Source of the DNA: Ensifer oleiphilus
GTDB lineage: Bacteria > Pseudomonadota > Alphaproteobacteria > Rhizobiales > Rhizobiaceae
NCBI RefSeq assembly: GCF_013371465.1
Contig: NZ_JABWDU010000004.1
Location: 124,001 to 188,000, forward strand
DNA length: 64,000 nucleotides
Direction: 5' to 3'
The first letter of the stretch is position 1. Each line of letters begins with the position of its first letter. Of the stretch, positions 1 through 64,000 are shown in pieces. Both the position numbers and the translations under genes were made by a program. Below the pieces are notes generated by a model. The model made no database searches, had not been told where the DNA came from, and saw only the letters and a list, made by a program, of their open reading frames with translations.

Positions 1-503
1 CGATCGAGGTGCTCGTCAACAACGCCGGCATCACCCGCGACGCGATGTTCCACAAGATGACGCCGGAGCAATGGGGCGAGGTGATCAACACCAACCTGAC
101 CGGCCTGTTCAATATGACCCACCCGGTCTGGACCGGCATGCGCGACCGCAGCTTCGGGCGGGTGATCAACATTTCGTCGATCAATGGCCAGAAGGGCCAG
201 ATGGGACAGGCAAACTATTCCGCCGCCAAGGCCGGCGATCTCGGCTTTACCAAGGCGCTCTCCCAGGAAGGCGCTGCCAAGGGCATTACCGTCAACGCGA
301 TCTGCCCGGGTTACATCGGTACGGAAATGGTGCGGGCGATCCCGGAAAAGGTCCTCACCGAACGGATCATTCCGCAGATCCCCGTCGGTCGCCTCGGCGA
401 GCCGGAGGAGATCGCGCGTTGCGTGGTTTTCCTCGCATCCGACGATGCCGGTTTCATCACCGGTTCGACGATCTCTGCCAACGGCGGTCAGTTTTTCGTC
501 TGA
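1..503 (+). CDS. phbB: Acetoacetyl-CoA reductase, 3' part (5' end outside window)
   Basis: The protein is the C-terminal two thirds of a short-chain dehydrogenase/reductase that reduces acetoacetyl-CoA to (R)-3-hydroxybutyryl-CoA with NADPH in polyhydroxybutyrate synthesis in the cytosol. The frame is open from the first bases of the window. It shows the NNAG motif near the start, the serine of the NISSINGQKGQ block, the YxxxK catalytic pair in NYSAAKAG, and the PGYIGTEMV segment after the active site. The C-terminus ITGSTISANGGQFFV is typical of PhbB/PhaB. A strong hairpin terminator follows 24 bases after the stop. It could be another FabG-like reductase, but the GQKGQMGQANYSAAKAG block fits PhbB best. 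Confidence 0.9.
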   Translation, partial: IEVLVNNAGITRDAMFHKMTPEQWGEVINTNLTGLFNMTHPVWTGMRDRSFGRVINISSINGQKGQMGQANYSAAKAGDLGFTKALSQEGAAKGITVNAICPGYIGTEMVRAIPEKVLTERIIPQIPVGRLGEPEEIARCVVFLASDDAGFITGSTISANGGQFFV

Positions 504-527
504 TCCGCGGATCGCTCACAGTTTCGA

Positions 528-557
528 CGGCGCTCCCGCGGGAGCGCCGTTTTGTTT
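528..557 (+). terminator. Rho-independent terminator of phbB
   Basis: An eleven-base-pair GC stem (528-538 pairing with 539-549, with little or no loop) is followed by TTTTGTTTTTC. It lies just after the phbB stop codon. Confidence 0.85.
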
Positions 558-704
558 TTCAGCGCTACCGCATGCGACGATGGAAGGTTAACGGCATGCA
601 GGAATTCCATCCGGGATCGGCAGGAAATCGGTCCTGCGCCTGTTGCTCACTATGGTCCTGGATACTATATCTTGTGGAGAACAAAAATCGAACGCCAGGA
701 TGTC

Positions 705-1010
705 AACGATTCGTCGTCGATTCGTTCCGGCTTTGGTCGAAGTGTTAATGCAGCGATTCCCATTCCCTGAATCGGGCGATTCCGTCAGATTCTTCGGTTA
801 AAATTTCCTAAACTTTCCAGAGTCTTGGATTCCGAATCCTTTGTCCCTTTTAACGCTTCGGCAGCAAAGATTAACGCCTGCCACACGCTCGGCACACCCT
901 GTTGGCAAAGTGATTCAGCATCTGGTGCGACATTGGCAGTTGAAATCTATATGTAGCCGTGAACATACAGTGAATCGACTGGAGTCAGCGATTCGTCGCC
1001 GATTCGTTCC
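705..1010 (+). repeat. Imperfect 24-base direct repeat (705-728 and 987-1010)
   Basis: The two copies match at 22 of 24 positions. Each holds two GANTC sites 11 bases apart and ends in CGATTCGTTCC. The copies are 282 bases apart inside the non-coding gap. Confidence 0.7.
708..1005. promoter_or_regulatory. Cluster of 14 GANTC (CcrM methylation) sites
   Basis: GANTC occurs at 708, 719, 755, 769, 778, 788, 820, 828, 834, 912, 972, 982, 990 and 1001. About one would be expected by chance in 298 bases. Seven of the thirteen spacings are 8-11 bases, close to one helical turn. CcrM methylates GANTC in alphaproteobacteria and the methylation state affects transcription through GcrA. A role in cell-cycle control of the helicase gene is an inference. 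Confidence 0.6.
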
Positions 1011-1189
1011 ATGGCTGTTCCAGACCTTAATTTTGCGCCTCCAGATATGGTGGTGCGGGCCGGCGCTGATTTGCCGTGAAGCTGTTTTAGTTGCCTGCGC
1101 CCCTTGCGTTTGCTGCGGTGCGTGGGCATGTGTTTGCCGCCGGCGCTTCAAGGCGCCTCTTATGTTTCTGACTGCCCGGGATCGATGAC

Positions 1190-4100
1190 GTGTCCGTTCA
1201 CCCCATGATCCTGAGCGGCCGCGGTGTCACCGCGGTGCTCGGGCCAACCAATACCGGCAAGACGCATTATGCGATCGAGCGCATGATCGCGCACGACAGC
1301 GGCGTCATCGGGCTGCCGCTGCGCCTCTTGGCGCGCGAGGTCTATACGCGCCTGGTCGAAAAGGTCGGTCATCACAACGTCGCGCTGATCACCGGCGAGG
1401 AAAAGATCACCCCGCATCGTGCCCGCTATTCGGTCTGTACCGTCGAGGCGATGCCGCGCGAGACGACGGCATCTTTCGTCGCGATCGATGAAGTGCAGCT
1501 TGCCGGCGATCTGGAGCGTGGCCACATCTTCACCGACCGGCTGCTCTATCTGCGCGGTCGCGGCGAGACGCTGCTTTTGGGGGCTGCGACCATGCGGCCG
1601 ATCCTCGAGCAGCTGTTGCCGGGCATCACCGTCGTCGAGCGCCCGCGCATGTCGCAACTGCTCTATGCCGGGTCGAAGAAGATCACCCGCCTGCCGCATC
1701 GCACGGCGATCGTCGCCTTTTCGGCCGACGAGGTCTATGCGATCGCCGAGCTGATCCGCCGCCAGCGCGGCGGTGCTGCCGTCGTGCTCGGCGCGCTGTC
1801 ACCGCGCACGCGCAACGCTCAGGTCGCGCTCTACCAGGAAGGCGACGTCGAATTTCTGGTGGCGACCGATGCGATCGGTATGGGCCTGAACCTCGATGTC
1901 GACCATGTCGCCTTTGCGCAAGACCGCAAGTTCGACGGCTACCAGTTCCGAAACCTCAATCCGGCCGAGCTGGCGCAGATCGCCGGACGCGCCGGGCGGC
2001 ATCTGCGCGATGGCACGTTTGGCGTTACCGGCCGGGTCGATCCGTTCGACAACGAACTGGTGCACCGCATCGAGGCGCATGAATTCGATCCGCTGAAGGT
2101 GCTGCAATGGCGCACCAAGGCGTTCGACTATGCGTCGCTTGCCGCCCTGAAGCGCAGCCTGGACGCCGCGCCGACAATTCCGGGGCTTGCGCGCGCACTA
2201 CCTGCGGTGGATCAGCAGGCGCTCGAACATTTGTCCCGCTATCCCGAAGTGATGGATCTCGCGACCACACCGGACCGGGTGGAGAAATTGTGGGAAGTCT
2301 GCGCATTGCCGGATTATCGCCGCATTACACCGGCTCAACACGCCGATCTGATCTCCACGATCTATATTGATGTTGTCCGTCGGGGTGCCGTGAACGAGGA
2401 TTTCATGGCAGAACAGGTCCGACGAGCGGATTTTACCGATGGCGAGATCGACACACTTTCGGCGCGAATCGCGCAGATCAGAACCTGGACCTATGTGTCG
2501 AACCGGCCCGGATGGCTTGCCGATCCGACACACTGGCAAGAAAAGACGCGGGAAATTGAAGATCGATTGTCCGACGCACTACATGAACGGTTGACGAAAC
2601 GCTTTGTTGATCGCAGGACATCTGTGCTCATGAAGCGCCTGAGAGAGAATGCTATGCTGGAAGCTGAAATCAGTGTGAATGGTGACGTCTTCGTTGAAGG
2701 CCATCACGTAGGACAACTAACCGGTTTCCGGTTTACGCTGGCGACCGGCGGAGACGGACCGGACGCCAAGGCTGTGCAGGGTGCTGCGCAGAAGGCGCTG
2801 GCGCTCGAGTTCGAAGCGCGTGCGGCGCGTCTGCACGCCTCCGGCAATGGCGACCTTGCGCTGTCGTCCGACGGCCTTGTGCGTTGGCTCGGAGATCCCG
2901 TGGCCCGGCTGACCGCCAGCGACCACGTCATGCGTCCGCGTGTCATCCTGCTTGCCGATGAGCAGCTGCAGGCCAATGCGCGCGAGCATGTGGTTGCCCG
3001 CATCGAGCGCTTCGTGAACCATCATATCGGCACCGTGCTGAAGCCGCTCGACGATATCTCGCGCGCCGAGGATCTCGAAGGTCTCGCCAAGGGTCTTGCC
3101 TTCCAGCTCGTCGAAAATCTCGGCGTCTTGTTCCGCCGCGACGTCGCCGAAGAGGTGAAGTCTCTGGACCAGGACGGCCGCGCCTCCATCCGCAAGTATG
3201 GCGTCCGCTTCGGCGCCTACCACATCTTCCTGCCCGCTCTGTTGAAGCCGGCTCCGGCCGAGCTGATCACGCTGCTGTGGGCGTTGAAGAATGACGGCCT
3301 CGACAAGGCGGGCTACGGCGATCTGATCCCGATGCTGGCTGCCGGTCGCACGTCTGTTGTCACCGACCCCTCGTTCGAGCGGACTTTCTACAAGCTCGCG
3401 GGTTTCCGTTTCCTCGGCAAGCGTGCCGTTCGCATCGATATCCTCGAGCGTCTGGCGGATCTCATCCGTCCGTTGCTGCAGTGGAAGCCGGGTGCGCAGC
3501 CGCGTCCGGAAGGCGCCTATGACGGCCGGCGCTTTACCGCGACGACCTCGATGCTCTCCATTCTCGGCGCAACGCCTGACGATATGGAAGAAATCCTCAA
3601 GGGTCTTGGCTACCGCGCGGACAGCGTGAAGGCCGAAGACGCAGCCACGTTCCTGGCAAGCCAGGGCGGCGCTGTTGCCGCTCAGGCCGAGCCTGCTGCC
3701 GAAGTGGCTGCCGATCACGACGATGCGGATGCAAGCGCCGACGCCGAGCCGGCGGCCGAAGCTGAGGCGCCTGCCTCTGCGGAGCCTGTGGCCGTCGAAG
3801 GCGAAGCGGTTGCTGCTCATGCGCCTGCGGAAGACGGGGCCGAGGCTGTCGAAGCCAAGCCGGTACTCCTCTGGCGTCCGGGCACCCGCCAGGACAACCA
3901 GCGCCAAGGTGGCCGCCCTCAGGGCGATCAGCGCCGTGGCGGCGGTCAGCGCCAGGGGCACGGACAGGGACAAGCCCAGGGCGAGGGACGTGAAGGCGGC
4001 GGCCGCAAGGGCGGTGCACCGGCCCGCGGCAAACGCCACGACGGCAAGTCCGAGGGTGGCCAGCGTCAGGATCGCCATGATCGCCACGATCGTGGCGGCA

Positions 4101-4210
4101 AGCCCAACGCGGCCAAGTTCGAGGCCCGCCCGCCGCGCAAGGAGAAGCCGATCGATCCGGATTCGCCCTTTGCCAAGCTTGCTGCTCTCAAGGAGCAGAT
4201 GAAGAAGTAG
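1190..4210 (+). CDS. Suv3-like superfamily 2 RNA helicase with disordered C-terminal tail
   Basis: The 1006-residue protein starts with GTG; an ATG five codons later (1205) is an equally possible start. The helicase core has Walker A GPTNTGKT (about 18-25), motif II DEVQ (about 100-103) and motif VI QIAGRAGR (about 262-269). This order, and the lack of a spacer before Walker A, match the mitochondrial Suv3/alphaproteobacterial family of ATP-dependent RNA helicases. From about residue 825 the protein is Ala/Glu-rich, then from about 897 to 970 rich in Gly, Gln, Arg and His with RGG-like pieces, and is probably disordered and RNA-binding. The gene may be coupled to the S4-domain gene that begins 7 bases after its stop. 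Bases of about 2250-2720 are visibly poorer in GC than the rest of the gene. A role in RNA turnover is inferred from the family. Confidence 0.88.
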   Translation: MSVHPMILSGRGVTAVLGPTNTGKTHYAIERMIAHDSGVIGLPLRLLAREVYTRLVEKVGHHNVALITGEEKITPHRARYSVCTVEAMPRETTASFVAIDEVQLAGDLERGHIFTDRLLYLRGRGETLLLGAATMRPILEQLLPGITVVERPRMSQLLYAGSKKITRLPHRTAIVAFSADEVYAIAELIRRQRGGAAVVLGALSPRTRNAQVALYQEGDVEFLVATDAIGMGLNLDVDHVAFAQDRKFDGYQFRNLNPAELAQIAGRAGRHLRDGTFGVTGRVDPFDNELVHRIEAHEFDPLKVLQWRTKAFDYASLAALKRSLDAAPTIPGLARALPAVDQQALEHLSRYPEVMDLATTPDRVEKLWEVCALPDYRRITPAQHADLISTIYIDVVRRGAVNEDFMAEQVRRADFTDGEIDTLSARIAQIRTWTYVSNRPGWLADPTHWQEKTREIEDRLSDALHERLTKRFVDRRTSVLMKRLRENAMLEAEISVNGDVFVEGHHVGQLTGFRFTLATGGDGPDAKAVQGAAQKALALEFEARAARLHASGNGDLALSSDGLVRWLGDPVARLTASDHVMRPRVILLADEQLQANAREHVVARIERFVNHHIGTVLKPLDDISRAEDLEGLAKGLAFQLVENLGVLFRRDVAEEVKSLDQDGRASIRKYGVRFGAYHIFLPALLKPAPAELITLLWALKNDGLDKAGYGDLIPMLAAGRTSVVTDPSFERTFYKLAGFRFLGKRAVRIDILERLADLIRPLLQWKPGAQPRPEGAYDGRRFTATTSMLSILGATPDDMEEILKGLGYRADSVKAEDAATFLASQGGAVAAQAEPAAEVAADHDDADASADAEPAAEAEAPASAEPVAVEGEAVAAHAPAEDGAEAVEAKPVLLWRPGTRQDNQRQGGRPQGDQRRGGGQRQGHGQGQAQGEGREGGGRKGGAPARGKRHDGKSEGGQRQDRHDRHDRGGKPNAAKFEARPPRKEKPIDPDSPFAKLAALKEQMKK

Positions 4211-4217
4211 GACCGCC

Positions 4218-4631
4218 ATGGAGAAACAGTCAGCGTCCAACCCGGCATCGCGCCAGCGTCTCGACAAATGGCTGTTCTTCACGCGCCTCATGAAATCCCG
4301 CTCGCTCGCCCAGAAGGCGATCGAGGCGGGGCACATCACCGTCAATGACGAACGGGTCAAGCAATCCTCTGCCCAGGTGAAGGCCGGCGATGTGCTTACC
4401 GTGTCTCTCGAGCGGCGCGACGTGATCGTGCGCGTGCTTGCCTCCGGCGATCGGCGCGGTCCCTACGAGGAAGCACGGCTTCTCTACGAGGACCTGACGC
4501 CCGCGCAGCCGCGGGAAAAGCTGTCTGCTTTCGATCTCGCCACGCGCGAGCCTGGGGCTGGGCGCCCGACCAAGAAGGAGCGGCGCGAAATCGACCGGCT
4601 GAAGCCCGGTTTCAATCCGCTCGACGATTAG
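4218..4631 (+). CDS. S4-domain RNA-binding protein, Hsp15-like
   Basis: The 137-residue basic protein has an N-terminal S4 RNA-binding fold: RLDKWLFFTRLMKSRSLAQK at about 14-33 followed by GHITVNDERVKQSSAQVKAGD. This resembles Hsp15 (HslR), which binds free 50S subunits carrying nascent chains. The C-terminal third is highly charged and ends in a KKERREIDRLK segment. It begins 7 bases after the helicase stop, so the two are likely co-transcribed, and both are RNA-binding. The family is clear; the exact substrate in rhizobia is not known to me. Confidence 0.85.
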   Translation: MEKQSASNPASRQRLDKWLFFTRLMKSRSLAQKAIEAGHITVNDERVKQSSAQVKAGDVLTVSLERRDVIVRVLASGDRRGPYEEARLLYEDLTPAQPREKLSAFDLATREPGAGRPTKKERREIDRLKPGFNPLDD

Positions 4632-4832
4632 AAAACTCTGCCTTCAGCGCGGCGTTTCGCGCATTGAATATTCTTGCAAAGGGTCCATAAAGCCTTTACC
4701 TGACAACCCACGTTGGGTGCATCGGTCCTGCTTCGGCAGCTATGCGCGCCGGACATTCCTAGCATGCGCGGACACGAGCATCACCATTGATTGCGGTCTG
4801 CCATCAAACGTGAGCCTTGGCTGGAGTACCTC

Positions 4833-5171
4833 ATGACGTATGTCGTGACCGACAATTGCATTCGCTGCAAGTACATGGATTGCGTTGAAGTCTGCCCCGT
4901 GGACTGCTTCTACGAAGGCGAGAATTTTCTCGTCATTCATCCCGACGAATGCATCGATTGCGGCGTCTGCGAGCCGGAATGTCCTGCCGAGGCCATCAAG
5001 CCTGATACCGAGCCGGGCCTTGATATGTGGTTGAAAGTGAACGCTGATTTTGCCACCAAGTGGCCAAACGTGACCATCAAGCGCGATGCGATGCCGGAAG
5101 CCAAGGAAATGGATGGGGTCGAAGGCAAGTACGAGAAGTACTTCTCCGCCGAACCCGGCCAGGGCGATTGA
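4833..5171 (+). CDS. fdxA: Seven-iron ferredoxin FdxA
   Basis: The 112-residue cytosolic electron carrier has the Cys pattern of 3Fe-4S/4Fe-4S ferredoxins: Cys 9, 12, 17, 21 and 25 in the first cluster region, then [12 protein letters not shown] for the second. The long C-terminal part with WPNVTIKRD is typical of the FdxA family of alphaproteobacteria. The ATG at 4833 is preceded by GGAG seven bases upstream; a frame extending upstream to 4791 lacks a ribosome-binding site. It stands alone, 200 bases after the S4 gene. Confidence 0.93.
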
Positions 5172-5580
5172 GGCACCCGGTTCCGGCCCGCTGATCGGCG
5201 TGACGGAACCATGGCGAGCCCGGCGTCAAATCTGGGGAAAATCACGCTCTGCGCTCGCAGCTGCGAGAATGGCGGCTTGATGGCTGCCATGCAGCAAATT
5301 ATTGATTTCCGCAGTTTTTTGTGATAGGGTCCTTCTACTGATCCACAGAGGGTGTTTTTGCGCGCCCGAAAACCTCACGAAAGCAAACGTTCTCCACACC
5401 GCGGCTTTTCAAGATACGCACCGTTGCGTTTCTCTTTTGTGACCGCGTTTGATGGGATTGTTTGCGTTCTTGGACGGACCAGGATGGACCCACCCGGCGG
5501 TATCCCCGTCTATCCCGGGCCTCACTGACCCGGCCCCGGCCAACAATGGCCGGGTGCGAAACAGGGAGTTTTTGAAACGA
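5172..5580 (+). other. carD leader region with two adjacent GC hairpins
   Basis: The 409 bases between fdxA and carD hold no recognisable gene. The last 70 bases can form two neighbouring hairpins: CCGGG (5515-5519) with CCCGG (5529-5533), and CCCGGCCA (5535-5542) with TGGCCGGG (5547-5554). The second ends 8 bases before the AGGGAG ribosome-binding site at 5563. A frame open from 5449 continues into carD, but the family start is at 5581. The promoter must lie here but I cannot place it with confidence. Confidence 0.5.
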
Positions 5581-6150
5581 ATGACGACCCAGCAGAAAAA
5601 ATCTTCGACACGCCACGGCTTCAAGACCGGTGAATCGATTGTCTATCCGGCCCATGGCGTCGGACAGATTGTTGCTATCGAGGAGCAGGAAGTTGCCGGC
5701 ATGAAGCTTGAGCTTTTTGTCATCGATTTCGAAAAGGACAAGATGCGCCTGAAGGTGCCGGTCGCCAAGGCCGTCAGCATCGGCATGCGCAAGCTCTCGG
5801 AGACCGATTTCGTCGATCGCGCGTTGAAGGTTGTGCAGGGCAAGGCTCGCGTCAAGCGGACCATGTGGTCGCGCCGCGCACAGGAATATGATGCCAAGAT
5901 CAACTCCGGCGATCTGATCTCGATCGCAGAGGTTGTGCGCGATCTTTACCGCGCAGAAAACCAGCCGGAACAGTCCTATTCCGAACGCCAGCTCTATGAA
6001 GCTGCGCTCGACCGCATGGCGCGCGAAATCGCGGCCGTGAACAAGATGTCCGAGACCGAGGCCGTTCGCCTTGTCGAAGCCAATCTTAACAAGGGTCCGA
6101 AGCGCGGCAAGGCGATCGAAGAAGACGACGCACAGGACGAGGCAGCTTAA
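5581..6150 (+). CDS. carD: CarD-family transcriptional regulator
   Basis: The 189-residue protein has the CarD/CdnL RNA-polymerase-interacting domain at the N-terminus (about 17-75: GESIVYPAHGVGQIVAIEEQ, then EKDKMRLKVP) and a helical C-terminal domain with the conserved WSRRAQEYDAKINSGD and AEVVRDLYR segments. Proteins of this family bind the beta subunit and stabilise open promoter complexes, often at rRNA promoters. The ATG at 5581 has AGGGAG upstream (5563-5568), slightly far at 12 bases. A good terminator follows the stop, so the gene is probably monocistronic. Confidence 0.93.
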   Translation: MTTQQKKSSTRHGFKTGESIVYPAHGVGQIVAIEEQEVAGMKLELFVIDFEKDKMRLKVPVAKAVSIGMRKLSETDFVDRALKVVQGKARVKRTMWSRRAQEYDAKINSGDLISIAEVVRDLYRAENQPEQSYSERQLYEAALDRMAREIAAVNKMSETEAVRLVEANLNKGPKRGKAIEEDDAQDEAA

Positions 6151-6178
6151 AGAGCGCCAGTCCCCACCACGACAAGAC

Positions 6179-6208
6179 AAAGCCCGGCCATCGCGCCGGG
6201 CTTTTTCG
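6179..6208 (+). terminator. Terminator of carD
   Basis: AGCCCGGC (6181-6188) pairs with GCCGGGCT (6195-6202) across a six-base loop, followed by TTTTTC. Confidence 0.85.
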
Positions 6209-6248
6209 TTTTCAGCGTCGTTGCTCGCAGCTTTCTCGTCCGGGCGAG

Positions 6249-6273
6249 GGAACTTTTCTCGCCGCCGCGCATT
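6249..6273 (+). promoter_or_regulatory. Possible RpoE2-type (general stress sigma) promoter of rpoH2
   Basis: GGAAC (6249-6253), 16 bases, then CATT (6270-6273) lies upstream of rpoH2. The rhizobial RpoE2 consensus is GGAAC, 16-17 bases, CGTT, so one base of the second element differs. Dependence of rpoH2 on RpoE2 is known in Sinorhizobium meliloti; whether this is the actual promoter is an inference, and the leader would be about 215 bases long. Confidence 0.4.
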
Positions 6274-6494
6274 TACCGAAGCCGGCAGGGATGCGCCGCC
6301 TTCCTGCCGGGGCGATCTGGGCTCTGTGATCTCTTGTCAGAATTCAGCTTCGTAGTTTGGAAGTAGGGCGCCTCACCGTTTCTTCAAGTTTCGGTGTCGC
6401 CGCACACGCCGCCGCCGGCGCCGGTCGGGTTCTTCCGTCCGGCCCTTGGACTTCACCCGCAAGCGGCGTCCAGGCGCCCGCCATGGAGCGATCG

Positions 6495-7361
6495 ATGAGG
6501 ACTCTCACAGCAGACAGGCGCATGATCAAGATTGCGATGGAGGCACCTTATCTCGAGCGTGAAGAAGAGCACGCCCTGGCAAAGGCCTGGCGCAACGATC
6601 ATGATCAGGATGCCCGCAACAAGATCGCCATGTCGCATATGCGACTGGTCATCTCCATGGCGGCAAAGTTCCGCAATTTCGGCCTGCCGATGGGCGACCT
6701 CGTCCAGGAGGGGCACATAGGCCTGCTCGAAGCCGCCGCACGCTTCGAACCCAGCCGCGAAGTCCGCTTCTCCACCTACGCCACCTGGTGGATCCGCGCC
6801 TCGATGCAGGACTACGTGCTGCGCAACTGGTCGATCGTTCGCGGTGGCACCAGTTCGGCGCAAAAGGCACTGTTCTTCAATCTTCGCCGGCTGCGCGCAC
6901 GGCTGGCGCAAGGGGATCGTCAGCTCACATCGCAGGCTATGCATGAGGAAATCGCCGTGGCGCTCGGCGTCAGTATCGCCGATGTCCAGACCATGGATGC
7001 CCGCCTGTCCGGCAGCGACACGTCGCTGCAAGCACCCGTCGGCGGTCCGGATTCCGATGGGGGAGAGCGCCTGGACTTTCTTGCAAGCGATGCGCCCCTG
7101 CCTGACGAACAGGTCAGCGACATGATCGACGGAGAGCGTGCCCGCATCTGGCTCCATGACGCCATGGGTGCGCTGACCGAGCGCGAGATGAGGATTATCC
7201 GCGCACGGCGTCTGTCGGAAGAGGGTGCCACGCTGGAAGAACTCGGTCTCGACCTCGGGATCTCCAAGGAGCGGGTTCGCCAGATCGAAACGCGGGCACT
7301 TGAAAAGCTGCGCGCGGCACTGGCAACCAAGGCCCCAGCGCTGACATCCGTCGTGCACTGA
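6495..7361 (+). CDS. rpoH2: RNA polymerase sigma factor RpoH2
   Basis: This 288-residue sigma-32-type factor carries region 2 (GDLVQEGHIGLLEAAARFEP, then RFSTYATWWIRASMQDYVLRN), the RpoH box QKALFFNLRR (about 123-132) that marks heat-shock sigma factors, and a region 4 helix-turn-helix near the C-terminus (EELGLDLGISKERVRQIE). The sequence resembles the second RpoH of rhizobia more than the canonical RpoH1. The ATG at 6495 has GGAG six bases upstream; the frame extends to 6357 without a good start. In S. meliloti RpoH2 acts in stress responses downstream of RpoE2. The next gene is convergent. Confidence 0.92.
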   Translation: MRTLTADRRMIKIAMEAPYLEREEEHALAKAWRNDHDQDARNKIAMSHMRLVISMAAKFRNFGLPMGDLVQEGHIGLLEAAARFEPSREVRFSTYATWWIRASMQDYVLRNWSIVRGGTSSAQKALFFNLRRLRARLAQGDRQLTSQAMHEEIAVALGVSIADVQTMDARLSGSDTSLQAPVGGPDSDGGERLDFLASDAPLPDEQVSDMIDGERARIWLHDAMGALTEREMRIIRARRLSEEGATLEELGLDLGISKERVRQIETRALEKLRAALATKAPALTSVVH

Positions 7362-7535
7362 GGCGTTTCCGGCAACTCGCCAGGCTGTTCTGCGTCAGAG
7401 ACGGGTGGCGCGTGTGAGGCAAGGCTGGTGATTGCTGGACGCGAACGCATACGGCAATTTGCCCAGGGCAAATGCATCTTCCTTGCACAGACACAGAACA
7501 GCGTCGAACCGGAGATTGTGCGGCGCCATCGGCGT

Positions 7536-9047
7536 CTATTCGGAAATGATCTTGACCCGATCGCCTGGCTTGATCGTCGAGGTGACCTGCATGGCGTTGA
7601 TCAGTCGGAACAGATCGAGCTTGCGGTCGGTGCCCATCATCCGGGCTGCCAGCGAGGCGATCGTTTCTCCGGGCTTGACCACGGCGACGCGGATACGCAG
7701 CGGCTTCAGGGACTGGGCTTCGGCTGGTGTCATCTTGCGGAAAGAAGTGCGCAGCTGGTTGGCTGTCGGCTCCAGCGCACGCGATCCCTTCGGAACGGCT
7801 GTCAGGAAGCGGTAGATGCGATTGTCGATGCGTACCACGGTGACGTCGAAGTCCCAGCGATCGGCGGACGCTCGCGCCGTTGCCGCCTCAAGGCCGTTGA
7901 CGCTGATCGGGCGGATGGTGTCGGGCTGCAGGCCCGTTACCCAACCGCTGGCGATGTAGTCCGTCAGGCTCTTGCGGGCCGTGTCGGCAATGCCGTCGAA
8001 CCGGACCGCCACGTCGCCGGGGCCCGTCGCCAGGACTGCCTCCGCCTTGTTGTCGATCTGGAAGCCAGGCGGCACATCGAAGCGGATGCCGAGCTGTCCG
8101 TGCATGAAGGTCTGGCCGCGGACATAGCCTTCCTGCGGACTGTCGCCATAAAGCAATCCGTCGATGCCGGCGAGATAATAATCGCGCCCGCGGTCACCGC
8201 TCGTGCCCTCGGCGCCAAAGGCCCGCGCGTGCCGGCGCGCGAGATCGACGCGCTGCGGCGCGTTCGGGTGACTCGAGAGGAAGTCGAGGCTCTGGTCGGC
8301 TTCCGGATCAACGGCGGAGAAGCGGCTGTAGGCCGCCATCGAATCGAGGAAGCGCGCCGCCGCATACGGGTCGTAGCCGGCTTCTCCGAGCATGCGCACG
8401 CCGATGACGTCGGCCTGGAGCTCCTGGTTGCGGGAGAAGGCGGCGAGCCGCAGCTTGCCGCGCGCCAGCGCCTGCTTGCCGGCGAGATCCGAGGACAACA
8501 CTTCGGAGACGACGCGGCTGGCGATGACTTCCGCCTCCTCGCGTTGCTGGCGCTCGATGCCGTGATTGGCGGTGACGTGTGCCATTTCATGCGACAGCAC
8601 GGCTGCAACTTCGGACGCGTCATTGGCGAGCGCTAGCAGGCCGCGGGTGACATAGAGATAGCCACCGGGCAGCGCAAAGGCGTTGATCGCCGGGGAATTG
8701 AGAATGGTGATGCGGTAGGACTGCTGCGGATTTTCCGAGACGGCCGTCAGCGCGCCGGCGATGCGGGCGACCAGCCGCTCCGTCTTTGCGTCCTTGTACT
8801 CCCCGCCATAGCTGGCGACGATGCGCGGATGTTCGCGCGCGCCGAGCTGGGCACGGGGGTCGTTCTTCTGGACTTCGTCGACGATCTGCGGATTGGAGGA
8901 CGGCGATACGGTCGGCTCGTAGGTCTGCTCGATCACCGACTGGCAGGCGGAAAGCAGCGTTGTCGCAAGCAATGCAACCACAGCACGTGTCCGGAGGCCT
9001 CCGCGCTTGGGCGGGAACCGGTCGTTTCTGACTGTATGACTTTCCAT
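7536..9047 (-). CDS. Lipoprotein M48-family metallopeptidase with C-terminal LysM domain
   Basis: The 503-residue protein starts with a signal peptide ending in a lipobox (LLSACQS, about 31-37), so it is probably an envelope lipoprotein. The zinc-peptidase motif HEMAH is at 153-157, with a downstream ELQADVIG glutamate region. The middle part holds a domain of unknown role, and the last 50 residues form a LysM-like peptidoglycan-binding module (VVKPGETIASLAARMMG ... IKPGDRVKI). This layout suggests BepA/LoiP-like protein quality control or cell-wall-associated proteolysis. It converges with rpoH2, and the next gene upstream (thiQ) is on the same strand 293 bases away. Confidence 0.88.
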   Translation of the reverse strand: MESHTVRNDRFPPKRGGLRTRAVVALLATTLLSACQSVIEQTYEPTVSPSSNPQIVDEVQKNDPRAQLGAREHPRIVASYGGEYKDAKTERLVARIAGALTAVSENPQQSYRITILNSPAINAFALPGGYLYVTRGLLALANDASEVAAVLSHEMAHVTANHGIERQQREEAEVIASRVVSEVLSSDLAGKQALARGKLRLAAFSRNQELQADVIGVRMLGEAGYDPYAAARFLDSMAAYSRFSAVDPEADQSLDFLSSHPNAPQRVDLARRHARAFGAEGTSGDRGRDYYLAGIDGLLYGDSPQEGYVRGQTFMHGQLGIRFDVPPGFQIDNKAEAVLATGPGDVAVRFDGIADTARKSLTDYIASGWVTGLQPDTIRPISVNGLEAATARASADRWDFDVTVVRIDNRIYRFLTAVPKGSRALEPTANQLRTSFRKMTPAEAQSLKPLRIRVAVVKPGETIASLAARMMGTDRKLDLFRLINAMQVTSTIKPGDRVKIISE

Positions 9048-9340
9048 GCCTCAGCCCGTTTCCCGTCCAACGCCACTCCACCATTCGAACTCGGTGGCGT
9101 TGAAAGTCTTACTTTTTCAGCCGGATAGGTTCGATCCGGCACGCGTATTCCAGCCCAGGTCTTGCTGTATCTATTTCAGCGCCACCTGCCTAGTTTACCC
9201 CCACAGAAATAGTTGCCCCGTGGTATCACGGCAACGGATACGCGAATATTCGTGCCTCTTGCGCCGGATAATCCGCGCGTCGCATGGCGCGGCGGTCAAA
9301 TTGTGGCGAAGTGCCGCGTACGTCACGATTCTAAGCCGCA
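9048..9340 (-). other. Non-coding gap upstream of the M48 peptidase gene
   Basis: This stretch should hold the peptidase promoter and the end of the thiBPQ transcript. It contains a small perfect hairpin (CCGGAT 9121-9126 with ATCCGG 9134-9139) and no recognisable gene. Confidence 0.5.
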
Positions 9341-10057
9341 TTACTCGTTGCCGAGAAAGCGGTTGATCGCCGCCACGTCGCGCCGCTCGAGGAAGCGTTC
9401 GACTGGATCATGGGCGATGATACGCCCCTGGTCCAGAAAAAGCACGCTATCGGCCAGCGCCCTCACGTCATCGGGATGGTGCGTGATCATCAGGATCGTG
9501 TTGTTTTCCTGCTCGTGGAGGTCACGCAACAGTGCGCGCATGCCTGATCTCATGCCGGGATCGAGGGCGGCAAATGGCTCGTCCAGCAAAAGCAGTGGGC
9601 GATGTCGAACCAGAGCGCGGGCCAGCGCCACACGCTGACGTTCGCCGCCCGACAGCGTCGAGGGCAGACGCTTGCCGAAACGGTCGAGCCCGACGCGGCC
9701 AAGGGCATCATCGATCCGCACCCGATCACCCGTGGAAAGGCGAAGCGAGGGGCTGATGCCGAAGCCGACATTCGTGGCAATGTCTAGATGTGCAAACAGG
9801 TTGTTGTCCTGGAAGATGACGGATACCGGCCGTTCCGACGGTGCCTGTCCCGACATCGTCTTGCCGAGAATGCGAACCTCGCCCCGATCCGGCTCCTCGA
9901 AGCCGGCGATGACGTGGAAGAGCGTCGACTTTCCGGAGCCGGACGCGCCGGCAACGGCGACGATGCCGCCTGACGCAACGGCGCAGTCGAAATGAAGCGC
10001 TGTCGTGTCATAGAGGATATCGACGCCGACGAGCTCGACCGCGTTTTCCGGATTCAT
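9341..10057 (-). CDS. thiQ: Thiamine ABC transporter, ATP-binding protein
   Basis: The 238-residue ATPase has Walker A GASGSGKST (37-45), the Q-loop FQDNNLFAH, signature LSGGERQ (135-141) and Walker B LLLLDEP (155-161), followed by the H-loop ITHHP. The short length and the FQDNNLFAHL sequence are typical of ThiQ. Its start overlaps the stop of thiP by four bases, showing translational coupling in the thiBPQ operon, which imports thiamine and thiamine phosphates across the inner membrane. Confidence 0.93.
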   Translation of the reverse strand: MNPENAVELVGVDILYDTTALHFDCAVASGGIVAVAGASGSGKSTLFHVIAGFEEPDRGEVRILGKTMSGQAPSERPVSVIFQDNNLFAHLDIATNVGFGISPSLRLSTGDRVRIDDALGRVGLDRFGKRLPSTLSGGERQRVALARALVRHRPLLLLDEPFAALDPGMRSGMRALLRDLHEQENNTILMITHHPDDVRALADSVLFLDQGRIIAHDPVERFLERRDVAAINRFLGNE

Positions 10058-11682
10058 GCGTTACGTCCTTCCGGCACGCGCCTGTCGCCGGCCGTGCCGA
10101 GCATGGTGAAGATCAGGCAGAGCAAGCCGAGGAACAGCGCCAGCCCGGCTGCATCGGCGGTGCGATAGCTGCCCATCCGGCTATAGAGCAGCCACGGCAG
10201 CGTGACCATGTCCTGCGAGCCGAACAGAGCCACGGCGCCGAGGTCGCCGAGCGATAGCGCCATGGCGAACGAAAAGGCCATCAGCAGGGGTTTTTTGAGC
10301 GCCGGCAGATCGATCCATCGCAGGCGCTGGAAGCCGCGGATGCCGAGGCTTGCCGTCAGCCGGTCGGTGCGCGCCGCATGGGTTGCCATCGCCGGAGCCA
10401 GGATGCGATGGACGAAGGGCAACGCCATCAAGGCATTGATGGCAACGACGATGGCGGGGGCAAACCGGGCGACATCGCCGAAGGGGCGCAGAAGCAGGAA
10501 CCAGCCCGCTCCAAGCACGACCGGCGGCACGAGCAGAACCAGCGAGGAGCTGGCCGTGACCGCGCCTGCGAAGGCCCTTGCAACGGGCGGGACGTGGCGG
10601 CGCGCGGTCGCGGTGCCTGCGGCCCGGATCATTGCAGTGGCGATACCGACACAAAGCAATGCCGAGCCGACGGCGATGGCGATACTTGTAAGAAGGGCGC
10701 GACGCACGGTCGGATCGCCCGCCAGCTTCATCAGGTCGGCGCGCAGGCCTGAACCGACAACGGCGGTCAGTGGCGCACCGATGAAGACGAGCGCGAACAG
10801 GATCCAGCCGGTATCGGACAGGCCGGAGAGGCCGGTTTCTGCATCGTACCGCCTTGAGGCTCGACCGCCGGTGACGCTTTGCGCCGGCTCCGTCGCGACA
10901 CGGGCGAGGACCAGGAGCAGCGCGCCGGTCATGACGATCTGCAGGGCAGAGAGGGCAATCGCCCTCTGAGGATCGAAATCGAAGCGCAGCGCCTGGTAGA
11001 TCGCCACCTCGATGGTGCTGGCGGCAGGTCCGCCACCGAGTGTCAAAACCAGCGTAAAGCTGGTGGCGCAGAGCATGAAAACGAGGCCGGCGGCCCCCGG
11101 CAGCAGTCCGCGAAGGACAGGCCATTCGACAAAACGAAAGAGGGCGGCGGGCGGCATGCCGAGATTGGCGGCGGTCCGCCAATATTCCGAGGGGATGCGT
11201 TCGAGCCCTGCGAGAAAGAGGCGTGCGACCAGCGGCATGTTGAAGAAGACGTGGGCAAGCAGGATGCCGAAGAGGCCGTAGATGCTGACGGGCTGCTTGA
11301 GCCCGAGCCCGGCCAGAGCCGTGTTGAGCACACCCTGCCGGCCCCAGATCTCGATCAAGCCCAAGGCGCCGACCAGAACAGGAAGGCCGAGCGGCAGGGC
11401 CATGAGCCGCAGCACCCAGACGCGGCCGGGAAAGGTCGCCCGACGCGCCAGTGCGCGGGCGATCGGAATGGCGAGCGCAACGGAGAGCAGGGTCGAAAGG
11501 CTCGCCTGCAGCAATGTGAAGCGCGTGACCCGCCAGATATAGGCATCGAACAGCGCGTCGTCGCCGAAGTCGCCGCTCTGAAAGAGAAGCGCTGTAATCG
11601 CCAGGCAGACGAACAGAAGGATGCCGCCGAGGCCGAAGGCCCCGGCGGTGATCGTGATCCTGTTTTCGGCCGGTGCGAACAA
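10054..11682 (-). CDS. thiP: Thiamine ABC transporter, permease protein
   Basis: The 542-residue inner-membrane protein has about twelve hydrophobic segments in two homologous halves. Each half carries a binding-protein-dependent transport motif with an EAA-like loop (EYWRTAANLGMP in the first half, DRLTASLGIRG in the second). This fused-permease layout is that of ThiP. It lies between thiB (7 bases upstream) and thiQ (four-base overlap). Confidence 0.93.
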   Translation of the reverse strand: MFAPAENRITITAGAFGLGGILLFVCLAITALLFQSGDFGDDALFDAYIWRVTRFTLLQASLSTLLSVALAIPIARALARRATFPGRVWVLRLMALPLGLPVLVGALGLIEIWGRQGVLNTALAGLGLKQPVSIYGLFGILLAHVFFNMPLVARLFLAGLERIPSEYWRTAANLGMPPAALFRFVEWPVLRGLLPGAAGLVFMLCATSFTLVLTLGGGPAASTIEVAIYQALRFDFDPQRAIALSALQIVMTGALLLVLARVATEPAQSVTGGRASRRYDAETGLSGLSDTGWILFALVFIGAPLTAVVGSGLRADLMKLAGDPTVRRALLTSIAIAVGSALLCVGIATAMIRAAGTATARRHVPPVARAFAGAVTASSSLVLLVPPVVLGAGWFLLLRPFGDVARFAPAIVVAINALMALPFVHRILAPAMATHAARTDRLTASLGIRGFQRLRWIDLPALKKPLLMAFSFAMALSLGDLGAVALFGSQDMVTLPWLLYSRMGSYRTADAAGLALFLGLLCLIFTMLGTAGDRRVPEGRNA

Positions 11683-11689
11683 GCGCGCC

Positions 11690-12718
11690 TCAGTTCTTGC
11701 TCATGGCCGCGAGCCATTCGTCGATCCAGGCCTTGCGGTTTGCCGCCACCTCTTCCGACGGCAGCAGGAAGGTCTTTGCCGGATTGACCAGCTTGCCGAA
11801 GGCGTCGGGCAGCGGCTCCTTGGTGGCCGCGACAGGCATCATCCAGTTGGTGGTCGGGATGATCGACTGGAACTCCGGTCCGGTCATAAAGCCGAGAAAC
11901 TCTTTGGCGAGCTCTGGCTCCTTGGCGCTCTTGGTCATGCCGGCGACTTCGATCTGGATGTAATGGCCTTCCGAAAATTCGGCCGCCTGGTAACGGTCGG
12001 TGTTCTCAGCCACCATGTGGTAGGCGGGAGACGTGGTGTAGGAGAGCACCATCGGCGCTTCACCCTTGGTGAAGAGGCCATAGGCTTCCGACCAGCCGGG
12101 TGTCACGGTCAGAACCCGGTCCTTGAGCTTGGCCCAGGCGGCACCAGCTTCGTCGCCATAGACGGCCTTGACCCACAGAAGCAGACCGAGGCCCGGCGTC
12201 GATGTGCGCGGATCCTCGATGACGATTTTCTGCGAGGGGTTGCCTTCGACCAGGTCCTTGAGGCTCTTCGGCGGCGTCTTCAGGGTCTCAGTGTCGTAGA
12301 CCACGGCGAAATGGCCGTAATCATAGGGAAGGAAGGTATCGTCGGTGAAGTCGCCCGGAACCTTGACGTTTGCCGCTTGGATGCCGTGCGGCGCGAAGAA
12401 GCCGGTGGCCTTGGCCTCGGCGACGAGGTTGGTGTCGAGGCCAAGCACGATGTCGGCCTTGGAGGCTGCACCTTCAAGCTTGAGGCGGGTCAGAAGCTCG
12501 ACGCCATCGGCGACGCCGACATAGCTGACCTTGCATTCGCAGGTCTTTTCGAAGGCTTCGGCGACCTTGGCGCCCGGGCCCCATTCGGTGATGAAGCTTT
12601 CATAGGTGTAGACGGTCAGCGTCTTGTCGGCTGCGACAGCCCCGGTTGTGAAAACCAGGCCGGCAGCAGCGGTGAGCGCTAGCCGGCTAAGGAGCTTCAG
12701 TTGCGGAAAATTGGACAT
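11690..12718 (-). CDS. thiB: Thiamine-binding periplasmic protein
   Basis: The 342-residue protein begins with a signal peptide (hydrophobic run then TTGAVAADK) and continues with the extracellular-binding-protein fold: [11 protein letters not shown] at the mature N-terminus, as in ThiB/TbpA. The ATG at 12718 is preferred because GGAGAGG lies about eight bases upstream; a GTG three codons earlier overlaps that site. It captures thiamine or its phosphates in the periplasm for ThiPQ. The gene lies directly behind a TPP riboswitch. Confidence 0.93.
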
Positions 12719-12781
12719 GGCAGGCACCTCTCCCTAAAAATGATATTGCACGGGAAAAGGGCGTATCGATCCGATCGCGTC

Positions 12782-12882
12782 TAATCCCTCCGCCGGTATG
12801 AGCCGGATCAGGTTCCGCGGGTTGGCGTTAAACGCCTCTCAGCCTTCGGCCAGCATGTGGTCGGAAGGCACCCCGTTAGAGC
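12782..12882 (-). promoter_or_regulatory. TPP (thiamine pyrophosphate) riboswitch
   Basis: On the minus strand the region contains the conserved THI-box pieces in order: GGGGTGC, GGCTGAGA, the variable P3 hairpin with GGCGTTTAACGCC, ACCCGCGGAACCTGATCC, and TACCGGCGGAGGGA. It ends about 60 bases before the thiB start. Binding of TPP should shut off thiBPQ expression. Confidence 0.95.
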
Positions 12883-13061
12883 GGGTAGAGATTTACCGCC
12901 GCGACGGTTTGATGGCAAGCGAAGTTTGAACGCTGGCATCCTGCAGTCCGACGCTCGCGATGCTGCGAAGCCTGATGACATCAGCGCAAAATCACCGGAT
13001 CGCCCCGTCGTTCGGTTTTCTTGCTTTTCCTTGGCCGTGCCTTTGCGCTATGGGCTTTGCC

Positions 13062-13712
13062 ATGGCCCGATCCACCTTCACCATTCTGCTCGGCGGTGCG
13101 CTCACCCCCACCGATCGCCTTGCGCGCCAGCTTGCAGGCAGCCGCTTCGTTGCGGCCGATGGCGGCATGCGGCATGCGCGCACCCTGTCGGTGACGCCCG
13201 ACGTCTGGGTCGGCGATTTCGACTCGACCGAGGAGACGCTGCTTGCCGAGTTTCCCGGCGTCCCGCGCGAACCCTATCCCGCCGCCAAGGCGGCGACCGA
13301 TGGTGAAATCGCCGTCGAGGCCGCGGTTTTGCGCGGTGCGGGAGCCCTGATCTTTGCCGGTGCGCTCGGCGGGTCCCGCAGCGACCATGCCTTCCTGCAC
13401 CTGCTTCAGGCCGTTTCGCTCGCCGAGCGCGGGTTGCCGGTGTTCATGACGTCGGGCGAGGAAGAGGCCTATCCGTTGCTTGCAGGCGAGATCGATATCG
13501 ATCTGCCTAAGGGCAGCCTGTTCTCGATCCTCGGCCTGACCGATCTTTTCGGCCTGACGATCGTCAATGCGCGTTACCCGCTCACCGATTTCACCTTGCC
13601 GTTCGGGTCCTCCCGAACCGTTTCCAATGTTGCGGAGGGTCCCCTTCGCATTTCCCTCGACACCGGCCGGGCGATCGTTCTCGCTCGCCCCTATGACCTT
13701 TCCGGAGCCTGA
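13062..13712 (+). CDS. thiN: Thiamine pyrophosphokinase
   Basis: The 216-residue enzyme transfers pyrophosphate from ATP to thiamine to make TPP. The family blocks are present: ILLGGALTPTD at the N-terminus, AADGGMRHA, VWVGDFDS with the metal-binding aspartates, AATDGEIAVEA, and GGSRSDHAFLHL. The ATG at 13062 gives the usual length; the frame runs further upstream to 12960 without support. It is divergent from the thiamine importer and its TPP riboswitch, so import and activation of thiamine sit side by side. Only three bases separate its stop from the next start. Confidence 0.9.
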   Translation: MARSTFTILLGGALTPTDRLARQLAGSRFVAADGGMRHARTLSVTPDVWVGDFDSTEETLLAEFPGVPREPYPAAKAATDGEIAVEAAVLRGAGALIFAGALGGSRSDHAFLHLLQAVSLAERGLPVFMTSGEEEAYPLLAGEIDIDLPKGSLFSILGLTDLFGLTIVNARYPLTDFTLPFGSSRTVSNVAEGPLRISLDTGRAIVLARPYDLSGA

Positions 13713-13715
13713 GCC

Positions 13716-15542
13716 TTGGCGCCTCCCATTTTGAAACTCGACGATATCTTCCTGACCTACGGGGGCACGCCGCTTCTGGCCGGCGCCAACCTGCAGGTGG
13801 AGCCGGGAGACCGCATCTGCCTTGTCGGGCGCAACGGCTCCGGCAAATCGACGCTGATGAAGATCGCCGCCGGTCTTGCCGAGGCGCAATCGGGCGAGGT
13901 GTTCCGCCATCCGTCCTCGACGGTGCGCTACCTGCCGCAGGCGCCGGATTTCGAAGGCTACGACACGGTGCAGGCCTATGCCGAATCGGGCCTCGGCCCG
14001 AGCGATGACCCCTACCGTGTCGCCTATCTGCTGCAGCATCTGGGTCTGACCGGCGAGGAGGATCCGACGCGGCTTTCCGGCGGCGAGGCGCGGCGTGCAG
14101 CTCTTGCCCGGGTGATGGCGCCGGAGCCGGACATTCTTCTGCTCGACGAGCCGACCAACCATCTCGACCTGCCGACGATCGAATGGCTCGAAGACGAGTT
14201 GACCCGCAGCCGCTCCGCCCTGGTGCTGATCTCGCACGACAGGCGGTTCCTGGAAAAGGTATCGACCGCGACGGTCTGGCTCGACCGCGGCCAGTCGCGC
14301 CGGCTCGACCGGGGCTTTGGCCATTTCGAGGCCTGGCGCGACGAGGTGCTGGAGGCCGAAGAACTGGAGCAGCACAAGCTCGGCAAGGCGATCGAGCGCG
14401 AGGAGCACTGGCTGCGTTACGGCGTGACCGCCAGGCGCAAGCGCAACATGCGCCGCCTCGGCGAGTTGCAGGACATGCGCTCGCGTCACCGCGGCCATAA
14501 GGGGCCGCAGGGCTCCGTCCAGGCGAGCGCGTCCGACGCCAAGGAATCGGGCAAGCTGGTCATCGAGGCGGAAAAGATCACCAAGGTCTATGGCGATCGC
14601 ACGATCGTCGCGCCGTTTTCGATCCGCGTGCATCGCGGCGACCGGATCGGCCTAGTCGGGCCGAACGGCGCCGGCAAGACCACGCTGTTGAAGATGCTGA
14701 CCGGCCAGATCGAGCCGGATACCGGCACGGTGAAGCTCGGCACCAATCTTGAAATGGCGACGCTCGACCAGAAGCGCGAGGATCTGAACCTCGAGGATAC
14801 GCTCGCGCATTACCTGACCGACGGGCGCGGCGAAAGCCTGATCGTCAACGGCGAGCAGCGCCATGTCACCGGCTACATGAAGGACTTCCTGTTCCAGCCG
14901 GAGCAGGCCCGCACGCCCATTCGCGAGCTTTCGGGCGGCGAGCGTGCGCGGCTGATGCTGGCGCGCATTCTTGCCCGCGCTACCAACCTCTTGATCCTCG
15001 ACGAGCCGACCAACGACCTCGATATCGAGACGCTCGACCTACTGCAGGAGGTCGTTGCCGGATTTGCCGGAACCGTCATTCTCGTCAGCCACGATCGTGA
15101 CTTCCTCGACCGCACCGTCAGCTCGACCATCGCGCCAGGCAATCCGGAAGCGCCTGATGGTCGCTGGATCGAATATGCCGGCGGCTACACCGACATGATG
15201 GCGCAGCGCAAGGGCGCCATCGAGGAACGCCGCAAGGCCGAGAAGGCGGAAAAGGCGAAGGTGTCCGACGCTGCGGCCCCTGCAGGCGAAACGTCGAAGG
15301 CCAAGGGCAAGCTGTCCTACAAGCAGAAATTCGCGCTCGAAAACCTGCCGAAGGAGATCGCCAAGGCGGAAGCGGAAGCTGCCAAGCGCGAGGAACGGAT
15401 GGCCGATCCCAATCTCTTCGCCAAGGATCCGAACACGTTTGCGAAGCTGGCGCAGGAGTTGGAGAAGCTTCGCGGCGATCTCGCGCGGATGGAAGAGGAA
15501 TGGCTGGAGCTGGAGATGCTGCGCGAGGAGCTCGAGGGCTGA
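13716..15542 (+). CDS. ABC-F family ATPase, Uup-like
   Basis: The 608-residue soluble protein carries two ABC domains without membrane segments. Walker A motifs are GRNGSGKST (38-46) and GPNGAGKTT (about 315-323), signatures are LSGGEARR and LSGGERARL, and the Walker B regions read LLLDEPTNHLD and LILDEPTNDLD. The C-terminal 100 residues are charged and coiled-coil-like, as in Uup, which acts on ribosomes or DNA structures. It starts with TTG, with GGAG eight bases upstream, three bases after the thiamine pyrophosphokinase stop, so the two are probably co-translated. Confidence 0.9.
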   Translation: MAPPILKLDDIFLTYGGTPLLAGANLQVEPGDRICLVGRNGSGKSTLMKIAAGLAEAQSGEVFRHPSSTVRYLPQAPDFEGYDTVQAYAESGLGPSDDPYRVAYLLQHLGLTGEEDPTRLSGGEARRAALARVMAPEPDILLLDEPTNHLDLPTIEWLEDELTRSRSALVLISHDRRFLEKVSTATVWLDRGQSRRLDRGFGHFEAWRDEVLEAEELEQHKLGKAIEREEHWLRYGVTARRKRNMRRLGELQDMRSRHRGHKGPQGSVQASASDAKESGKLVIEAEKITKVYGDRTIVAPFSIRVHRGDRIGLVGPNGAGKTTLLKMLTGQIEPDTGTVKLGTNLEMATLDQKREDLNLEDTLAHYLTDGRGESLIVNGEQRHVTGYMKDFLFQPEQARTPIRELSGGERARLMLARILARATNLLILDEPTNDLDIETLDLLQEVVAGFAGTVILVSHDRDFLDRTVSSTIAPGNPEAPDGRWIEYAGGYTDMMAQRKGAIEERRKAEKAEKAKVSDAAAPAGETSKAKGKLSYKQKFALENLPKEIAKAEAEAAKREERMADPNLFAKDPNTFAKLAQELEKLRGDLARMEEEWLELEMLREELEG

Positions 15543-15614
15543 GCCTCGCCGGCTCCCACGTTGAAAGTTGGCAAGGAGTATGGTAAGGAAAGCTTATTAT
15601 ATCTCTTGTGAACG

Positions 15615-16100
15615 ATGCTGATGCCGACGAAACTCGAATCCGAAACCATCGGCATGTTGCTGACCGATGTCTCCCGCCTGCTGCGCGGCGCCTTTGACCG
15701 CAAGGTCAATGCGATGGACCTCGGCATTACGCCCGGCGAGGCCCGCACGCTGATCCAGGTGGCGCTGACCGAGGGCATCAAGCAGGCGGAAATTGCCACC
15801 CGCATGGGCATAGAGCCGATGACGCTGTCGGCTTACCTTGACCGGCTGGAGGCGATGGAGCTTGTCGCCCGTCTGCCAGACCCGGCCGACCGCCGCGCCA
15901 AGAACGTCGTCATCACCGACAAGGCCGATCCGTTGCTTTCCGAGCTGATGGCGGGCCTTCGCGAAATGATGAATGCCTATACGGCTGGGCTCGACGAGGC
16001 GGCGCGCGAGATGCTCCGCGGCAACCTGCGCATCCTGCGTGAAAATCTGCGCCGGCTCGACCCCTGCGTCGCCGGCAAGGAGAAGGGTGCGAAGGAATGA
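15615..16100 (+). CDS. MarR-family transcriptional regulator
   Basis: The 161-residue protein has a winged helix-turn-helix of the MarR type: ITPGEARTLIQVA, QAEIATRMGIEPMTLSAYLDRLEAMELVARLPDPADRRAKNVVIT. The DPADRRAK wing is diagnostic. Its stop overlaps the start of an efflux gene (ATGA), so it likely represses its own operon in the absence of a ligand. A second ATG two codons downstream is possible. Confidence 0.9.
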   Translation: MLMPTKLESETIGMLLTDVSRLLRGAFDRKVNAMDLGITPGEARTLIQVALTEGIKQAEIATRMGIEPMTLSAYLDRLEAMELVARLPDPADRRAKNVVITDKADPLLSELMAGLREMMNAYTAGLDEAAREMLRGNLRILRENLRRLDPCVAGKEKGAKE

Positions 16101-17335
16101 CGCGCCGCATGAGCGAACGGCGCACCAGCATCATCGGCGCCTTCCTGGTGGCCCTCGGCCCGGTCTCGATGGCGCTTTATACGCCGGCCATGCCCGAGCT
16201 GGTGCGCGCCTTTTCCACCAGCGAGGCAGCGATCAAGATGACGCTGTCGCTCTATTTCGCCGGCTTTGCCTTTGCCCAGCTCGTTTCCGGCACGCTTTCC
16301 GATGTCATTGGCCGCCGCCGCGCGACGCTGATCTTCATGGGGATCTATCTCGTAGGCAGCCTGATGGCCGCCTTTGCGCCCTCGGTCGCGGTGCTGCTTG
16401 CGGGCCGCCTGGTGCAGGGTATCGGCGCTTCCGTCGGCATGACGGTGGCCCGCGCGATCGTGCGCGACCAGTTCACGGGACTTCAGGCAGCAAGGATCAT
16501 GAACATGATCGGCATGATGCTGGCGCTCGGGCCGGCCGTTTCGCCGACGCTCGGCGGCCTGGCGCTCGGCCTCTTCGGCTGGCAGTCGATTTTCCTGCTG
16601 ATGCTCGGCTTTGCCGCCATGGCTTGTATTACCGTGCAGTTCTTCATGGCTGAGACGGCGGCACCCGATCCGGCCAAGGGGCACCTGAAGCCGATCCTTG
16701 CCGCCTATCGCAGGTTGGTGAGCGACAGCCGTTTCATTTCCTCGACGCTCGTCATCGCCGGGGCGGTCGGCGCGCTCTATGCCTGGGCGACGATGCTGCC
16801 CTTCGTGCTTATCAACGAAGTCGGGCTGACGCCGACGGAGTTCGGCGTCGGCATGCTGATGCAATCGGGTCTCTTCTTTTCGGGAACGGTGGTGGTGCGC
16901 CTGCTGATGCGCCGCTTCACGCCGCAGGCACTGGTGCCGGCGGGCCTCGTCTTCATCGGTTTGGCCAGCCTCGTGCTCGCCTACACCATGCACGCGCTTC
17001 CGCCGAGCTTCCTTTCGGTCATGCTGCCGATCGGCGTCTATGCCTTCGGCATCGCCTTCGTCATGCCTTATATGATGACCGCGGCCATGGCACCCTTTCC
17101 GGAGATCGCCGGCACGGCATCGGCGATGATGGGCTTCGTCCAGATGGGCTCCGGTCTGCTCGGCGGGGCCATCGCCGCTGCCGTGGGTGTCCCGGTGCTG
17201 GCACTCGGCACGATCATTCCGAGCTTCGGCCTTCTCTGCGTGCTCAGCTATCTCTGGTACAGGCGCACCGTGCGGCTGATGTCATTGGCGGTGCCGGCAG
17301 ATGGCAAGCAGGCCTTGCCGGAAGCGGCTGAGTAA
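16097..17335 (+). CDS. Bcr/CflA-family multidrug efflux transporter (MFS)
   Basis: The 412-residue inner-membrane protein has about twelve hydrophobic segments. The N-terminal pattern LYTPAMPELVRAF, the SGTLSDVIGRRR loop between helices 2 and 3, and LVQGIGASVGMTVARAIVRDQF match the DHA1 drug:H+ antiporters of the Bcr/CflA type. Its start overlaps the stop of the MarR gene by four bases. The substrate cannot be told from sequence. Confidence 0.88.
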   Translation: MTRRMSERRTSIIGAFLVALGPVSMALYTPAMPELVRAFSTSEAAIKMTLSLYFAGFAFAQLVSGTLSDVIGRRRATLIFMGIYLVGSLMAAFAPSVAVLLAGRLVQGIGASVGMTVARAIVRDQFTGLQAARIMNMIGMMLALGPAVSPTLGGLALGLFGWQSIFLLMLGFAAMACITVQFFMAETAAPDPAKGHLKPILAAYRRLVSDSRFISSTLVIAGAVGALYAWATMLPFVLINEVGLTPTEFGVGMLMQSGLFFSGTVVVRLLMRRFTPQALVPAGLVFIGLASLVLAYTMHALPPSFLSVMLPIGVYAFGIAFVMPYMMTAAMAPFPEIAGTASAMMGFVQMGSGLLGGAIAAAVGVPVLALGTIIPSFGLLCVLSYLWYRRTVRLMSLAVPADGKQALPEAAE

Positions 17336-17367
17336 CAACGGTCGACTGGTTGCAAAGGCACATGAAA

Positions 17368-17402
17368 AAGCCTCCGCGACGCGGGTCGCGGAGGCTTTGT
17401 TT
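17368..17402. terminator. Bidirectional terminator between the efflux gene and argG
   Basis: A 13-base stem (17368-17380 with 17385-17397) around a GCGG loop is flanked by A runs on the left and TTTG-TTTTT on the right, so it can serve both converging genes. Confidence 0.85.
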
Positions 17403-17417
17403 TTGGGCTCTCGCAGT

Positions 17418-18635
17418 TTAGCGGTTGCGCGCAGCCAGCGTGCGCAGGCGCAGCGCGTTGAGTTTGATGAAGCCGGCGGCATCCTTCTGGTCATAGGCGC
17501 CCTGGTCGTCCTCGAAGGTGACCAGCTTGTCGGAATAGAGCGACTTCGGGCTTTCGCGGCCGGTGACCATCACGTTGCCCTTGTAGAGCTTCAGCGTCAC
17601 TTCGCCTTCGACATGCTCCTGGCTGCGGTCGATCGCCGCCTGCAGCATCTCGCGTTCCGGCGAGAACCAGAAGCCGTAGTAGATCAGCTCGGCATAACGC
17701 GGCATCAGCTCGTCCTTGAGGTGGGCGGCACCTCGGTCGAGCGTGATCGATTCGATCGCGCGGTGCGCCGACAGCAGGATCGTGCCGCCGGGGGTCTCGT
17801 AGACGCCGCGCGACTTCATGCCGACGAAACGGTTTTCGACCAGGTCGAGGCGGCCGATGCCGTTGTCGCGGCCATAGTCGTTGAGCTTGGCCAGCAGATT
17901 TGCCGGCGACAGGCGCACGCCGTTGATCGAGACGGCGTCGCCGCGCTCGAAACCGACCTTGATGACGGTCGCCTTGTCGGGAGCCGCTTCCGGCGAAATC
18001 GTGCGCATGTGCACGTACTCGGGCGCTTCCTGCGACGGATCTTCCAGAACCTTGCCCTCGGACGAGGAGTGCAACAGGTTGGCGTCGACGGAGAACGGCG
18101 CCTCGCCCTTCTTGTCCTTGGCGACCGGGATCTGGTGCTTTTCGGCAAATTCGAGCAGGTCGGTGCGGCTCTTGAACGACCAGTCGCGCCAGGGCGCGAT
18201 GATCTTGATGTCGGGGTTCAACGCATAGGCCGACAGCTCGAAGCGAACCTGGTCGTTGCCCTTGCCGGTGGCGCCATGGGCGATCGCGTCGGCGCCGGTC
18301 TTCTTGGCGATGTCGATCAGGTGCTTGGAAATCAGCGGGCGGGCGATGGAGGTGCCGAGCAGATAGACGCCCTCATAGACGGCATTGGCGCGGAACATCG
18401 GGAAGACGAAATCGCGGACGAACTCTTCGCGCACGTCCTCGACGTAGATTTCCTTGATGCCGAGCATCTCGGCCTTCTTGCGCGCCGGCTCCAGTTCTTC
18501 GCCCTGGCCGAGGTCGGCCGTAAACGTCACGACTTCGGCGCCGAGTTCGGTCTGCAGCCACTTCAGGATGATCGAGGTGTCGAGACCGCCCGAATAGGCG
18601 AGAACGACCTTTTTCACGTCTTTATGCGATGCCAT
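17418..18635 (-). CDS. argG: Argininosuccinate synthase
   Basis: The 405-residue enzyme joins citrulline and aspartate using ATP in arginine synthesis. It shows the PP-loop AYSGGLDTS (13-21), [15 protein letters not shown] and the conserved PWRDW segment. The start at 18635 ([11 protein letters not shown]) matches the family; the frame extends upstream about 88 codons without support. It converges with the efflux gene and is divergent from the LysE-family gene. Confidence 0.96.
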
Positions 18636-18811
18636 GGTTTCCGTCCGTCTGGTCTTGGGAGAGGGCGGCGCGCCGCCTTGGAAATTCTGCGGCACTTTAT
18701 CCAGAACACGCCTGGATTCAAGCGGAAGAACACGGCATCGGTCGAATCCGCTGGCAAAAGCCGAGGTGCCGGAATACGAGGGGCGACCGAGTGACCCCGG
18801 GGATCGCACAC

Positions 18812-19453
18812 ATGGACTTTCTTCCCAGCCTGCCAACGCTGTTCGGCTTTGCTGCCGCCACGCTTCTGCTTGCCGCAACGCCCGGGCCCGACATGACACT
18901 TTCGATCAGCCGTGCGCTGTCGCAGGGCAAGAAGGCAGCCCTGTTCGTGGTGCTGGGGACGAGCTTCGGCATCGTCGTCCACACGCTGCTGGTCGCCTTC
19001 GGTATCTCGGCGTTGATCACGGCCTCGCCGACGGCATTTCTGGTGTTGAAGACCGGCGGCGCCGCCTATCTGCTCTGGCTCGCCGTTCAGGCGATCCGCC
19101 ACGGATCGACGCTTACGGTCAGGAAGGTGGATGGCGCCGGCGGTACGGCTCTTTCCAACATCTCGTCGGGTTTCTGGGTGAACCTGCTCAATCCCAAGGT
19201 CATCATCTTCTTCATGACCTTCCTGCCGCAGTTCGTCAGTGCCAACGATGCGTCGGTGACGGGCAAGCTTCTGTTTCTGGGTGCGCTGTTCATCGTCATC
19301 GGCATGCCGGTGAACATGCTGGTGGTGTTTACCGCCGACTGGCTGTCCTCCTGGCTGCAGCGCAACAAGGGTTTCATGCGGGCGCTCGACTACAGCTTTG
19401 CCGGCGTCTTCTCGGTGTTTGCCGCGAAGATCTTCATGACGACGGCGCGGTAA
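18812..19453 (+). CDS. LysE/RhtB-family amino-acid exporter
   Basis: The 213-residue inner-membrane protein has about six hydrophobic segments. The N-terminal [17 protein letters not shown] motif and [22 protein letters not shown] are signatures of the RhtB/LysE efflux family. The likely substrate is an amino acid or homoserine-lactone-like compound, not identifiable here. It is divergent from argG, and a RIME element follows its stop. Confidence 0.9.
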
Positions 19454-19470
19454 GGCGTATCGGACGGTTA

Positions 19471-19692
19471 GCCCCTCATCTGCCTGCCGGCAACTTCTCC
19501 CCGCGCGCGGGGAGAAGAGCGTTTGCCGCATCGTTGTCCGACATCGGCCGTTGCTGAAACATCGTCTGGAGAAGTGTGAAACGGTCTTTGGGTGGGCAAC
19601 CTACGTCACTGGCCGGAGAGGGCTGAGTGATCGCCACGTGTCTCTTCTCCCCGTCGTGACGGGGAGAAGATGCCTGCAGGCAGATGAGGGGC
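19471..19692. repeat. RIME-type intergenic palindromic element
   Basis: Two hairpin arms face each other: 19494-19517 (CTTCTCCCCG with CGGGGAGAAG) and 19644-19669 (the same stem sequences). The outer ends GCCCCTCATCTGCCTGC (19471) and GCAGGCAGATGAGGGGC (ending 19692) are inverted repeats. This is the layout of the Rhizobium-specific intergenic mosaic element. It lies between two converging genes. Confidence 0.85.
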
Positions 19693-19722
19693 AAGCTCCG
19701 ACGCCGCCCGCGGCCGACGCGA

Positions 19723-20517
19723 TCAGCCGATCAAAAGCGCGTCGTCGTCGAGCGTCTGGCCGCGGATGCGGCGGAACATGGCGATGAGGTCCTCGACCTG
19801 CAGTTCCTTGCGGCTGTCGCCGGCGACGTCGAGCACAATCTCGCCGCCATGCAGCATGACGGTGCGGTGGCCGTAGTCGAGCGCCTGGCGCATCGAGTGG
19901 GTGACCATCATCGTCGTCAGCTTGCGCTCGGAGACGATCTTCTGCGTTAGGTTCATGACGAACTCGGCCATCCCAGGGTCGAGAGCTGCGGTATGCTCGT
20001 CGAGCAGCAGCACTTCTGAGCCGGCAAGCGTCGCCATAACCAGCGAGACCGCCTGGCGCTGGCCGCCCGAAAGCAGGTCCATGCGGTCGCCCATGCGGTT
20101 TTCGAGGCCGAGATTGAGTTCGGCGATGCGCTCGCGGAAATGCTCGCGGCGCTTCGGGCCAAGCGCTGCCATCAGGCCCCGCGCTTCGCCGCGCTTGGCG
20201 GCAAGCGCCAGGTTTTCTTCGATCGAAAGTGCACCGCAGCTTCCGGTCAGTGGATCCTGGAACACGCGGGCGACGAGCCCGGCGCGAGCGGCGGTGCCCT
20301 TTCGGGTGACGTCGGTCTTGCCGATCGTCACCTGGCCCGCACTCGGCAGCACGTCGCCGGCGAGAACGCCGAGCAGCGTCGACTTGCCGGCGCCGTTGGA
20401 GCCGATGACGGTGACGAAGGAGCCTTGCTCGATCGTCAGGTCGACGCCGTTCAGCGCCTGCTTCTGCAGCGGCGTTCCCTTGCCGAAGACGACCTGGATG
20501 TTCTTGACGCTGATCAT
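19723..20517 (-). CDS. ABC importer ATP-binding protein (TrpZ-like)
   Basis: The 264-residue ATPase has Walker A GSNGAGKST (39-47), signature LSGGQRQ (149-155), and Walker B VLLLDEHTAALDP, with His replacing the more common Pro after DE. Its start overlaps the stop of the permease gene by four bases (ATGA). Together with the permease and the PF04392-type binding protein it forms an importer related to the TrpXYZ system. Confidence 0.9.
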   Translation of the reverse strand: MISVKNIQVVFGKGTPLQKQALNGVDLTIEQGSFVTVIGSNGAGKSTLLGVLAGDVLPSAGQVTIGKTDVTRKGTAARAGLVARVFQDPLTGSCGALSIEENLALAAKRGEARGLMAALGPKRREHFRERIAELNLGLENRMGDRMDLLSGGQRQAVSLVMATLAGSEVLLLDEHTAALDPGMAEFVMNLTQKIVSERKLTTMMVTHSMRQALDYGHRTVMLHGGEIVLDVAGDSRKELQVEDLIAMFRRIRGQTLDDDALLIG

Positions 20518-21392
20518 GCCGCACCTCCGCGACGAAGACGGGGAAGGACGAGAGCGAAGGTCACGAGCACCGCGGTGACGAAATTGAGATCCGAGGCCTG
20601 CAGGCCGAGCATGTCGGTCGACAGCGCCAGCTGGATGGCGATGCGGTAAAGGATCGAGCCGAGCACGCAGCCGATCAGCGCGATCAGGATGCCGCGGGCG
20701 CCGAGCAGCGTCTCGCCGATGATGACGGCGGCAAGGCCGACGACGATGGTGCCGACCCCGGAAGTAACGTCGGCAAAGCCGTTTGTCTGGGCAAACAGCG
20801 CGCCGCCGAAGGCGACGAGTGCGTTGGAGATCGCCATGCCGAGGTAGATCTGCTTGTTGGTGTCGACGCCCTGCGCGCGCGCCATGCGCGCATTGGCGCC
20901 GGTTGCCCGCATCGCAAGGCCGGCATCGCTTTCGAGGAAGCGCCAGACGACGATGACGGCCACGAGCACGAGCACACCGATGAACAGCGGGCGAACGTAG
21001 AACTCGCGAAGCCCCAGGCCGAAGAAGGGCGAAAGCATCGTATCGGCATTGATCAGCGCGACGTTGGGTTTGCCCATCACGCGCAGATTGACCGAGAACA
21101 GCGCGATCATCGTCAGGATCGAGGCGAGCAGATTGAGGATCTTGAAGCGCACATTGAGCATCGCCGTGACGATGCCGGCGGCAGCACCCGCCACCATGGC
21201 GACGCCGGCGGCGATCCAAGGGTTGACGCCGGCGATGATCAGCACGGCGGTGACCGCAGCACCGAGCGGGAACGAACCGTCGACCGTCAGGTCAGGGAAA
21301 TCAAGAACCCGGAATGCGAGAAAGACGCCGATGGCCACGAAGGCGTAGACCAGCCCCAGCTCGACGGCGCCCCATAAAGCGATTTGACTCAA
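20514..21392 (-). CDS. ABC importer permease (TrpY-like, PF02653 type)
   Basis: The 292-residue protein has about eight to nine hydrophobic helices and begins MSQIALWGAVELGLVYAF, typical of permeases paired with PF04392 binding proteins. The start appears to be TTG with GGGGA just upstream. Conserved blocks DLTVDGSFPLGAAV and FFGLGLREFYVRPL are visible. It is separated from the binding-protein gene by 221 bases containing a hairpin. Confidence 0.88.
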   Translation of the reverse strand: MSQIALWGAVELGLVYAFVAIGVFLAFRVLDFPDLTVDGSFPLGAAVTAVLIIAGVNPWIAAGVAMVAGAAAGIVTAMLNVRFKILNLLASILTMIALFSVNLRVMGKPNVALINADTMLSPFFGLGLREFYVRPLFIGVLVLVAVIVVWRFLESDAGLAMRATGANARMARAQGVDTNKQIYLGMAISNALVAFGGALFAQTNGFADVTSGVGTIVVGLAAVIIGETLLGARGILIALIGCVLGSILYRIAIQLALSTDMLGLQASDLNFVTAVLVTFALVLPRLRRGGAA

Positions 21393-21548
21393 ATCCCCGA
21401 CCCTCTTTTTCCTGCCGCGCGCTTCAAGCTTTTTATATCGGCGCGGCGTCCCCGGTTTGCGCAGGACGCCCGAAGATCCGGCGTCGGCGCAGCTTCAAAC
21501 TCTACAGCGCCGTGCACCCCGAGGGAAACACGGTGCTCCAATAACGAA

Positions 21549-21573
21549 CCGCCCTCGTATGGAACGAGGGCGG
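21549..21573 (-). terminator. Intercistronic hairpin between binding-protein and permease genes
   Basis: CCGCCCTCGT (21549-21558) pairs with ACGAGGGCGG (21564-21573) around a five-base loop, with no strong T run. It probably stabilises or partly ends the binding-protein mRNA, giving more binding protein than permease. Confidence 0.55.
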
Positions 21574-21613
21574 CCAAAACGCAATAAACTTGAACCTGAA
21601 AAGGCTCGAAGCC

Positions 21614-22567
21614 TTATTCTACAACGCGTGTGGCGCGCTTGACGACACTTTCCGGAAGGGTGACGCCCATCTTTTCGGCGGCCTTCTTGTTGATCACCAG
21701 GTCGGAACCGGCGGCAACCTTGACGGCGATATCACCCGGGTTTTCGCCCTTGAGGATGCGAACGACGATTTCGCCGGTCTGCTTGCCGACGTCGTAGTAG
21801 TTGAAGCCGAGGGCTGCGAGCGAGCCGCGCGAGACCGAATCCGTGTCGGCGGTGAAGAGCGGCAGCTTGGCTTCCTCGGCCACGGCAACCGCACCTTCGA
21901 GCGCGGAGATGATGGTGTTGTCGGTTGGAACGTAGATCGCGTCGGCACGGCCAACGAGCGCGCGGGCAGCACCCTGGACTTCGGCCGACTTCGTCGCGGC
22001 GGACTCGACCACAGTCAGGCCGGCCTTTTCCGCTTCGGTCTTCAGCACCGCCAGAAGCGATACGGAGTTGGCTTCGCCGGAGTTGTAGAGGTAGCCGATC
22101 GACTTGACGTTCGGCAGGATCTCCTTGATCAGCGCCACGTGTTCGGCAACCGGCGACATGTCGGAAAGGCCGGTGACGTTGCCGCCCGGCTTGTCCATGT
22201 CCTTGACCAGCTGTGCGCCGATCGGGTCGGACACGGCGGTGAAGACGACGGGGATGTCGCGCGTCGAGGAGACGACTGCCTGGGCCGAGGGGGTGGAGAT
22301 CGGAACGATGACGTTAGGCGCTTCGCCGGCGAACTGGCGGGCGATCTGCGCAGCGGTTGCCGGATTGCCCTGGGCCGACTCGTAGAGGAACTTGAGGTTC
22401 TCGCCTTCCTTGTAGCCGGCGGCCTTCAGCGCGTCCTTCACGCCGTCGCGGGCTGCGTCGAGAGCCGGATGCTCGACGATCGCGGTTACGGCGACAGTCA
22501 CCTCATCGGCGCGTGCGGGCAGGGTAAATGCCACCGTGGCGGCAAGGGCGATGAGAAGTGAGCGCAT
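21614..22567 (-). CDS. ABC importer substrate-binding protein (PF04392, TrpX-like)
   Basis: The 317-residue periplasmic protein has a signal peptide (MRSLLIALAATVAFTLPARA) and the family hallmark EHPALDAARDGVKDAL near the mature N-terminus, then IARQFAGEAPNVIVPISTPSAQAV and PVVFTAVSDPIGAQLV. Members bind aromatic amino acids such as tryptophan in Gram-positive bacteria; the ligand here is unknown. The ATG at 22567 follows AGGAGG at six-base spacing, a very strong site consistent with high expression of a binding protein. Confidence 0.9.
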   Translation of the reverse strand: MRSLLIALAATVAFTLPARADEVTVAVTAIVEHPALDAARDGVKDALKAAGYKEGENLKFLYESAQGNPATAAQIARQFAGEAPNVIVPISTPSAQAVVSSTRDIPVVFTAVSDPIGAQLVKDMDKPGGNVTGLSDMSPVAEHVALIKEILPNVKSIGYLYNSGEANSVSLLAVLKTEAEKAGLTVVESAATKSAEVQGAARALVGRADAIYVPTDNTIISALEGAVAVAEEAKLPLFTADTDSVSRGSLAALGFNYYDVGKQTGEIVVRILKGENPGDIAVKVAAGSDLVINKKAAEKMGVTLPESVVKRATRVVE

Positions 22568-22782
22568 GGGTTTCCTCCTGGATTGATTGCCCGCTTTCTT
22601 AGGAAACCGGGGCCATGAAATCAATCGATAGGAATTGCATCATTCATCAAAGTTCTTCATCGATCACGGCATGCCTACGGTTGCGGAGGCGCGGATCCAC
22701 ACAATCCGCGGGCGTCGCAATCTCGTCCGATGCGTGAAACGGGAGATGCGGGCGGAAAACCGCGCCGCATCTGCCTCTTCCC

Positions 22783-24018
22783 TCAGTCCTCGCCGTGATT
22801 GGCGATCATCATCGCTTCGAAGGCGAGACGGTCGACCTTGCGCATGCGCTCGGATTCGGACTTCAGCTGACCGCAGGCGGCAAGGATATCGCGGCCGCGC
22901 GGCGTGCGGATCGGCGAGGCGTAGCCCGCCTGGTTGATGAAATCGGCAAATTTCTCGATCTGCTCCCAGTCGGAACACTGGTAGTTGGTGCCCGGCCACG
23001 GGTTGAACGGGATGAGGTTGATCTTCGCCGGCACGCCCTTCAAGAGCTTGATCAGCTCCTTGGCATCCTCGAGGCTGTCGTTGACGTCCTTCAGCATCAC
23101 ATATTCGAAGGTGATGCGGCGGGCGTTCGACAGGCCCGGGTAGGCGCGGCAGGCGTCCATCAGTTCCTTCAGCGGATACTTCTTGTTGATCGGCACCAGC
23201 ATGTCGCGCAGGTCGTCGCGCACGGCGTGCAGCGAGATCGCCAGCATGACGCCGATCTCTTCGCCGGTCCTCAAGATTTCAGGCACGATGCCGGAGGTCG
23301 ACAGCGTGATGCGGCGCTTGGAGAGCGACAGGCCCTCGCCGTCGGAGGCGATCAGAAGGGCGGTCTTCACCTCTTCGAAATTGTAGAGCGGCTCACCCAT
23401 GCCCATCATGACTATGTTGGTGATCTTGCGGCCTTCGGCCGGCACGATCGCGCCCTGGGGTGTGTCCCGCTCGGGGAAATCGCCGAGCCGGTCGCGTGCC
23501 AGAAGCAGCTGCGCCAGGATTTCCTCAGCCGTCAGGTTGCGCACCAGCTTCTGCGTGCCGGTGTGACAGAAGGAACAGGTGAGCGTGCAGCCGACCTGGC
23601 TGGAGATGCACAGCGTGCCGCGGCCTTCCTCGGGAATGTAGACCGTTTCGATCTCGACCGGGCGGCCGGCGCCACGGGCAGGAAAGCGCAGCAGCCACTT
23701 GCGGGTGCCATCGCCGGAGGTCTGCTCCTCGACGATCTCGGGCCGGGCGATGGTGAAATGCTGCTTCAGCATCTCGCGCATGTCCTTGGAGACGTTCAGC
23801 ATCTCGTCGAAATCGGAAACGCCGCGCACATAGAGCCAATGCCAGAGCTGGCTGACGCGCATCTTCACCTGACGCTCGGGAACGCCTTTTTCGACCAAGA
23901 CCTTGGCCATGTCCTCGCGCAAGAGCCCGATCAGCGAAGGCTTTTCGGCCTGCGGCGCGATGCGCGCCTGCGGTGCCCTGACGGTATCCACCCGGTTCAA
24001 GATTTCAGTGGCTGCCAT
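22783..24018 (-). CDS. rlmN: Dual-specificity 23S rRNA/tRNA adenine-C2 methyltransferase RlmN
   Basis: The 411-residue radical-SAM enzyme methylates C2 of A2503 in 23S rRNA and of A37 in some tRNAs. The cluster-binding cysteines are Cys144, Cys148 and Cys151 (CTLTCSFC), with the two methyl-transfer cysteines near 137 (GTLCISSQ) and 382 (AACGQL). The [11 protein letters not shown] block is also diagnostic. It appears monocistronic. Confidence 0.95.
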
Positions 24019-24196
24019 GCTCTGGTGTCCTGTCGTACAGAAAACGCCCGTCCGGAGAAGGGTCCGGAGATTGTCCTGATGCTCGAATTGAAATCGGTCG
24101 AGCCTTCAAGCGCGGCCAATGGGGCGCGGGGGCTCTGAATTTTCCGGGGCTGTAGCATTGTTTTGGCCCGGAGTCACGCGCAGTCGATCCTGAATG

Positions 24197-24225
24197 CAAA
24201 AAGGCCGGCGTCGGGCGCCGGCCTT
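24197..24225 (-). terminator. Terminator of the IalB-like gene
   Basis: AAGGCCGGCG (24201-24210) pairs with CGCCGGCCTT (24216-24225); on the minus strand it is followed by TTTTTGC. Confidence 0.85.
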
Positions 24226-24249
24226 CCACTTTGCCTCAGGGGCGAAAGC

Positions 24250-24753
24250 TTACTTGCAGGCTTCGATCTGCTTCAGCGCAGCCGAGATGCCCGACAGCGA
24301 ATAGGCGTAGGTGGTCGTGGTGCCCTTGCGCGACTTGGCGTTGACCGACATCGCCTTGCCGGACTTCATCGCCGCGACGAGCGCCGGCTCTTCGGCGGCG
24401 TTCTCGACCCAGGCGGAGTTGCCCTTGGTGAACATCACGAAGGTGCGGCCGTCGATGACGACGTTGACCTTGGAGTTCTCCTGCAGCGGATAGCCCATCA
24501 TCGCCTGCGGCTCGTAGCTGATGTTCTGGCCCGGGCGCTGGGAAACGAGGAAGAAGATGTCGCCGTGGTCGACGCCAGCAGGGCTCTTTTCCTTCGGCAC
24601 CGACAGCACGTAGCAGACCTTGCCGCCGCCGGAATTGTAGGAATAGGCGCCCCAGGCGTTGAACTGCTGGATGCGCGTGGGAGACTGGGCGGCAGCCATG
24701 CTGGCGGTTGCCAGAACGAGTGCGATTGCGGTTGCGATCTTTCTTACAAACAT
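24250..24753 (-). CDS. Invasion-associated locus B (IalB)-family protein
   Basis: The 167-residue protein has a signal peptide ending ASMAAAQS and then a single IalB-like domain: WGAYSYNSGGGKVCYVLSVPKE and VVIDGRTFVMFTKGNSAWVE. Such proteins are periplasmic or secreted and common in rhizobia and Brucella; their molecular role is poorly known. The ATG at 24753 was chosen because it places the signal peptide at the N-terminus. A 400-base gap lies upstream. Confidence 0.82.
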   Translation of the reverse strand: MFVRKIATAIALVLATASMAAAQSPTRIQQFNAWGAYSYNSGGGKVCYVLSVPKEKSPAGVDHGDIFFLVSQRPGQNISYEPQAMMGYPLQENSKVNVVIDGRTFVMFTKGNSAWVENAAEEPALVAAMKSGKAMSVNAKSRKGTTTTYAYSLSGISAALKQIEACK

Positions 24754-25161
24754 GAGGTCCTGCCGCTTTTCTTGCTTTTCGATCACCCGAAACAGGTCAG
24801 ACGGGCGACGCGTAGTCATGATTTCATTTGTTGTGACTTAATTCAGGTTACCAAACCGTCAACGAGGGCCAAAATCCGCTGGTTTCAGCCCCGAAACGAA
24901 GCATTTCTGGGCTTCGCTCCAGCATCCGCAGATCCGCCGTCCGTTGATTTTCGAAGCACTCCCTAGGCGTCGACTATTCGCCGCCTCGGATCGCTCTTGC
25001 GGATGGTTTCCTGCCACAAGCCATTCCAGACAGCGTTTCGCCTCAACCAAGACGCTTCGACGTGCGCTGCCCCGAAATGTCTATGCCACAAAGATTCGGG
25101 CAAGAGTTTGACTTTTGGGCAGGAATACGGCGGCCATGCGGATGGGCCGCGTTTTCCGCGG
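24754..25161. other. Non-coding gap upstream of the IalB-like gene
   Basis: The gap must hold the promoter of the minus-strand IalB-like gene and the 3' end of the YkvA gene. Around 24838-24855 it is AT-rich, with TTAATTCAGGTTACC. I see no gene in it. Confidence 0.5.
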
Positions 25162-25539
25162 TCATTCCCCGGGATTGTCGGCCAGGGTTTCGTCGGCCTT
25201 GAGGTAGTGGGTTTCCTTGATCTGCCCACTGATGGCGGCGAAGGCGGCGGTCAGAACCGCGACGTCATCGGAAAAGCCGACGACGGCGAGGAAATCGGGA
25301 AGGAAGTCGAGTGGCAGCACGAAATAGGCGAGCGCCGCCAACAGGATGCCGCGTGTGCGCGTCGGCGTCTTTGGGTCGATGGCGCAGTAATAGGCGGCGA
25401 CGAGTTCGCGGCTGAACGGTATCTGCCGGGCGGCGCGGCGGAAGGTCGGCCAGAAACGTCGCTTGACGCGCTTTTCCCTGCGCTCCTGTTCGGACTCTTC
25501 GCCGGGCAGGAGAATTTCACCAATCTTTACGTCGTCCAT
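25162..25539 (-). CDS. YkvA-family (DUF1232) membrane protein
   Basis: The 125-residue protein has one DUF1232 domain with the signature ALAYFVLPLDFLPDFLAVVGFSDDVAVL, which is hydrophobic and probably membrane-inserted. The N-terminal half is strongly basic. The ATG at 25539 is closer to a ribosome-binding site (AAAGAGG) than the one seven codons upstream. No function is established for the family. Confidence 0.82.
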   Translation of the reverse strand: MDDVKIGEILLPGEESEQERREKRVKRRFWPTFRRAARQIPFSRELVAAYYCAIDPKTPTRTRGILLAALAYFVLPLDFLPDFLAVVGFSDDVAVLTAAFAAISGQIKETHYLKADETLADNPGE

Positions 25540-25586
25540 CGCCTCTTTCCGATGTTGCAACGCTCACAATATGGGACGTGCCGGCG

Positions 25587-25904
25587 TTATTTCAAATGGT
25601 CGGGCATGCGACCGGCGGCCGCCTTGTCCATTCTGGTGGCCAGCTTGAAGTCGAGATCCGTCAGGCCGCTGGCGTCGTGCGTCGTCAGCGTGACGTCGAC
25701 GCGATTGTAGACATTGAACCATTCCGGGTGGTGATCGAGCTTTTCGGCAACGATCGCCATCTCCGTCATGAAGCCGAAGGCCTCGACGAAATTCTTGAAG
25801 CGAAAAGCCTTCCAGATGGAGGCGCCGTCTTCGGCCCTGACCCACCCTTCCATCTTGTGCAAATTCTCCGCGATCGTCGCCTCGTCGAGTTTCTCCGGCC
25901 TCAT
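25587..25904 (-). CDS. phhB: 4a-hydroxytetrahydrobiopterin dehydratase (pterin-4-alpha-carbinolamine dehydratase)
   Basis: The 105-residue enzyme recycles the pterin cofactor of phenylalanine hydroxylase. The family motif with catalytic histidines, [24 protein letters not shown], is complete. The ATG at 25904 has GGGAGG five bases upstream, better than the start six codons earlier. No phenylalanine hydroxylase gene lies nearby. It is divergent from the phosphatase gene. Confidence 0.92.
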
Positions 25905-25988
25905 CCGTTCCTCCCAGCTCAATCCCTGTTCGAAGGCTGCATGGCCGCGTATATGTCGACCTGCCCCTATCTCCTTGAAATGGATAGC

Positions 25989-26465
25989 ATGAAACCGATC
26001 CGAATTCTTTTCGTTTGTCTCGGCAATATCTGCCGTTCACCGCTGGCCGAAGGCGTGCTTCGCGAATGCGCCGCACGGCAAGGGTTGGGTTCGCAGATCA
26101 CGGTCGATTCGGCGGGCACGGGCGCATGGCATACCGGCGATCCGCCGGATCGCCGGTCGATCGAAGCGGCCCGTCGCCACGGTATTGATATTGCGGGGCT
26201 TCGCGGACGCAAGGTTTCGAAGGCCGACTTCGAGGCTTTCGACCTCATTCTCGGCATGGATAGAGAAAACGTCAGCACTCTTCGCCAGATTGCGCCGACC
26301 GGTCTCGACGGCAAAATCGACCTGTTTCTCGCCTACGCCTCGGGGCGGGACCAGGACGTTCCTGATCCCTATTATGACGGCCCTGAAGCGTTCGAACGGC
26401 TCTACCAGATGTTGGAAGCCGGATGCTCGTCGTTGCTCGACAGGCTCGAAGAACGGGCCTCGTGA
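25989..26465 (+). CDS. Low-molecular-weight protein tyrosine phosphatase
   Basis: The 158-residue enzyme has the active-site loop [10 protein letters not shown] (Cys10, Arg16) near the N-terminus and the general-acid motif DVPDPYYDG near residue 120, so it should be catalytically active. An ATG three codons upstream is possible. Its last 64 bases overlap the 3' end of the convergent thpR gene. It stands alone, with no tyrosine-kinase or exopolysaccharide genes beside it. Confidence 0.92.
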
Positions 26466-26992
26466 AGCGGAAACACCTCTTCGGTGAGGTAAGGTCCGCC
26501 GCCGACCGAATCGCGTGACGACAACAGCACGAAGCGTGAAACGGTGAAGGGCGAGGCCATGAAGTTGCCGCGGCCGGAGAGATATTCGACCACATCCTCG
26601 ACGCGGCTGGAGCGCAGCCTTGCAAGCGTGACATGCGGCGTGAACTTGCGCGGATCCGCCGGCAGCCTGAGCCGCTGGCAGATGCGCTCGATTTCGGCCT
26701 GCAGCGCATACATTTCCGGGTGATTGCTGACCCCGGCCCAGACGGAATGCGGTTTCTTCGAGCCGAAGGCGCCGGTGCCGGTGAGTTGCAGCTGGAACTC
26801 CGGTCTTTCGATCCGGTCAAGCTTGTCGATGATCTCGTCTGCGGTGCGCCAGTCGACATCACCAATAAAGCGCAAGGTGATGTGGTAGTTCTCCACATCG
26901 ATCCAGCGAGCTCCGGGAAGTCCTCCGCGCAGCAATGAAAGACTCATCGCAACATTGCGCGGAATTTCGAGGGCGGTGAATAGTCTCGGCAT
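26402..26992 (-). CDS. thpR: RNA 2',3'-cyclic phosphodiesterase (LigT family)
   Basis: The 196-residue protein has the two HxTx motifs of the 2H phosphoesterase family, HITL (37-40) and HVTL (120-123), at the expected spacing. The enzyme opens 2',3'-cyclic ends of RNA. The C-terminal tail (after HEARSSS) is encoded inside the 3' end of the phosphatase gene. Upstream lies a region with a CtrA-type site and several GANTC sites. Confidence 0.88.
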   Translation of the reverse strand: MPRLFTALEIPRNVAMSLSLLRGGLPGARWIDVENYHITLRFIGDVDWRTADEIIDKLDRIERPEFQLQLTGTGAFGSKKPHSVWAGVSNHPEMYALQAEIERICQRLRLPADPRKFTPHVTLARLRSSRVEDVVEYLSGRGNFMASPFTVSRFVLLSSRDSVGGGPYLTEEVFPLHEARSSSLSSNDEHPASNIW

Positions 26993-27076
26993 GGCGAGCT
27001 CCCCGAATCTCTTGCAGATGTCTCAGCGAATCACGCATCGAGTCTGCAGGCAACTACTATTTGACGCTTGCGAATA

Positions 27077-27101
27077 TTAACACTCTCTTAACTGTGGATG
27101 A
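27077..27101. promoter_or_regulatory. Perfect CtrA-type site next to a near-DnaA box
   Basis: TTAA-CACTCTC-TTAA (27077-27091) matches the CtrA consensus TTAA-N7-TTAA exactly. TGTGGATGA at 27093-27101 differs from a DnaA box by one base. Three GANTC sites (27005, 27028, 27040) lie between this and the thpR start. The site is in the 114-base gap upstream of thpR; actual binding is an inference. Confidence 0.55.
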
Positions 27102-27106
27102 TTTGT

Positions 27107-27748
27107 TCACTCCGCCTTTGCCAATGTTGCGATGAAACGTTCGACGGTGGGCAGCGCCTTCTCGACCATCATGCCGACGCCGTTGCCGTTCGGGTGCATG
27201 CCGTCTTCAAGCTTGAGAGCCGTGTCTGTGACCACGCCATCAAGGAAGAACGGGTAGAGTTCAAGGCCGTATTTTTCTGCAAGTTCCGGATAGATCGGGT
27301 TGAAGCGGGCGGCATAGTCGGCGCCCATGTTCGGCGGTGCCATCATGCCTGCGAGCAGGACAGCGATGCCGCGCTCCTTCAGCCGCGCGATCATTGCCTC
27401 CATGTTCTTCCGGGTTTCCTCCGGCGGGATGCCGCGCAGCGCGTCGTTGGCGCCAAGCTCAAGGATGACGCCCCTGGTGCCATCGGGGATCGACCAGTCG
27501 ATGCGGGCGAGCCCGCCGGAACTGGTGTCGCCGGAAACGCCGGCGTTGGCCACAGTCACATCGAGCCCCTTTTCCTTCAGCGCCTTTTCAAGTCGGGCCG
27601 GGAAGGCATCCTCGGGCGGCAACTGGTAGCCCGCCATCAGGCTGTCGCCGAAGCCGACGAGGCTGATCGTTTCGGCCCGTGCGGTCGCTGATAACGCAAT
27701 TGTCATTGCGAGCCCCAAGAAAAACCGTTGAAAACCTTTTAATGCCAT
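27107..27748 (-). CDS. tesA: GDSL-family arylesterase/acyl-CoA thioesterase TesA
   Basis: The 213-residue periplasmic hydrolase has a signal peptide (cleavage near ATARAE) and the SGNH blocks: GDSL (34-37, Ser36 nucleophile), GAND (Asn101) and DGMHPN (Asp182, His185). It is divergent from an ABC ATPase/permease pair, the same arrangement as tesA-ybbA-ybbP in E. coli. Confidence 0.92.
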   Translation of the reverse strand: MALKGFQRFFLGLAMTIALSATARAETISLVGFGDSLMAGYQLPPEDAFPARLEKALKEKGLDVTVANAGVSGDTSSGGLARIDWSIPDGTRGVILELGANDALRGIPPEETRKNMEAMIARLKERGIAVLLAGMMAPPNMGADYAARFNPIYPELAEKYGLELYPFFLDGVVTDTALKLEDGMHPNGNGVGMMVEKALPTVERFIATLAKAE

Positions 27749-27815
27749 GGGTCTGTTCCTAAATCGCGGGAGCCGTTTTCGTGTCCTCTTTCCGTTTCAT
27801 ATAGGGTTATTTCGC

Positions 27816-28541
27816 TTGGCCAGTACCATCATCGAGCTCAAAAATGCCGACCTCACCCTCGGCGAGGCCGCAGCCTCGGTGCATGTGCTGAAAGGCATGA
27901 GCCTGACCATCGATGCGGGACAATCCGTCGGCATCGTCGGGCCCTCCGGTTCGGGCAAGTCGACGCTGCTCATGGTGCTGGCCGGTCTCGAACGGTTGGA
28001 CCGCGGCGAAATCGTCATCGATGGCACGCCGCTGCACCGGCTGAACGAGGACCGGGTCGCCGATTTTCGCGGGCGCAACATCGGCATCGTCTTCCAGTCC
28101 TTCCATCTCATCCCCAATATGACGGCACTCGAAAACGTTGCTGTCCCCCTCGAGCTTGCGAATGTTCCCGGCGCCTTCGACATCGCGCGCAAGGAACTCG
28201 TCGCAGTCGGCCTCGGCGAGCGGCTCAGCCACTATCCCGGCCAGCTCTCCGGCGGCGAGCAGCAGCGCGTGGCGATCGCCCGCGCGCTTGCGCCGTCGCC
28301 GAAGTTGCTGATCGCCGACGAGCCGACCGGCAATCTCGACGCCGAGACGGGCCGGCAGATCGCCGACCTGCTTTTCGCCGAACAGCGTGACCGTGGCATG
28401 ACACTGGTGCTGGTGACCCATGACGCGGCGCTGGCCGCCCGCTGCTCGCGGCAGGTGCGGGTGCGCTCCGGCGAGATCGTCTCCAGCGGTGCCCCCGAAC
28501 CGATTGTCGAAACCCACAGGCAGGAAGCGGCATCCGCATGA
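27816..28541 (+). CDS. ABC transporter ATP-binding protein, YbbA/LolD-like
   Basis: The ATPase (241 residues from a TTG at 27816; an in-frame ATG at 27747 would overlap the tesA start) has Walker A GPSGSGKST (42-50), FQSFHLIPNMTALENV, signature LSGGEQQRVAIARAL and Walker B LLIADEPTGNLD, the last being typical of the LolD/MacB class. Its stop overlaps the permease start (ATGA). It probably powers YbbP-type envelope transport coupled to the divergent TesA. Confidence 0.85.
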   Translation: MASTIIELKNADLTLGEAAASVHVLKGMSLTIDAGQSVGIVGPSGSGKSTLLMVLAGLERLDRGEIVIDGTPLHRLNEDRVADFRGRNIGIVFQSFHLIPNMTALENVAVPLELANVPGAFDIARKELVAVGLGERLSHYPGQLSGGEQQRVAIARALAPSPKLLIADEPTGNLDAETGRQIADLLFAEQRDRGMTLVLVTHDAALAARCSRQVRVRSGEIVSSGAPEPIVETHRQEAASA

Positions 28542-31090
28542 GCGAGGGTGCCTCCATTCGTCTGCGTCCTCTGCTCGCCCTGCGGCTGGCCCTGCGTGAA
28601 ATGCGCGGTGGCCTCAAGGGGTTTTATATCTTCCTCGCCTGCATCGCGCTCGGCACGGCTGCGATCGCCGGGGTCAACTCGCTGTCGCAATCGATCACCG
28701 CGACGATCGCGTCTCAAGGCCGCGAACTGCTTGCCGGCGACATCCGCTTCGAGCTGAACAATCGTGTGGCAACGGCAGAGGAACGGGCGTTTCTCGACGG
28801 GCTCGGGCCGGTCTCGGTTTCTTCCGGGCTGCGCTCGATGGCCCGTTTGCCCGATGGCTCGAACCAGGCGCTCGTCGAGTTGAAGGCCGTCGATGCGGCC
28901 TATCCACTCTACGGCAAGCTTGAAAGCCAGCCGGATCAGCCGCTGAGTGACTTGTTGGCGCAACAGGGCGACGGCTTCGGGGCTGTCGCCGCGCCCTTGT
29001 TGCTCGACCGTCTTGGCATATCCGTTGGCGACGAGATCCTGCTCGGCAATGCCCGCATCCGGATTTCAGGCACGATCGTTCGCGAGCCGGACGCGCTTTC
29101 CGACGGTTTCGGCTTTGCGCCGCGGTTGATGGTGTCCGCCGAAGCGCTCGATGCCTCGGGTCTTGTACAGACGGGAAGTCTGGTCGAGCACGGCTACAAG
29201 GTGAAGATCAGCGATCCGGCGCGGGTGGCCGCTGTGCGCACTGACGCCGAGACGCGCTTTCCGTCGGCAGGCTGGTCGATCCGTACCAGCTCCAATGCCG
29301 CGCCGTCGCTGACGGCCAACATCACCCGCTTCTCGCAATTCTTGACGCTTGTGGGCTTGACGGCCCTGATCGTCGGCGGCGTCGGGGTTGCCAATGCCGT
29401 GCGTGCCTATCTCGACCAGAAGCGCAGCGTCATTGCCACCTTCAAGTGCCTCGGCGCGCCGGCCTCGCTTGTCGCGATGATCTATCTTGCGCAGATCCTG
29501 CTGATCGCGCTGATCGGCATTGCGATCGGGCTTGTTCTCGGTGCGCTGATCCCCTTCGTTGCCGCACAGTTCTTGGCCGATCTTCTGCCGATTTCGACCG
29601 AGTTCCGGCTCTATCCGGGCGCGCTCGGCATTGCCGCACTTTTCGGTGTGCTGACCGCGCTGGCCTTTGCCATCCTGCCGCTCGGCCGGGCACGGGGCAT
29701 TCCGGCGACTGCGCTCTTTCGCCAGCAGGGCTTCGATCCCTCGGGCTTTCCCGCGTGGCCGTATCTCATCGGTGCGCTCGCCTGCCTTGGCGCGCTTGCA
29801 GGTCTTGCTATCTTCACCGCCTACGACCGCTACATCTCGCTGGTCTTTCTTGGGGCGATTGCCTTTGCCTTCATTGTCCTGCGTGCCGTTTCGCTGCTGA
29901 TTTCCTGGCTTGCGCGCCGCGCTCCGCGCGTCAGCTCGCCGGCGTTGCGGCTGGCGATCGGCAACATCCATCGGCCAGGGGCGCTCACGCCCTCGGTGGT
30001 GCTGTCGCTCGGCCTCGGCCTTGCGCTGCTCGTTACGCTTGCGCTGATCGACGGCAATCTGCGCCGCGAGCTCACCGGCAGCATGGCCGAGCGTGCGCCC
30101 AATTTCTTCTTCGTCGATATCCAGGGCAGCGAAATCGAAGGATTCCGCACGTTGCTCGAGGGGGCGATGCCTGACGGTAAGGTCATCGAGGTGCCGATGC
30201 TGCGTGGCCGCATCATTGCCTTCAACGGCGAGGACGTGAACGCCCGCAACGTGCCGCCGAGCGGCCAATGGGTGCTGCGCGGCGACCGCGGCATCACCTA
30301 TGCCAAGAACAAGCCCGAGAATTCGACGCTTGCCGAAGGCAGCTGGTGGGCGCCCGATTATAGCGGCGAGCCGCTGGTATCGTTTTCGGCGGAGGAAGCG
30401 CGTGAACTGGGCTTGAAGATCGGCGACATGGTCACCGTCAACGTGCTCGGCCGCAACATCACCGCCAGGATTGCCAACTTCCGCAATGTCGAATGGGAAT
30501 CGCTGTCGATCAATTTTGTCATGGTGTTCTCGCCCAACACCTTTGCCGGCGCGCCGCATGCGTGGCTGGCGACGGTGATCGATCCGGGTGCGACGCCGCA
30601 GGAAGAGGCGACCGTGCTGAAGGCGGTCACGAACGCCTATCCGACGATCACCAGCGTGCGGGTGAAGGATGCTCTCGATATTGTGAACGCGCTTCTCGGG
30701 CAACTGGCAACGGCGATCCGGGCCGCGGCGGCCGTGGCCCTGGTCGCGTCCGTGCTGGTGCTCGCCGGCGCGCTTGCCGCCGGAAACAGGGCACGCATCC
30801 ACGATGCCGTCGTGCTCAAGACGCTCGGCGCCACGCGCGCGACGCTGATCCGTGCCTTCAGTTACGAATACATCATCCTTGGCCTTGCAACCGCGGTTTT
30901 TGCGCTGTTTGCCGGCGGTGTTTCCGCCTGGTTCGTCGTCAGCCGGATCATGAAGCTGCCTTCGAGTTTCCTGCCGGATGTCGCCGTCGCGACTGTTGTC
31001 ATCGCGCTGGTGATGACGGTCGGCATCGGGCTGGCCGGGACCTGGCGCGTGCTGGGCCAAAAGGCGGCGCCGGTTCTGCGGGAGCTTTGA
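28538..31090 (+). CDS. ABC transporter permease, YbbP-like (FtsX/LolC superfamily)
   Basis: The 850-residue inner-membrane protein has an N-terminal helix followed by a large extracytoplasmic domain (about 45-260), a block of helices (about 270-500), a second extracytoplasmic domain and a C-terminal block ending near FLPDVAVATVVIALVMTVGIGLAGT. This duplicated FtsX layout with long periplasmic loops matches YbbP of E. coli. The start overlaps the ATPase stop by four bases. The substrate is unknown; lipids or lipoproteins are possible. Confidence 0.87.
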   Translation: MSEGASIRLRPLLALRLALREMRGGLKGFYIFLACIALGTAAIAGVNSLSQSITATIASQGRELLAGDIRFELNNRVATAEERAFLDGLGPVSVSSGLRSMARLPDGSNQALVELKAVDAAYPLYGKLESQPDQPLSDLLAQQGDGFGAVAAPLLLDRLGISVGDEILLGNARIRISGTIVREPDALSDGFGFAPRLMVSAEALDASGLVQTGSLVEHGYKVKISDPARVAAVRTDAETRFPSAGWSIRTSSNAAPSLTANITRFSQFLTLVGLTALIVGGVGVANAVRAYLDQKRSVIATFKCLGAPASLVAMIYLAQILLIALIGIAIGLVLGALIPFVAAQFLADLLPISTEFRLYPGALGIAALFGVLTALAFAILPLGRARGIPATALFRQQGFDPSGFPAWPYLIGALACLGALAGLAIFTAYDRYISLVFLGAIAFAFIVLRAVSLLISWLARRAPRVSSPALRLAIGNIHRPGALTPSVVLSLGLGLALLVTLALIDGNLRRELTGSMAERAPNFFFVDIQGSEIEGFRTLLEGAMPDGKVIEVPMLRGRIIAFNGEDVNARNVPPSGQWVLRGDRGITYAKNKPENSTLAEGSWWAPDYSGEPLVSFSAEEARELGLKIGDMVTVNVLGRNITARIANFRNVEWESLSINFVMVFSPNTFAGAPHAWLATVIDPGATPQEEATVLKAVTNAYPTITSVRVKDALDIVNALLGQLATAIRAAAAVALVASVLVLAGALAAGNRARIHDAVVLKTLGATRATLIRAFSYEYIILGLATAVFALFAGGVSAWFVVSRIMKLPSSFLPDVAVATVVIALVMTVGIGLAGTWRVLGQKAAPVLREL

Positions 31091-31196
31091 GCGGCGAAGT
31101 TAACCGTAAATCCCTGTCCTGCAAGGCCATAAACGCTAAGGCTGTACCGAATCAGGGGGCCAAAGGTCTTGTACCAAAAGGCTTTCGGCATCATAT

Positions 31197-31205
31197 TTAT
31201 CCACA
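31197..31205 (+). promoter_or_regulatory. Perfect DnaA box
   Basis: TTATCCACA matches the consensus exactly. It lies 112 bases upstream of the Bax-inhibitor-1 family gene, with TTAACCGT at 31100 and a GANTC site at 31149 in the same gap. A single box may be chance. Confidence 0.4.
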
Positions 31206-31316
31206 GGCATGCTGGAGCCCCGCAGCGGCGCCTGGGCATGGGATGGCGACCTCTCGTTGGGTCTGAGGTCATCCGCCCGACACCGTAAGTTCAACCGGGG
31301 CTTAAATGAGGAAACA

Positions 31317-32054
31317 ATGGCTGATCTGAGAAACTACCAAACCCGAATGTCGCCTGCCGGCGCTCAGGCGGGTGCCATGATCGACGAAGGCCTTCGCACC
31401 TATATGCTGAAGGTCTACAACCTGATGGCCCTGGGCCTGGCGATCACCGGCCTGGCAGCTTACGGAACATTCGCGCTTGCCGTCTCCAATCCGGCATTCG
31501 CCCAACTTCTTTACGCGTCGCCCCTGAAATGGGTCGTCATGCTCGCTCCGCTGGGTCTCGTGTTCTTCATGAGCTTCCGCATTAACAGCATGAGCGTTTC
31601 TGCCGCGCAGATGACGTTCTGGGTTTATGCGGCACTGATGGGCGTTTCGCTGTCGTCGATCTTCATGGTCTTCACCGGCCAGAGCATCGTGCAGACGTTC
31701 TTCGTGACCGCCGCCTCCTTCGGTGCGCTGTCGCTCTACGGCTACACCACGAAGAAGGACCTGTCCGGCATGGGCTCGTTCCTGATCATGGGTCTGTTCG
31801 GCGTCATCATCGCGTCGATCGTCAACATCTTCCTCGCCTCTTCGGCGCTCGGCTTCGCGATCTCGGTGATCGGCGTGCTGATCTTCGCAGGCCTCACCGC
31901 CTACGACACGCAGAAGATCAAGGAAATGTACTACGATGCCGATGACAGCACCGTTGCCGGCCGTAAGGCGATCATGGGCGCCCTGACGCTCTACCTCGAC
32001 TTCATCAACCTGTTCATGTTCATGCTTCAGTTCATGGGCAACCGGAACAACTAA
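31317..32054 (+). CDS. Bax inhibitor-1/YccA-family membrane protein
   Basis: The 245-residue protein has about seven hydrophobic helices and ends in the family's FINLFMFMLQFMG segment. The central ITGLAAYGTFA and GLTAYDTQKIKEMYYDADD motifs are typical of the BI-1/YbhL group, with the aspartates implicated in pH-sensitive Ca2+ leak in homologues. The ATG at 31317 is preceded by GAGGA. A strong terminator follows. Confidence 0.92.
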   Translation: MADLRNYQTRMSPAGAQAGAMIDEGLRTYMLKVYNLMALGLAITGLAAYGTFALAVSNPAFAQLLYASPLKWVVMLAPLGLVFFMSFRINSMSVSAAQMTFWVYAALMGVSLSSIFMVFTGQSIVQTFFVTAASFGALSLYGYTTKKDLSGMGSFLIMGLFGVIIASIVNIFLASSALGFAISVIGVLIFAGLTAYDTQKIKEMYYDADDSTVAGRKAIMGALTLYLDFINLFMFMLQFMGNRNN

Positions 32055-32072
32055 GCTTGAATGCACAGACGG

Positions 32073-32099
32073 AAAAGGCGGCTTCGGCCGCCTTTTTTG
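32073..32099 (+). terminator. Terminator of the Bax-inhibitor-1 gene
   Basis: GGCGGC (32077-32082) and GCCGCC (32087-32092) close on a TTCG tetraloop, extended by AAAA/TTTT pairs and a T run. Confidence 0.9.
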
Positions 32100-32173
32100 T
32101 TGTCCGCAAAGGGCTTGATCGACCGGGGCTATCCGTGTGACTGAATGGAAAACCGGACCTTCAAGATCTTCCC

Positions 32174-32731
32174 ATGCCCCTGACCTTACGCGACGCTACC
32201 CCTTCCGATCTGTCGGCCATTACCGAGATCTACCGTGAATCCGTTCTGAACGGTGTCGCCACCTACGAGATCGTGCCTCCCTTAGAGGCGGAGATGACGG
32301 CGCGCTTTTCCACCATCGTCGATCACGGATATCCCTACATCGTCGCCACTGACGAGGCCGGCACGATTGTCGGCTATGCCTATGCCTCCGCATTCCGCAC
32401 GCGCGCTGCCTACCGTTTCCTGGTCGAGGACTCGATCTACCTGGCGCCGTCGGCACGGGGGAAGGGCGCCGGCAAGATGCTGTTGATCGAGCTCGTCCGC
32501 CGTTGCACAGAGCTCGGGTTTCGCCAGATGGTGGCGGTCATCGGTGGCGCCCATCCCGCATCGATCGCGGTTCACCGCTCTGTTGGCTTCGAAGATCAGG
32601 GGTTGATGAAGGCGACAGGCTTCAAGCATGGGCGCTGGCTCGATACGGCGATCATGCAGCTGGCGCTTGGCGGGGGATCGACCGGCGATCCGTCCGAGGG
32701 CGTCTACCCTGATACCCTCTATCAGGACTGA
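32174..32731 (+). CDS. GNAT acetyltransferase, phosphinothricin N-acetyltransferase-like
   Basis: The 185-residue enzyme has one GNAT domain: RDATPSDLSAITEIYRESVLNGVATYE, the VEDSIYLAPSARGKGAGKMLL acetyl-CoA loop, and HRSVGFEDQGLMKATGFKHGRWLDT, which is the Pat/YncA pattern. Members acetylate phosphinothricin, methionine sulfoximine or similar amino-acid analogues. The gene stands alone. Confidence 0.85.
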   Translation: MPLTLRDATPSDLSAITEIYRESVLNGVATYEIVPPLEAEMTARFSTIVDHGYPYIVATDEAGTIVGYAYASAFRTRAAYRFLVEDSIYLAPSARGKGAGKMLLIELVRRCTELGFRQMVAVIGGAHPASIAVHRSVGFEDQGLMKATGFKHGRWLDTAIMQLALGGGSTGDPSEGVYPDTLYQD

Positions 32732-32798
32732 GAGCGGGCGTTAAAGAGCGTCGCGATCTTTCAGATTCGCTTGGCGCGCTTTAAGGTCTTGTTTTCAC

Positions 32799-32843
32799 GC
32801 ATGTCGTTATCGCAAAACCGCGGAACACTTTTGCACTACATGC
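32799..32843. repeat. Palindromic intergenic repeat
   Basis: GCATGT (32799-32804) pairs with ACATGC (32838-32843) and, inside it, GCAAAA (32812-32817) with TTTTGC (32829-32834). The layout, with ACGCATGTCGTTATC at the left and ACATGCTTTA at the right, resembles an element I recall as repeated many times in Rhizobiaceae genomes. It lies between two converging genes. Confidence 0.6.
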
Positions 32844-32993
32844 TTTAGGAAGCGTGCGAAGCATTCCGTCGGGAATGGCTTGAAAACATGGCGTCGCATG
32901 GCTTTCGGGACACCTTCGAAGGAAGGAGAAGTCGGTACACCCTCCCCGGCGGGTTGCCAGGTTCGCACCTCCGATCGGCTTGGAACCGGCCTT

Positions 32994-33398
32994 TCAGGTT
33001 TCGATCAGCTTCAGCACTTTGTCAAAAACCTTCAGCACCTGCCCGAGTTCATGTCCACGCTTCAGGATCGTGCCGTGCGCGTTGAGAACGCTAAAGGCAC
33101 CCTGCTTGGCAGCAAGCTTCGGGCTTTTCTCGATGCGGTAGAGCGGCATCTCACCCGATCGCTTGAACACGGAGAAGACGGCCCGATCCTTCAGGTGGTC
33201 GATAGCGTAGTCGCGCCATTCGCCTTCGCCGACCATGCGGCCATAGACCCACAGGATCTGGTCGAGTTCGCGGCGATGGAAGGTGACGGGGGGAGCGTTC
33301 CGGGCGTTCTTGTATTCCGAGAGATCAACGACCACTTCGGATGTGGCCTGGCGCTGATGTCGCGCCTCGCCTCGCGGCAAATCCGGCTCATCGGTCAT
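32994..33398 (-). CDS. DUF2794 domain protein
   Basis: The 134-residue protein contains the DUF2794 pattern: VTFHRRELDQILWVYGRMVGEGEWRDYAID and FRIEKSP-like YRIEKSPKL. It is confined to alphaproteobacteria and has no known function. The start at 33398 gives MTDEPDLPRG; the frame extends 25 codons upstream. Confidence 0.82.
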   Translation of the reverse strand: MTDEPDLPRGEARHQRQATSEVVVDLSEYKNARNAPPVTFHRRELDQILWVYGRMVGEGEWRDYAIDHLKDRAVFSVFKRSGEMPLYRIEKSPKLAAKQGAFSVLNAHGTILKRGHELGQVLKVFDKVLKLIET

Positions 33399-33800
33399 CG
33401 GCAATCCGGCCTTCTGTTGTGACAGAACGATAACAGTTTGCCTGACACGAGCCGAAAAGCAAGCCGGAAGCATCCGGAGCCGTTGGGCGCAGACGGCATT
33501 TCTTGCCTCTGCCCCATTTCAGTCAAATCGGCGCCCCAATTCACCGCAAAACTCGCGGGCGCTGACGGGCAGAGTCGTTGCCACCGTATGCCCGTTCAGA
33601 TCGTCATGCTGCGTGACCTTCAGAGAACGCAGTCATGGCCGGTTCGGTCCGGTAACTTCGAACCCTCAGCCCCAGCCCCTCGATGCTGCCGGGCCGAACC
33701 ACCCCTTATGGCTTCGTGCACCAAAATGCACGTGGCAACGGTGCTGCTGCGCTCAAGCCTTTGCTTGCCAAACGGATGTCGATCAAGGCGTTGCCGCCGC
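33399..33800. other. Non-coding gap between the DUF2794 and DUF1223 genes
   Basis: I see no gene in these 402 bases. They hold the DUF2794 promoter and the end of the DUF1223 transcript. A six-base stem (CGTGCA 33715-33720 with TGCACG 33727-33732) is the only clear structure. Confidence 0.5.
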
Positions 33801-34574
33801 TCACAGTTTGCCCTGGGGCCCCGCGAGCACGGCCGTGGCGCCGATGATCGGACCCGGGGTTTCGGCATCCTTCATAGACTGCAACAGCACCGCGCAGCCG
33901 CTTTTGCCACGCTGCTCCGTCAGAACCGTTGCCGGAAGGGTGAAGGTCGCGGGCTTGCCATCCCACATGCCGATGGTCTGGATGTCGCGCACCGCGTGCC
34001 AGTAGGAAATCTTCTTTCCGCTGTTTTCGCCCTTCTCGACGTCGACGACCTTCGCCCGGTCGAAATAGACGACGACGACATTGGCCTTGCCGTCACCCGC
34101 CCCGACCTTGATCGAGATCTCCTCGCCGTTGATCTTCGCCTCTACCGGAACGGCCAGCCCCTTGCCGGCGGCTTTCATCGTGTCGAGCCGGGATTTGATC
34201 GCCTGCAGATTGGCGCCGTTGACATGGTCGCGGCCGTTGAGGATCGCCTGCGGCGTGTAGACGCCGTTTCGCCCCAGCATACGGGCATAGGCATATTGGC
34301 GGTCGGTGTTGTCGCTGGAGGCCAGCGTGTCCTTCCAGCCGAGATAGTTCCAGTAGTCGACGTGATAGGAAAGGGCGACCACGTCGCCGTCATCCACCAG
34401 CTTCTTCAAGGCGGCATCGGCCGGTGGGCAGGAGGAGCAGCCCTGGCTGGTGAAGAGTTCGACGACGCCCTTGATGACCTTGCCGTCTTCCGCCATCGCC
34501 GGAACCGACGCTGCCGCAAAGAGCCCGAAAGCCAGTGCAACAGGGCGAAGGAAATATCTGTCTGCGAATGTCAT
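33801..34574 (-). CDS. DUF1223 secreted thioredoxin-like protein
   Basis: The 257-residue protein has a signal peptide (cleavage near VPAMAEDG) and then a thioredoxin-like start VVELFTSQGCSSCPPADAAL with a CSSC redox motif (about Cys46 and Cys49). The DYWNYLGWKDTLAS and YTPQAILNGRDHVNG blocks are hallmarks of DUF1223. It is probably a periplasmic redox protein; partners are unknown. Confidence 0.88.
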   Translation of the reverse strand: MTFADRYFLRPVALAFGLFAAASVPAMAEDGKVIKGVVELFTSQGCSSCPPADAALKKLVDDGDVVALSYHVDYWNYLGWKDTLASSDNTDRQYAYARMLGRNGVYTPQAILNGRDHVNGANLQAIKSRLDTMKAAGKGLAVPVEAKINGEEISIKVGAGDGKANVVVVYFDRAKVVDVEKGENSGKKISYWHAVRDIQTIGMWDGKPATFTLPATVLTEQRGKSGCAVLLQSMKDAETPGPIIGATAVLAGPQGKL

Positions 34575-34697
34575 GGCGTCACTTCATTGGCGGCCGACAG
34601 GCCTACTTCACGGGGAAGTCCATTACATACGACGCTGTTGCTTCAACGGGAAGTCACGTTGGAGTGAGGATATGGGCAGGCAACCTGCAGGAAATGT

Positions 34698-34735
34698 GAA
34701 AGGGCCGGGACACCTTGCGGTATCCCGGCCCTTTC
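34698..34735 (-). terminator. Terminator of acnA
   Basis: A 13-base stem (34698-34710 with 34723-34735) lies just after the acnA stop. On the minus strand it is followed by ACATTTCC, so the T run is weak. Confidence 0.65.
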
Positions 34736-34757
34736 ATGCTTCAGACAACCGGTGCGA

Positions 34758-37448
<2,691 letters not shown>

Positions 37449-37719
37449 TGGATAATACCCCGTTCCGTCTGATCGCCAAAAAACTGACGTACGAACGCCC
37501 GAGCGCAATGAAGCGCGAATTGGGATGCGGGTGCGGCCATTTCCGCTGTCCGTACGTGGAAATTCATTCCATGTTCGGCGCTAGGATGAAATTCACGCCG
37601 ACCGCTGGCGTGTTGGCCGCCTTATAGATAATTTCTCCAAATCGTGCCAGACCAACCAAGGTCCAATCGGGACTTTTTTTTGCCTTGCGGCAAAGAGCGT
37701 AAAGGGAAGCTGAAAATTG

Positions 37720-38370
37720 ATGCGCCTGCTGGCTGAAGGTCTGAGTGCGAGGCGAGGCGAGGATTTGATTTTTAACGATATTTCCTTTGCGCTCGGTGCC
37801 GGTGAAGCCCTTGTGGTGACGGGCCCGAACGGGTCTGGAAAGTCTACTTTGCTGCGGGTTCTGGCCGGTCTGCTGATGGCCGAAAAGGGCCGTCTCAAAC
37901 TTGAGAATGGCCCTCCTGAAATACGCCATCCGTCGGAGCTCAGCCACTATCTCGGCCATCGAAATGCGATGAAGCGCGAGCTGACCGTCGCGGAAAATCT
38001 TTCCTTCTGGAAAAACTTCATGGGTGATTCGCCCGGGGGATCGGGCAGGAACCTTGTCGAAGCGGTGGAGGCCGTCGGGCTTCGAGGTATCGCGCACCTG
38101 CCCTTCGGCTACCTGTCAGCCGGCCAGCAGCGCCGCATGGCGATGGCCAAGCTCATCGTCGCCTACCGCCCGATCTGGATTCTCGACGAACCGACGGCAG
38201 CACTCGATGCCGGTGCCGACAAGCTTTTTGCCGGCCTGGTCAATGCGCATCTCGATACGGGTGGCATCGTCATCGCGGCGACACACCAGCCGCTCGGGCT
38301 TGAGCGCGCCAGGCAATTGCAGATGACCGGCTTTGTCGGCATCGATGGAGGCCTGTGGCATGACGCTTGA
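37720..38370 (+). CDS. ccmA: Cytochrome c maturation ATPase CcmA (heme exporter)
   Basis: The 216-residue ATPase has Walker A GPNGSGKS (35-42), LSAGQQRRMAMAKL as signature and ILDEPTAALDAGA, the short form typical of CcmA. With CcmB and CcmC it releases holo-CcmE in System I cytochrome c maturation. ATG at 37720 preferred over an adjacent TTG. First gene of the ccmABCDG group. Confidence 0.93.
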   Translation: MRLLAEGLSARRGEDLIFNDISFALGAGEALVVTGPNGSGKSTLLRVLAGLLMAEKGRLKLENGPPEIRHPSELSHYLGHRNAMKRELTVAENLSFWKNFMGDSPGGSGRNLVEAVEAVGLRGIAHLPFGYLSAGQQRRMAMAKLIVAYRPIWILDEPTAALDAGADKLFAGLVNAHLDTGGIVIAATHQPLGLERARQLQMTGFVGIDGGLWHDA

Positions 38371-38409
38371 ACTGGCGACCGGCGGCAAAGAGATGACGAG
38401 GGCACGTAA

Positions 38410-39069
38410 ATGATTGCGCTCTTCCTCCGCGACCTCAAACTCTCCATCCGCGCCGGCGGTGGTGCGATGATCGGCGTCCTGTTCTTCATGACCGTCGTCG
38501 CCGTCATTCCCTTCGGTGTTGGCCCCGACCTCAACCTGCTCGCGCGCATTGGCCCTGCAATCCTGTGGATCGGCGCGTTGCTCGCATCGCTTCTCGGTCT
38601 CGACCGACTGTTCCAGGCGGAGCGCGAAGACGGGTCGCTCGATCTGATGCTGATGCAGGAAACGCCGCTGCTCGTCACCGTGTTCGTCAAATGCGCCGCC
38701 CATTGGGCTGCCACGGGCCTGCCGCTTGTCATTGCAGCGCCCTTGCTCGGCCTGTTCATGAATATGGACGCGCTCGCGATTGGCGCCACCATGTTGACGC
38801 TCCTGGTCGGAACGCCGGCAATCACCTTCATCGGCGCGGTCGGCGCGGCCGTGGCAGTGTCGCTGCCGCGCGGCGGCCTGCTGGTGTCGATCCTGGTGCT
38901 GCCGCTTGCCATTCCCGTGCTGATCTTCGGGGTCAGCGCCGTCTATGCGGCAATCGAGGACCCGGCTCCATTCCTGCCGCCGCTGATGATCCTTGCGGCG
39001 ATCACCCTGTTTTTCGCCGTCATCGGGCCGGTTGCTGCCGCTGCAGCACTTCGTCATGCGTCCGACTGA
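38410..39069 (+). CDS. ccmB: Heme exporter membrane protein CcmB
   Basis: The 219-residue protein has six hydrophobic segments and begins MIALFLRDLKLSIRAGGG, with the conserved LDRLFQAEREDGSLD loop after the second helix. It is the membrane partner of CcmA, 39 bases downstream. A 176-base gap follows before ccmC, longer than usual for this operon. Confidence 0.93.
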   Translation: MIALFLRDLKLSIRAGGGAMIGVLFFMTVVAVIPFGVGPDLNLLARIGPAILWIGALLASLLGLDRLFQAEREDGSLDLMLMQETPLLVTVFVKCAAHWAATGLPLVIAAPLLGLFMNMDALAIGATMLTLLVGTPAITFIGAVGAAVAVSLPRGGLLVSILVLPLAIPVLIFGVSAVYAAIEDPAPFLPPLMILAAITLFFAVIGPVAAAAALRHASD

Positions 39070-39245
39070 CGCGGATCAAGCGGGATAGGGATAAACTGTT
39101 TGCGGTTTTCGGGCGCGTCCCGCTCTAACCCTTTAATATCGAAGGCGTTTACGGTGGCATGGTCGATACGGCGCAAAACTCATCGTGATCGCGTGTTTGA
39201 CGGGGATCAATTGCAGCAACAGGCCTTAAGCGTTAAAGAGCGATC

Positions 39246-40007
39246 ATGAGCGAAAACAGCCTTGCCATCCGCAAATTCAGCGACCTCGCCAACCCGACGC
39301 GGTTTCTGGCGCTGGCCGATCGCGTGCTGCCATGGCTTGCCGCGCTGACGGCGCTCTTCTTCGTCGTCGGCCTGTGGCTGTCGTTCACGACGGAAGGCGA
39401 CTACCAGCAGGGCGAGACGGTGCGCATCATGTATGTGCATGTGCCGGCCGCCTGGCTGTCGATGATGTGCTATTCAGTGATGGCGCTTGCCGCCCTCGGC
39501 ACGCTCGTCTGGCGACATCCGCTCGCCGACGTGTCGTCGCGGGCAGCCGCTCCGATCGGTGCCTGCTTTACCTTTCTCGCTCTTGTCACGGGCTCGCTCT
39601 GGGGCAAGCCGATGTGGGGCGCCTGGTGGGTGTGGGACGCGCGGCTGACCTCGGTCTTCGTGCTCTTCCTGATGTATCTCGGGCTGATGGCGCTCAACCG
39701 TGCGATGGACGATCCGGCGCGCTCGTCGCGGGTCTCGGCCGTGCTGGTGCTGGTCGGCTTCGTCAACATTCCGATCATCAAGTTTTCGGTCGAATGGTGG
39801 AACACGCTGCACCAGCCGGCGAGTGTGCTGAGGCTCGACGGCCCGACGATCGACCCGGAGTTTCTCCGCCCGCTCGTCGTAATGGCTATCGCCTTCACGC
39901 TGCTGTTCTTCACGCTGCATATCGCCGCCATGCGCAACGAGATCTGGCGCCGGCGCGTGACGTCGCTTCGCCGTCTTGCAGCCCGCAGCGCCGGCCGGGA
40001 GATGTGA
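39246..40007 (+). CDS. ccmC: Heme-handling membrane protein CcmC
   Basis: The 253-residue protein has six transmembrane helices and the tryptophan-rich heme-binding motif WGKPMWGAWWVWDARLTS, flanked by conserved histidines (YVHVPAAWLS and WWNTLHQPAS). It transfers heme to the chaperone CcmE. The ccmE, ccmF and ccmH genes are not in this window. Confidence 0.94.
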   Translation: MSENSLAIRKFSDLANPTRFLALADRVLPWLAALTALFFVVGLWLSFTTEGDYQQGETVRIMYVHVPAAWLSMMCYSVMALAALGTLVWRHPLADVSSRAAAPIGACFTFLALVTGSLWGKPMWGAWWVWDARLTSVFVLFLMYLGLMALNRAMDDPARSSRVSAVLVLVGFVNIPIIKFSVEWWNTLHQPASVLRLDGPTIDPEFLRPLVVMAIAFTLLFFTLHIAAMRNEIWRRRVTSLRRLAARSAGREM

Positions 40008-40011
40008 CCTT

Positions 40012-40188
40012 ATGATGAGCCATGCCGCTTATGTCTTTGCCAGTTACGGCATTGCGACGCTGACCGTCGCCGGCCTCTGTCTCTGGGTGATCGCCGACGG
40101 ACGGGCGCGCCAGCGTGAACTGCGCGAACTCGAAGCATCGGGCGTGCGTCGGCGCTCGGCGGAAGCATCAACCGGAGAGGCACGATGA
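40012..40188 (+). CDS. ccmD: Heme exporter small protein CcmD
   Basis: The 58-residue protein has one hydrophobic helix (AAYVFASYGIATLTVAGLCLW) and a basic tail, as in CcmD, which helps release holo-CcmE. An ATG one codon later is possible. It follows ccmC at 4 bases and its stop overlaps the ccmG start. Confidence 0.88.
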   Translation: MMSHAAYVFASYGIATLTVAGLCLWVIADGRARQRELRELEASGVRRRSAEASTGEAR

Positions 40189-40793
40189 GCAGCACTCCTG
40201 CACCGGGCAGCGAAGAGCGCAAGCCGGGGCTCTTGCGCGTCGGTCTGGCCCTCCTGCCGCTCGCGATCTTCGCGGCCCTTGCCACCATTTTCTGGAGCCA
40301 GCTCAATTCGGGCAAGGATGTGAGCGAGATCCCTTCGGCTCTTATCGGCACCAAGGCGCCGATGCTCGACATGCCGCCGCTTGAAGGTGCTACGCGAAAC
40401 GGCCAGCCGATGCCGGCGCTGACGGATGCGGCAATCAAGGGCAAGCTGACGCTGGTCAATGTCTGGGCTTCCTGGTGCGTGCCGTGCCGGCAGGAGCATC
40501 CGTTCATTCTCGAACTGTCGAAGGATGAGCGGCTGACGGTCGTCGGCATCAACTACAAGGACCAGAACGAAAACGCGCTGAGGTTTCTCGGCGAACTCGG
40601 CAACCCCTTTGCCGCGGTCGGCGTCGATCCGCGCGGCAAGGCGGCGATCGACTGGGGCGTCTATGGCATCCCCGAATCTTATCTCGTCGGCGCCGACGGC
40701 ACGATCCTCTACAAACGCGTCGGCCCTTTCGACGACAGAAGCGTGAAGGAAGGGCTGATGCCGGCGATCGAGAAGGCTGCTGCGGGTTCGTAA
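40185..40793 (+). CDS. ccmG: Thiol:disulfide interchange protein CcmG (DsbE/CycY)
   Basis: The 202-residue protein has an N-terminal membrane anchor (about 18-40) and a periplasmic thioredoxin domain with the WASWCVPC active site and the YGIPESYLVGADG cis-proline loop. It reduces the CXXCH cysteines of apocytochrome c. Its start overlaps the ccmD stop by four bases. Confidence 0.93.
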   Translation: MSSTPAPGSEERKPGLLRVGLALLPLAIFAALATIFWSQLNSGKDVSEIPSALIGTKAPMLDMPPLEGATRNGQPMPALTDAAIKGKLTLVNVWASWCVPCRQEHPFILELSKDERLTVVGINYKDQNENALRFLGELGNPFAAVGVDPRGKAAIDWGVYGIPESYLVGADGTILYKRVGPFDDRSVKEGLMPAIEKAAAGS

Positions 40794-40825
40794 CGCTTAG
40801 GCACGGCAGCGCCGGGTTAGGGCTT

Positions 40826-41027
40826 GCCCCTCATCCGGCCTGCCGGCCACCTTCTCCCCGCAGGCGGGGCGAAGGAGACACGCGGCACCGGATTGCCCCA
40901 AGCAGTCGCATAGCATCGGCGGAACACAACAGTGTTTTCTCTGCGGGGTCATCGTGGAACGAGGCGAGTGCCCCAAGTCCCTTCGCCCCGCTTGCGGGGA
41001 GAAGGTCGCAGCAGCGGGATGAGGGGC
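40826..41027. repeat. RIME-type intergenic palindromic element, second copy
   Basis: Two hairpin arms (40850-40875 and 40981-41004, each with CTTCtCCCCGC/GCGGGG cores) sit inside inverted ends GCCCCTCATC (40826) and GATGAGGGGC (ending 41027). The order matches the copy at 19471-19692 although the middle differs. It lies between converging ccmG and UPF0314. Confidence 0.82.
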
Positions 41028-41074
41028 AAATCATCCGCAAGGATGAGGGCCGCGACGGCGCCGGGTAAGCGCGA

Positions 41075-41668
41075 TTAAATCCCCGCCTGCCACTCGCGGA
41101 CCGCATCCAGCGGCCAGACGAGCATCAGCACGTTGAGCGTGAGATTGTCGCGGATCAGCCAGCCGGTGAAAAGCTCGAAAGCGATGGCGATCGTCACCGT
41201 CAGCCAGACGGGCATGCGGGCGGCAAAGATGAAGCCGGCGACCATGGCCAGCGTGTCCATCGTCGAATTCAGGATGCTGTCGCCGAAGTAGTCGAGCGAG
41301 ATCGTCGCCGAGCGATAGCGATTGATGATCATCGGCGTGTTTTCTGCGATCTCCCAGGCGGATTCGATCACCATCGCCAGGAACAGCTTGGCGCTCAGCG
41401 GTTTGCCGCGAAGGAGCAGATGGCTAAGGCCATAGAACAGGAAGCCGTGGATGATGTGCGATGGCGTGTACCAGTCGGCGATATGCTGGGAGTTTCCGCT
41501 GGATTTGACAACGGGTTCGAACAGTTTGACGTAGCCGCAATCGCAGATCCAGATGCGGCCCATCAGATGCTGGGTAATGACCTGGATCGCGAGAACGCCG
41601 ATACAGGCTATGAACCAGAGGAGCGCATGCCGGTTCTGACTGTCGTTGCCGTCGATGGCTGTGCTCAC
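41075..41668 (-). CDS. UPF0314 (DUF2585) membrane protein
   Basis: The 197-residue protein has four to five hydrophobic segments. [20 protein letters not shown] and [20 protein letters not shown] are the family signatures, found in alphaproteobacteria. The function is unknown. Its start overlaps the ispZ stop by four bases, so it may work with the septation protein. Confidence 0.87.
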
Positions 41669-42297
41669 TTGGCGCTATCCTGATCGAGCGAATGCTTCAT
41701 GATCAACGGCATTTGCGCCAGTGTAAACAGGATGGTGATGGGCATCGTGCCCCAGACCTTGAAGGCCACCCAGAAATCGGTGGAAAAGGAGCGCCAGATG
41801 ACCTCGTTGAGCACTGCGAGGACCAGGAAAAACAAGCCCCAGCGCAGTGTCAGCTTGCGCCAGCCGTCTTCGTCGAGCTTGAAGGCAGAGTGGAAGACGT
41901 AGCCGAGCAGCGACTTGCCGAAGAGGAGGCCGCCGAGCAGGATGGTGCCGAACAAGGTGTTGACGATCGTCGGCTTCATCTTGATGAAAGTGTCGTTCTG
42001 CAGCCAGAGCGTCAGCGCGCCGAAGACGAGGACGACGATGCCCGAAATCAGCGGCATCATCGGCAGCGTGCGGGTAAGCATCCAGGAAACGACGAGCGCG
42101 ATGGCGGTGGCGGCCATGAACAGGCCGGTCGCGATGAAGATCGGGCCGCCAAGTTCGGAGAGCGTCGGAAAATGCCCGGCCAGCCACTCGCCGCGGGAAT
42201 TGGCGAAGAAGAAGACCATCAGCGGGCCTAGTTCCAGCACCAGCTTCAACAGCGGGCTGACTTCCTTCTGCGGCTTGGTAGCCTCGATCGTCGACAT
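41665..42297 (-). CDS. ispZ: Inner-membrane septation protein, IspZ/YciB-like
   Basis: The 210-residue protein has about five to six hydrophobic helices and the family core [14 protein letters not shown] near the start and [24 protein letters not shown] near the end. IspZ/YciB is involved in cell envelope and septation. The start at 42297 has AGGA eight bases upstream; an alternative ATG is seven codons earlier. Confidence 0.9.
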
Positions 42298-42451
42298 TTC
42301 GGGATCCTGTTTTTGCATCTGCCTGCCGCTCATAACACCAGCTTTGCGGCAAAACCATATCAAGGCAGCCGCCTTGCGCAAACGCCCAGGCACAATTCCG
42401 TAAACCGGAGCCGATTTACGGGCACATCATGCGGCCGGGCACAGGCTCCCG

Positions 42452-44134
42452 TCAGGCGGCGACGCCGGCGATCGCCTCGGCGAAATCCTTGGCCTCGAAC
42501 GGTTCGAGATCGTCGATGCCCTCGCCGACGCCGATGAAATAGACCGGCAGCTTGTGCTTTGCCGAGATGGCGACGAGAATGCCGCCGCGCGCCGTGCCGT
42601 CGAGCTTGGTCATGATCAGCCCACTCACACCGGCAACGTTGCGGAAGATTTCCACCTGCTGCAGTGCGTTCTGGCCGGTCGTGGCGTCGAGCGTCTGCAG
42701 CACCGTGTGCGGCGCATCCGGATCGAGCTTGCCAAGCACGCGCACGATCTTTTCGAGTTCCGCCATCAGCTCGGTCTTGTTCTGCAGCCGGCCGGCGGTG
42801 TCGATGATCAGCACGTCGGCCTTCTTTTCGCGCGCCTGCTGAAAGGCTTCGTAGGCAAGGCCGGCGGCATCCGCACCGAGCTTGGAGGAAACGATGTCGG
42901 ACTTGGTTCGCTCGGCCCAGATCTTCAGCTGTTCGATGGCCGCTGCGCGGAACGTGTCGCCGGCGGCGAGCATGACCTTGAGGCCGGCCCCCGACAGCTT
43001 GGCCGCGAGCTTGCCGATGGTGGTGGTCTTGCCGGTGCCGTTGACGCCGACCACCAGAATGACATGCGGCTTGTGGCTGAGGTCGAGTTCCAGCGGCTTG
43101 GCGACGGGCGAAAGCACCTTGGTGATTTCACCGGCCATGATGCGCGAGACGTCCTCGCCGGACACGTCCTTGCCGTAGCGCTCGGAGGCGAGCGTGTCGG
43201 TGATCCGCATGGCGGTCTCGACGCCGAGATCGGCCTGGATCAGCAGATCCTCCAGATCCTGCAGCGTCGCCTCGTCGAGCTTGCGCTTGGTAAAGAGGCT
43301 GGCGATCTGGCCCGTCAGTTGCGACGAGGTGCGGGCAAGCCCGCGGCGCAGCCGCTGATACCAAGTGAGCTTGGCCTGCGGTGCTGCAACGGGCTCTTGC
43401 CTGGGGCGCTCGGCGGCGCTCGCAAAACCCTTGGGAAGGTTGGCGGCAACGGGCGCTTCCGCGACAGGTGTTTCGAGGATCGGTTCTTCAACCACAGGCT
43501 CTTCCGCAGCCGGCGTTTCGACGACTGGCGCCTCGGGAGCATCGGCTGCTGTCGCGGCAACGTTTTCGACGGGCTCGGCGTCGGAGGCCGATGTGTCGCT
43601 CGTTTCTTCGGCAACCGGCTCAGCTTCGAGGGCCGCGATTTCGGCCTGCTCGGCCAGTGCCTCCGGCTCGACGGACGGTTCCTCGGCCCCGGTCTCCTGG
43701 AGGGCTGCGTAGGCGTCGAGCGCCTCTTGCGCTGCCTCCGACAGCTGTTCCGGTTTCTCCGCCTGCTCGACGGGCGCGGCTTCGTCGATGACGGGCGCGT
43801 CGGCGCGCGCGTCATCCGGAGCCGGTCCACCTGCGGTCTCGATTTCGGCCGGCAGGATCGGGTCCTCGACGGCAACCGGGAGGGCTTCGACATCCGACAG
43901 CGGCTCAAGCAGCGTTTCGGATGGCTCTTCGGCTGGCGGCTGCTCGGCGGCGGGTGCTTCGGCAGTCCGGTCGATCGGAGCGATCTCCTCGGAGGGCGCC
44001 GGCTCCGGTGCGGGCAGGGCTTCGGCGGCAACCGCAGCTGCGACTTCCGCTTCCGGCGCGGCATCCTGCGGCTTGGTTTCCTCGACAGTGCCCTTGCCGA
44101 AGTTGAAGATCTTCTTGATGAAACCGATTGCCAT
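42452..44134 (-). CDS. ftsY: Signal recognition particle receptor FtsY
   Basis: The 560-residue GTPase receives SRP-ribosome complexes at the membrane. After a short amphipathic N-terminus (MAIGFIKKIFNFGKG) there is an unusually long acidic, Ala/Pro/Glu-rich A domain (about 20-245), then the NG domain with P-loop GVNGTGKTT (about 361), DTAGRLQNK and TKLDGTARGG near the end. It is 18 bases downstream of mtaB and its partner Ffh is encoded 4 kb away. Confidence 0.95.
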   Translation of the reverse strand: MAIGFIKKIFNFGKGTVEETKPQDAAPEAEVAAAVAAEALPAPEPAPSEEIAPIDRTAEAPAAEQPPAEEPSETLLEPLSDVEALPVAVEDPILPAEIETAGGPAPDDARADAPVIDEAAPVEQAEKPEQLSEAAQEALDAYAALQETGAEEPSVEPEALAEQAEIAALEAEPVAEETSDTSASDAEPVENVAATAADAPEAPVVETPAAEEPVVEEPILETPVAEAPVAANLPKGFASAAERPRQEPVAAPQAKLTWYQRLRRGLARTSSQLTGQIASLFTKRKLDEATLQDLEDLLIQADLGVETAMRITDTLASERYGKDVSGEDVSRIMAGEITKVLSPVAKPLELDLSHKPHVILVVGVNGTGKTTTIGKLAAKLSGAGLKVMLAAGDTFRAAAIEQLKIWAERTKSDIVSSKLGADAAGLAYEAFQQAREKKADVLIIDTAGRLQNKTELMAELEKIVRVLGKLDPDAPHTVLQTLDATTGQNALQQVEIFRNVAGVSGLIMTKLDGTARGGILVAISAKHKLPVYFIGVGEGIDDLEPFEAKDFAEAIAGVAA

Positions 44135-44152
44135 TCAGGGATTCCGCATGAG

Positions 44153-45427
44153 TCAGGCCGCAGCCATCTGTTTTACCTGCATCGTCAGGTGCTTGCCATT
44201 GTGGCCGGTGATCGTGACCGGCACAAGCGCACGGGGTTTGAGGCCGGCGGCATCGACGAGCGTGAAATTTTCGGTGTGGGCGAGGCCGTTGTTTTCGACC
44301 AGCAATGTCTGTTGGCTGCCGACCATGCCGTCGAGGTGGCGGGCATGGAGTGCCGCACCCATTGCGCGAAGCCGGGCGGCGCGATCCTTGACCAGCGCAC
44401 GGTCGAGCTGTGGCATGCGTGCGGCCGGCGTGCCGGGGCGGGGGCTATAGGGAAAGACGTGCAGATGGGCGATGCCGCAATCCTCGGCGAGCCGCACGGC
44501 GTTTTCGAACATCTCTTCGGTTTCGGTCGGGAAGCCGGCGATCATGTCGGCGCCGAGGCTGATCTCGGGGCGCAGGGCACGGACCTGATCGGTGAACGCG
44601 CGGGCGTCAGCGCTCGAATGCCGACGCTTCATGCGCTTCAGGATCATGTCGTCGCCATGCTGCAGCGACAGGTGGAGGTGCGGCATGAAGCGCGCTTCAT
44701 CGGCAATAAGATCGAACAGATGGCTGTCCGCCTCGATGCCGTCGATCGAGGAAAGGCGCAGGCGGCGGATATCCGGAACCTGCTTGAGCAGCGTCTTTGC
44801 CAGCAGGCCTAGCGTCGGTGTTCCCGGCAGGTCTGCGCCATAGCTCGTCGCATCGACGCCGGTGAGCACGATCTCGCTGTAGCCGCTCTCGACAAGCTTG
44901 CGTGCTTGCTCGACCACCGCCCCCATCGGCACGGAGCGCGAATTGCCGCGGCCGTAGGGGATGATGCAGAAGGTGCAGCGGTGATCGCAGCCGTTCTGGA
45001 CCTGGATGAAGGCACGCACGTGGCCGTCGATATGCTTGACCATCTGCGGTGCGGTGGCACGCACACTCATGATGTCGTTGACGCGCAGTTTTTCTTCCGC
45101 CGAGACGCCGAAATCGGGCAGCGAGCGATAGGAGGCGCTTTTCAGCTTCTCCTCGTTGCCGAGCACGGCGTCGACCTCGGCCATGCCGGCGAAGGTTTCC
45201 TTCTCCGTCTGGGCAGCGCAGCCGGTGACGATGATGCGGGCATGCGGGTTGTCGCGGCGGGCACGGCGGATCGCCTGGCGCGCCTGGCGCACGGCCTCGC
45301 CGGTCACCGCGCAGGTGTTGACGAGGATGGCGTTGTTCAGCCCCGCCTTTTCGGCTTCCGCCCGCATCACTTCGGATTCGTAGGTATTGAGACGGCAGCC
45401 GAAGGTTATGACCTCGACGCCGCTCAA
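44153..45427 (-). CDS. mtaB: tRNA t6A37 methylthiotransferase MtaB
   Basis: The 424-residue radical-SAM enzyme adds a methylthio group to t6A37 of tRNA. N-terminal UPF0004 cysteines are Cys11, Cys39 and Cys70; the radical-SAM triad is Cys147, Cys151 and Cys154 (CDHRCTFC). A C-terminal TRAM-like segment follows. Its start overlaps the dapF stop by four bases. Confidence 0.93.
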
Positions 45428-46326
45428 AGCGCCCGGGCCCCTGCAGGCCCCGGTTGGGCTTCATCGCGTTGCCAGGTGCCGGTCGCGGGATCGACGGTTC
45501 CCGACCATTCCCATTCGGCAGGACCGGTCATGACGACATGGTTGTCCTCGCGCCATTCGATCGACAGCGGGCCGCCGGGTACATTGACGACCACCTTGCG
45601 GTCGGTGCGGTCGGTCCTAGCGGCATTGACCGCCGCGGCGCAGGCGGCAGAACCGCAGGCGAGCGTCAGGCCGGCGCCACGTTCCCAGGTTCTCAGGTCC
45701 ATCTCACCGCTTGAAAGCACGCGCGCGATCGAGATGTTGGCGCGCTCGGGAAACATCGGGTGGTTTTCGAGCAAGGGTCCGAAGCGTTCGAGATCGTAGG
45801 ACCAGACGTCGTTGTCGACCCAGAAGATCGCGTGCGGATTGCCCATGGAGGCGACTGACGGCGAATGCAGCACGGGATTGTCGATCGGGCCGATCTGCAG
45901 TTCGATGCGGCGCGTGTCGTGAAACTCTTCCGACAGCGGAATTTCGTTCCAGCCGAACCGTGGTTTGCCCATGTCGACGGAAATCGTACCGTCGTCGTGT
46001 TCCTTGGCTTCGAGCAGGCCGGCGACCGTATGGAAGAGAAAGGCCTTCTTGCCGGTTTCGGCGGCAAGCGCCTGGACGACGCAGCGGGTGCCGTTGCCGC
46101 AGGCCTGCGCCATCGAGCCGTCGGAATTGACGATATCGATCCAGGCGTCGGTGCCGGCAGCCTTCGGGTCGTGGATCGCCATGATCTGGTCGAAGGCGGT
46201 TGCCGGATCGGCGTTGAGCGCGATGGCTGCCTCAGGCGTCACGCGGTCGCGGCGGCCGCGCATGTCGACGACCAGGATCTTGTTTCCGAGCCCGTTCATT
46301 CTGGCAAATTGCACGTTGTCGGCCAT
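45424..46326 (-). CDS. dapF: Diaminopimelate epimerase
   Basis: The 300-residue enzyme converts LL- to meso-diaminopimelate for lysine and peptidoglycan. Both catalytic cysteines are visible, Cys76 in ACGNGTRC and Cys224 in LACGSAAC. The start at 46326 gives [15 protein letters not shown]; the frame extends 13 codons upstream. First gene of a dapF-mtaB-ftsY group. Confidence 0.96.
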
Positions 46327-46432
46327 GTCGCGATTGTCCAAACAGGCCTCGCCAAGCGGAGGCACCCTTCATTCGGGCTGTATATGGCGGAAAAGCCCGG
46401 AAATTACCAGTGCCGGCTTCCCGGTGTTGGCT

Positions 46433-47446
46433 TCATTGGCCCGTGGGTGGAGAGGGCGGCACATCGAAGATTTCGCCTGGGCGCAGGGCCCGGAAGCGGG
46501 TGGGCGCAATCTCGGCCTCCTCAAGCGCCTGCTCAAGCGCGCGCAACGGAGCATCGACGCCTTCGTCGGTCAGGCGGAACGTTCCCCAATGGTGCCCGGC
46601 CACGTGTTCGGCAGCGCAGTCGATCATGCCCTGGACTGCCTCCTCCGGGTTCTGGTGATGATCCTGCATGAACCAGCGCGGCTCGTAGGCGCCGAACGGC
46701 AGGTTGGCGAGACGGAAGCCGCCATGCTTTTCGCGAGCGGCGCGATAGTTGATGCCGCCTTGAAAGCCGGTATCGCCGACATGGTAGATCTTGCCGACCG
46801 GCGTTTCGATGACGAAGGCCGCCCAGAGCGCCATCCGGCGATCGCGGGAGCCGCGCGCCGACCAGTGGTGACAGGGCTCCGCATGGATCGTGAGCTCGTC
46901 TTCCAGCTCCAGCCGGCCGCCCCAGTCGAGAACCGATATGTTGGCCTCGGGGGCCGCGCGGCGGATGATCGTATCGTTGCCGAGCGGCGTCACGATCAGC
47001 GGACTGTGCTCGTCGTTGAGCGCTGCCAGCGTGTCGAGGTCGAGGTGGTCGTAGTGGTTGTGGGTGACGAGCACGAGATCGATCGGCGGCAGATCGTCCA
47101 TCTCGATGCCGGGCGCGTTGTATCGTGCCGGACCGACGAGGGCAAAGGGGCTCGCCCTGTGCGCCCAGACGGGGTCTGTCAGGATGTTGAAGCCATGCAC
47201 CTGGATGAGCAGCGTCGCGTGCCCCACCATCGTGACGCGCAGGCCGGCGGCCTCGATGCTCAACTCCGGCTTTGCCTGCTGAAATGGGCTTGGATAATGG
47301 TTGGGCCACTTCACCTTGCCGCGGCCGAGTTGCCAGCGCAGGAGGTCGGCCATGCCCCGCGGCTGCCGGCCGTTGGGGTTGAAGAATCGCGTTCCGTCGA
47401 AGTGGTCGGAGGTGGGTCCCCGATAATAGGCATTGACCTTCGGCAT
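46433..47446 (-). CDS. Metallo-beta-lactamase-fold hydrolase, NAPE-PLD-like
   Basis: The 337-residue protein has the zinc-binding motif HNHYDH (129-134), GHATLLIQVHGFNILTDPVW and the downstream HHWSARG, HVGDTGF and HWGTF metal-ligand blocks, matching the NAPE-PLD/UlaG-like branch. The substrate is probably a phosphoester or lactone. It is divergent from a MarR regulator, which may control it. The ATG at 47446 follows GAGAG. Confidence 0.87.
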   Translation of the reverse strand: MPKVNAYYRGPTSDHFDGTRFFNPNGRQPRGMADLLRWQLGRGKVKWPNHYPSPFQQAKPELSIEAAGLRVTMVGHATLLIQVHGFNILTDPVWAHRASPFALVGPARYNAPGIEMDDLPPIDLVLVTHNHYDHLDLDTLAALNDEHSPLIVTPLGNDTIIRRAAPEANISVLDWGGRLELEDELTIHAEPCHHWSARGSRDRRMALWAAFVIETPVGKIYHVGDTGFQGGINYRAAREKHGGFRLANLPFGAYEPRWFMQDHHQNPEEAVQGMIDCAAEHVAGHHWGTFRLTDEGVDAPLRALEQALEEAEIAPTRFRALRPGEIFDVPPSPPTGQ

Positions 47447-47535
47447 CGTCGTTCTCTCGGCGATTGTTCGGTAGCTTTCGATGGAAAAAGATAGGCGCTT
47501 TGAAGCCGTCGTCACAGGGTGCAGGCGCAGAGCTT

Positions 47536-47569
47536 AAGAAATTCTTGAATATGGCAACTCGATTGCTAT
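47536..47569. promoter_or_regulatory. Two inverted repeats in the MBL/MarR divergent region (candidate operators)
   Basis: AAGAA-A-TTCTT lies at 47536-47546, and ATGGCAA-N5-TTGCTAT (one mismatch) at 47551-47569, just before the MarR start. Both are the size of MarR-type operators. Binding is an inference. Confidence 0.4.
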
Positions 47570-47577
47570 TGTTCGCT

Positions 47578-48060
47578 ATGCAAGTTCGCTTCGACAAACA
47601 GGAACGTCTCTACAAGGCCATCAAACTGGTTCGGCCGATCCATCTCAATGTGCACCGTTCGATCGAACGCATGCTGGAAGGCTCGGGCATATCGGTTGCC
47701 GAAAGAGCCGTGCTCGAGCTCCTCTGCGGCGGGCCGTTGACGGTGCCGGAGGCGGCGCGGCGATTGTCGATGAAACGGCAGTTCGTGCTGCGGATCGTCG
47801 TCGGCCTGTTGGCAAAGGGGTTTCTGGAGAAGCAGCCGAACCCCGAACATCGGCGCGCCTATTTCTGCGCGCCGAGCGCTGCCGGTCGTGATCTGTTCGA
47901 GGCAATTCATCGGCGGGAACTCGAGTTGCTGCACGCGGTTCTGGGCGATATCAACCAGACCGAAGTGGTGGCGGCGCTCAGGGTCATGACGCGCGTCGCG
48001 ACTGCCTTCGAAGACCTTGCGCGCGAACTCGGCGCACCGGATACAAACGAAGGCCCATGA
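47578..48060 (+). CDS. MarR-family transcriptional regulator
   Basis: The 160-residue protein carries a winged helix-turn-helix: SIERMLEGSGISVAERAVLELLCGGPLTVPEAARRLSMKRQFVLRIVVGLLAKGFLEKQPNPEHRRAYF, where NPEHRRAYF is the wing. The ATG at 47578 is preferred; one nine codons upstream would sit on the inverted repeat. It is divergent from the MBL-fold hydrolase. Confidence 0.85.
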   Translation: MQVRFDKQERLYKAIKLVRPIHLNVHRSIERMLEGSGISVAERAVLELLCGGPLTVPEAARRLSMKRQFVLRIVVGLLAKGFLEKQPNPEHRRAYFCAPSAAGRDLFEAIHRRELELLHAVLGDINQTEVVAALRVMTRVATAFEDLARELGAPDTNEGP

Positions 48061-48375
48061 TCTCGCTGCTCTGCGGGCCTGTCGCGGTCGTCACCGCCAC
48101 GGATGACGTCGATGACTGAAGTCCTTGCTGCGGGATTTGCCTGCCGTTCTTGACTTTTCGGGCGCTTTCCTGTTTATCGCGGCAAATTCCTTCGCAAGTG
48201 ATGACTTCGAAGCCACCGACCCGGCCCCGTCAAGGTATAAAGAGAGCCAGGAGGTCAACACCCGACAGCGCGTTGCGCCCTCGGGTGGTTTTTGGCTTTG
48301 CGCCTTGTTTTTCGGGCGAAGGAACCCACGTTTCCGGCTAGTTTGCATGCTGCCGGAAACCAGAAGGAAGTGAGA
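48061..48375 (+). other. Non-coding leader of ffh
   Basis: These 315 bases contain a sigma-70-like promoter (48150-48178) and then a 190-base leader. I see no gene or clear riboswitch in the leader. Confidence 0.5.
48150..48178 (+). promoter_or_regulatory. Possible sigma-70 promoter of ffh
   Basis: TTGACT (48150-48155), 17 bases, TTTATC (48173-48178). The -35 element is good and the -10 is weak, as is common in alphaproteobacteria. Confidence 0.4.
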
Positions 48376-49938
48376 ATGTTCGAGAGCCTCCAGGACCGCC
48401 TTGGTTCCATATTGAATGGACTGACCGGCCGCGGCGCATTGTCGGAAGCAGATGTTTCCGCGGCGCTTCGCGAGGTTCGCCGTGCGTTGCTCGAAGCCGA
48501 CGTCGCGCTCGACGTCGTGCGCTCCTTCACTGAAAAGGTTCGCGAGAAGGCGGTCGGCACCGAGATCCTGAAATCGATCAAGCCCGGGCAGATGGTCGTC
48601 AAGATCGTCCATGACGAGCTGGTCGACATGCTGGGTTCCGAGGGCGTTCCGATCGACCTCAATGCGCCGGCGCCGGTTGTCATCATGATGGTCGGTCTGC
48701 AGGGCTCGGGCAAGACGACGACCACCGGCAAGATCGCCAACCGGATGAAGACGCGGGACAAGAAGAAGGTCCTGATGGCTTCGCTCGACACGCGTCGTCC
48801 GGCTGCCCAGGAACAGCTTCGCCAGCTCGGCGTGCAGACCGGCGTCGACACGCTGCCGATCATCGCCGGCCAGTCGCCGACCGATATCGCCGCGCGTGCC
48901 GTACAGGCCGCCAAGCTCGGCGGCCACGACATCGTCATCCTCGACACCGCTGGCCGCACGCATATCGACGAACCGCTGATGATCGAGATGGCGGAAATCA
49001 AGCGGAAATCCAATCCGCATGAAATCCTGCTGGTCGCCGATGCGCTGACCGGCCAGGATGCCGTCAATCTCGCCCGCAACTTCGACGAACGCGTCGGGAT
49101 CACCGGCCTCGTGCTGACCCGTATGGACGGCGACGGCCGCGGCGGCGCAGCGCTTTCGATGCGCGCCGTCACCGGCAAGCCGATCAAGCTCATCGGCGTC
49201 GGCGAAAAGATGGGCGAACTCGAAGAGTTCCACCCGCGCCGTGTCGCCGACCGTATCCTCGGCATGGGCGACATCATCTCGCTGGTCGAAAAGGCTGCCG
49301 AGAACATCGACGCCGAAAAAGCGGCCGCCATGGCCGCCAAGATGGCCAAGGGCAAGTTCGACCTGAACGATCTTGCCGACCAACTCGCCCAGATGCAGAA
49401 GATGGGCGGCATGGGCGGTATCATGGGCCTGATGCCCGGCATGGCCGGCATGAAGGACAAGATGGCTTCGGCCGGTCTCGACGACAAGCTGTTCGGACGC
49501 CAGATCGCCATCATCTCCTCGATGACCAAGGCCGAGCGCGCCAACCCGGACATGCTCAAGCATTCCCGCAAGAAGCGCATCGCCGCCGGTTCCGGCACCG
49601 ATGCTGCCGACATCAACAAGCTTCTGAAGATGCACCGCCAGATGGCGGACATGATGAAGATGATGGGCGGCAAGGGGAAAGGCGGCATGATGAAGCAGAT
49701 GATGGGCGGCCTTGCCAGCAAGATGGGCCTCGGCGGCCTTGGCGGCGGCGGCATGCCCGATCTGTCGAACCTCGATCCCAAGCAGCTCGAAGCACTGCAG
49801 AAGCAGGCGGAAGCGGCCGGCCTCAAGCCCGGCGGCATGCCGGGCCTCGGCGGCGGTGGGCTTCCCGGTCTCGGCGGCGCCAAGCTTCCGGGCCTTGGCG
49901 GTTTCCCCGGCCTTCCCGGCCTGCCGAAGAAGAAGTGA
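48376..49938 (+). CDS. ffh: Signal recognition particle protein Ffh
   Basis: The 520-residue GTPase binds 4.5S RNA and signal sequences of nascent membrane proteins. The NG domain has P-loop GLQGSGKTTT (about 107) and DTAGRTHID; the methionine-rich M domain follows from about 320 (KMGGMGGIMGLMPGM). The C-terminal 60 residues are an unusual Gly/Leu/Pro repeat (GLGGGGLPGLGG) ending PKKK. The ATG at 48376 has AAGGAAG upstream. First gene of a ribosome-linked operon. Confidence 0.96.
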   Translation: MFESLQDRLGSILNGLTGRGALSEADVSAALREVRRALLEADVALDVVRSFTEKVREKAVGTEILKSIKPGQMVVKIVHDELVDMLGSEGVPIDLNAPAPVVIMMVGLQGSGKTTTTGKIANRMKTRDKKKVLMASLDTRRPAAQEQLRQLGVQTGVDTLPIIAGQSPTDIAARAVQAAKLGGHDIVILDTAGRTHIDEPLMIEMAEIKRKSNPHEILLVADALTGQDAVNLARNFDERVGITGLVLTRMDGDGRGGAALSMRAVTGKPIKLIGVGEKMGELEEFHPRRVADRILGMGDIISLVEKAAENIDAEKAAAMAAKMAKGKFDLNDLADQLAQMQKMGGMGGIMGLMPGMAGMKDKMASAGLDDKLFGRQIAIISSMTKAERANPDMLKHSRKKRIAAGSGTDAADINKLLKMHRQMADMMKMMGGKGKGGMMKQMMGGLASKMGLGGLGGGGMPDLSNLDPKQLEALQKQAEAAGLKPGGMPGLGGGGLPGLGGAKLPGLGGFPGLPGLPKKK

Positions 49939-49952
49939 GGATCGCTTGAGAG

Positions 49953-50288
49953 ATGATTGATCCCGAGATCAAACGAGAATTGGCGGGTTACCGGCAGTCG
50001 ATCGACAACATCGATGCCGCGCTCGTCCACATGCTGGCCGAACGGTTCCGCTGCACCCAGGCGGTCGGCGTTCTCAAGGCCAAGCACAATCTGCCGCCGG
50101 CCGATCCGGCGCGCGAAGAATACCAGATCGAACGTCTTCGCCATCTGGCGAAGGATGCCAATCTGGATCCGGATTTCGCCGAGAAGTTCCTGAACTTCAT
50201 CATCAAGGAAGTCATCCGGCATCATGAAGCCATCGCCGCCGATCGCTCGCAGTCCGCGGGCACCGTTGGCACCACCCATTCCGCTTGA
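49953..50288 (+). CDS. Chorismate mutase (AroQ class)
   Basis: The 111-residue enzyme converts chorismate to prephenate. The all-helical AroQ pattern is seen: [51 protein letters not shown] and [13 protein letters not shown]. It lies 14 bases after ffh and 37 bases before rpsP, a rhizobial arrangement. Confidence 0.92.
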
Positions 50289-50325
50289 ACGAAGCGGTCA
50301 AGAAAGCCTGCAAGGAGTTACTCAA

Positions 50326-50688
50326 ATGGCACTGAAAATTCGTCTCGCCCGTGGCGGTTCCAAGAAGCGTCCTTACTACCAGATCGTCGTTGCCGACGCC
50401 CGCAGCCCGCGCGACGGCCGCTTCCTCGAGAAGATCGGTTCCTGGAACCCGATGCTCGGCAAGGACGACGAGAAGCGCGTCGAGCTGAACGCCGAGCGCA
50501 TCACCCACTGGATCGCCCAGGGCGCCCAGCCGACCGACCGCGTTCTGCGCTTCCTCGACCAGGCCGGTATCGCTCAGCGTCCGGCTCGCGCCAACCCGAA
50601 CAAGGGCCTGCCGGGCAAGAAGGCTCAGGAGCGCGCTGCTGAAGCCAAGCAGAAGGCCGAAGACGCTGCTGCTGCTGCCGCAGAATAA
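50326..50688 (+). CDS. rpsP: 30S ribosomal protein S16
   Basis: The 120-residue protein starts [19 protein letters not shown] and has the S16 core [11 protein letters not shown]. The tail beyond about residue 85 is Ala/Lys-rich and longer than in E. coli (82 residues), as in other alphaproteobacteria. AAGGAG precedes the ATG at 50326. Confidence 0.97.
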
Positions 50689-50710
50689 GTTCCGGCAAAC
50701 GGATGAAGGA

Positions 50711-50740
50711 AACGGGCGGCATTTCCATGCCGCCCGTTTT
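50711..50740 (+). terminator. Hairpin between rpsP and rimM
   Basis: A 12-base stem (50711-50722 with 50727-50738) around TTCC ends in TTTT. It may partly terminate, lowering rimM-trmD expression relative to rpsP. Confidence 0.7.
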
Positions 50741-50780
50741 CCGTTATGTGCACCCTGAAATCCCCAAATGGATACGGATG

Positions 50781-51341
50781 ATGAGCAAACTCGAAAACCC
50801 GGTTCTGATGGCGACTGTCGGCGCGGCCCAAGGCCTGCGCGGCGAGGTCAGGGTCAAGTCCTTCACCGACGACCCGACGGCACTCGGCGACTACGGCCAC
50901 CTTCATAGCGCTGACGGGCGCGTGTTCGAGGTGCTGGAAATCCGCGAGGCCAAGAACGTGGTCGTCGTCCGGTTTCGCGGCGTCAACGACCGCAACGCGG
51001 CAGAGGCGCTGAACGGTCTCGAACTGTTCGTCGATCGCGACAATCTGCCCGACGACGATCTCGACGAAGACGAATTCTTCTATGCCGACCTTGAGGGTCT
51101 GGAAGCCATCGACGGCAGCGGCAAGAGTTATGGCACCGTGACTGGCGTGTTCGATTTCGGTGCCGGCGACCTGCTCGAGCTCAAGGGGCCGGGCAAGCGT
51201 CCCGTGCTCATTCCCTTCACCGAATGGTCCGTTCTGGAAATCGATCTGGAAGGCGGCAAGCTGCTGGTGGATCCGCTGGCCGCTGGCCTTATCGACGACA
51301 AGGATGAGCCGGGCAACCCGTTTTCGGCCAAGCGCAAGTGA
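50781..51341 (+). CDS. rimM: 16S rRNA processing protein RimM
   Basis: The 186-residue ribosome maturation factor for the 30S head has the N-terminal [18 protein letters not shown] domain and the PRC-barrel-like C-terminal half ([13 protein letters not shown], then [14 protein letters not shown]). The ATG at 50781 ([14 protein letters not shown]) matches homologues. Its stop lies 11 bases before trmD. Confidence 0.94.
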
Positions 51342-51352
51342 GCGGCAAGGCA

Positions 51353-52045
51353 ATGTCCTTCCGCGCAACGGTGCTCACGCTCTATCCTGAAATGTTTCCC
51401 GGCCATCTCGGCGCCTCGCTTTCCGGCCGGGCACTGGAGCGCGGCCAGTGGTCGATCGATGCCGTCCAGATCCGGGACTTTGCTGAAGACAAGCACCGCA
51501 CCGTCGACGATACGCCGGCCGGCGGCGGCGCCGGCATGGTGTTGAAGCCCGACGTTCTCGCCCGCGCCATCGACGCGGTGTCCAAGGACGATCATCGCCC
51601 GCGGCTGTTGATGAGCCCGCGCGGCCGGCCGTTGACGCAGAAGCGCGTGCGCGAACTTGCCGACGGTCCCGGCGTGGTCATCGTCTGCGGGCGGTTCGAA
51701 GGCGTTGACCAACGCGTCATCGACGGACGCGAACTCGAGGAAGTGTCGATCGGCGATTACATTCTTTCTGGTGGCGAGCCGGCGGCGCTGACGCTGCTCG
51801 ATGCCGTCGTGCGCATCCTGCCGGGCGTGATGGGCAACGAGCTGTCCGGCGTTCACGAGAGCTTCGAGGGCGGGCTGCTGGAGCACCCGCATTATACCCG
51901 GCCGCAGGTTTTCGAGGGCAGGGAGATCCCGCCTGTTCTGACCTCAGGCAACCACGGTGCCATCGCCAAGTGGCGCGAGACTGAGGCCCGTCGGCTGACC
52001 GAAGAGCGTCGGCCTGATCTCCTTTTTCAACCTGTGAAGAAATAG
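51353..52045 (+). CDS. trmD: tRNA (guanine-N1-)-methyltransferase TrmD
   Basis: The 230-residue enzyme makes m1G37 in tRNAs. The SPOUT knot is seen in [18 protein letters not shown] and [21 protein letters not shown]; the start [17 protein letters not shown] fits the family. A GTG at 51338 overlapping the rimM stop is also possible. Its last 19 bases overlap the end of the convergent TauE gene. Confidence 0.94.
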
Positions 52046-52773
52046 TAGGCGGCGAGCAGCAACCCGATCGCCACGACCAGGGCCCGGATCACCGCCTGCG
52101 GCACGCGCCGCGCGGCCCAGACGCCGAGATAACCGCCCAGGGCTGCTCCTGGAACCATGACCGCTGCGTGCAGCCACGAGACGACACCGCCGGCAGCGAA
52201 GACGACGATCGCGATGGTGGCGATGACGATCGAGATGAAGTTCTTCAGCGCGTTCAGGCGGTGATAGCCGCCGCCGGTTGCAAGCCCCAGCACTGCCAGC
52301 ATCATGATGCCCATGCCGGCGCCGAAGAAGCCGCCATAAATCGAGGTTACGAACTGGCTGACGATGCCGGCCGGGCTGATCGCATGCTCGTCTATGCGCG
52401 CCTTGGGCTTCAAGAGCGGTCCGGCAGCGAAGATCGCCGTCGCGGCGATCAGCAGCCACGGGACGAGCGCGCGAAACGAGGCGTTCGAGAGCGAGATCAG
52501 CAACACGGCGCCGGCAAGCCCGCCGACCGCCGAGATGACGCCAAGTTGGATCGCCTGGCGGCGGTCGGCGCGGATCTCCTTGGCATAGGCAAGCGCCGAG
52601 GTGATGTAGCCGGGAAGCTGGATGATCGACGACGTCGCATTGGCGACGATCGGCGGCAGGCCGCCAAGGGTCATGGCGCCGAAGGTAAGGAAGGTGCCGC
52701 CACCGGCAATCGCGTTGACCACGCCCGACAGGAAACCGGCGATGAAAAGCAGAAGTATTTCGAAGAAATGCAT
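52027..52773 (-). CDS. TauE/SafE-family sulfite/sulfonate-type exporter
   Basis: The 248-residue inner-membrane protein has eight hydrophobic segments and the family repeat [21 protein letters not shown] and [17 protein letters not shown]. Members export sulfite, sulfoacetate or related anions; the substrate is not known here. The ATG at 52773 is chosen because the hydrophobic start [13 protein letters not shown] follows; the frame is open further upstream. Confidence 0.87.
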
Positions 52774-53098
52774 GGTCTCCCCCCATTGCGCAAGCCCGGC
52801 ATAGCCCGCAGACTTTTCTGCCGCAAGCCCGCGGTCACCTGCATTTCCATGCGCGTTCATTCGAAATCTCTGATAGAATTCGCGCCGAACGCCTCCATGG
52901 CCCGGAAAATATGGCTTTCGGGGATGACAAGCGGAGTTTCTTCGTGTAAGTGCCGCCCCGGTTCGGGTTTTTGCCCGTCGACCACCAACAAAGAATGGTG
53001 AATTCGCTCCTGCCGGGTCCGGCAACATCTGAAGGCATGTCCGACAGGTCGATCGAGAGCGCTCTGGCTGTTTCAGAAGAACTTGAAAGGTTAACCCG
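52774..53098 (+). other. Divergent non-coding region and rplS leader
   Basis: The 325 bases hold both promoters and no recognisable gene. Within it CCCG (52957-52960) can pair with CGGG (52964-52967), which is followed by TTTTT; the same CGGG can alternatively pair with CCCG (52974-52977), forming mutually exclusive small hairpins. Stems are only four base pairs. Confidence 0.4.
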
Positions 53099-53635
53099 AT
53101 GAACATCATCCAGCAGCTGGAAGCCGAACAGGCCGCCAAGATTGCCGCCAAGCGCACGCTCCCCGATTTCTCCGCAGGCGACACGTTGCGCGTCAACGTC
53201 CGCGTTGTCGAAGGCACGCGTACCCGCGTTCAGGCCTATGAAGGCGTTTGCATCGCTCGTTCGGGCGGCGGCATCAACGAAAGCTTCACCGTTCGCAAGA
53301 TCTCCTACGGCGAAGGCGTCGAGCGCGTATTCCCGGTTTACTCGCCGCTCGTCGAGAGCGTTGAAGTGGTTCGCCGCGGTAAGGTCCGTCGCGCCAAGCT
53401 CTACTACCTGCGCGATCGTCGCGGCAAGTCGGCTCGTATCGTTGAAAACACCGGTACGCGCGCCCGCAAGCTGAACGACGCCGAGCGCCAGGCCGTTGCC
53501 GAGGAAAAGGCACGCATCGAAGCTGAAAAGATCGCAGCAGCTCAGGCACTCGCCGCCGAAAAGGCAGCAGCCGAAGCAGCAGAAGCCAAGGCAGCAGCAG
53601 AAGCCGCCAAGGCAGCTGAAGCTGCAGCGGAATAA
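53099..53635 (+). CDS. rplS: 50S ribosomal protein L19 with Ala-rich C-terminal extension
   Basis: The 178-residue protein starts [15 protein letters not shown] and has the L19 core [18 protein letters not shown] and [18 protein letters not shown] up to about residue 118. The last 55-60 residues are an Ala/Glu/Lys-rich helical extension absent from E. coli L19 (115 residues). A strong terminator follows. Confidence 0.97.
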
Positions 53636-53660
53636 GATTTCAATCCGCTCGGATTGTTGG

Positions 53661-53690
53661 AAAGGCGGCCTTGGGCCGCCTTTCTTTTTT
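53661..53690 (+). terminator. Terminator of rplS
   Basis: AAAGGCGGCC (53661-53670) pairs with GGCCGCCTTT (53674-53683), followed by CTTTTTT. A second small hairpin (CAATCCG/CGGATTG, 53641-53656) precedes it. Confidence 0.88.
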
Positions 53691-53762
53691 GGTACTATGC
53701 GCTTGTCTTTTCTCTACAATCCGTGACATTTTTCGCTGCCACACTTTTCGGGAGCTCTTCCA

Positions 53763-54572
53763 ATGACAATCCGTCGCCATGTGCTTGCGGGCATCGCAGC
53801 CGCACTTGCCGTTCCATTTGCTTTTTCTGCACCGGCTTTCGCCAGCGACCTGCCGGATCTCGGCGGCAAGACGGTTGTCGTCGTCACGGAAAATGCCTAT
53901 CCGCCGCTGCAGTTCGTCGATCCGAAGACCGGCGAGGCGATCGGCTGGGAATACGACGCGATGAACGAGATCGCCAAGCGTCTGAACTTCAAGGTCGAGT
54001 ACCAGAACACCAGCTGGGACGCGATGATCCAGGCGGTGCATGACGGCCAGTACCAGATCGGCATGACCGGCATCACCATCAAGGACGACCGCAAGGAGAA
54101 GGTCGACTTCTCCGACCCCTATATGCGCTCGCAGCAGTTCATGCTGGTGCGCGGCGATGAGACACGCTTTAACGACGGCAAGAGCTTCGGCGCCTTTGCC
54201 GACGGTCTCGTCGGTGCGCAGCCGGGCACCTCGCCGTTCTATACCGCCGTTTACGAAATGCTCGATGGCAACGAACAGAACCCGCGCGTCAAGCTGTTCG
54301 AAACCTTCGGCGCGACGGTGCAGGCACTGAAGGCCGGTGACGTCGATGTCGTCCTCACCGATAGCGTTGCCGCCAAGGGCTATGTCGATTCGTCGGAGGG
54401 CAAGCTGAAGGTCGTCGGCGGCCCGCTCGGCACCGAGGATTTCGGTTTCATCTACCCGAAGGGTTCCGATCTGGTCGCTCCGATCAACGCCGCGATCAAG
54501 GCGCTGAAGGCCGATGGAACCTTCGACGCTTTGGACAAGAAGTGGTTCCTCGACTACAAGATGGGCGGCTGA
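53763..54572 (+). CDS. Amino-acid ABC transporter substrate-binding protein (family 3)
   Basis: The 269-residue periplasmic protein has a signal peptide (cleavage near AFASDLP) and the family-3 fold: VTENAYPPLQFVDPKTGEAIGWEYDAMNEIAKRL, then MTGITIKDDRKEKVDFSDPY. It binds a polar amino acid or opine. Its stop is 9 bases before the permease gene. No ATPase gene follows. Confidence 0.92.
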   Translation: MTIRRHVLAGIAAALAVPFAFSAPAFASDLPDLGGKTVVVVTENAYPPLQFVDPKTGEAIGWEYDAMNEIAKRLNFKVEYQNTSWDAMIQAVHDGQYQIGMTGITIKDDRKEKVDFSDPYMRSQQFMLVRGDETRFNDGKSFGAFADGLVGAQPGTSPFYTAVYEMLDGNEQNPRVKLFETFGATVQALKAGDVDVVLTDSVAAKGYVDSSEGKLKVVGGPLGTEDFGFIYPKGSDLVAPINAAIKALKADGTFDALDKKWFLDYKMGG

Positions 54573-54581
54573 TCACAGGCA

Positions 54582-55403
54582 ATGGCCGCCCCACAATCTT
54601 CTGACATGTCCGCAAAGGGCGACTACCCCTGGTGGCTGGTCGCCCTTCTGGTGATTGCCGTGGCGCTCGCCGCAATCATCGTCACCAACGATATCTACAC
54701 CGAAGTCTTCAACGTTGTGCTCAAGGGCATCGGCGTGACCGTCTTCGTGACCCTGATGGGCTTCGTGCTCGCCACCACGCTCGGGCTCGGCATCGCGCTG
54801 ATGGCGCTGTCGGAGCATGCGGCGCTGCGCCAGATCGCGCGCTTCTACACCGAGGTCATTCGCGGCGTTCCGATCCTCGTGCTGCTGTTCTACATCGCCT
54901 TCGTCGGCGCTCCGGCGCTTGTCACGATCGCCAACTTCGTCACTGCGCCGCTGATATCGGCGGGCTGGATGGAGCCAGTGGTGGTGCGCGACATCTCGTT
55001 GATGTGGCGGGCGATCATGGCGCTGATGATCGGCTATTCGGCCTTCATCGCGGAAGTGTTTCGTGCCGGCATCCTCTCGGTCGACAAGGGACAGGTCGAG
55101 GCGGCCAAGGCGCTGGGCCTGACGCGCTACCAGCGGTTTCGCCTGGTGATCTTCCCGCAGGCAATCCGCGTGATCCTGCCCCCGCTCGGCAACGATTTCG
55201 TCGCCATGGTCAAGGACTCATCGCTGGTTTCGGTGCTTGGCGTCGCCGACATCACCCAGATGGGCAAGGTCTACGCTTCCGGCTCCTTTCGCTTCTTCGA
55301 GACCTATTCGATCGTCGCCTATGTCTATCTCGTCCTCACCATCGGGTTGTCGCTGGGCCTGAGAGGACTGGAGCGTCGGTTGCGGCGCGCGGAACAGCGT
55401 TGA
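54582..55403 (+). CDS. Amino-acid ABC transporter permease (HEQRo/His-Glu-Gln-Arg family)
   Basis: The 273-residue inner-membrane protein has about five hydrophobic segments and the EAA loop VEAAKALGLTRYQRFRLVIFPQA, typical of polar amino-acid permeases. A start nine codons later is possible. Only one permease is present and no ATPase gene is found within the operon, so it must borrow one or function as a homodimer with an ATPase encoded elsewhere. Confidence 0.91.
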   Translation: MAAPQSSDMSAKGDYPWWLVALLVIAVALAAIIVTNDIYTEVFNVVLKGIGVTVFVTLMGFVLATTLGLGIALMALSEHAALRQIARFYTEVIRGVPILVLLFYIAFVGAPALVTIANFVTAPLISAGWMEPVVVRDISLMWRAIMALMIGYSAFIAEVFRAGILSVDKGQVEAAKALGLTRYQRFRLVIFPQAIRVILPPLGNDFVAMVKDSSLVSVLGVADITQMGKVYASGSFRFFETYSIVAYVYLVLTIGLSLGLRGLERRLRRAEQR

Positions 55404-55442
55404 GGCGGCTTCCACCGATTGCCGAAGTGTCAAAAAATTGAT

Positions 55443-55571
55443 ATGTACGGCCTCATGGAATCCAAGTTCGGATGTCGAGAGCAGAAAATCGTCGTGCTGC
55501 AGGACCACAAGCGTCTGCCGGCACGCTTTTTCGCGCGCGTATCCGGGGCGCTGACAAGCCTCCTATCCTGA
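55443..55571 (+). CDS. Possible leuC leader peptide (42 codons)
   Basis: An ATG-started frame ends 75 bases before leuC. It has six leucine codons, three of them in the last six residues (LTSLLS). A ribosome-binding site is not obvious. A hairpin (CTGATC 55568-55573 with GATCAG 55578-55583) covers its stop codon, followed by a GC hairpin ending in TTTT. This would fit leucine-dependent attenuation but is unproven. Confidence 0.3.
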   Translation: MYGLMESKFGCREQKIVVLQDHKRLPARFFARVSGALTSLLS

Positions 55572-55588
55572 TCCCTTGATCAGCGTTT

Positions 55589-55611
55589 CCGGCCGCCTTG
55601 CTGCCGGCTTT
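55589..55611 (+). terminator. Terminator-like hairpin in the leuC leader
   Basis: CCGGC (55589-55593) pairs with GCCGG (55603-55607), followed by CTTTT. It lies just before leuC and downstream of the possible leader peptide. Confidence 0.35.
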
Positions 55612-55646
55612 TCCCTTATTTACGAAAACTCGATGGATATATCGCC

Positions 55647-57056
55647 ATGAGCGCACCGCGTACTCTCTACGACAAGATCTGGGACGACCACCTGGTCAAC
55701 AGCCAGGACGATGGCACCTGTCTTCTCTACATCGATCGTCATCTCGTTCACGAGGTGACGAGCCCGCAGGCTTTCGAAGGCCTGCGCATGGCCGGCCGCA
55801 AGGTCCGCGCTCCGGAAAAGACGCTTGCCGTCGTCGACCACAACGTGCCGACCTCGCCCGATCGCCATCTCGGCATCAAGAACGAGGAAAGCCGCATCCA
55901 GGTCGAGGCGCTCGCTACCAACGCGGCCGAGTTCGGCGTCGAATATTACTCCGAGAATGACAAGCGCCAGGGCATCGTGCACATCGTCGGCCCAGAGCAG
56001 GGCTTTACGCTGCCGGGCATGACCATCGTTTGCGGCGACAGCCACACTTCGACGCACGGCGCCTTCGGTGCATTGGCGCATGGCATCGGCACATCAGAAG
56101 TCGAGCACGTGCTGGCGACCCAGACGCTGATCCAGCAGAAGGCCAAGAACATGCTGGTGCGCGTCGACGGCCAGCTGCCGCCTGGTGTCACCGCCAAGGA
56201 CATCATCCTTGCCATCATCGGCGAGATCGGCACTGCCGGCGGCACCGGCCACGTCATCGAGTTTGCCGGCGAAGCGATCCGCTCGCTGTCGATGGAAGGC
56301 CGCATGACCATCTGCAACATGACGATCGAAGGCGGCGCCCGCGCCGGCCTGATCGCGCCTGATGAGAAGACTTTCGAATACATCAAGGGCAAGCCGCGCG
56401 CGCCGAAGGGCCAGGCGCTGGAGATGGCGATCGACTATTGGAAGACGCTGCACACGGACGAGGGCGCACACTTCGATCGCGTCGTCGTGCTCGACGCCGC
56501 CAATCTGCCGCCGATCGTGTCTTGGGGTTCGTCGCCCGAGGACGTGATCTCGGTTCAGGGCATCGTCCCTAACCCGGATGAGATCCCGGAAGAAAACAAG
56601 CGCAGCTCCAAGTGGCGCGCGCTCGACTATATGGGCCTGAAGCCCGGCACCAAGATCACCGACATAGCGATCGACCGCGTCTTCATCGGCTCGTGCACCA
56701 ACGGCCGCATCGAGGATCTGCGCGCCGTTGCCGCCGTGGTCGAGGGCCGCAAGGTTGCGTCCACCGTTTCGGCGATGATCGTTCCGGGCTCCGGCCTCGT
56801 CAAGGAGCAGGCGGAAGCCGAAGGCCTCGACAAGATCTTCCGCGAAGCTGGCTTCGACTGGCGCGAGCCGGGCTGCTCCATGTGCCTGGCGATGAACGAC
56901 GACCGGCTGAAGCCGGGCGAGCGTTGCGCCTCGACCTCCAACCGCAACTTCGAAGGACGTCAGGGCTTCAAGGGACGCACGCATCTGGTGTCGCCGGCAA
57001 TGGCGGCAGCCGCGGCCGTCGCAGGACATTTCGTCGACATCCGCGAGTGGAAGTAA
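55647..57056 (+). CDS. leuC: 3-isopropylmalate dehydratase, large subunit
   Basis: The 469-residue subunit isomerises isopropylmalate in leucine synthesis with LeuD. Cluster cysteines are at about 350 (SCTNGR) and about 410 and 413 (CSMC). [32 protein letters not shown] is the family hallmark. No leuD gene lies next to it, as is usual in rhizobia. A strong terminator follows. Confidence 0.96.
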
Positions 57057-57105
57057 GCCTGCGCGTACCAAAATAAGCCGGTTCTTGAGCTTTTCCGGCG
57101 TTGAT

Positions 57106-57131
57106 GGCCGCCCCTCGGGGCGGCCTTTTTT
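57106..57131 (+). terminator. Terminator of leuC
   Basis: GGCCGCCCC (57106-57114) pairs with GGGGCGGCC (57117-57125) around TC, followed by TTTTTT. Confidence 0.93.
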
Positions 57132-57223
57132 ATGGTCCACTCTTGCGGGGACAAAATGGCGGTGTGATGCCAGAATAGCCCCGTACCTGTCAGCGAGGAT
57201 CGCACGTCGTTGCGAGGGAGAAC

Positions 57224-57763
57224 GTGGTGGCCAGGGATCACAGTACGCAGACATACCGCCTGATGCTGTTGCGCCATGCCAAGTCCGCCTGGCCCGAAGG
57301 TGTTGCGGATCACGATCGCCCGCTCGGCGAACGCGGCCGCAACGCGGCACCGCTGGTCGGCGCCTACATGGAGCGAAAAGGGTTGATCCCCGGGCTGGCG
57401 ATCGTTTCCACGGCGCGGCGGGCGCGGGAAACCTGGACGCTGGTCAAGGGCATCCTGCCGCCGCCAATCCCCGCCCGTGAGACACGCGACATCTACGAAG
57501 TTGCAGCACCCGGCATTCTGGCCACCATTCGCGCGGTCGACCCGGCCATCCGCAACCTGCTTGTCGTCGGGCATAATCCGGGCATGGAGGATCTCGCCCA
57601 TCAGCTTGCGGGTTCGGGCAAGCAAGAGGCGCTTGCGCGCATGCAGCAGAAATTTCCGACGGCGGCGCTTGCCGTATTCGAGTTCGACGGTTCCGGCTGG
57701 GAGGACCTTGCCCCGGACGGATGCCGCCTCATCGATTTTGTCACGCCCCGTCAGCTCGCTTGA
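57224..57763 (+). CDS. SixA-like histidine phosphatase
   Basis: The 179-residue protein has the catalytic RHAK motif (Arg17, His18), the VVGHNPG motif (His117) and the short SixA layout. SixA in E. coli removes phosphate from phospho-histidine proteins. The start is GTG at 57224 with GGGAG upstream. Its last 13 bases overlap the end of the convergent acyltransferase gene. Confidence 0.88.
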   Translation: MVARDHSTQTYRLMLLRHAKSAWPEGVADHDRPLGERGRNAAPLVGAYMERKGLIPGLAIVSTARRARETWTLVKGILPPPIPARETRDIYEVAAPGILATIRAVDPAIRNLLVVGHNPGMEDLAHQLAGSGKQEALARMQQKFPTAALAVFEFDGSGWEDLAPDGCRLIDFVTPRQLA

Positions 57764-58965
57764 GAAGCCTGCTCGGCCCGGATCTTTCGCGTGACAAGCT
57801 TTTGCATCCAGCGGGCAGGCAGACGCTTGGCCACGGCCTTGGTCATCGGAAGCAGTCGCTCCAGCACCAGTGCGCGCATCAGCCGGCCGCGCCACGAGAA
57901 TGCGGGGGCATAGTCCCTGATTGCGACATGTCCATCGGCATGCTGCATCTTGTAAGCGTCCGCCGGCGCCAGCAGGTCGAACACACGATTGCCGCGATGG
58001 GCTGCTGCTGCGAATGTCCTGTGGATCAGCAACCGTCCCAAGCCCTCGCCCTCATAGCCGGAGGCGGCTGCAAGCACATGGCCGAACGTATGGCCCTTGC
58101 AATCGAGGGCGAGGTCGATACCGACAGGCTGCCCATCACAGGCCACTGCCGTGACGTGGAGGCCGGCCGCGGCATCACCGGCCAGATCTTCGAAGAACGT
58201 CTGAAAACGGCTGTCCATGACGGCCGGAGACAGGATGGCTTTTTCAAGCAACCAGTTTCTCTTGATGGCAATGGCGGCCATTGCCGCCCGCGCGGCGGCC
58301 TGCCCCGAAACCGGCTCGCTGAAGGTGATTTCACCGCGTTCGCGAAGCCTTCGCAGGCGGCGCCGGAAGCTCGATCGCTCGCGCGGGGAATAGGCGATGC
58401 CAGGGCCGTCGGCCGATACCCGCCGCGCCAGGCTTGCGAAGGGCGCCTGCATGTCTCCAGGCAAGGCGGCTGCCATCGGCACAGGCGCACCGCACAGGGC
58501 GGCATCCGCCCTTACCCGCCGCGCCTCGAAAAGGTCGGCGCCAAGCGCTGTCACGGCATTCCAGCCGGCCTGGAGCAAGGCAGGTCTGCCGTCACCGGCC
58601 TCGACCAGCACATCGCCGAACTGCGCCACCGGCGCGCCCATGAAGGAGAGCGCATCCACCCCCAACTTGCGCCGACGCACAAGCGGCCAGACCGTTACGA
58701 GGCGTCCATCGACACGGCCGGTGAGAATGCAGAGCTGTGTCTTTGGGTCGAGATAGTGTCGTGCCCAGTAGCGCAGGAAGATATGGCGCTGAAAGACCTG
58801 CTGAGGCGCAGCCGCCCGCTCGAACAGATCGTCCCAATCCTCCTGCAAGGCCATGAAGCCGTCGAGGCTTGTGACGACGCTGATATCAAGGTCGTCCGCA
58901 GAACGGCAGGGGCTTGCAATCCTCTGGATTGTCTCGGCGATCGGCGACGTCGCTCGGCTGGGCAT
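57751..58965 (-). CDS. BioF2-like GNAT-superfamily acyltransferase (PF13480 type)
   Basis: The 404-residue protein resembles the BioF2-like/CelD group: EDWDDLFERAAAPQQVFQRHIFLRYWARHYL near the N-terminus, then RRRLRRLRERGEITFSEP and GEGLGRLLIHRTFAAAAHRGNRVFDLLAPADAYK in the C-terminal acetyltransferase half. Such proteins occur in exopolysaccharide and FemAB-like systems. It begins 3 bases after the DUF6875 gene. The substrate is unknown. Confidence 0.8.
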   Translation of the reverse strand: MPSRATSPIAETIQRIASPCRSADDLDISVVTSLDGFMALQEDWDDLFERAAAPQQVFQRHIFLRYWARHYLDPKTQLCILTGRVDGRLVTVWPLVRRRKLGVDALSFMGAPVAQFGDVLVEAGDGRPALLQAGWNAVTALGADLFEARRVRADAALCGAPVPMAAALPGDMQAPFASLARRVSADGPGIAYSPRERSSFRRRLRRLRERGEITFSEPVSGQAAARAAMAAIAIKRNWLLEKAILSPAVMDSRFQTFFEDLAGDAAAGLHVTAVACDGQPVGIDLALDCKGHTFGHVLAAASGYEGEGLGRLLIHRTFAAAAHRGNRVFDLLAPADAYKMQHADGHVAIRDYAPAFSWRGRLMRALVLERLLPMTKAVAKRLPARWMQKLVTRKIRAEQASQAS

Positions 58966-58968
58966 GGT

Positions 58969-59628
58969 TCAGCGGCTTCGGAAGTGATTGACGAGCCGCT
59001 GCGTTCCCTTGATCGGAAAACGGGCGAGATAGGCAACCATGAGAGCGGGATGGAGAGCGGCAAACGGGGCGTCGTTTTCGACCAGATGCCGGATCGCCAG
59101 GACCGGCATCGGCGAGCGCAACGGCCGGAAGTCCGGGTTCCACAGGCCACGATCCTGCGACCCCGCGTGCATCATGCCGATCATCCGGGCGCGCGCGAGC
59201 GAATAGAACCTATGCCGCCGCTGGATCCGCTTCAACATCGCGATCCCATCCCGATCGTCGCAATCTGGAAAGCCGACGATAACGGTGCGGAAATGCTTCA
59301 TCGTAGGCTTGCAGGGGATCGCTTCAAGCGCGTCGAACGCGCCACGGATGAGGGTGAAAGCGTCGTCTTCGTCACTGGCGCGCGCGTGGGAAACCGCGAG
59401 GCGAACCGTATCGATCTTGGCGGCCTGGCGGGTGAAAGGGCAAACGGCGCCGGTTCGTCCGAGATCGGGATGACTGTTCATCAGATAGGATTCGACCCAG
59501 TCGAGCAGCCTCGCAATGTGGGAATCTTGCGAGGCGCCGTCCGCAAGAGCGCGAACTTCCTCTATCCCGAGGAAGCGTCCATCGGTCGCCGGTATCGCTT
59601 TGGCCATCGTCGTCAGCATCGGCTGCAC
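58969..59628 (-). CDS. DUF6875-like protein of unknown function
   Basis: The 219-residue soluble protein has HPDLGRTGAVCPFTRQAAK and HFRTVIVGFPDCDDRDGIAML segments, which I recall in DUF6875; the assignment is from memory. An ATG seven codons later is possible. It has conserved-looking cysteines and histidines but no motif that suggests a reaction. It is closely coupled to the downstream BioF2-like gene. Confidence 0.7.
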   Translation of the reverse strand: MQPMLTTMAKAIPATDGRFLGIEEVRALADGASQDSHIARLLDWVESYLMNSHPDLGRTGAVCPFTRQAAKIDTVRLAVSHARASDEDDAFTLIRGAFDALEAIPCKPTMKHFRTVIVGFPDCDDRDGIAMLKRIQRRHRFYSLARARMIGMMHAGSQDRGLWNPDFRPLRSPMPVLAIRHLVENDAPFAALHPALMVAYLARFPIKGTQRLVNHFRSR

Positions 59629-59781
59629 TCGCCCTGCAAATCTTGCTGGAGGCTACATAGACGTCAGAGCTTGCGGAAGTGTTTATGGTTGTGCACGGCG
59701 AGAATTCTCGCTCGGGTTATGCTTTCCGAATTCTCATGCCGATCGCCGGTATCGGGGCATATTGGCGCAGATGCGGCGGCG

Positions 59782-60330
59782 TCACAGGACCTTGACGATG
59801 GTGCCGCGACGCAGGTGCGGGATCAACCGGCGCATCGAAGCCAGGCTGATGGCGACACAGCCCGCAGTCGGCACGTATCCGGGGCGAATGAGGTGGAAGA
59901 AGATCGCGGAGCCGGCATGACGGCGGCGACTGGTCAGGTTCCAGTCCATCACAAGGCAGACGTCGTAGAGCCCGTCGTCACGCATCAGTTCCTCGTGGCT
60001 CGGCGCGAATGGCGCCTTGGCCGGGCGATTGTAGCGGGCGTGACTAGGTGCATCGCACCAGAGCATTTCCTTGCGGGTTGCCTTTGTCGGCAAGGGCGTC
60101 GGCGGCAACGCGATCCGGTCGCGCCTGACATAGCCGCCGATGAGCTTCATCGCGGCGCGTGGTGTCGCGCCGTCGCCCTCGCGCTTGCGGCTGGTGATGC
60201 CGCTGCGGCCGATGGCCGCTTGCTCCGTGCGGCCATCGAAGGTAACCAATGCACGCCTGCGATCAAGCGGGGCAGGTCGGACGGTGATGACGGATTTGAC
60301 TGGCCTTCTTCCCGACGTTTTCTTGCGCAT
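59782..60330 (-). CDS. YkuD (L,D-transpeptidase-fold) protein
   Basis: The 182-residue protein has the YkuD active site: His146 in FFHLIRPG and Cys158 in TAGCVAIS. It should form or cut 3-3 peptidoglycan crosslinks, or attach proteins to peptidoglycan. No signal peptide is visible from this start (ATG at 60330, with GAGAG just upstream); an ATG at 60375 would add 15 basic residues. It is divergent from the cenR gene, which controls cell-envelope genes in related bacteria. Confidence 0.85.
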   Translation of the reverse strand: MRKKTSGRRPVKSVITVRPAPLDRRRALVTFDGRTEQAAIGRSGITSRKREGDGATPRAAMKLIGGYVRRDRIALPPTPLPTKATRKEMLWCDAPSHARYNRPAKAPFAPSHEELMRDDGLYDVCLVMDWNLTSRRRHAGSAIFFHLIRPGYVPTAGCVAISLASMRRLIPHLRRGTIVKVL

Positions 60331-60473
60331 CTCTCTCACAGATTTTTGAATTGTCCGTGATTTGGCGGGCACCATAAGCACGGTTGCATATATAACGCGG
60401 TTCCAAAACCGGTTCGCTTGCCAACACGGGCATTTGAGCTAGTTTGAAACCGGAAGCAAACAGGAATTGTCCC

Positions 60474-61157
60474 ATGGCGACCCGTACCATTCTTCTTGTC
60501 GACGACGACAATGACCTGCGCGAAACGTTGGTCGAGCAGCTTTCGCTCTACGAGGAGTTCGATCTTCTTCAGGAAGCGTCTGCCGGCAAGGGCATACAGG
60601 CGGCGCGCGCCCAGCAGGTCGACCTGTTGATCATGGATGTCGGCTTGCCCGACATGGATGGGCGCGAGGCGGTCAAGCTCCTGCGCAAGGGCGGCTTCAA
60701 GGCGCCGATCATCATGCTGACCGGCCACGATACCGATTCGGATACGATCCTCGGTCTGGAAGCGGGTGCCAATGATTACGTCACCAAGCCATTCCGCTTT
60801 GCCGTGCTGCTCGCCCGCATCCGTGCGCAGCTGCGCCAGCACGAACAGAGCGAAGATGCGACGTTCAGCGTCGGCCCCTATACGTTCAAGCCCAGCCAGA
60901 AGCTGCTGACGCTCGAAAACGGCCAGAAGATCCGGCTGACCGAAAAGGAAGCGGCGATCATCCGCTATCTCTATCGCGCCGACCAGAAGGTGGTGACGCG
61001 CGACGTGCTGCTTGAGGAAGTCTGGGGCTACAATTCCGGTGTGACGACGCACACGCTCGAAACGCATGTCTACCGGCTTCGCCAGAAAATCGAGCGCGAC
61101 CCTTCCAATGCCGAGATTTTGGTGACAGAGAACGGCGGCTATAAGATCGTTCCGTGA
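60474..61157 (+). CDS. cenR: OmpR-family response regulator, CenR-like
   Basis: The 227-residue regulator has a receiver domain with Asp55 as phosphorylation site (MDVGLPDMDG) and Lys105 (VTKPF), and a winged-helix DNA-binding domain (LTEKEAAIIRYLYRADQKVVTRDVLLEEVWGYNSGVTTHTLETHVYRLRQKIE). The LRETLVEQLSLYEEF helix and length match CenR of Caulobacter and rhizobia, an essential cell-envelope regulator; the assignment is from memory. No histidine kinase gene is adjacent. ATG at 60474. Confidence 0.85.
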   Translation: MATRTILLVDDDNDLRETLVEQLSLYEEFDLLQEASAGKGIQAARAQQVDLLIMDVGLPDMDGREAVKLLRKGGFKAPIIMLTGHDTDSDTILGLEAGANDYVTKPFRFAVLLARIRAQLRQHEQSEDATFSVGPYTFKPSQKLLTLENGQKIRLTEKEAAIIRYLYRADQKVVTRDVLLEEVWGYNSGVTTHTLETHVYRLRQKIERDPSNAEILVTENGGYKIVP

Positions 61158-61270
61158 GATGGCGACGTCGGATGACTTTCCGCATGTCAGTCACTTGGGA
61201 CTATTCGCATCGATCGCCATGCGCTTGGGGAGCGAACCCGAAGGCATCGTGATTCAGGGAGGTTAGCCGC

Positions 61271-61726
61271 TTGGCGCTCAACGACGACATCGTTCTTCTG
61301 TCCAATGTGCCGCTTTTTGCCGATATCAGCGAGGACAAGCTGAGGCTGATCGCCTTTGGTGCGGAGCGTCGCCGGGTGTTCAAGGGGCAGGAGCTGTTTC
61401 GCGAAGGTGCGCCGGCCGATTGCGCTTATGCCATTGCCAGCGGCAGCCTCTCGCTTTCGAAGGCCAATGCCGATGGCGCGATGGAGGAGATCACCACCGT
61501 CGGCCGTGGCGCGCTTCTGTCCGAGCTGGCGCTGATCTCGATGGTGGAGCGCAAGTTCACCGCGACCGCCGACGAAGACAGCGAAGTGATCCGCATCAAT
61601 CGTCCGCTCTTCCGGCGCATGCTGGAGGAGTACCCGGAAGTTGCCGCCCTCGTCGAGGCGCGCATCCGCGAGAACCTGCAGGCAATGATCCGCCGCGCCG
61701 GCGCGCTTGCGAGCCGATTCGCCTGA
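61271..61726 (+). CDS. Cyclic nucleotide-binding domain protein
   Basis: The 151-residue protein is one CRP-like nucleotide-binding domain: VPLFADISEDKLRLIAFGAERR, LFREGAPADCAYAIASGSLSLS and GRGALLSELALISMVERKFTATA, with no helix-turn-helix after it, so it is not a DNA-binding regulator. TTG start at 61271 with GGGAGG upstream. It lies 113 bases after cenR on the same strand. Confidence 0.86.
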   Translation: MALNDDIVLLSNVPLFADISEDKLRLIAFGAERRRVFKGQELFREGAPADCAYAIASGSLSLSKANADGAMEEITTVGRGALLSELALISMVERKFTATADEDSEVIRINRPLFRRMLEEYPEVAALVEARIRENLQAMIRRAGALASRFA

Positions 61727-61768
61727 CGCACCCCCGATAAACGGCCGAACGTCTGGCGACCGATCGCG

Positions 61769-62575
61769 CTAGATGTCGAAATGCGCGATCACCGGCACAT
61801 GGTCCGACGGCCGCTCCCAGCCGCGTGCCTCGCGCAGGATATCCACCTGCGTGAGCTTCGGCGCGAGGTCGGCTGAAGACCAGATATGGTCGAGGCGCCG
61901 GCCGCGGTCGGCGGCCTCCCAATCCTTTGCGCGGTAGCTCCACCAGGTGTAGAGCTTGGTCGGTGACGGCGTGTGCTGGCGCATCAGATCGACCCAGGCG
62001 CCACCATTCATCACCGTGGTCAGGCCCTCGGTTTCGATCGGCGTATGGCTGACGATCTTCAAGAGTTGCTTGTGCGACCAGACGTCGTCCTCGAGCGGCG
62101 CGATGTTGAGATCGCCGACGAGGATCGACGAGATGCCGGCATCAGCCTCGGCGTGCAACAGCTTCATCTCTTCCACGAAATCGAGCTTGTGGCCGAACTT
62201 TGGATTGATCGAGCGGTCCGGTTCGTCGCCGCCGGCCGGAACGTAGAAATTGTGCAGCCGGATTTTTTTGCCGCCGGCTTCAAACACCACCGAGAGGTGG
62301 CGCGCATCGCCGACGCCGCAATAGTCGCGGCGATCGCTGAGTTCGTGCAGCGGCAGGCGCGAGATCGTCGCGACGCCGTGATAGCCCTTCTGGCCATGCA
62401 TCTCGATATGGTTATAGCCGAGCGCTTTCAGCGGCTTCGATGGAAACTGGTCGTTTGGGCACTTGGTTTCCTGAAGGCAGAGAATGTCGGGCTGCCAGGT
62501 CTTCAAGAGGTGCTCGACCAGCGGCATGCGCAGGCGAACGGAGTTGATGTTCCACGTGGCGACGGAAAGGGCCAT
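61769..62575 (-). CDS. xthA: Exodeoxyribonuclease III
   Basis: The 268-residue AP endonuclease/3' exonuclease for base excision repair has NINSVRLR, LQETKC (Glu36 binds metal), the GDLNIAP block and the catalytic SDHVPVIAHFD at the C-terminus. Start ATG at 62575. It lies downstream of lolA on the same strand. Confidence 0.95.
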   Translation of the reverse strand: MALSVATWNINSVRLRMPLVEHLLKTWQPDILCLQETKCPNDQFPSKPLKALGYNHIEMHGQKGYHGVATISRLPLHELSDRRDYCGVGDARHLSVVFEAGGKKIRLHNFYVPAGGDEPDRSINPKFGHKLDFVEEMKLLHAEADAGISSILVGDLNIAPLEDDVWSHKQLLKIVSHTPIETEGLTTVMNGGAWVDLMRQHTPSPTKLYTWWSYRAKDWEAADRGRRLDHIWSSADLAPKLTQVDILREARGWERPSDHVPVIAHFDI

Positions 62576-62699
62576 TGCTCATTCCCCATGATCGGGTAGG
62601 TCCGGGCGTTCGACCGATGGGAAGCCGGCTCAGGACGGGTGTATTCTCGATGTCCGAGCGGTTTAAGCAGGTCCGGCGGCCGGCGACAAGGAAGGCATG

Positions 62700-62722
62700 A
62701 AAAAGGCCGCCTAAAGGCGGCC
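62700..62722 (-). terminator. Terminator of lolA
   Basis: GGCCGCC (62705-62711) pairs with GGCGGCC (62716-62722) around TAAA; on the minus strand a TTTTT run follows. Confidence 0.85.
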
Positions 62723-62754
62723 GATGTCCACAAGCACGGCTGACGAAAAGGCCG

Positions 62755-63414
62755 TCAACGGCCCTTGTTGCGCACTTCGTCGTAGGGGATCTTGAACACC
62801 TTGTCGTCCAGCGCCATGCCGGTCTGGACGTTGAAGATCATCACCGAAGTGTCCTTCTTCTGCGCGTCGGTAATCGTCCACTGGCGCAGGTCGTAGGTCT
62901 TCGGGTCGAACATCATGGTGATGGTCGAATCGCCGAAGATCGAGCGGTCGCCGAGCACGATGGTGATGAGATCGGACTCTTCCTTGACGCCGCGCACCAT
63001 CTTGCCTCGCAGGTCGATCCGTTCGCTGAGCAACAGGTTGAGCGGCGTCTTCGACAGCGGGTAGATGTCCCATGTCTTCAGCTTCATGTTGCCGATGACC
63101 ACCGACTTGCCGTCGGCGATCACGCGCATGGGCGAAGGCGCCTCGTAGTTGAAGCGGATGCGGCCGGGGCGGCGGATGTAGAACTTGCCGCCGGTCTGCT
63201 CGCCGCGTGGCCCGAATTGCACGAATTCGCCGGCCATGGTTTTGACGGACGAGAAATGGTCGGCGATCTTCTGGGCGGAGCCCGTCGCCTGCGCAAAGGC
63301 TTTCGTGACGTCAAGACCGGCGCCACCCATGCCCGCGAGCGCCGCGAGGCCACCAACGAATACGCGGCGCGATATCGCCGGATTGTTGCCCTGGGTGGTT
63401 TTCGTTTCTGTCAT
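62755..63414 (-). CDS. lolA: Outer-membrane lipoprotein carrier protein LolA
   Basis: The 219-residue periplasmic chaperone carries lipoproteins from LolCDE to the outer membrane. Family blocks are IADHFSSVKTMAGEFVQFGPRGEQTGGKFYIRRPGRIRFNYE and the later PLSKTPLNLLL. The signal region has a twin-arginine look (SRRVFVGGLAAL), unusual for LolA. ATG at 63414 with GGAG six bases upstream; another ATG lies five codons earlier. It follows ftsK, as in other rhizobia. Confidence 0.92.
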   Translation of the reverse strand: MTETKTTQGNNPAISRRVFVGGLAALAGMGGAGLDVTKAFAQATGSAQKIADHFSSVKTMAGEFVQFGPRGEQTGGKFYIRRPGRIRFNYEAPSPMRVIADGKSVVIGNMKLKTWDIYPLSKTPLNLLLSERIDLRGKMVRGVKEESDLITIVLGDRSIFGDSTITMMFDPKTYDLRQWTITDAQKKDTSVMIFNVQTGMALDDKVFKIPYDEVRNKGR

Positions 63415-63551
63415 CGCAGTCTCCTTCATTTCCTAGATCATCTGGAGCGCAAGTGCGGCACCTTCAAGGCGTTTTTCATGGCCTTCGAGGCGCTGCGCTC
63501 TCACATGACCGTTACCGGGCTGCCGTTTTGTCGCCCCGCTGAGGATCGGGC

Positions 63552-64000
63552 TTATCGGCCGGTGATTTCCGCTTCGGTCGGCACGAGAATTTCCCGTTTT
63601 CCGGCGTGGTTCGCCGGGCCGATGATGCCTTCCTGCTCCATGCGCTCGATCAGCGACGCGGCCCTATTATAGCCGATCCCGAGGCGACGTTGCACGTAGG
63701 ATGTGGAGGCCTTGCCGTCGCGCAGCACGATCGCCACGGCCTGGTCATAAGGGTCGTCGGAATCGGCGAGATTGGACGTGCCGGCCGGGCCGCCGCCATC
63801 GTTGTCCTCGTCGTCATCTTCGGTGATCGCGTCGAGATATTGCGGCGTGCCCTGGGTCTTCAGATAGGCGACGACTTCCTCGACTTCGGTGTCGGAGACG
63901 AACGGACCGTGGACGCGCTGGATGCGCCCGCCGCCGGCCATGTAGAGCATGTCGCCCATGCCGAGCAGCTGTTCGGCGCCCTGTTCGCCAAGGATGGTGC
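63552..64000 (-). CDS. ftsK: DNA translocase FtsK, C-terminal part (continues beyond window)
   Basis: The frame is open to the window edge. The visible part holds the end of the motor domain (GMGDMLYMAGGGRIQRVHGPFVSDTEVEEVV) and the gamma winged-helix domain that reads KOPS sites (DPYDQAVAIVLRDGKASTSYVQRRLGIGYNRAASLIERMEQEGII). An acidic linker (DDDEDNDGGG) separates the two. The protein pumps DNA at the septum and triggers dimer resolution. Confidence 0.95.
   Translation of the reverse strand, partial: TILGEQGAEQLLGMGDMLYMAGGGRIQRVHGPFVSDTEVEEVVAYLKTQGTPQYLDAITEDDDEDNDGGGPAGTSNLADSDDPYDQAVAIVLRDGKASTSYVQRRLGIGYNRAASLIERMEQEGIIGPANHAGKREILVPTEAEITGR

Follow-up and report, generated by a model that had tools for sequence, protein, structure and literature searches.

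A GANTC-dense gap upstream of a Suv3-like RNA helicase gene carries a conserved, 11-bp-phased array in Ensifer oleiphilus and its relatives

RESULTS

A gene-free gap before a helicase gene

The window analyzed here is a 64-kb stretch of the Ensifer oleiphilus genome (C27:124001-188000 of 6.76 Mb). Near its start, phbB is followed by a gap and then by a gene for an RNA helicase resembling Suv3, a relative of the mitochondrial RNA-turnover helicase. A preliminary description of this DNA had called the gap gene-free and had placed it between these two genes. The open reading frame (ORF) list and the helicase domains agree with this description: ORFs inside the gap reach at most 115 aa, the longer ones enter out of frame from phbB, and none was taken for a gene. 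The gap gave no match to Rfam at the gathering score. Elsewhere in the window, Rfam identified a TPP riboswitch (12768-12885, minus strand), a ybhL leader (31204-31305, plus strand), and an ffh small RNA (sRNA) (48244-48294, plus strand). The closest named relatives of the helicase protein are from Sinorhizobium and Ensifer (best identity, 98%), and we infer that the gene is likely the orthologue of S. meliloti SMc03877/mgpS. That gene is listed among the helicases raised under acid stress in PMC4941405.

504..1189, no strand: gap between phbB and the Suv3-like helicase gene, without genes, holding the GANTC cluster
527..550, no strand: perfect 12-bp inverted repeat with T-rich tail, likely the phbB terminator
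1190..4210, plus strand: Suv3-like RNA helicase gene, domains DEXQc_Suv3 and Helicase_C
GANTC site starts: 708, 719, 755, 769, 778, 788, 820, 828, 834, 912, 972, 982, 990, 1001

GANTC sites are concentrated in the gap

A site scan found 14 GANTC sites within 298 bp (708-1005), the number first reported, and this cluster withstood both shuffling and palindrome controls. The whole window contains 71 GANTC sites, the cluster's 14 included, against a mean of 345 in whole-window shuffles; GANTC is thus avoided elsewhere in the window and concentrated at the cluster. Within the 686-bp gap, the 14 sites compare with a shuffle mean of 3.3 and a maximum of 11 in 2000 shuffles, and the densest 298-bp stretch of any shuffle held 7. 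Among the 16 N-centred palindromic 5-mers, GANTC alone is strongly raised (14 sites, where the remainder of the window predicts 0.62); the second-largest excess in the gap is that of AANTT (4 versus 1.03 expected).

Relative to what the composition of the window predicts, the sites are enriched about 9-fold; relative to the rate seen in the genome, about 47-fold. The preliminary figure of fourteen times chance lies between these values, and the cluster and its excess are real. Successive sites are spaced by 11, 36, 14, 9, 10, 32, 8, 6, 78, 60, 10, 8, and 11 bp; five of these 13 spacings are 9 to 11 bp, so the statement that half are near one helical turn was slightly generous.

We ranked GANTC density across 1,599,137 bp, or 24% of the genome, and the other 76% could hold further dense windows. 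This part contains 1582 sites, or one every 1011 bp; PMC8725594 reports a similar density for non-symbiotic Ensifer strains, 1.06 per kb. Outside the cluster no 298-bp window exceeds 6 sites, and the next densest hold 6, 6, and 5. The region upstream of this genome's own gcrA is therefore the joint second-densest GANTC window of the part read.

C11:465413-465556: 6 GANTC, gcrA upstream region (gcrA match C11:464856-465377, minus strand)
C11:291963-292233: 6 GANTC, rpsT-dnaA gap, 0.6 to 0.9 kb before the dnaA ORF (rpsT named by reading its sequence, dnaA by Pfam Bac_DnaA)
C27:15088 (rho-trmE border) and four places on C11: 5 GANTC each

The five sites at the rho-trmE border (C27:15088-15371, L084) lie about 2 kb from hemE and thus near the presumed chromosome origin. 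Five GANTC sites at C11:580025-580145 (L178) immediately follow a long ORF that is FliF-like by sequence.

The gap carries a 60-bp phased unit twice

A 27-bp repeat (702-728 and 984-1010, 93% identity) was the lead to a longer unit of 60 bp, which occurs at 679-738 and 961-1020, about 282 bp apart.

663..674, plus strand: CTATATCTTG, short block preceding array A, possible promoter -10
679..738, plus strand: unit A, distal array (model R1, E 1.5e-14): GAAC 679-682 and GAAC 690-693 (exact GAACN7GAAC), GATTCG 708-713, GATTCGTTC 719-727, GGTC 735-738
797..841, plus strand: conserved block with three GANTC sites (820, 828, 834), Sinorhizobium-specific
912..927, plus strand: GATTCAGCATNTGGTG, conserved block preceding unit B, GATTC present in 18/18
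945..956, plus strand: CTATATGTAG, short block preceding array B, possible promoter -10
961..1020, plus strand: unit B, helicase-proximal array (model R1, E 1.3e-18): GAAC 961-964, GAATC 972-976, GAGTC 982-986, GATTCG 990-995, GATTCGTTC 1001-1009, exact GTTCN7GTTC 1006-1020

The unit consensus was built from 59 copies, from 41 copies including other families, and from 167 copies in 111 loci. Counted from the first G, it reads GAAC at 0-3, GAA at 11-13, GTC at 23-25, GATTCG at 29-34, GTTC at 45-48, and GTTC at 56-59. The steps are 11 and 12 bp, followed by 11-bp steps between GTC at 23, G at 34, GTTC at 45, and GTTC at 56. Half-sites recurring every 11 bp, with one step of 12, would suit a protein whose subunits are ranged along a single face of the helix. 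Indels are rare inside the array. GANTC falls at offset 29 in 0.95 of the units (weighted), at 40 in 0.54, at 21 in 0.48, and at 11 in 0.32. The array centre reads YGATTCG in 154 of the 167 units, which remained of 168 hidden Markov model (HMM) hits after a template filter that itself includes GATTCG. All four YGAKTCG sites of the gap (707, 718, 989, and 1000) sit in the arrays. The block before each array has the consensus C-N-A-N-A-T-N-T-N-G, and its distance to the array varies by a base or two.

Two other explanations of the unit were rejected by eye. For a short peptide in unit A (33 codons, ATG near 699), neither the start codon nor the frame is kept in relatives. ECF-sigma promoters have the form GGAAC-N16/17-CGTT, and the spacing of the array does not fit.

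Conservation within the gap was examined in an alignment of 18 Sinorhizobium/Ensifer sequences (the window plus 17 Sinorhizobium loci). Ten of the 14 GANTC sites are kept in at least 16 of the 18 (708, 755, 820, 828, 834, 912, 972, 982, 990, and 1001); the site at 719 is kept in 11, 769 in 13, 778 in 3, and 788 in 4. Identity is 0.93 in array B, lower in array A at 0.73, 0.92 at 911-928, and 0.90 in the predicted promoter described below, and falls to 0.59 to 0.61 at 842-908 and 1025-1084. The block at 797-841 averages 0.92, contains a one-mismatch CtrA-type TTAAN7TTAA at 798, and was not found in the other 63 Rhizobiaceae loci. Beyond the genus, most of the conservation consists of the two copies of the 11-bp-phased array, of which GANTC is only one component; the preliminary description had overlooked this array.

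The unit accompanies the helicase gene in relatives

Model R1, which uses sequence only, gave two strong matches in the E. oleiphilus genome, units A and B; the next best had an E value of 0.24, and the gcrA upstream region held no copy. At E 0.01 or better it matched 89 of 121 family genomes and 134 of 199 order genomes, leaving 65 of the 199 without a match; these counts are of relatives that are not independent of one another, and the copies used to build models R1 and R2 are among those that the models recover. A profile of 908-1025 matched 73 of 80 Rhizobiaceae helicase loci, often repeatedly, and a second, broader profile (HMM) placed the unit in 72 of the 80 and left 8 without it. The cluster was thus sought at the equivalent place in relatives, as the preliminary description had proposed, and its sites proved to be conserved.

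In 20 of 20 loci from 11 other families, hand-picked from the order-wide matches and mostly strong ones, the unit precedes the Suv3-like helicase gene, on the strand of that gene. Beyond the unit, 18 of these 20 loci have S4, fdxA, or CarD genes. A search of 190 genomes of the class with model R2 gave matches in 17 from other orders, in 15 of which the unit is upstream of the helicase on the same strand; of the two exceptions, L134 has no helicase by tblastn and L146 (E 2.1e-4) looks false. "Upstream" is counted here from the start of the tblastn match, at 129 to 848 bp in the other families and 165 to 986 bp in the other orders, and small intervening genes are possible. In a class sample chosen by the helicase alone, 4 of 29 loci had the unit and 25 lacked it (best E of a reversed-sequence control, 2.4). 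Set against the 134 of 199 order genomes, this fraction indicates that the array is widespread in the Hyphomicrobiales and patchy beyond. The loci and genomes that lack matches (8/80, 65/199, and 25/29) show that the helicase gene can do without the unit. In L039 and L053, phbB ends 172 to 173 bp before the helicase, with zero GANTC between them.

The transposed module suggested earlier is not supported, the unit having a single locus in its own genome and an equivalent place in relatives. phbB was found upstream in 50 of the 80 Rhizobiaceae loci, and the partner gene is therefore the helicase rather than phbB.

Copy number varies among loci. L081 has up to five copies in one gap, spread between -1846 and -276 relative to the helicase, with a spacing of about 248 bp among three of them, and two to five copies per gap also occur in L078, L079, L073, and L076. 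Small ORFs on the opposite strand (glycine-rich lipoprotein-like and short membrane protein-like) lie between unit copies in L081 and L045. L113, L119, and L128, of one family (f40), have GTT(T/C)C-N5-GAAAC near-palindromes about 100 bp upstream of the units. In L023, L025 to L028, L132, and L133, a DnaA-type box, TTATCCAC(A), followed by a nearby TTAAC or GGTTAAC-like word, lies upstream of the distal or only unit.

GANTC is enriched around the arrays within the order

The enrichment extends to DNA outside the arrays. In the 700 bp before the helicase of the 80 Rhizobiaceae loci, arrays excluded, GANTC occurs at 6.91 per kb versus 1.89 in whole loci, a 3.66-fold excess; seven other palindromes outside the arrays in those loci range from 0.86 to 1.41 times the locus average. 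In 72 of the 80 loci, the 2.1 kb preceding the helicase contain the densest 298-bp GANTC window of the locus; this window is tied in 2 and lies elsewhere in 6. Among 37 far loci, it lies before the helicase in 20, is tied in 9, and is elsewhere in 8. Eight of the 37 (L111, L112, L115, L118, L120, L121, L125, and L147), all within the order, hold 10 to 14 GANTC sites per 298 bp. Outside the order there are often only 1 to 6 near the array. The array therefore appears to be older than the methylation-site density, and dense methylation would not have been its original function.

A predicted promoter keeps its distance from the unit

1104..1131, plus strand: predicted helicase promoter TTGCG-N17-GCATGT, with a putative transcription start near 1138

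A generic sigma-70 scan of 480-1250 found no promoter. The pattern TTGCG-N17-SCATNT, which was written after viewing the alignment, occurs within 220 bp upstream of the gene in 39 of 81 loci (0.006 expected per locus), and its spacer is 17 in all 39, though 15 to 19 were allowed. The nearest unit starts about 106 to 159 bp before the pattern in 37 of the 39 loci and 776 bp before it in L061 and L074. In L012, L015, and L017, about 187 bp rather than 86 separate the promoter from the gene, and the unit is shifted likewise by about 100 bp, so that it is still 138 to 141 bp from the promoter, as in other loci. In the window, 84 bp lie between unit B and the predicted promoter, which holds zero GANTC; other promoters may lie inside the cluster.

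DISCUSSION

A methylation-linked control region is the preferred interpretation

Many alphaproteobacteria rely on CcrM methylation as a central element of the cell cycle, yet to our knowledge few CcrM targets and essentially one general reader, GcrA, have been described. The conserved, GANTC-rich gap looks like a control region rather than a product of chance. Because it is conserved and specifically enriched in GANTC, it is probably a CcrM-related regulatory element, and the CcrM-related switch of the preliminary description thus stands in this qualified form.

The interpretation that we favor, holding it somewhat better than an even bet, is that an ancient upstream element controlling the helicase occupies the gap, that it gained dense CcrM sites in the Hyphomicrobiales, and that it couples expression of the gene to replication. 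The array and surrounding DNA, filled with CcrM sites in this order, would be turned from fully methylated to hemimethylated by a passing fork, and late in the cycle CcrM would restore full methylation. The array would bind a regulator, for which the candidates are GcrA, through the extended YGAKTCG core, and LexA, through the GTTCN7GTTC pairs. Methylation of GANTC would alter the binding of this regulator and, from about 120 to 460 bp upstream, might change how often the helicase promoter fires. The outcome would be an RNA-turnover helicase tied to replication and perhaps to DNA damage.

Control of the helicase in cis is our main inference, because the unit keeps its partner gene, its strand, and its distance from the predicted promoter. 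Three observations suggest methylation dependence: the excess is specific to GANTC, the runners-up in density are gcrA and dnaA, and in A. tumefaciens a gcrA promoter with 6 GANTC sites is less active when methylated (PMC11514494). The same paper reports that CcrM depletion raised SOS genes, which would fit either candidate regulator. YGAKTCG or YGAKTCK is quoted as the extended GcrA motif, from Haakonsen et al., in PMC7987155 and PMC8725594. Several points count against this interpretation. The generic scan missed the promoter, the array often has few GANTC sites near it outside the order, and some loci and genomes lack the unit altogether. GcrA is described as acting on promoters together with sigma-70 in PMC7987155, whereas the predicted promoter lies beyond unit B; and a GANTC site in an Ensifer promoter is no predictor of regulation through the cell cycle (PMC8725594). 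The presence of CcrM and GcrA is uninformative as a correlate because they are too widespread. The genome encodes a CcrM-type RAMA domain (C11:902512) and GcrA (C11:464856); the RAMA domain occurs in 24 of 24 unit-bearing genomes tested and also in 44 of 58 of the class sample, and GcrA in 194 of 199 order genomes.

Other interpretations of the array

The alphaproteobacterial LexA operator is GTTCN7GTTC, and the array could be an SOS operator in which LexA dimers occupy the facing GAACN7GAAC and GTTCN7GTTC pairs of each unit and, by looping or coating the DNA, keep the helicase repressed until damage occurs, the GANTC sites having been added later. We regard this as unlikely. The gap has exactly four GTTCN7GTTC matches at one mismatch or fewer, and all are array pairs: those at 679 and 1006 are exact, and those at 724 and 961 each have one mismatch. 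Of 167 units, 98 carry an exact box, or more than one, at a fixed offset (86 right, 18 left), against 144 exact boxes in 1.55 Mb of loci. Exact boxes in this genome also precede a ComM-like gene (Mg_chelatase family) and a putative ImuA ORF, the latter named from sequence and without a Pfam match; the 1.6 Mb read contain 46 exact boxes in all, these two included. However, LexA explains neither the GTC at +23, nor the near-invariant GATTCG, nor the GANTC excess outside the arrays, and the left box is mostly degenerate (GAACN7GAA followed by a non-C in 116 of 167 units). The nearest exact box ends 84 bp before the -35 of the promoter, itself predicted, so the two do not overlap, and SOS induction of the helicase gene goes unmentioned in the available portions of the literature on the gene.

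A replication or nucleoid site, with the helicase a mere neighbor as hemE is of oriC, would use hemimethylated, phased GANTC to recruit a sequestration or DnaA-titrating complex, as datA and SeqA do; we think this improbable. Dense phased methylation sites suit it, and the DNA just upstream of the units is rich in DnaA-like boxes (TTATCCACA, one mismatch or fewer; 0.68 per kb versus 0.10 in loci) and in GTTAA (7.57 versus 0.52 per kb). TTAACCAT-like words are raised there as well (2.52 versus 0.38 per kb), and with these words CtrA and DnaA come into consideration as binding proteins. These three elements occur in only 16, 56, and 41 of 111 loci, respectively, and are weak in the window, where the gap has a single DnaA-like box (673, one mismatch; up to two allowed). 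The Sinorhizobium origin presumably adjoins hemE, and 17 of 19 genomes measured have the unit no further than about 0.8 Mb from that gene. The distance nevertheless ranges from 37 kb to 2.3 Mb among the 19, with no constant position, so the replication-linked element proposed at the outset is not borne out. An oriC or origin-like site was rejected as a first choice, since hemE is about 111 kb away in this genome and at varying distances elsewhere; the GC skew of contig C27 has no clean switch. The persistent link to the helicase and the fixed strand relative to it favor cis regulation, and PMC5172544 states that a hemimethylated-DNA reader of the SeqA kind is encoded only in gammaproteobacteria. 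A bolder interpretation, just as improbable as the replication site, makes the arrays the loading site of a new alphaproteobacterial reader of phased (hemi)methylated GANTC, a functional counterpart of SeqA that would polymerise on the 11-bp repeats and time the helicase to the fork.

Slightly less probable still is that each unit, starting with a CTATAT-like box, is transcribed alone as a small-RNA promoter or gene. CTATAT precedes both arrays within the conserved block described above, and the units are repeatable, up to five in L081. Against this, the unit belongs to no Rfam family, RNAalifold on 59 copies gave five weak predicted pairs, none with two-sided change and hence none covarying, and a terminator scan found none between units A and B; rigid 11-bp phasing better suits DNA binding. 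An RNA stem GUGAAC/GUUCAC, judged by eye, was rejected because it is formed in some copies and broken in others. That the cluster is a product of chance or a mobile repeat is practically refuted by the shuffles, the conservation, the single locus in the genome, and the equivalent place in relatives.

Meaning and comparison with known systems

Within the sequence read, GANTC sites are denser in the cluster than at gcrA or dnaA, and the gene that it probably controls encodes an RNA helicase. Being conserved throughout an order and patchily in the class, the non-coding array also offers a defined DNA bait for methylation readers. A study of CcrM targets in Ensifer used 125 bp upstream of transcripts (PMC8725594); if the predicted promoter is right, the nearest GANTC ends about 133 bp before the start, and such a rule would miss the cluster. 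In the main texts of the open-access literature examined, we found no description of the array or of a GANTC cluster at the helicase gene. The locus is best filed as a conserved methylation-dense regulatory region distinguished by its phased array, which is unusual, and by the unexpected gene that it would control.

The gcrA promoter of the related A. tumefaciens likewise has CcrM sites packed densely before a chromosomal gene; it differs in its density, 6 sites per 250 bp versus 14 per 298 bp here, and in that methylation dependence was measured there (PMC11514494). The methylation-dependent GcrA/sigma-70 promoters of Caulobacter share the extended YGAKTCG motif, to which the YGATTCG at the array centre conforms, whereas here several phased copies lie upstream of a predicted promoter. 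Four array pairs have the form of alphaproteobacterial LexA operators or are one letter off; unlike such operators, they are facing pairs, with GANTC iterons between and beside them, at least 84 bp before the predicted promoter. In the SeqA/GATC clusters and datA of E. coli, helically spaced methylation sites become hemimethylated, as those of the array would, but the methylase and the motif are different, and the sites described here are tied to one gene rather than to a fixed distance from the origin.
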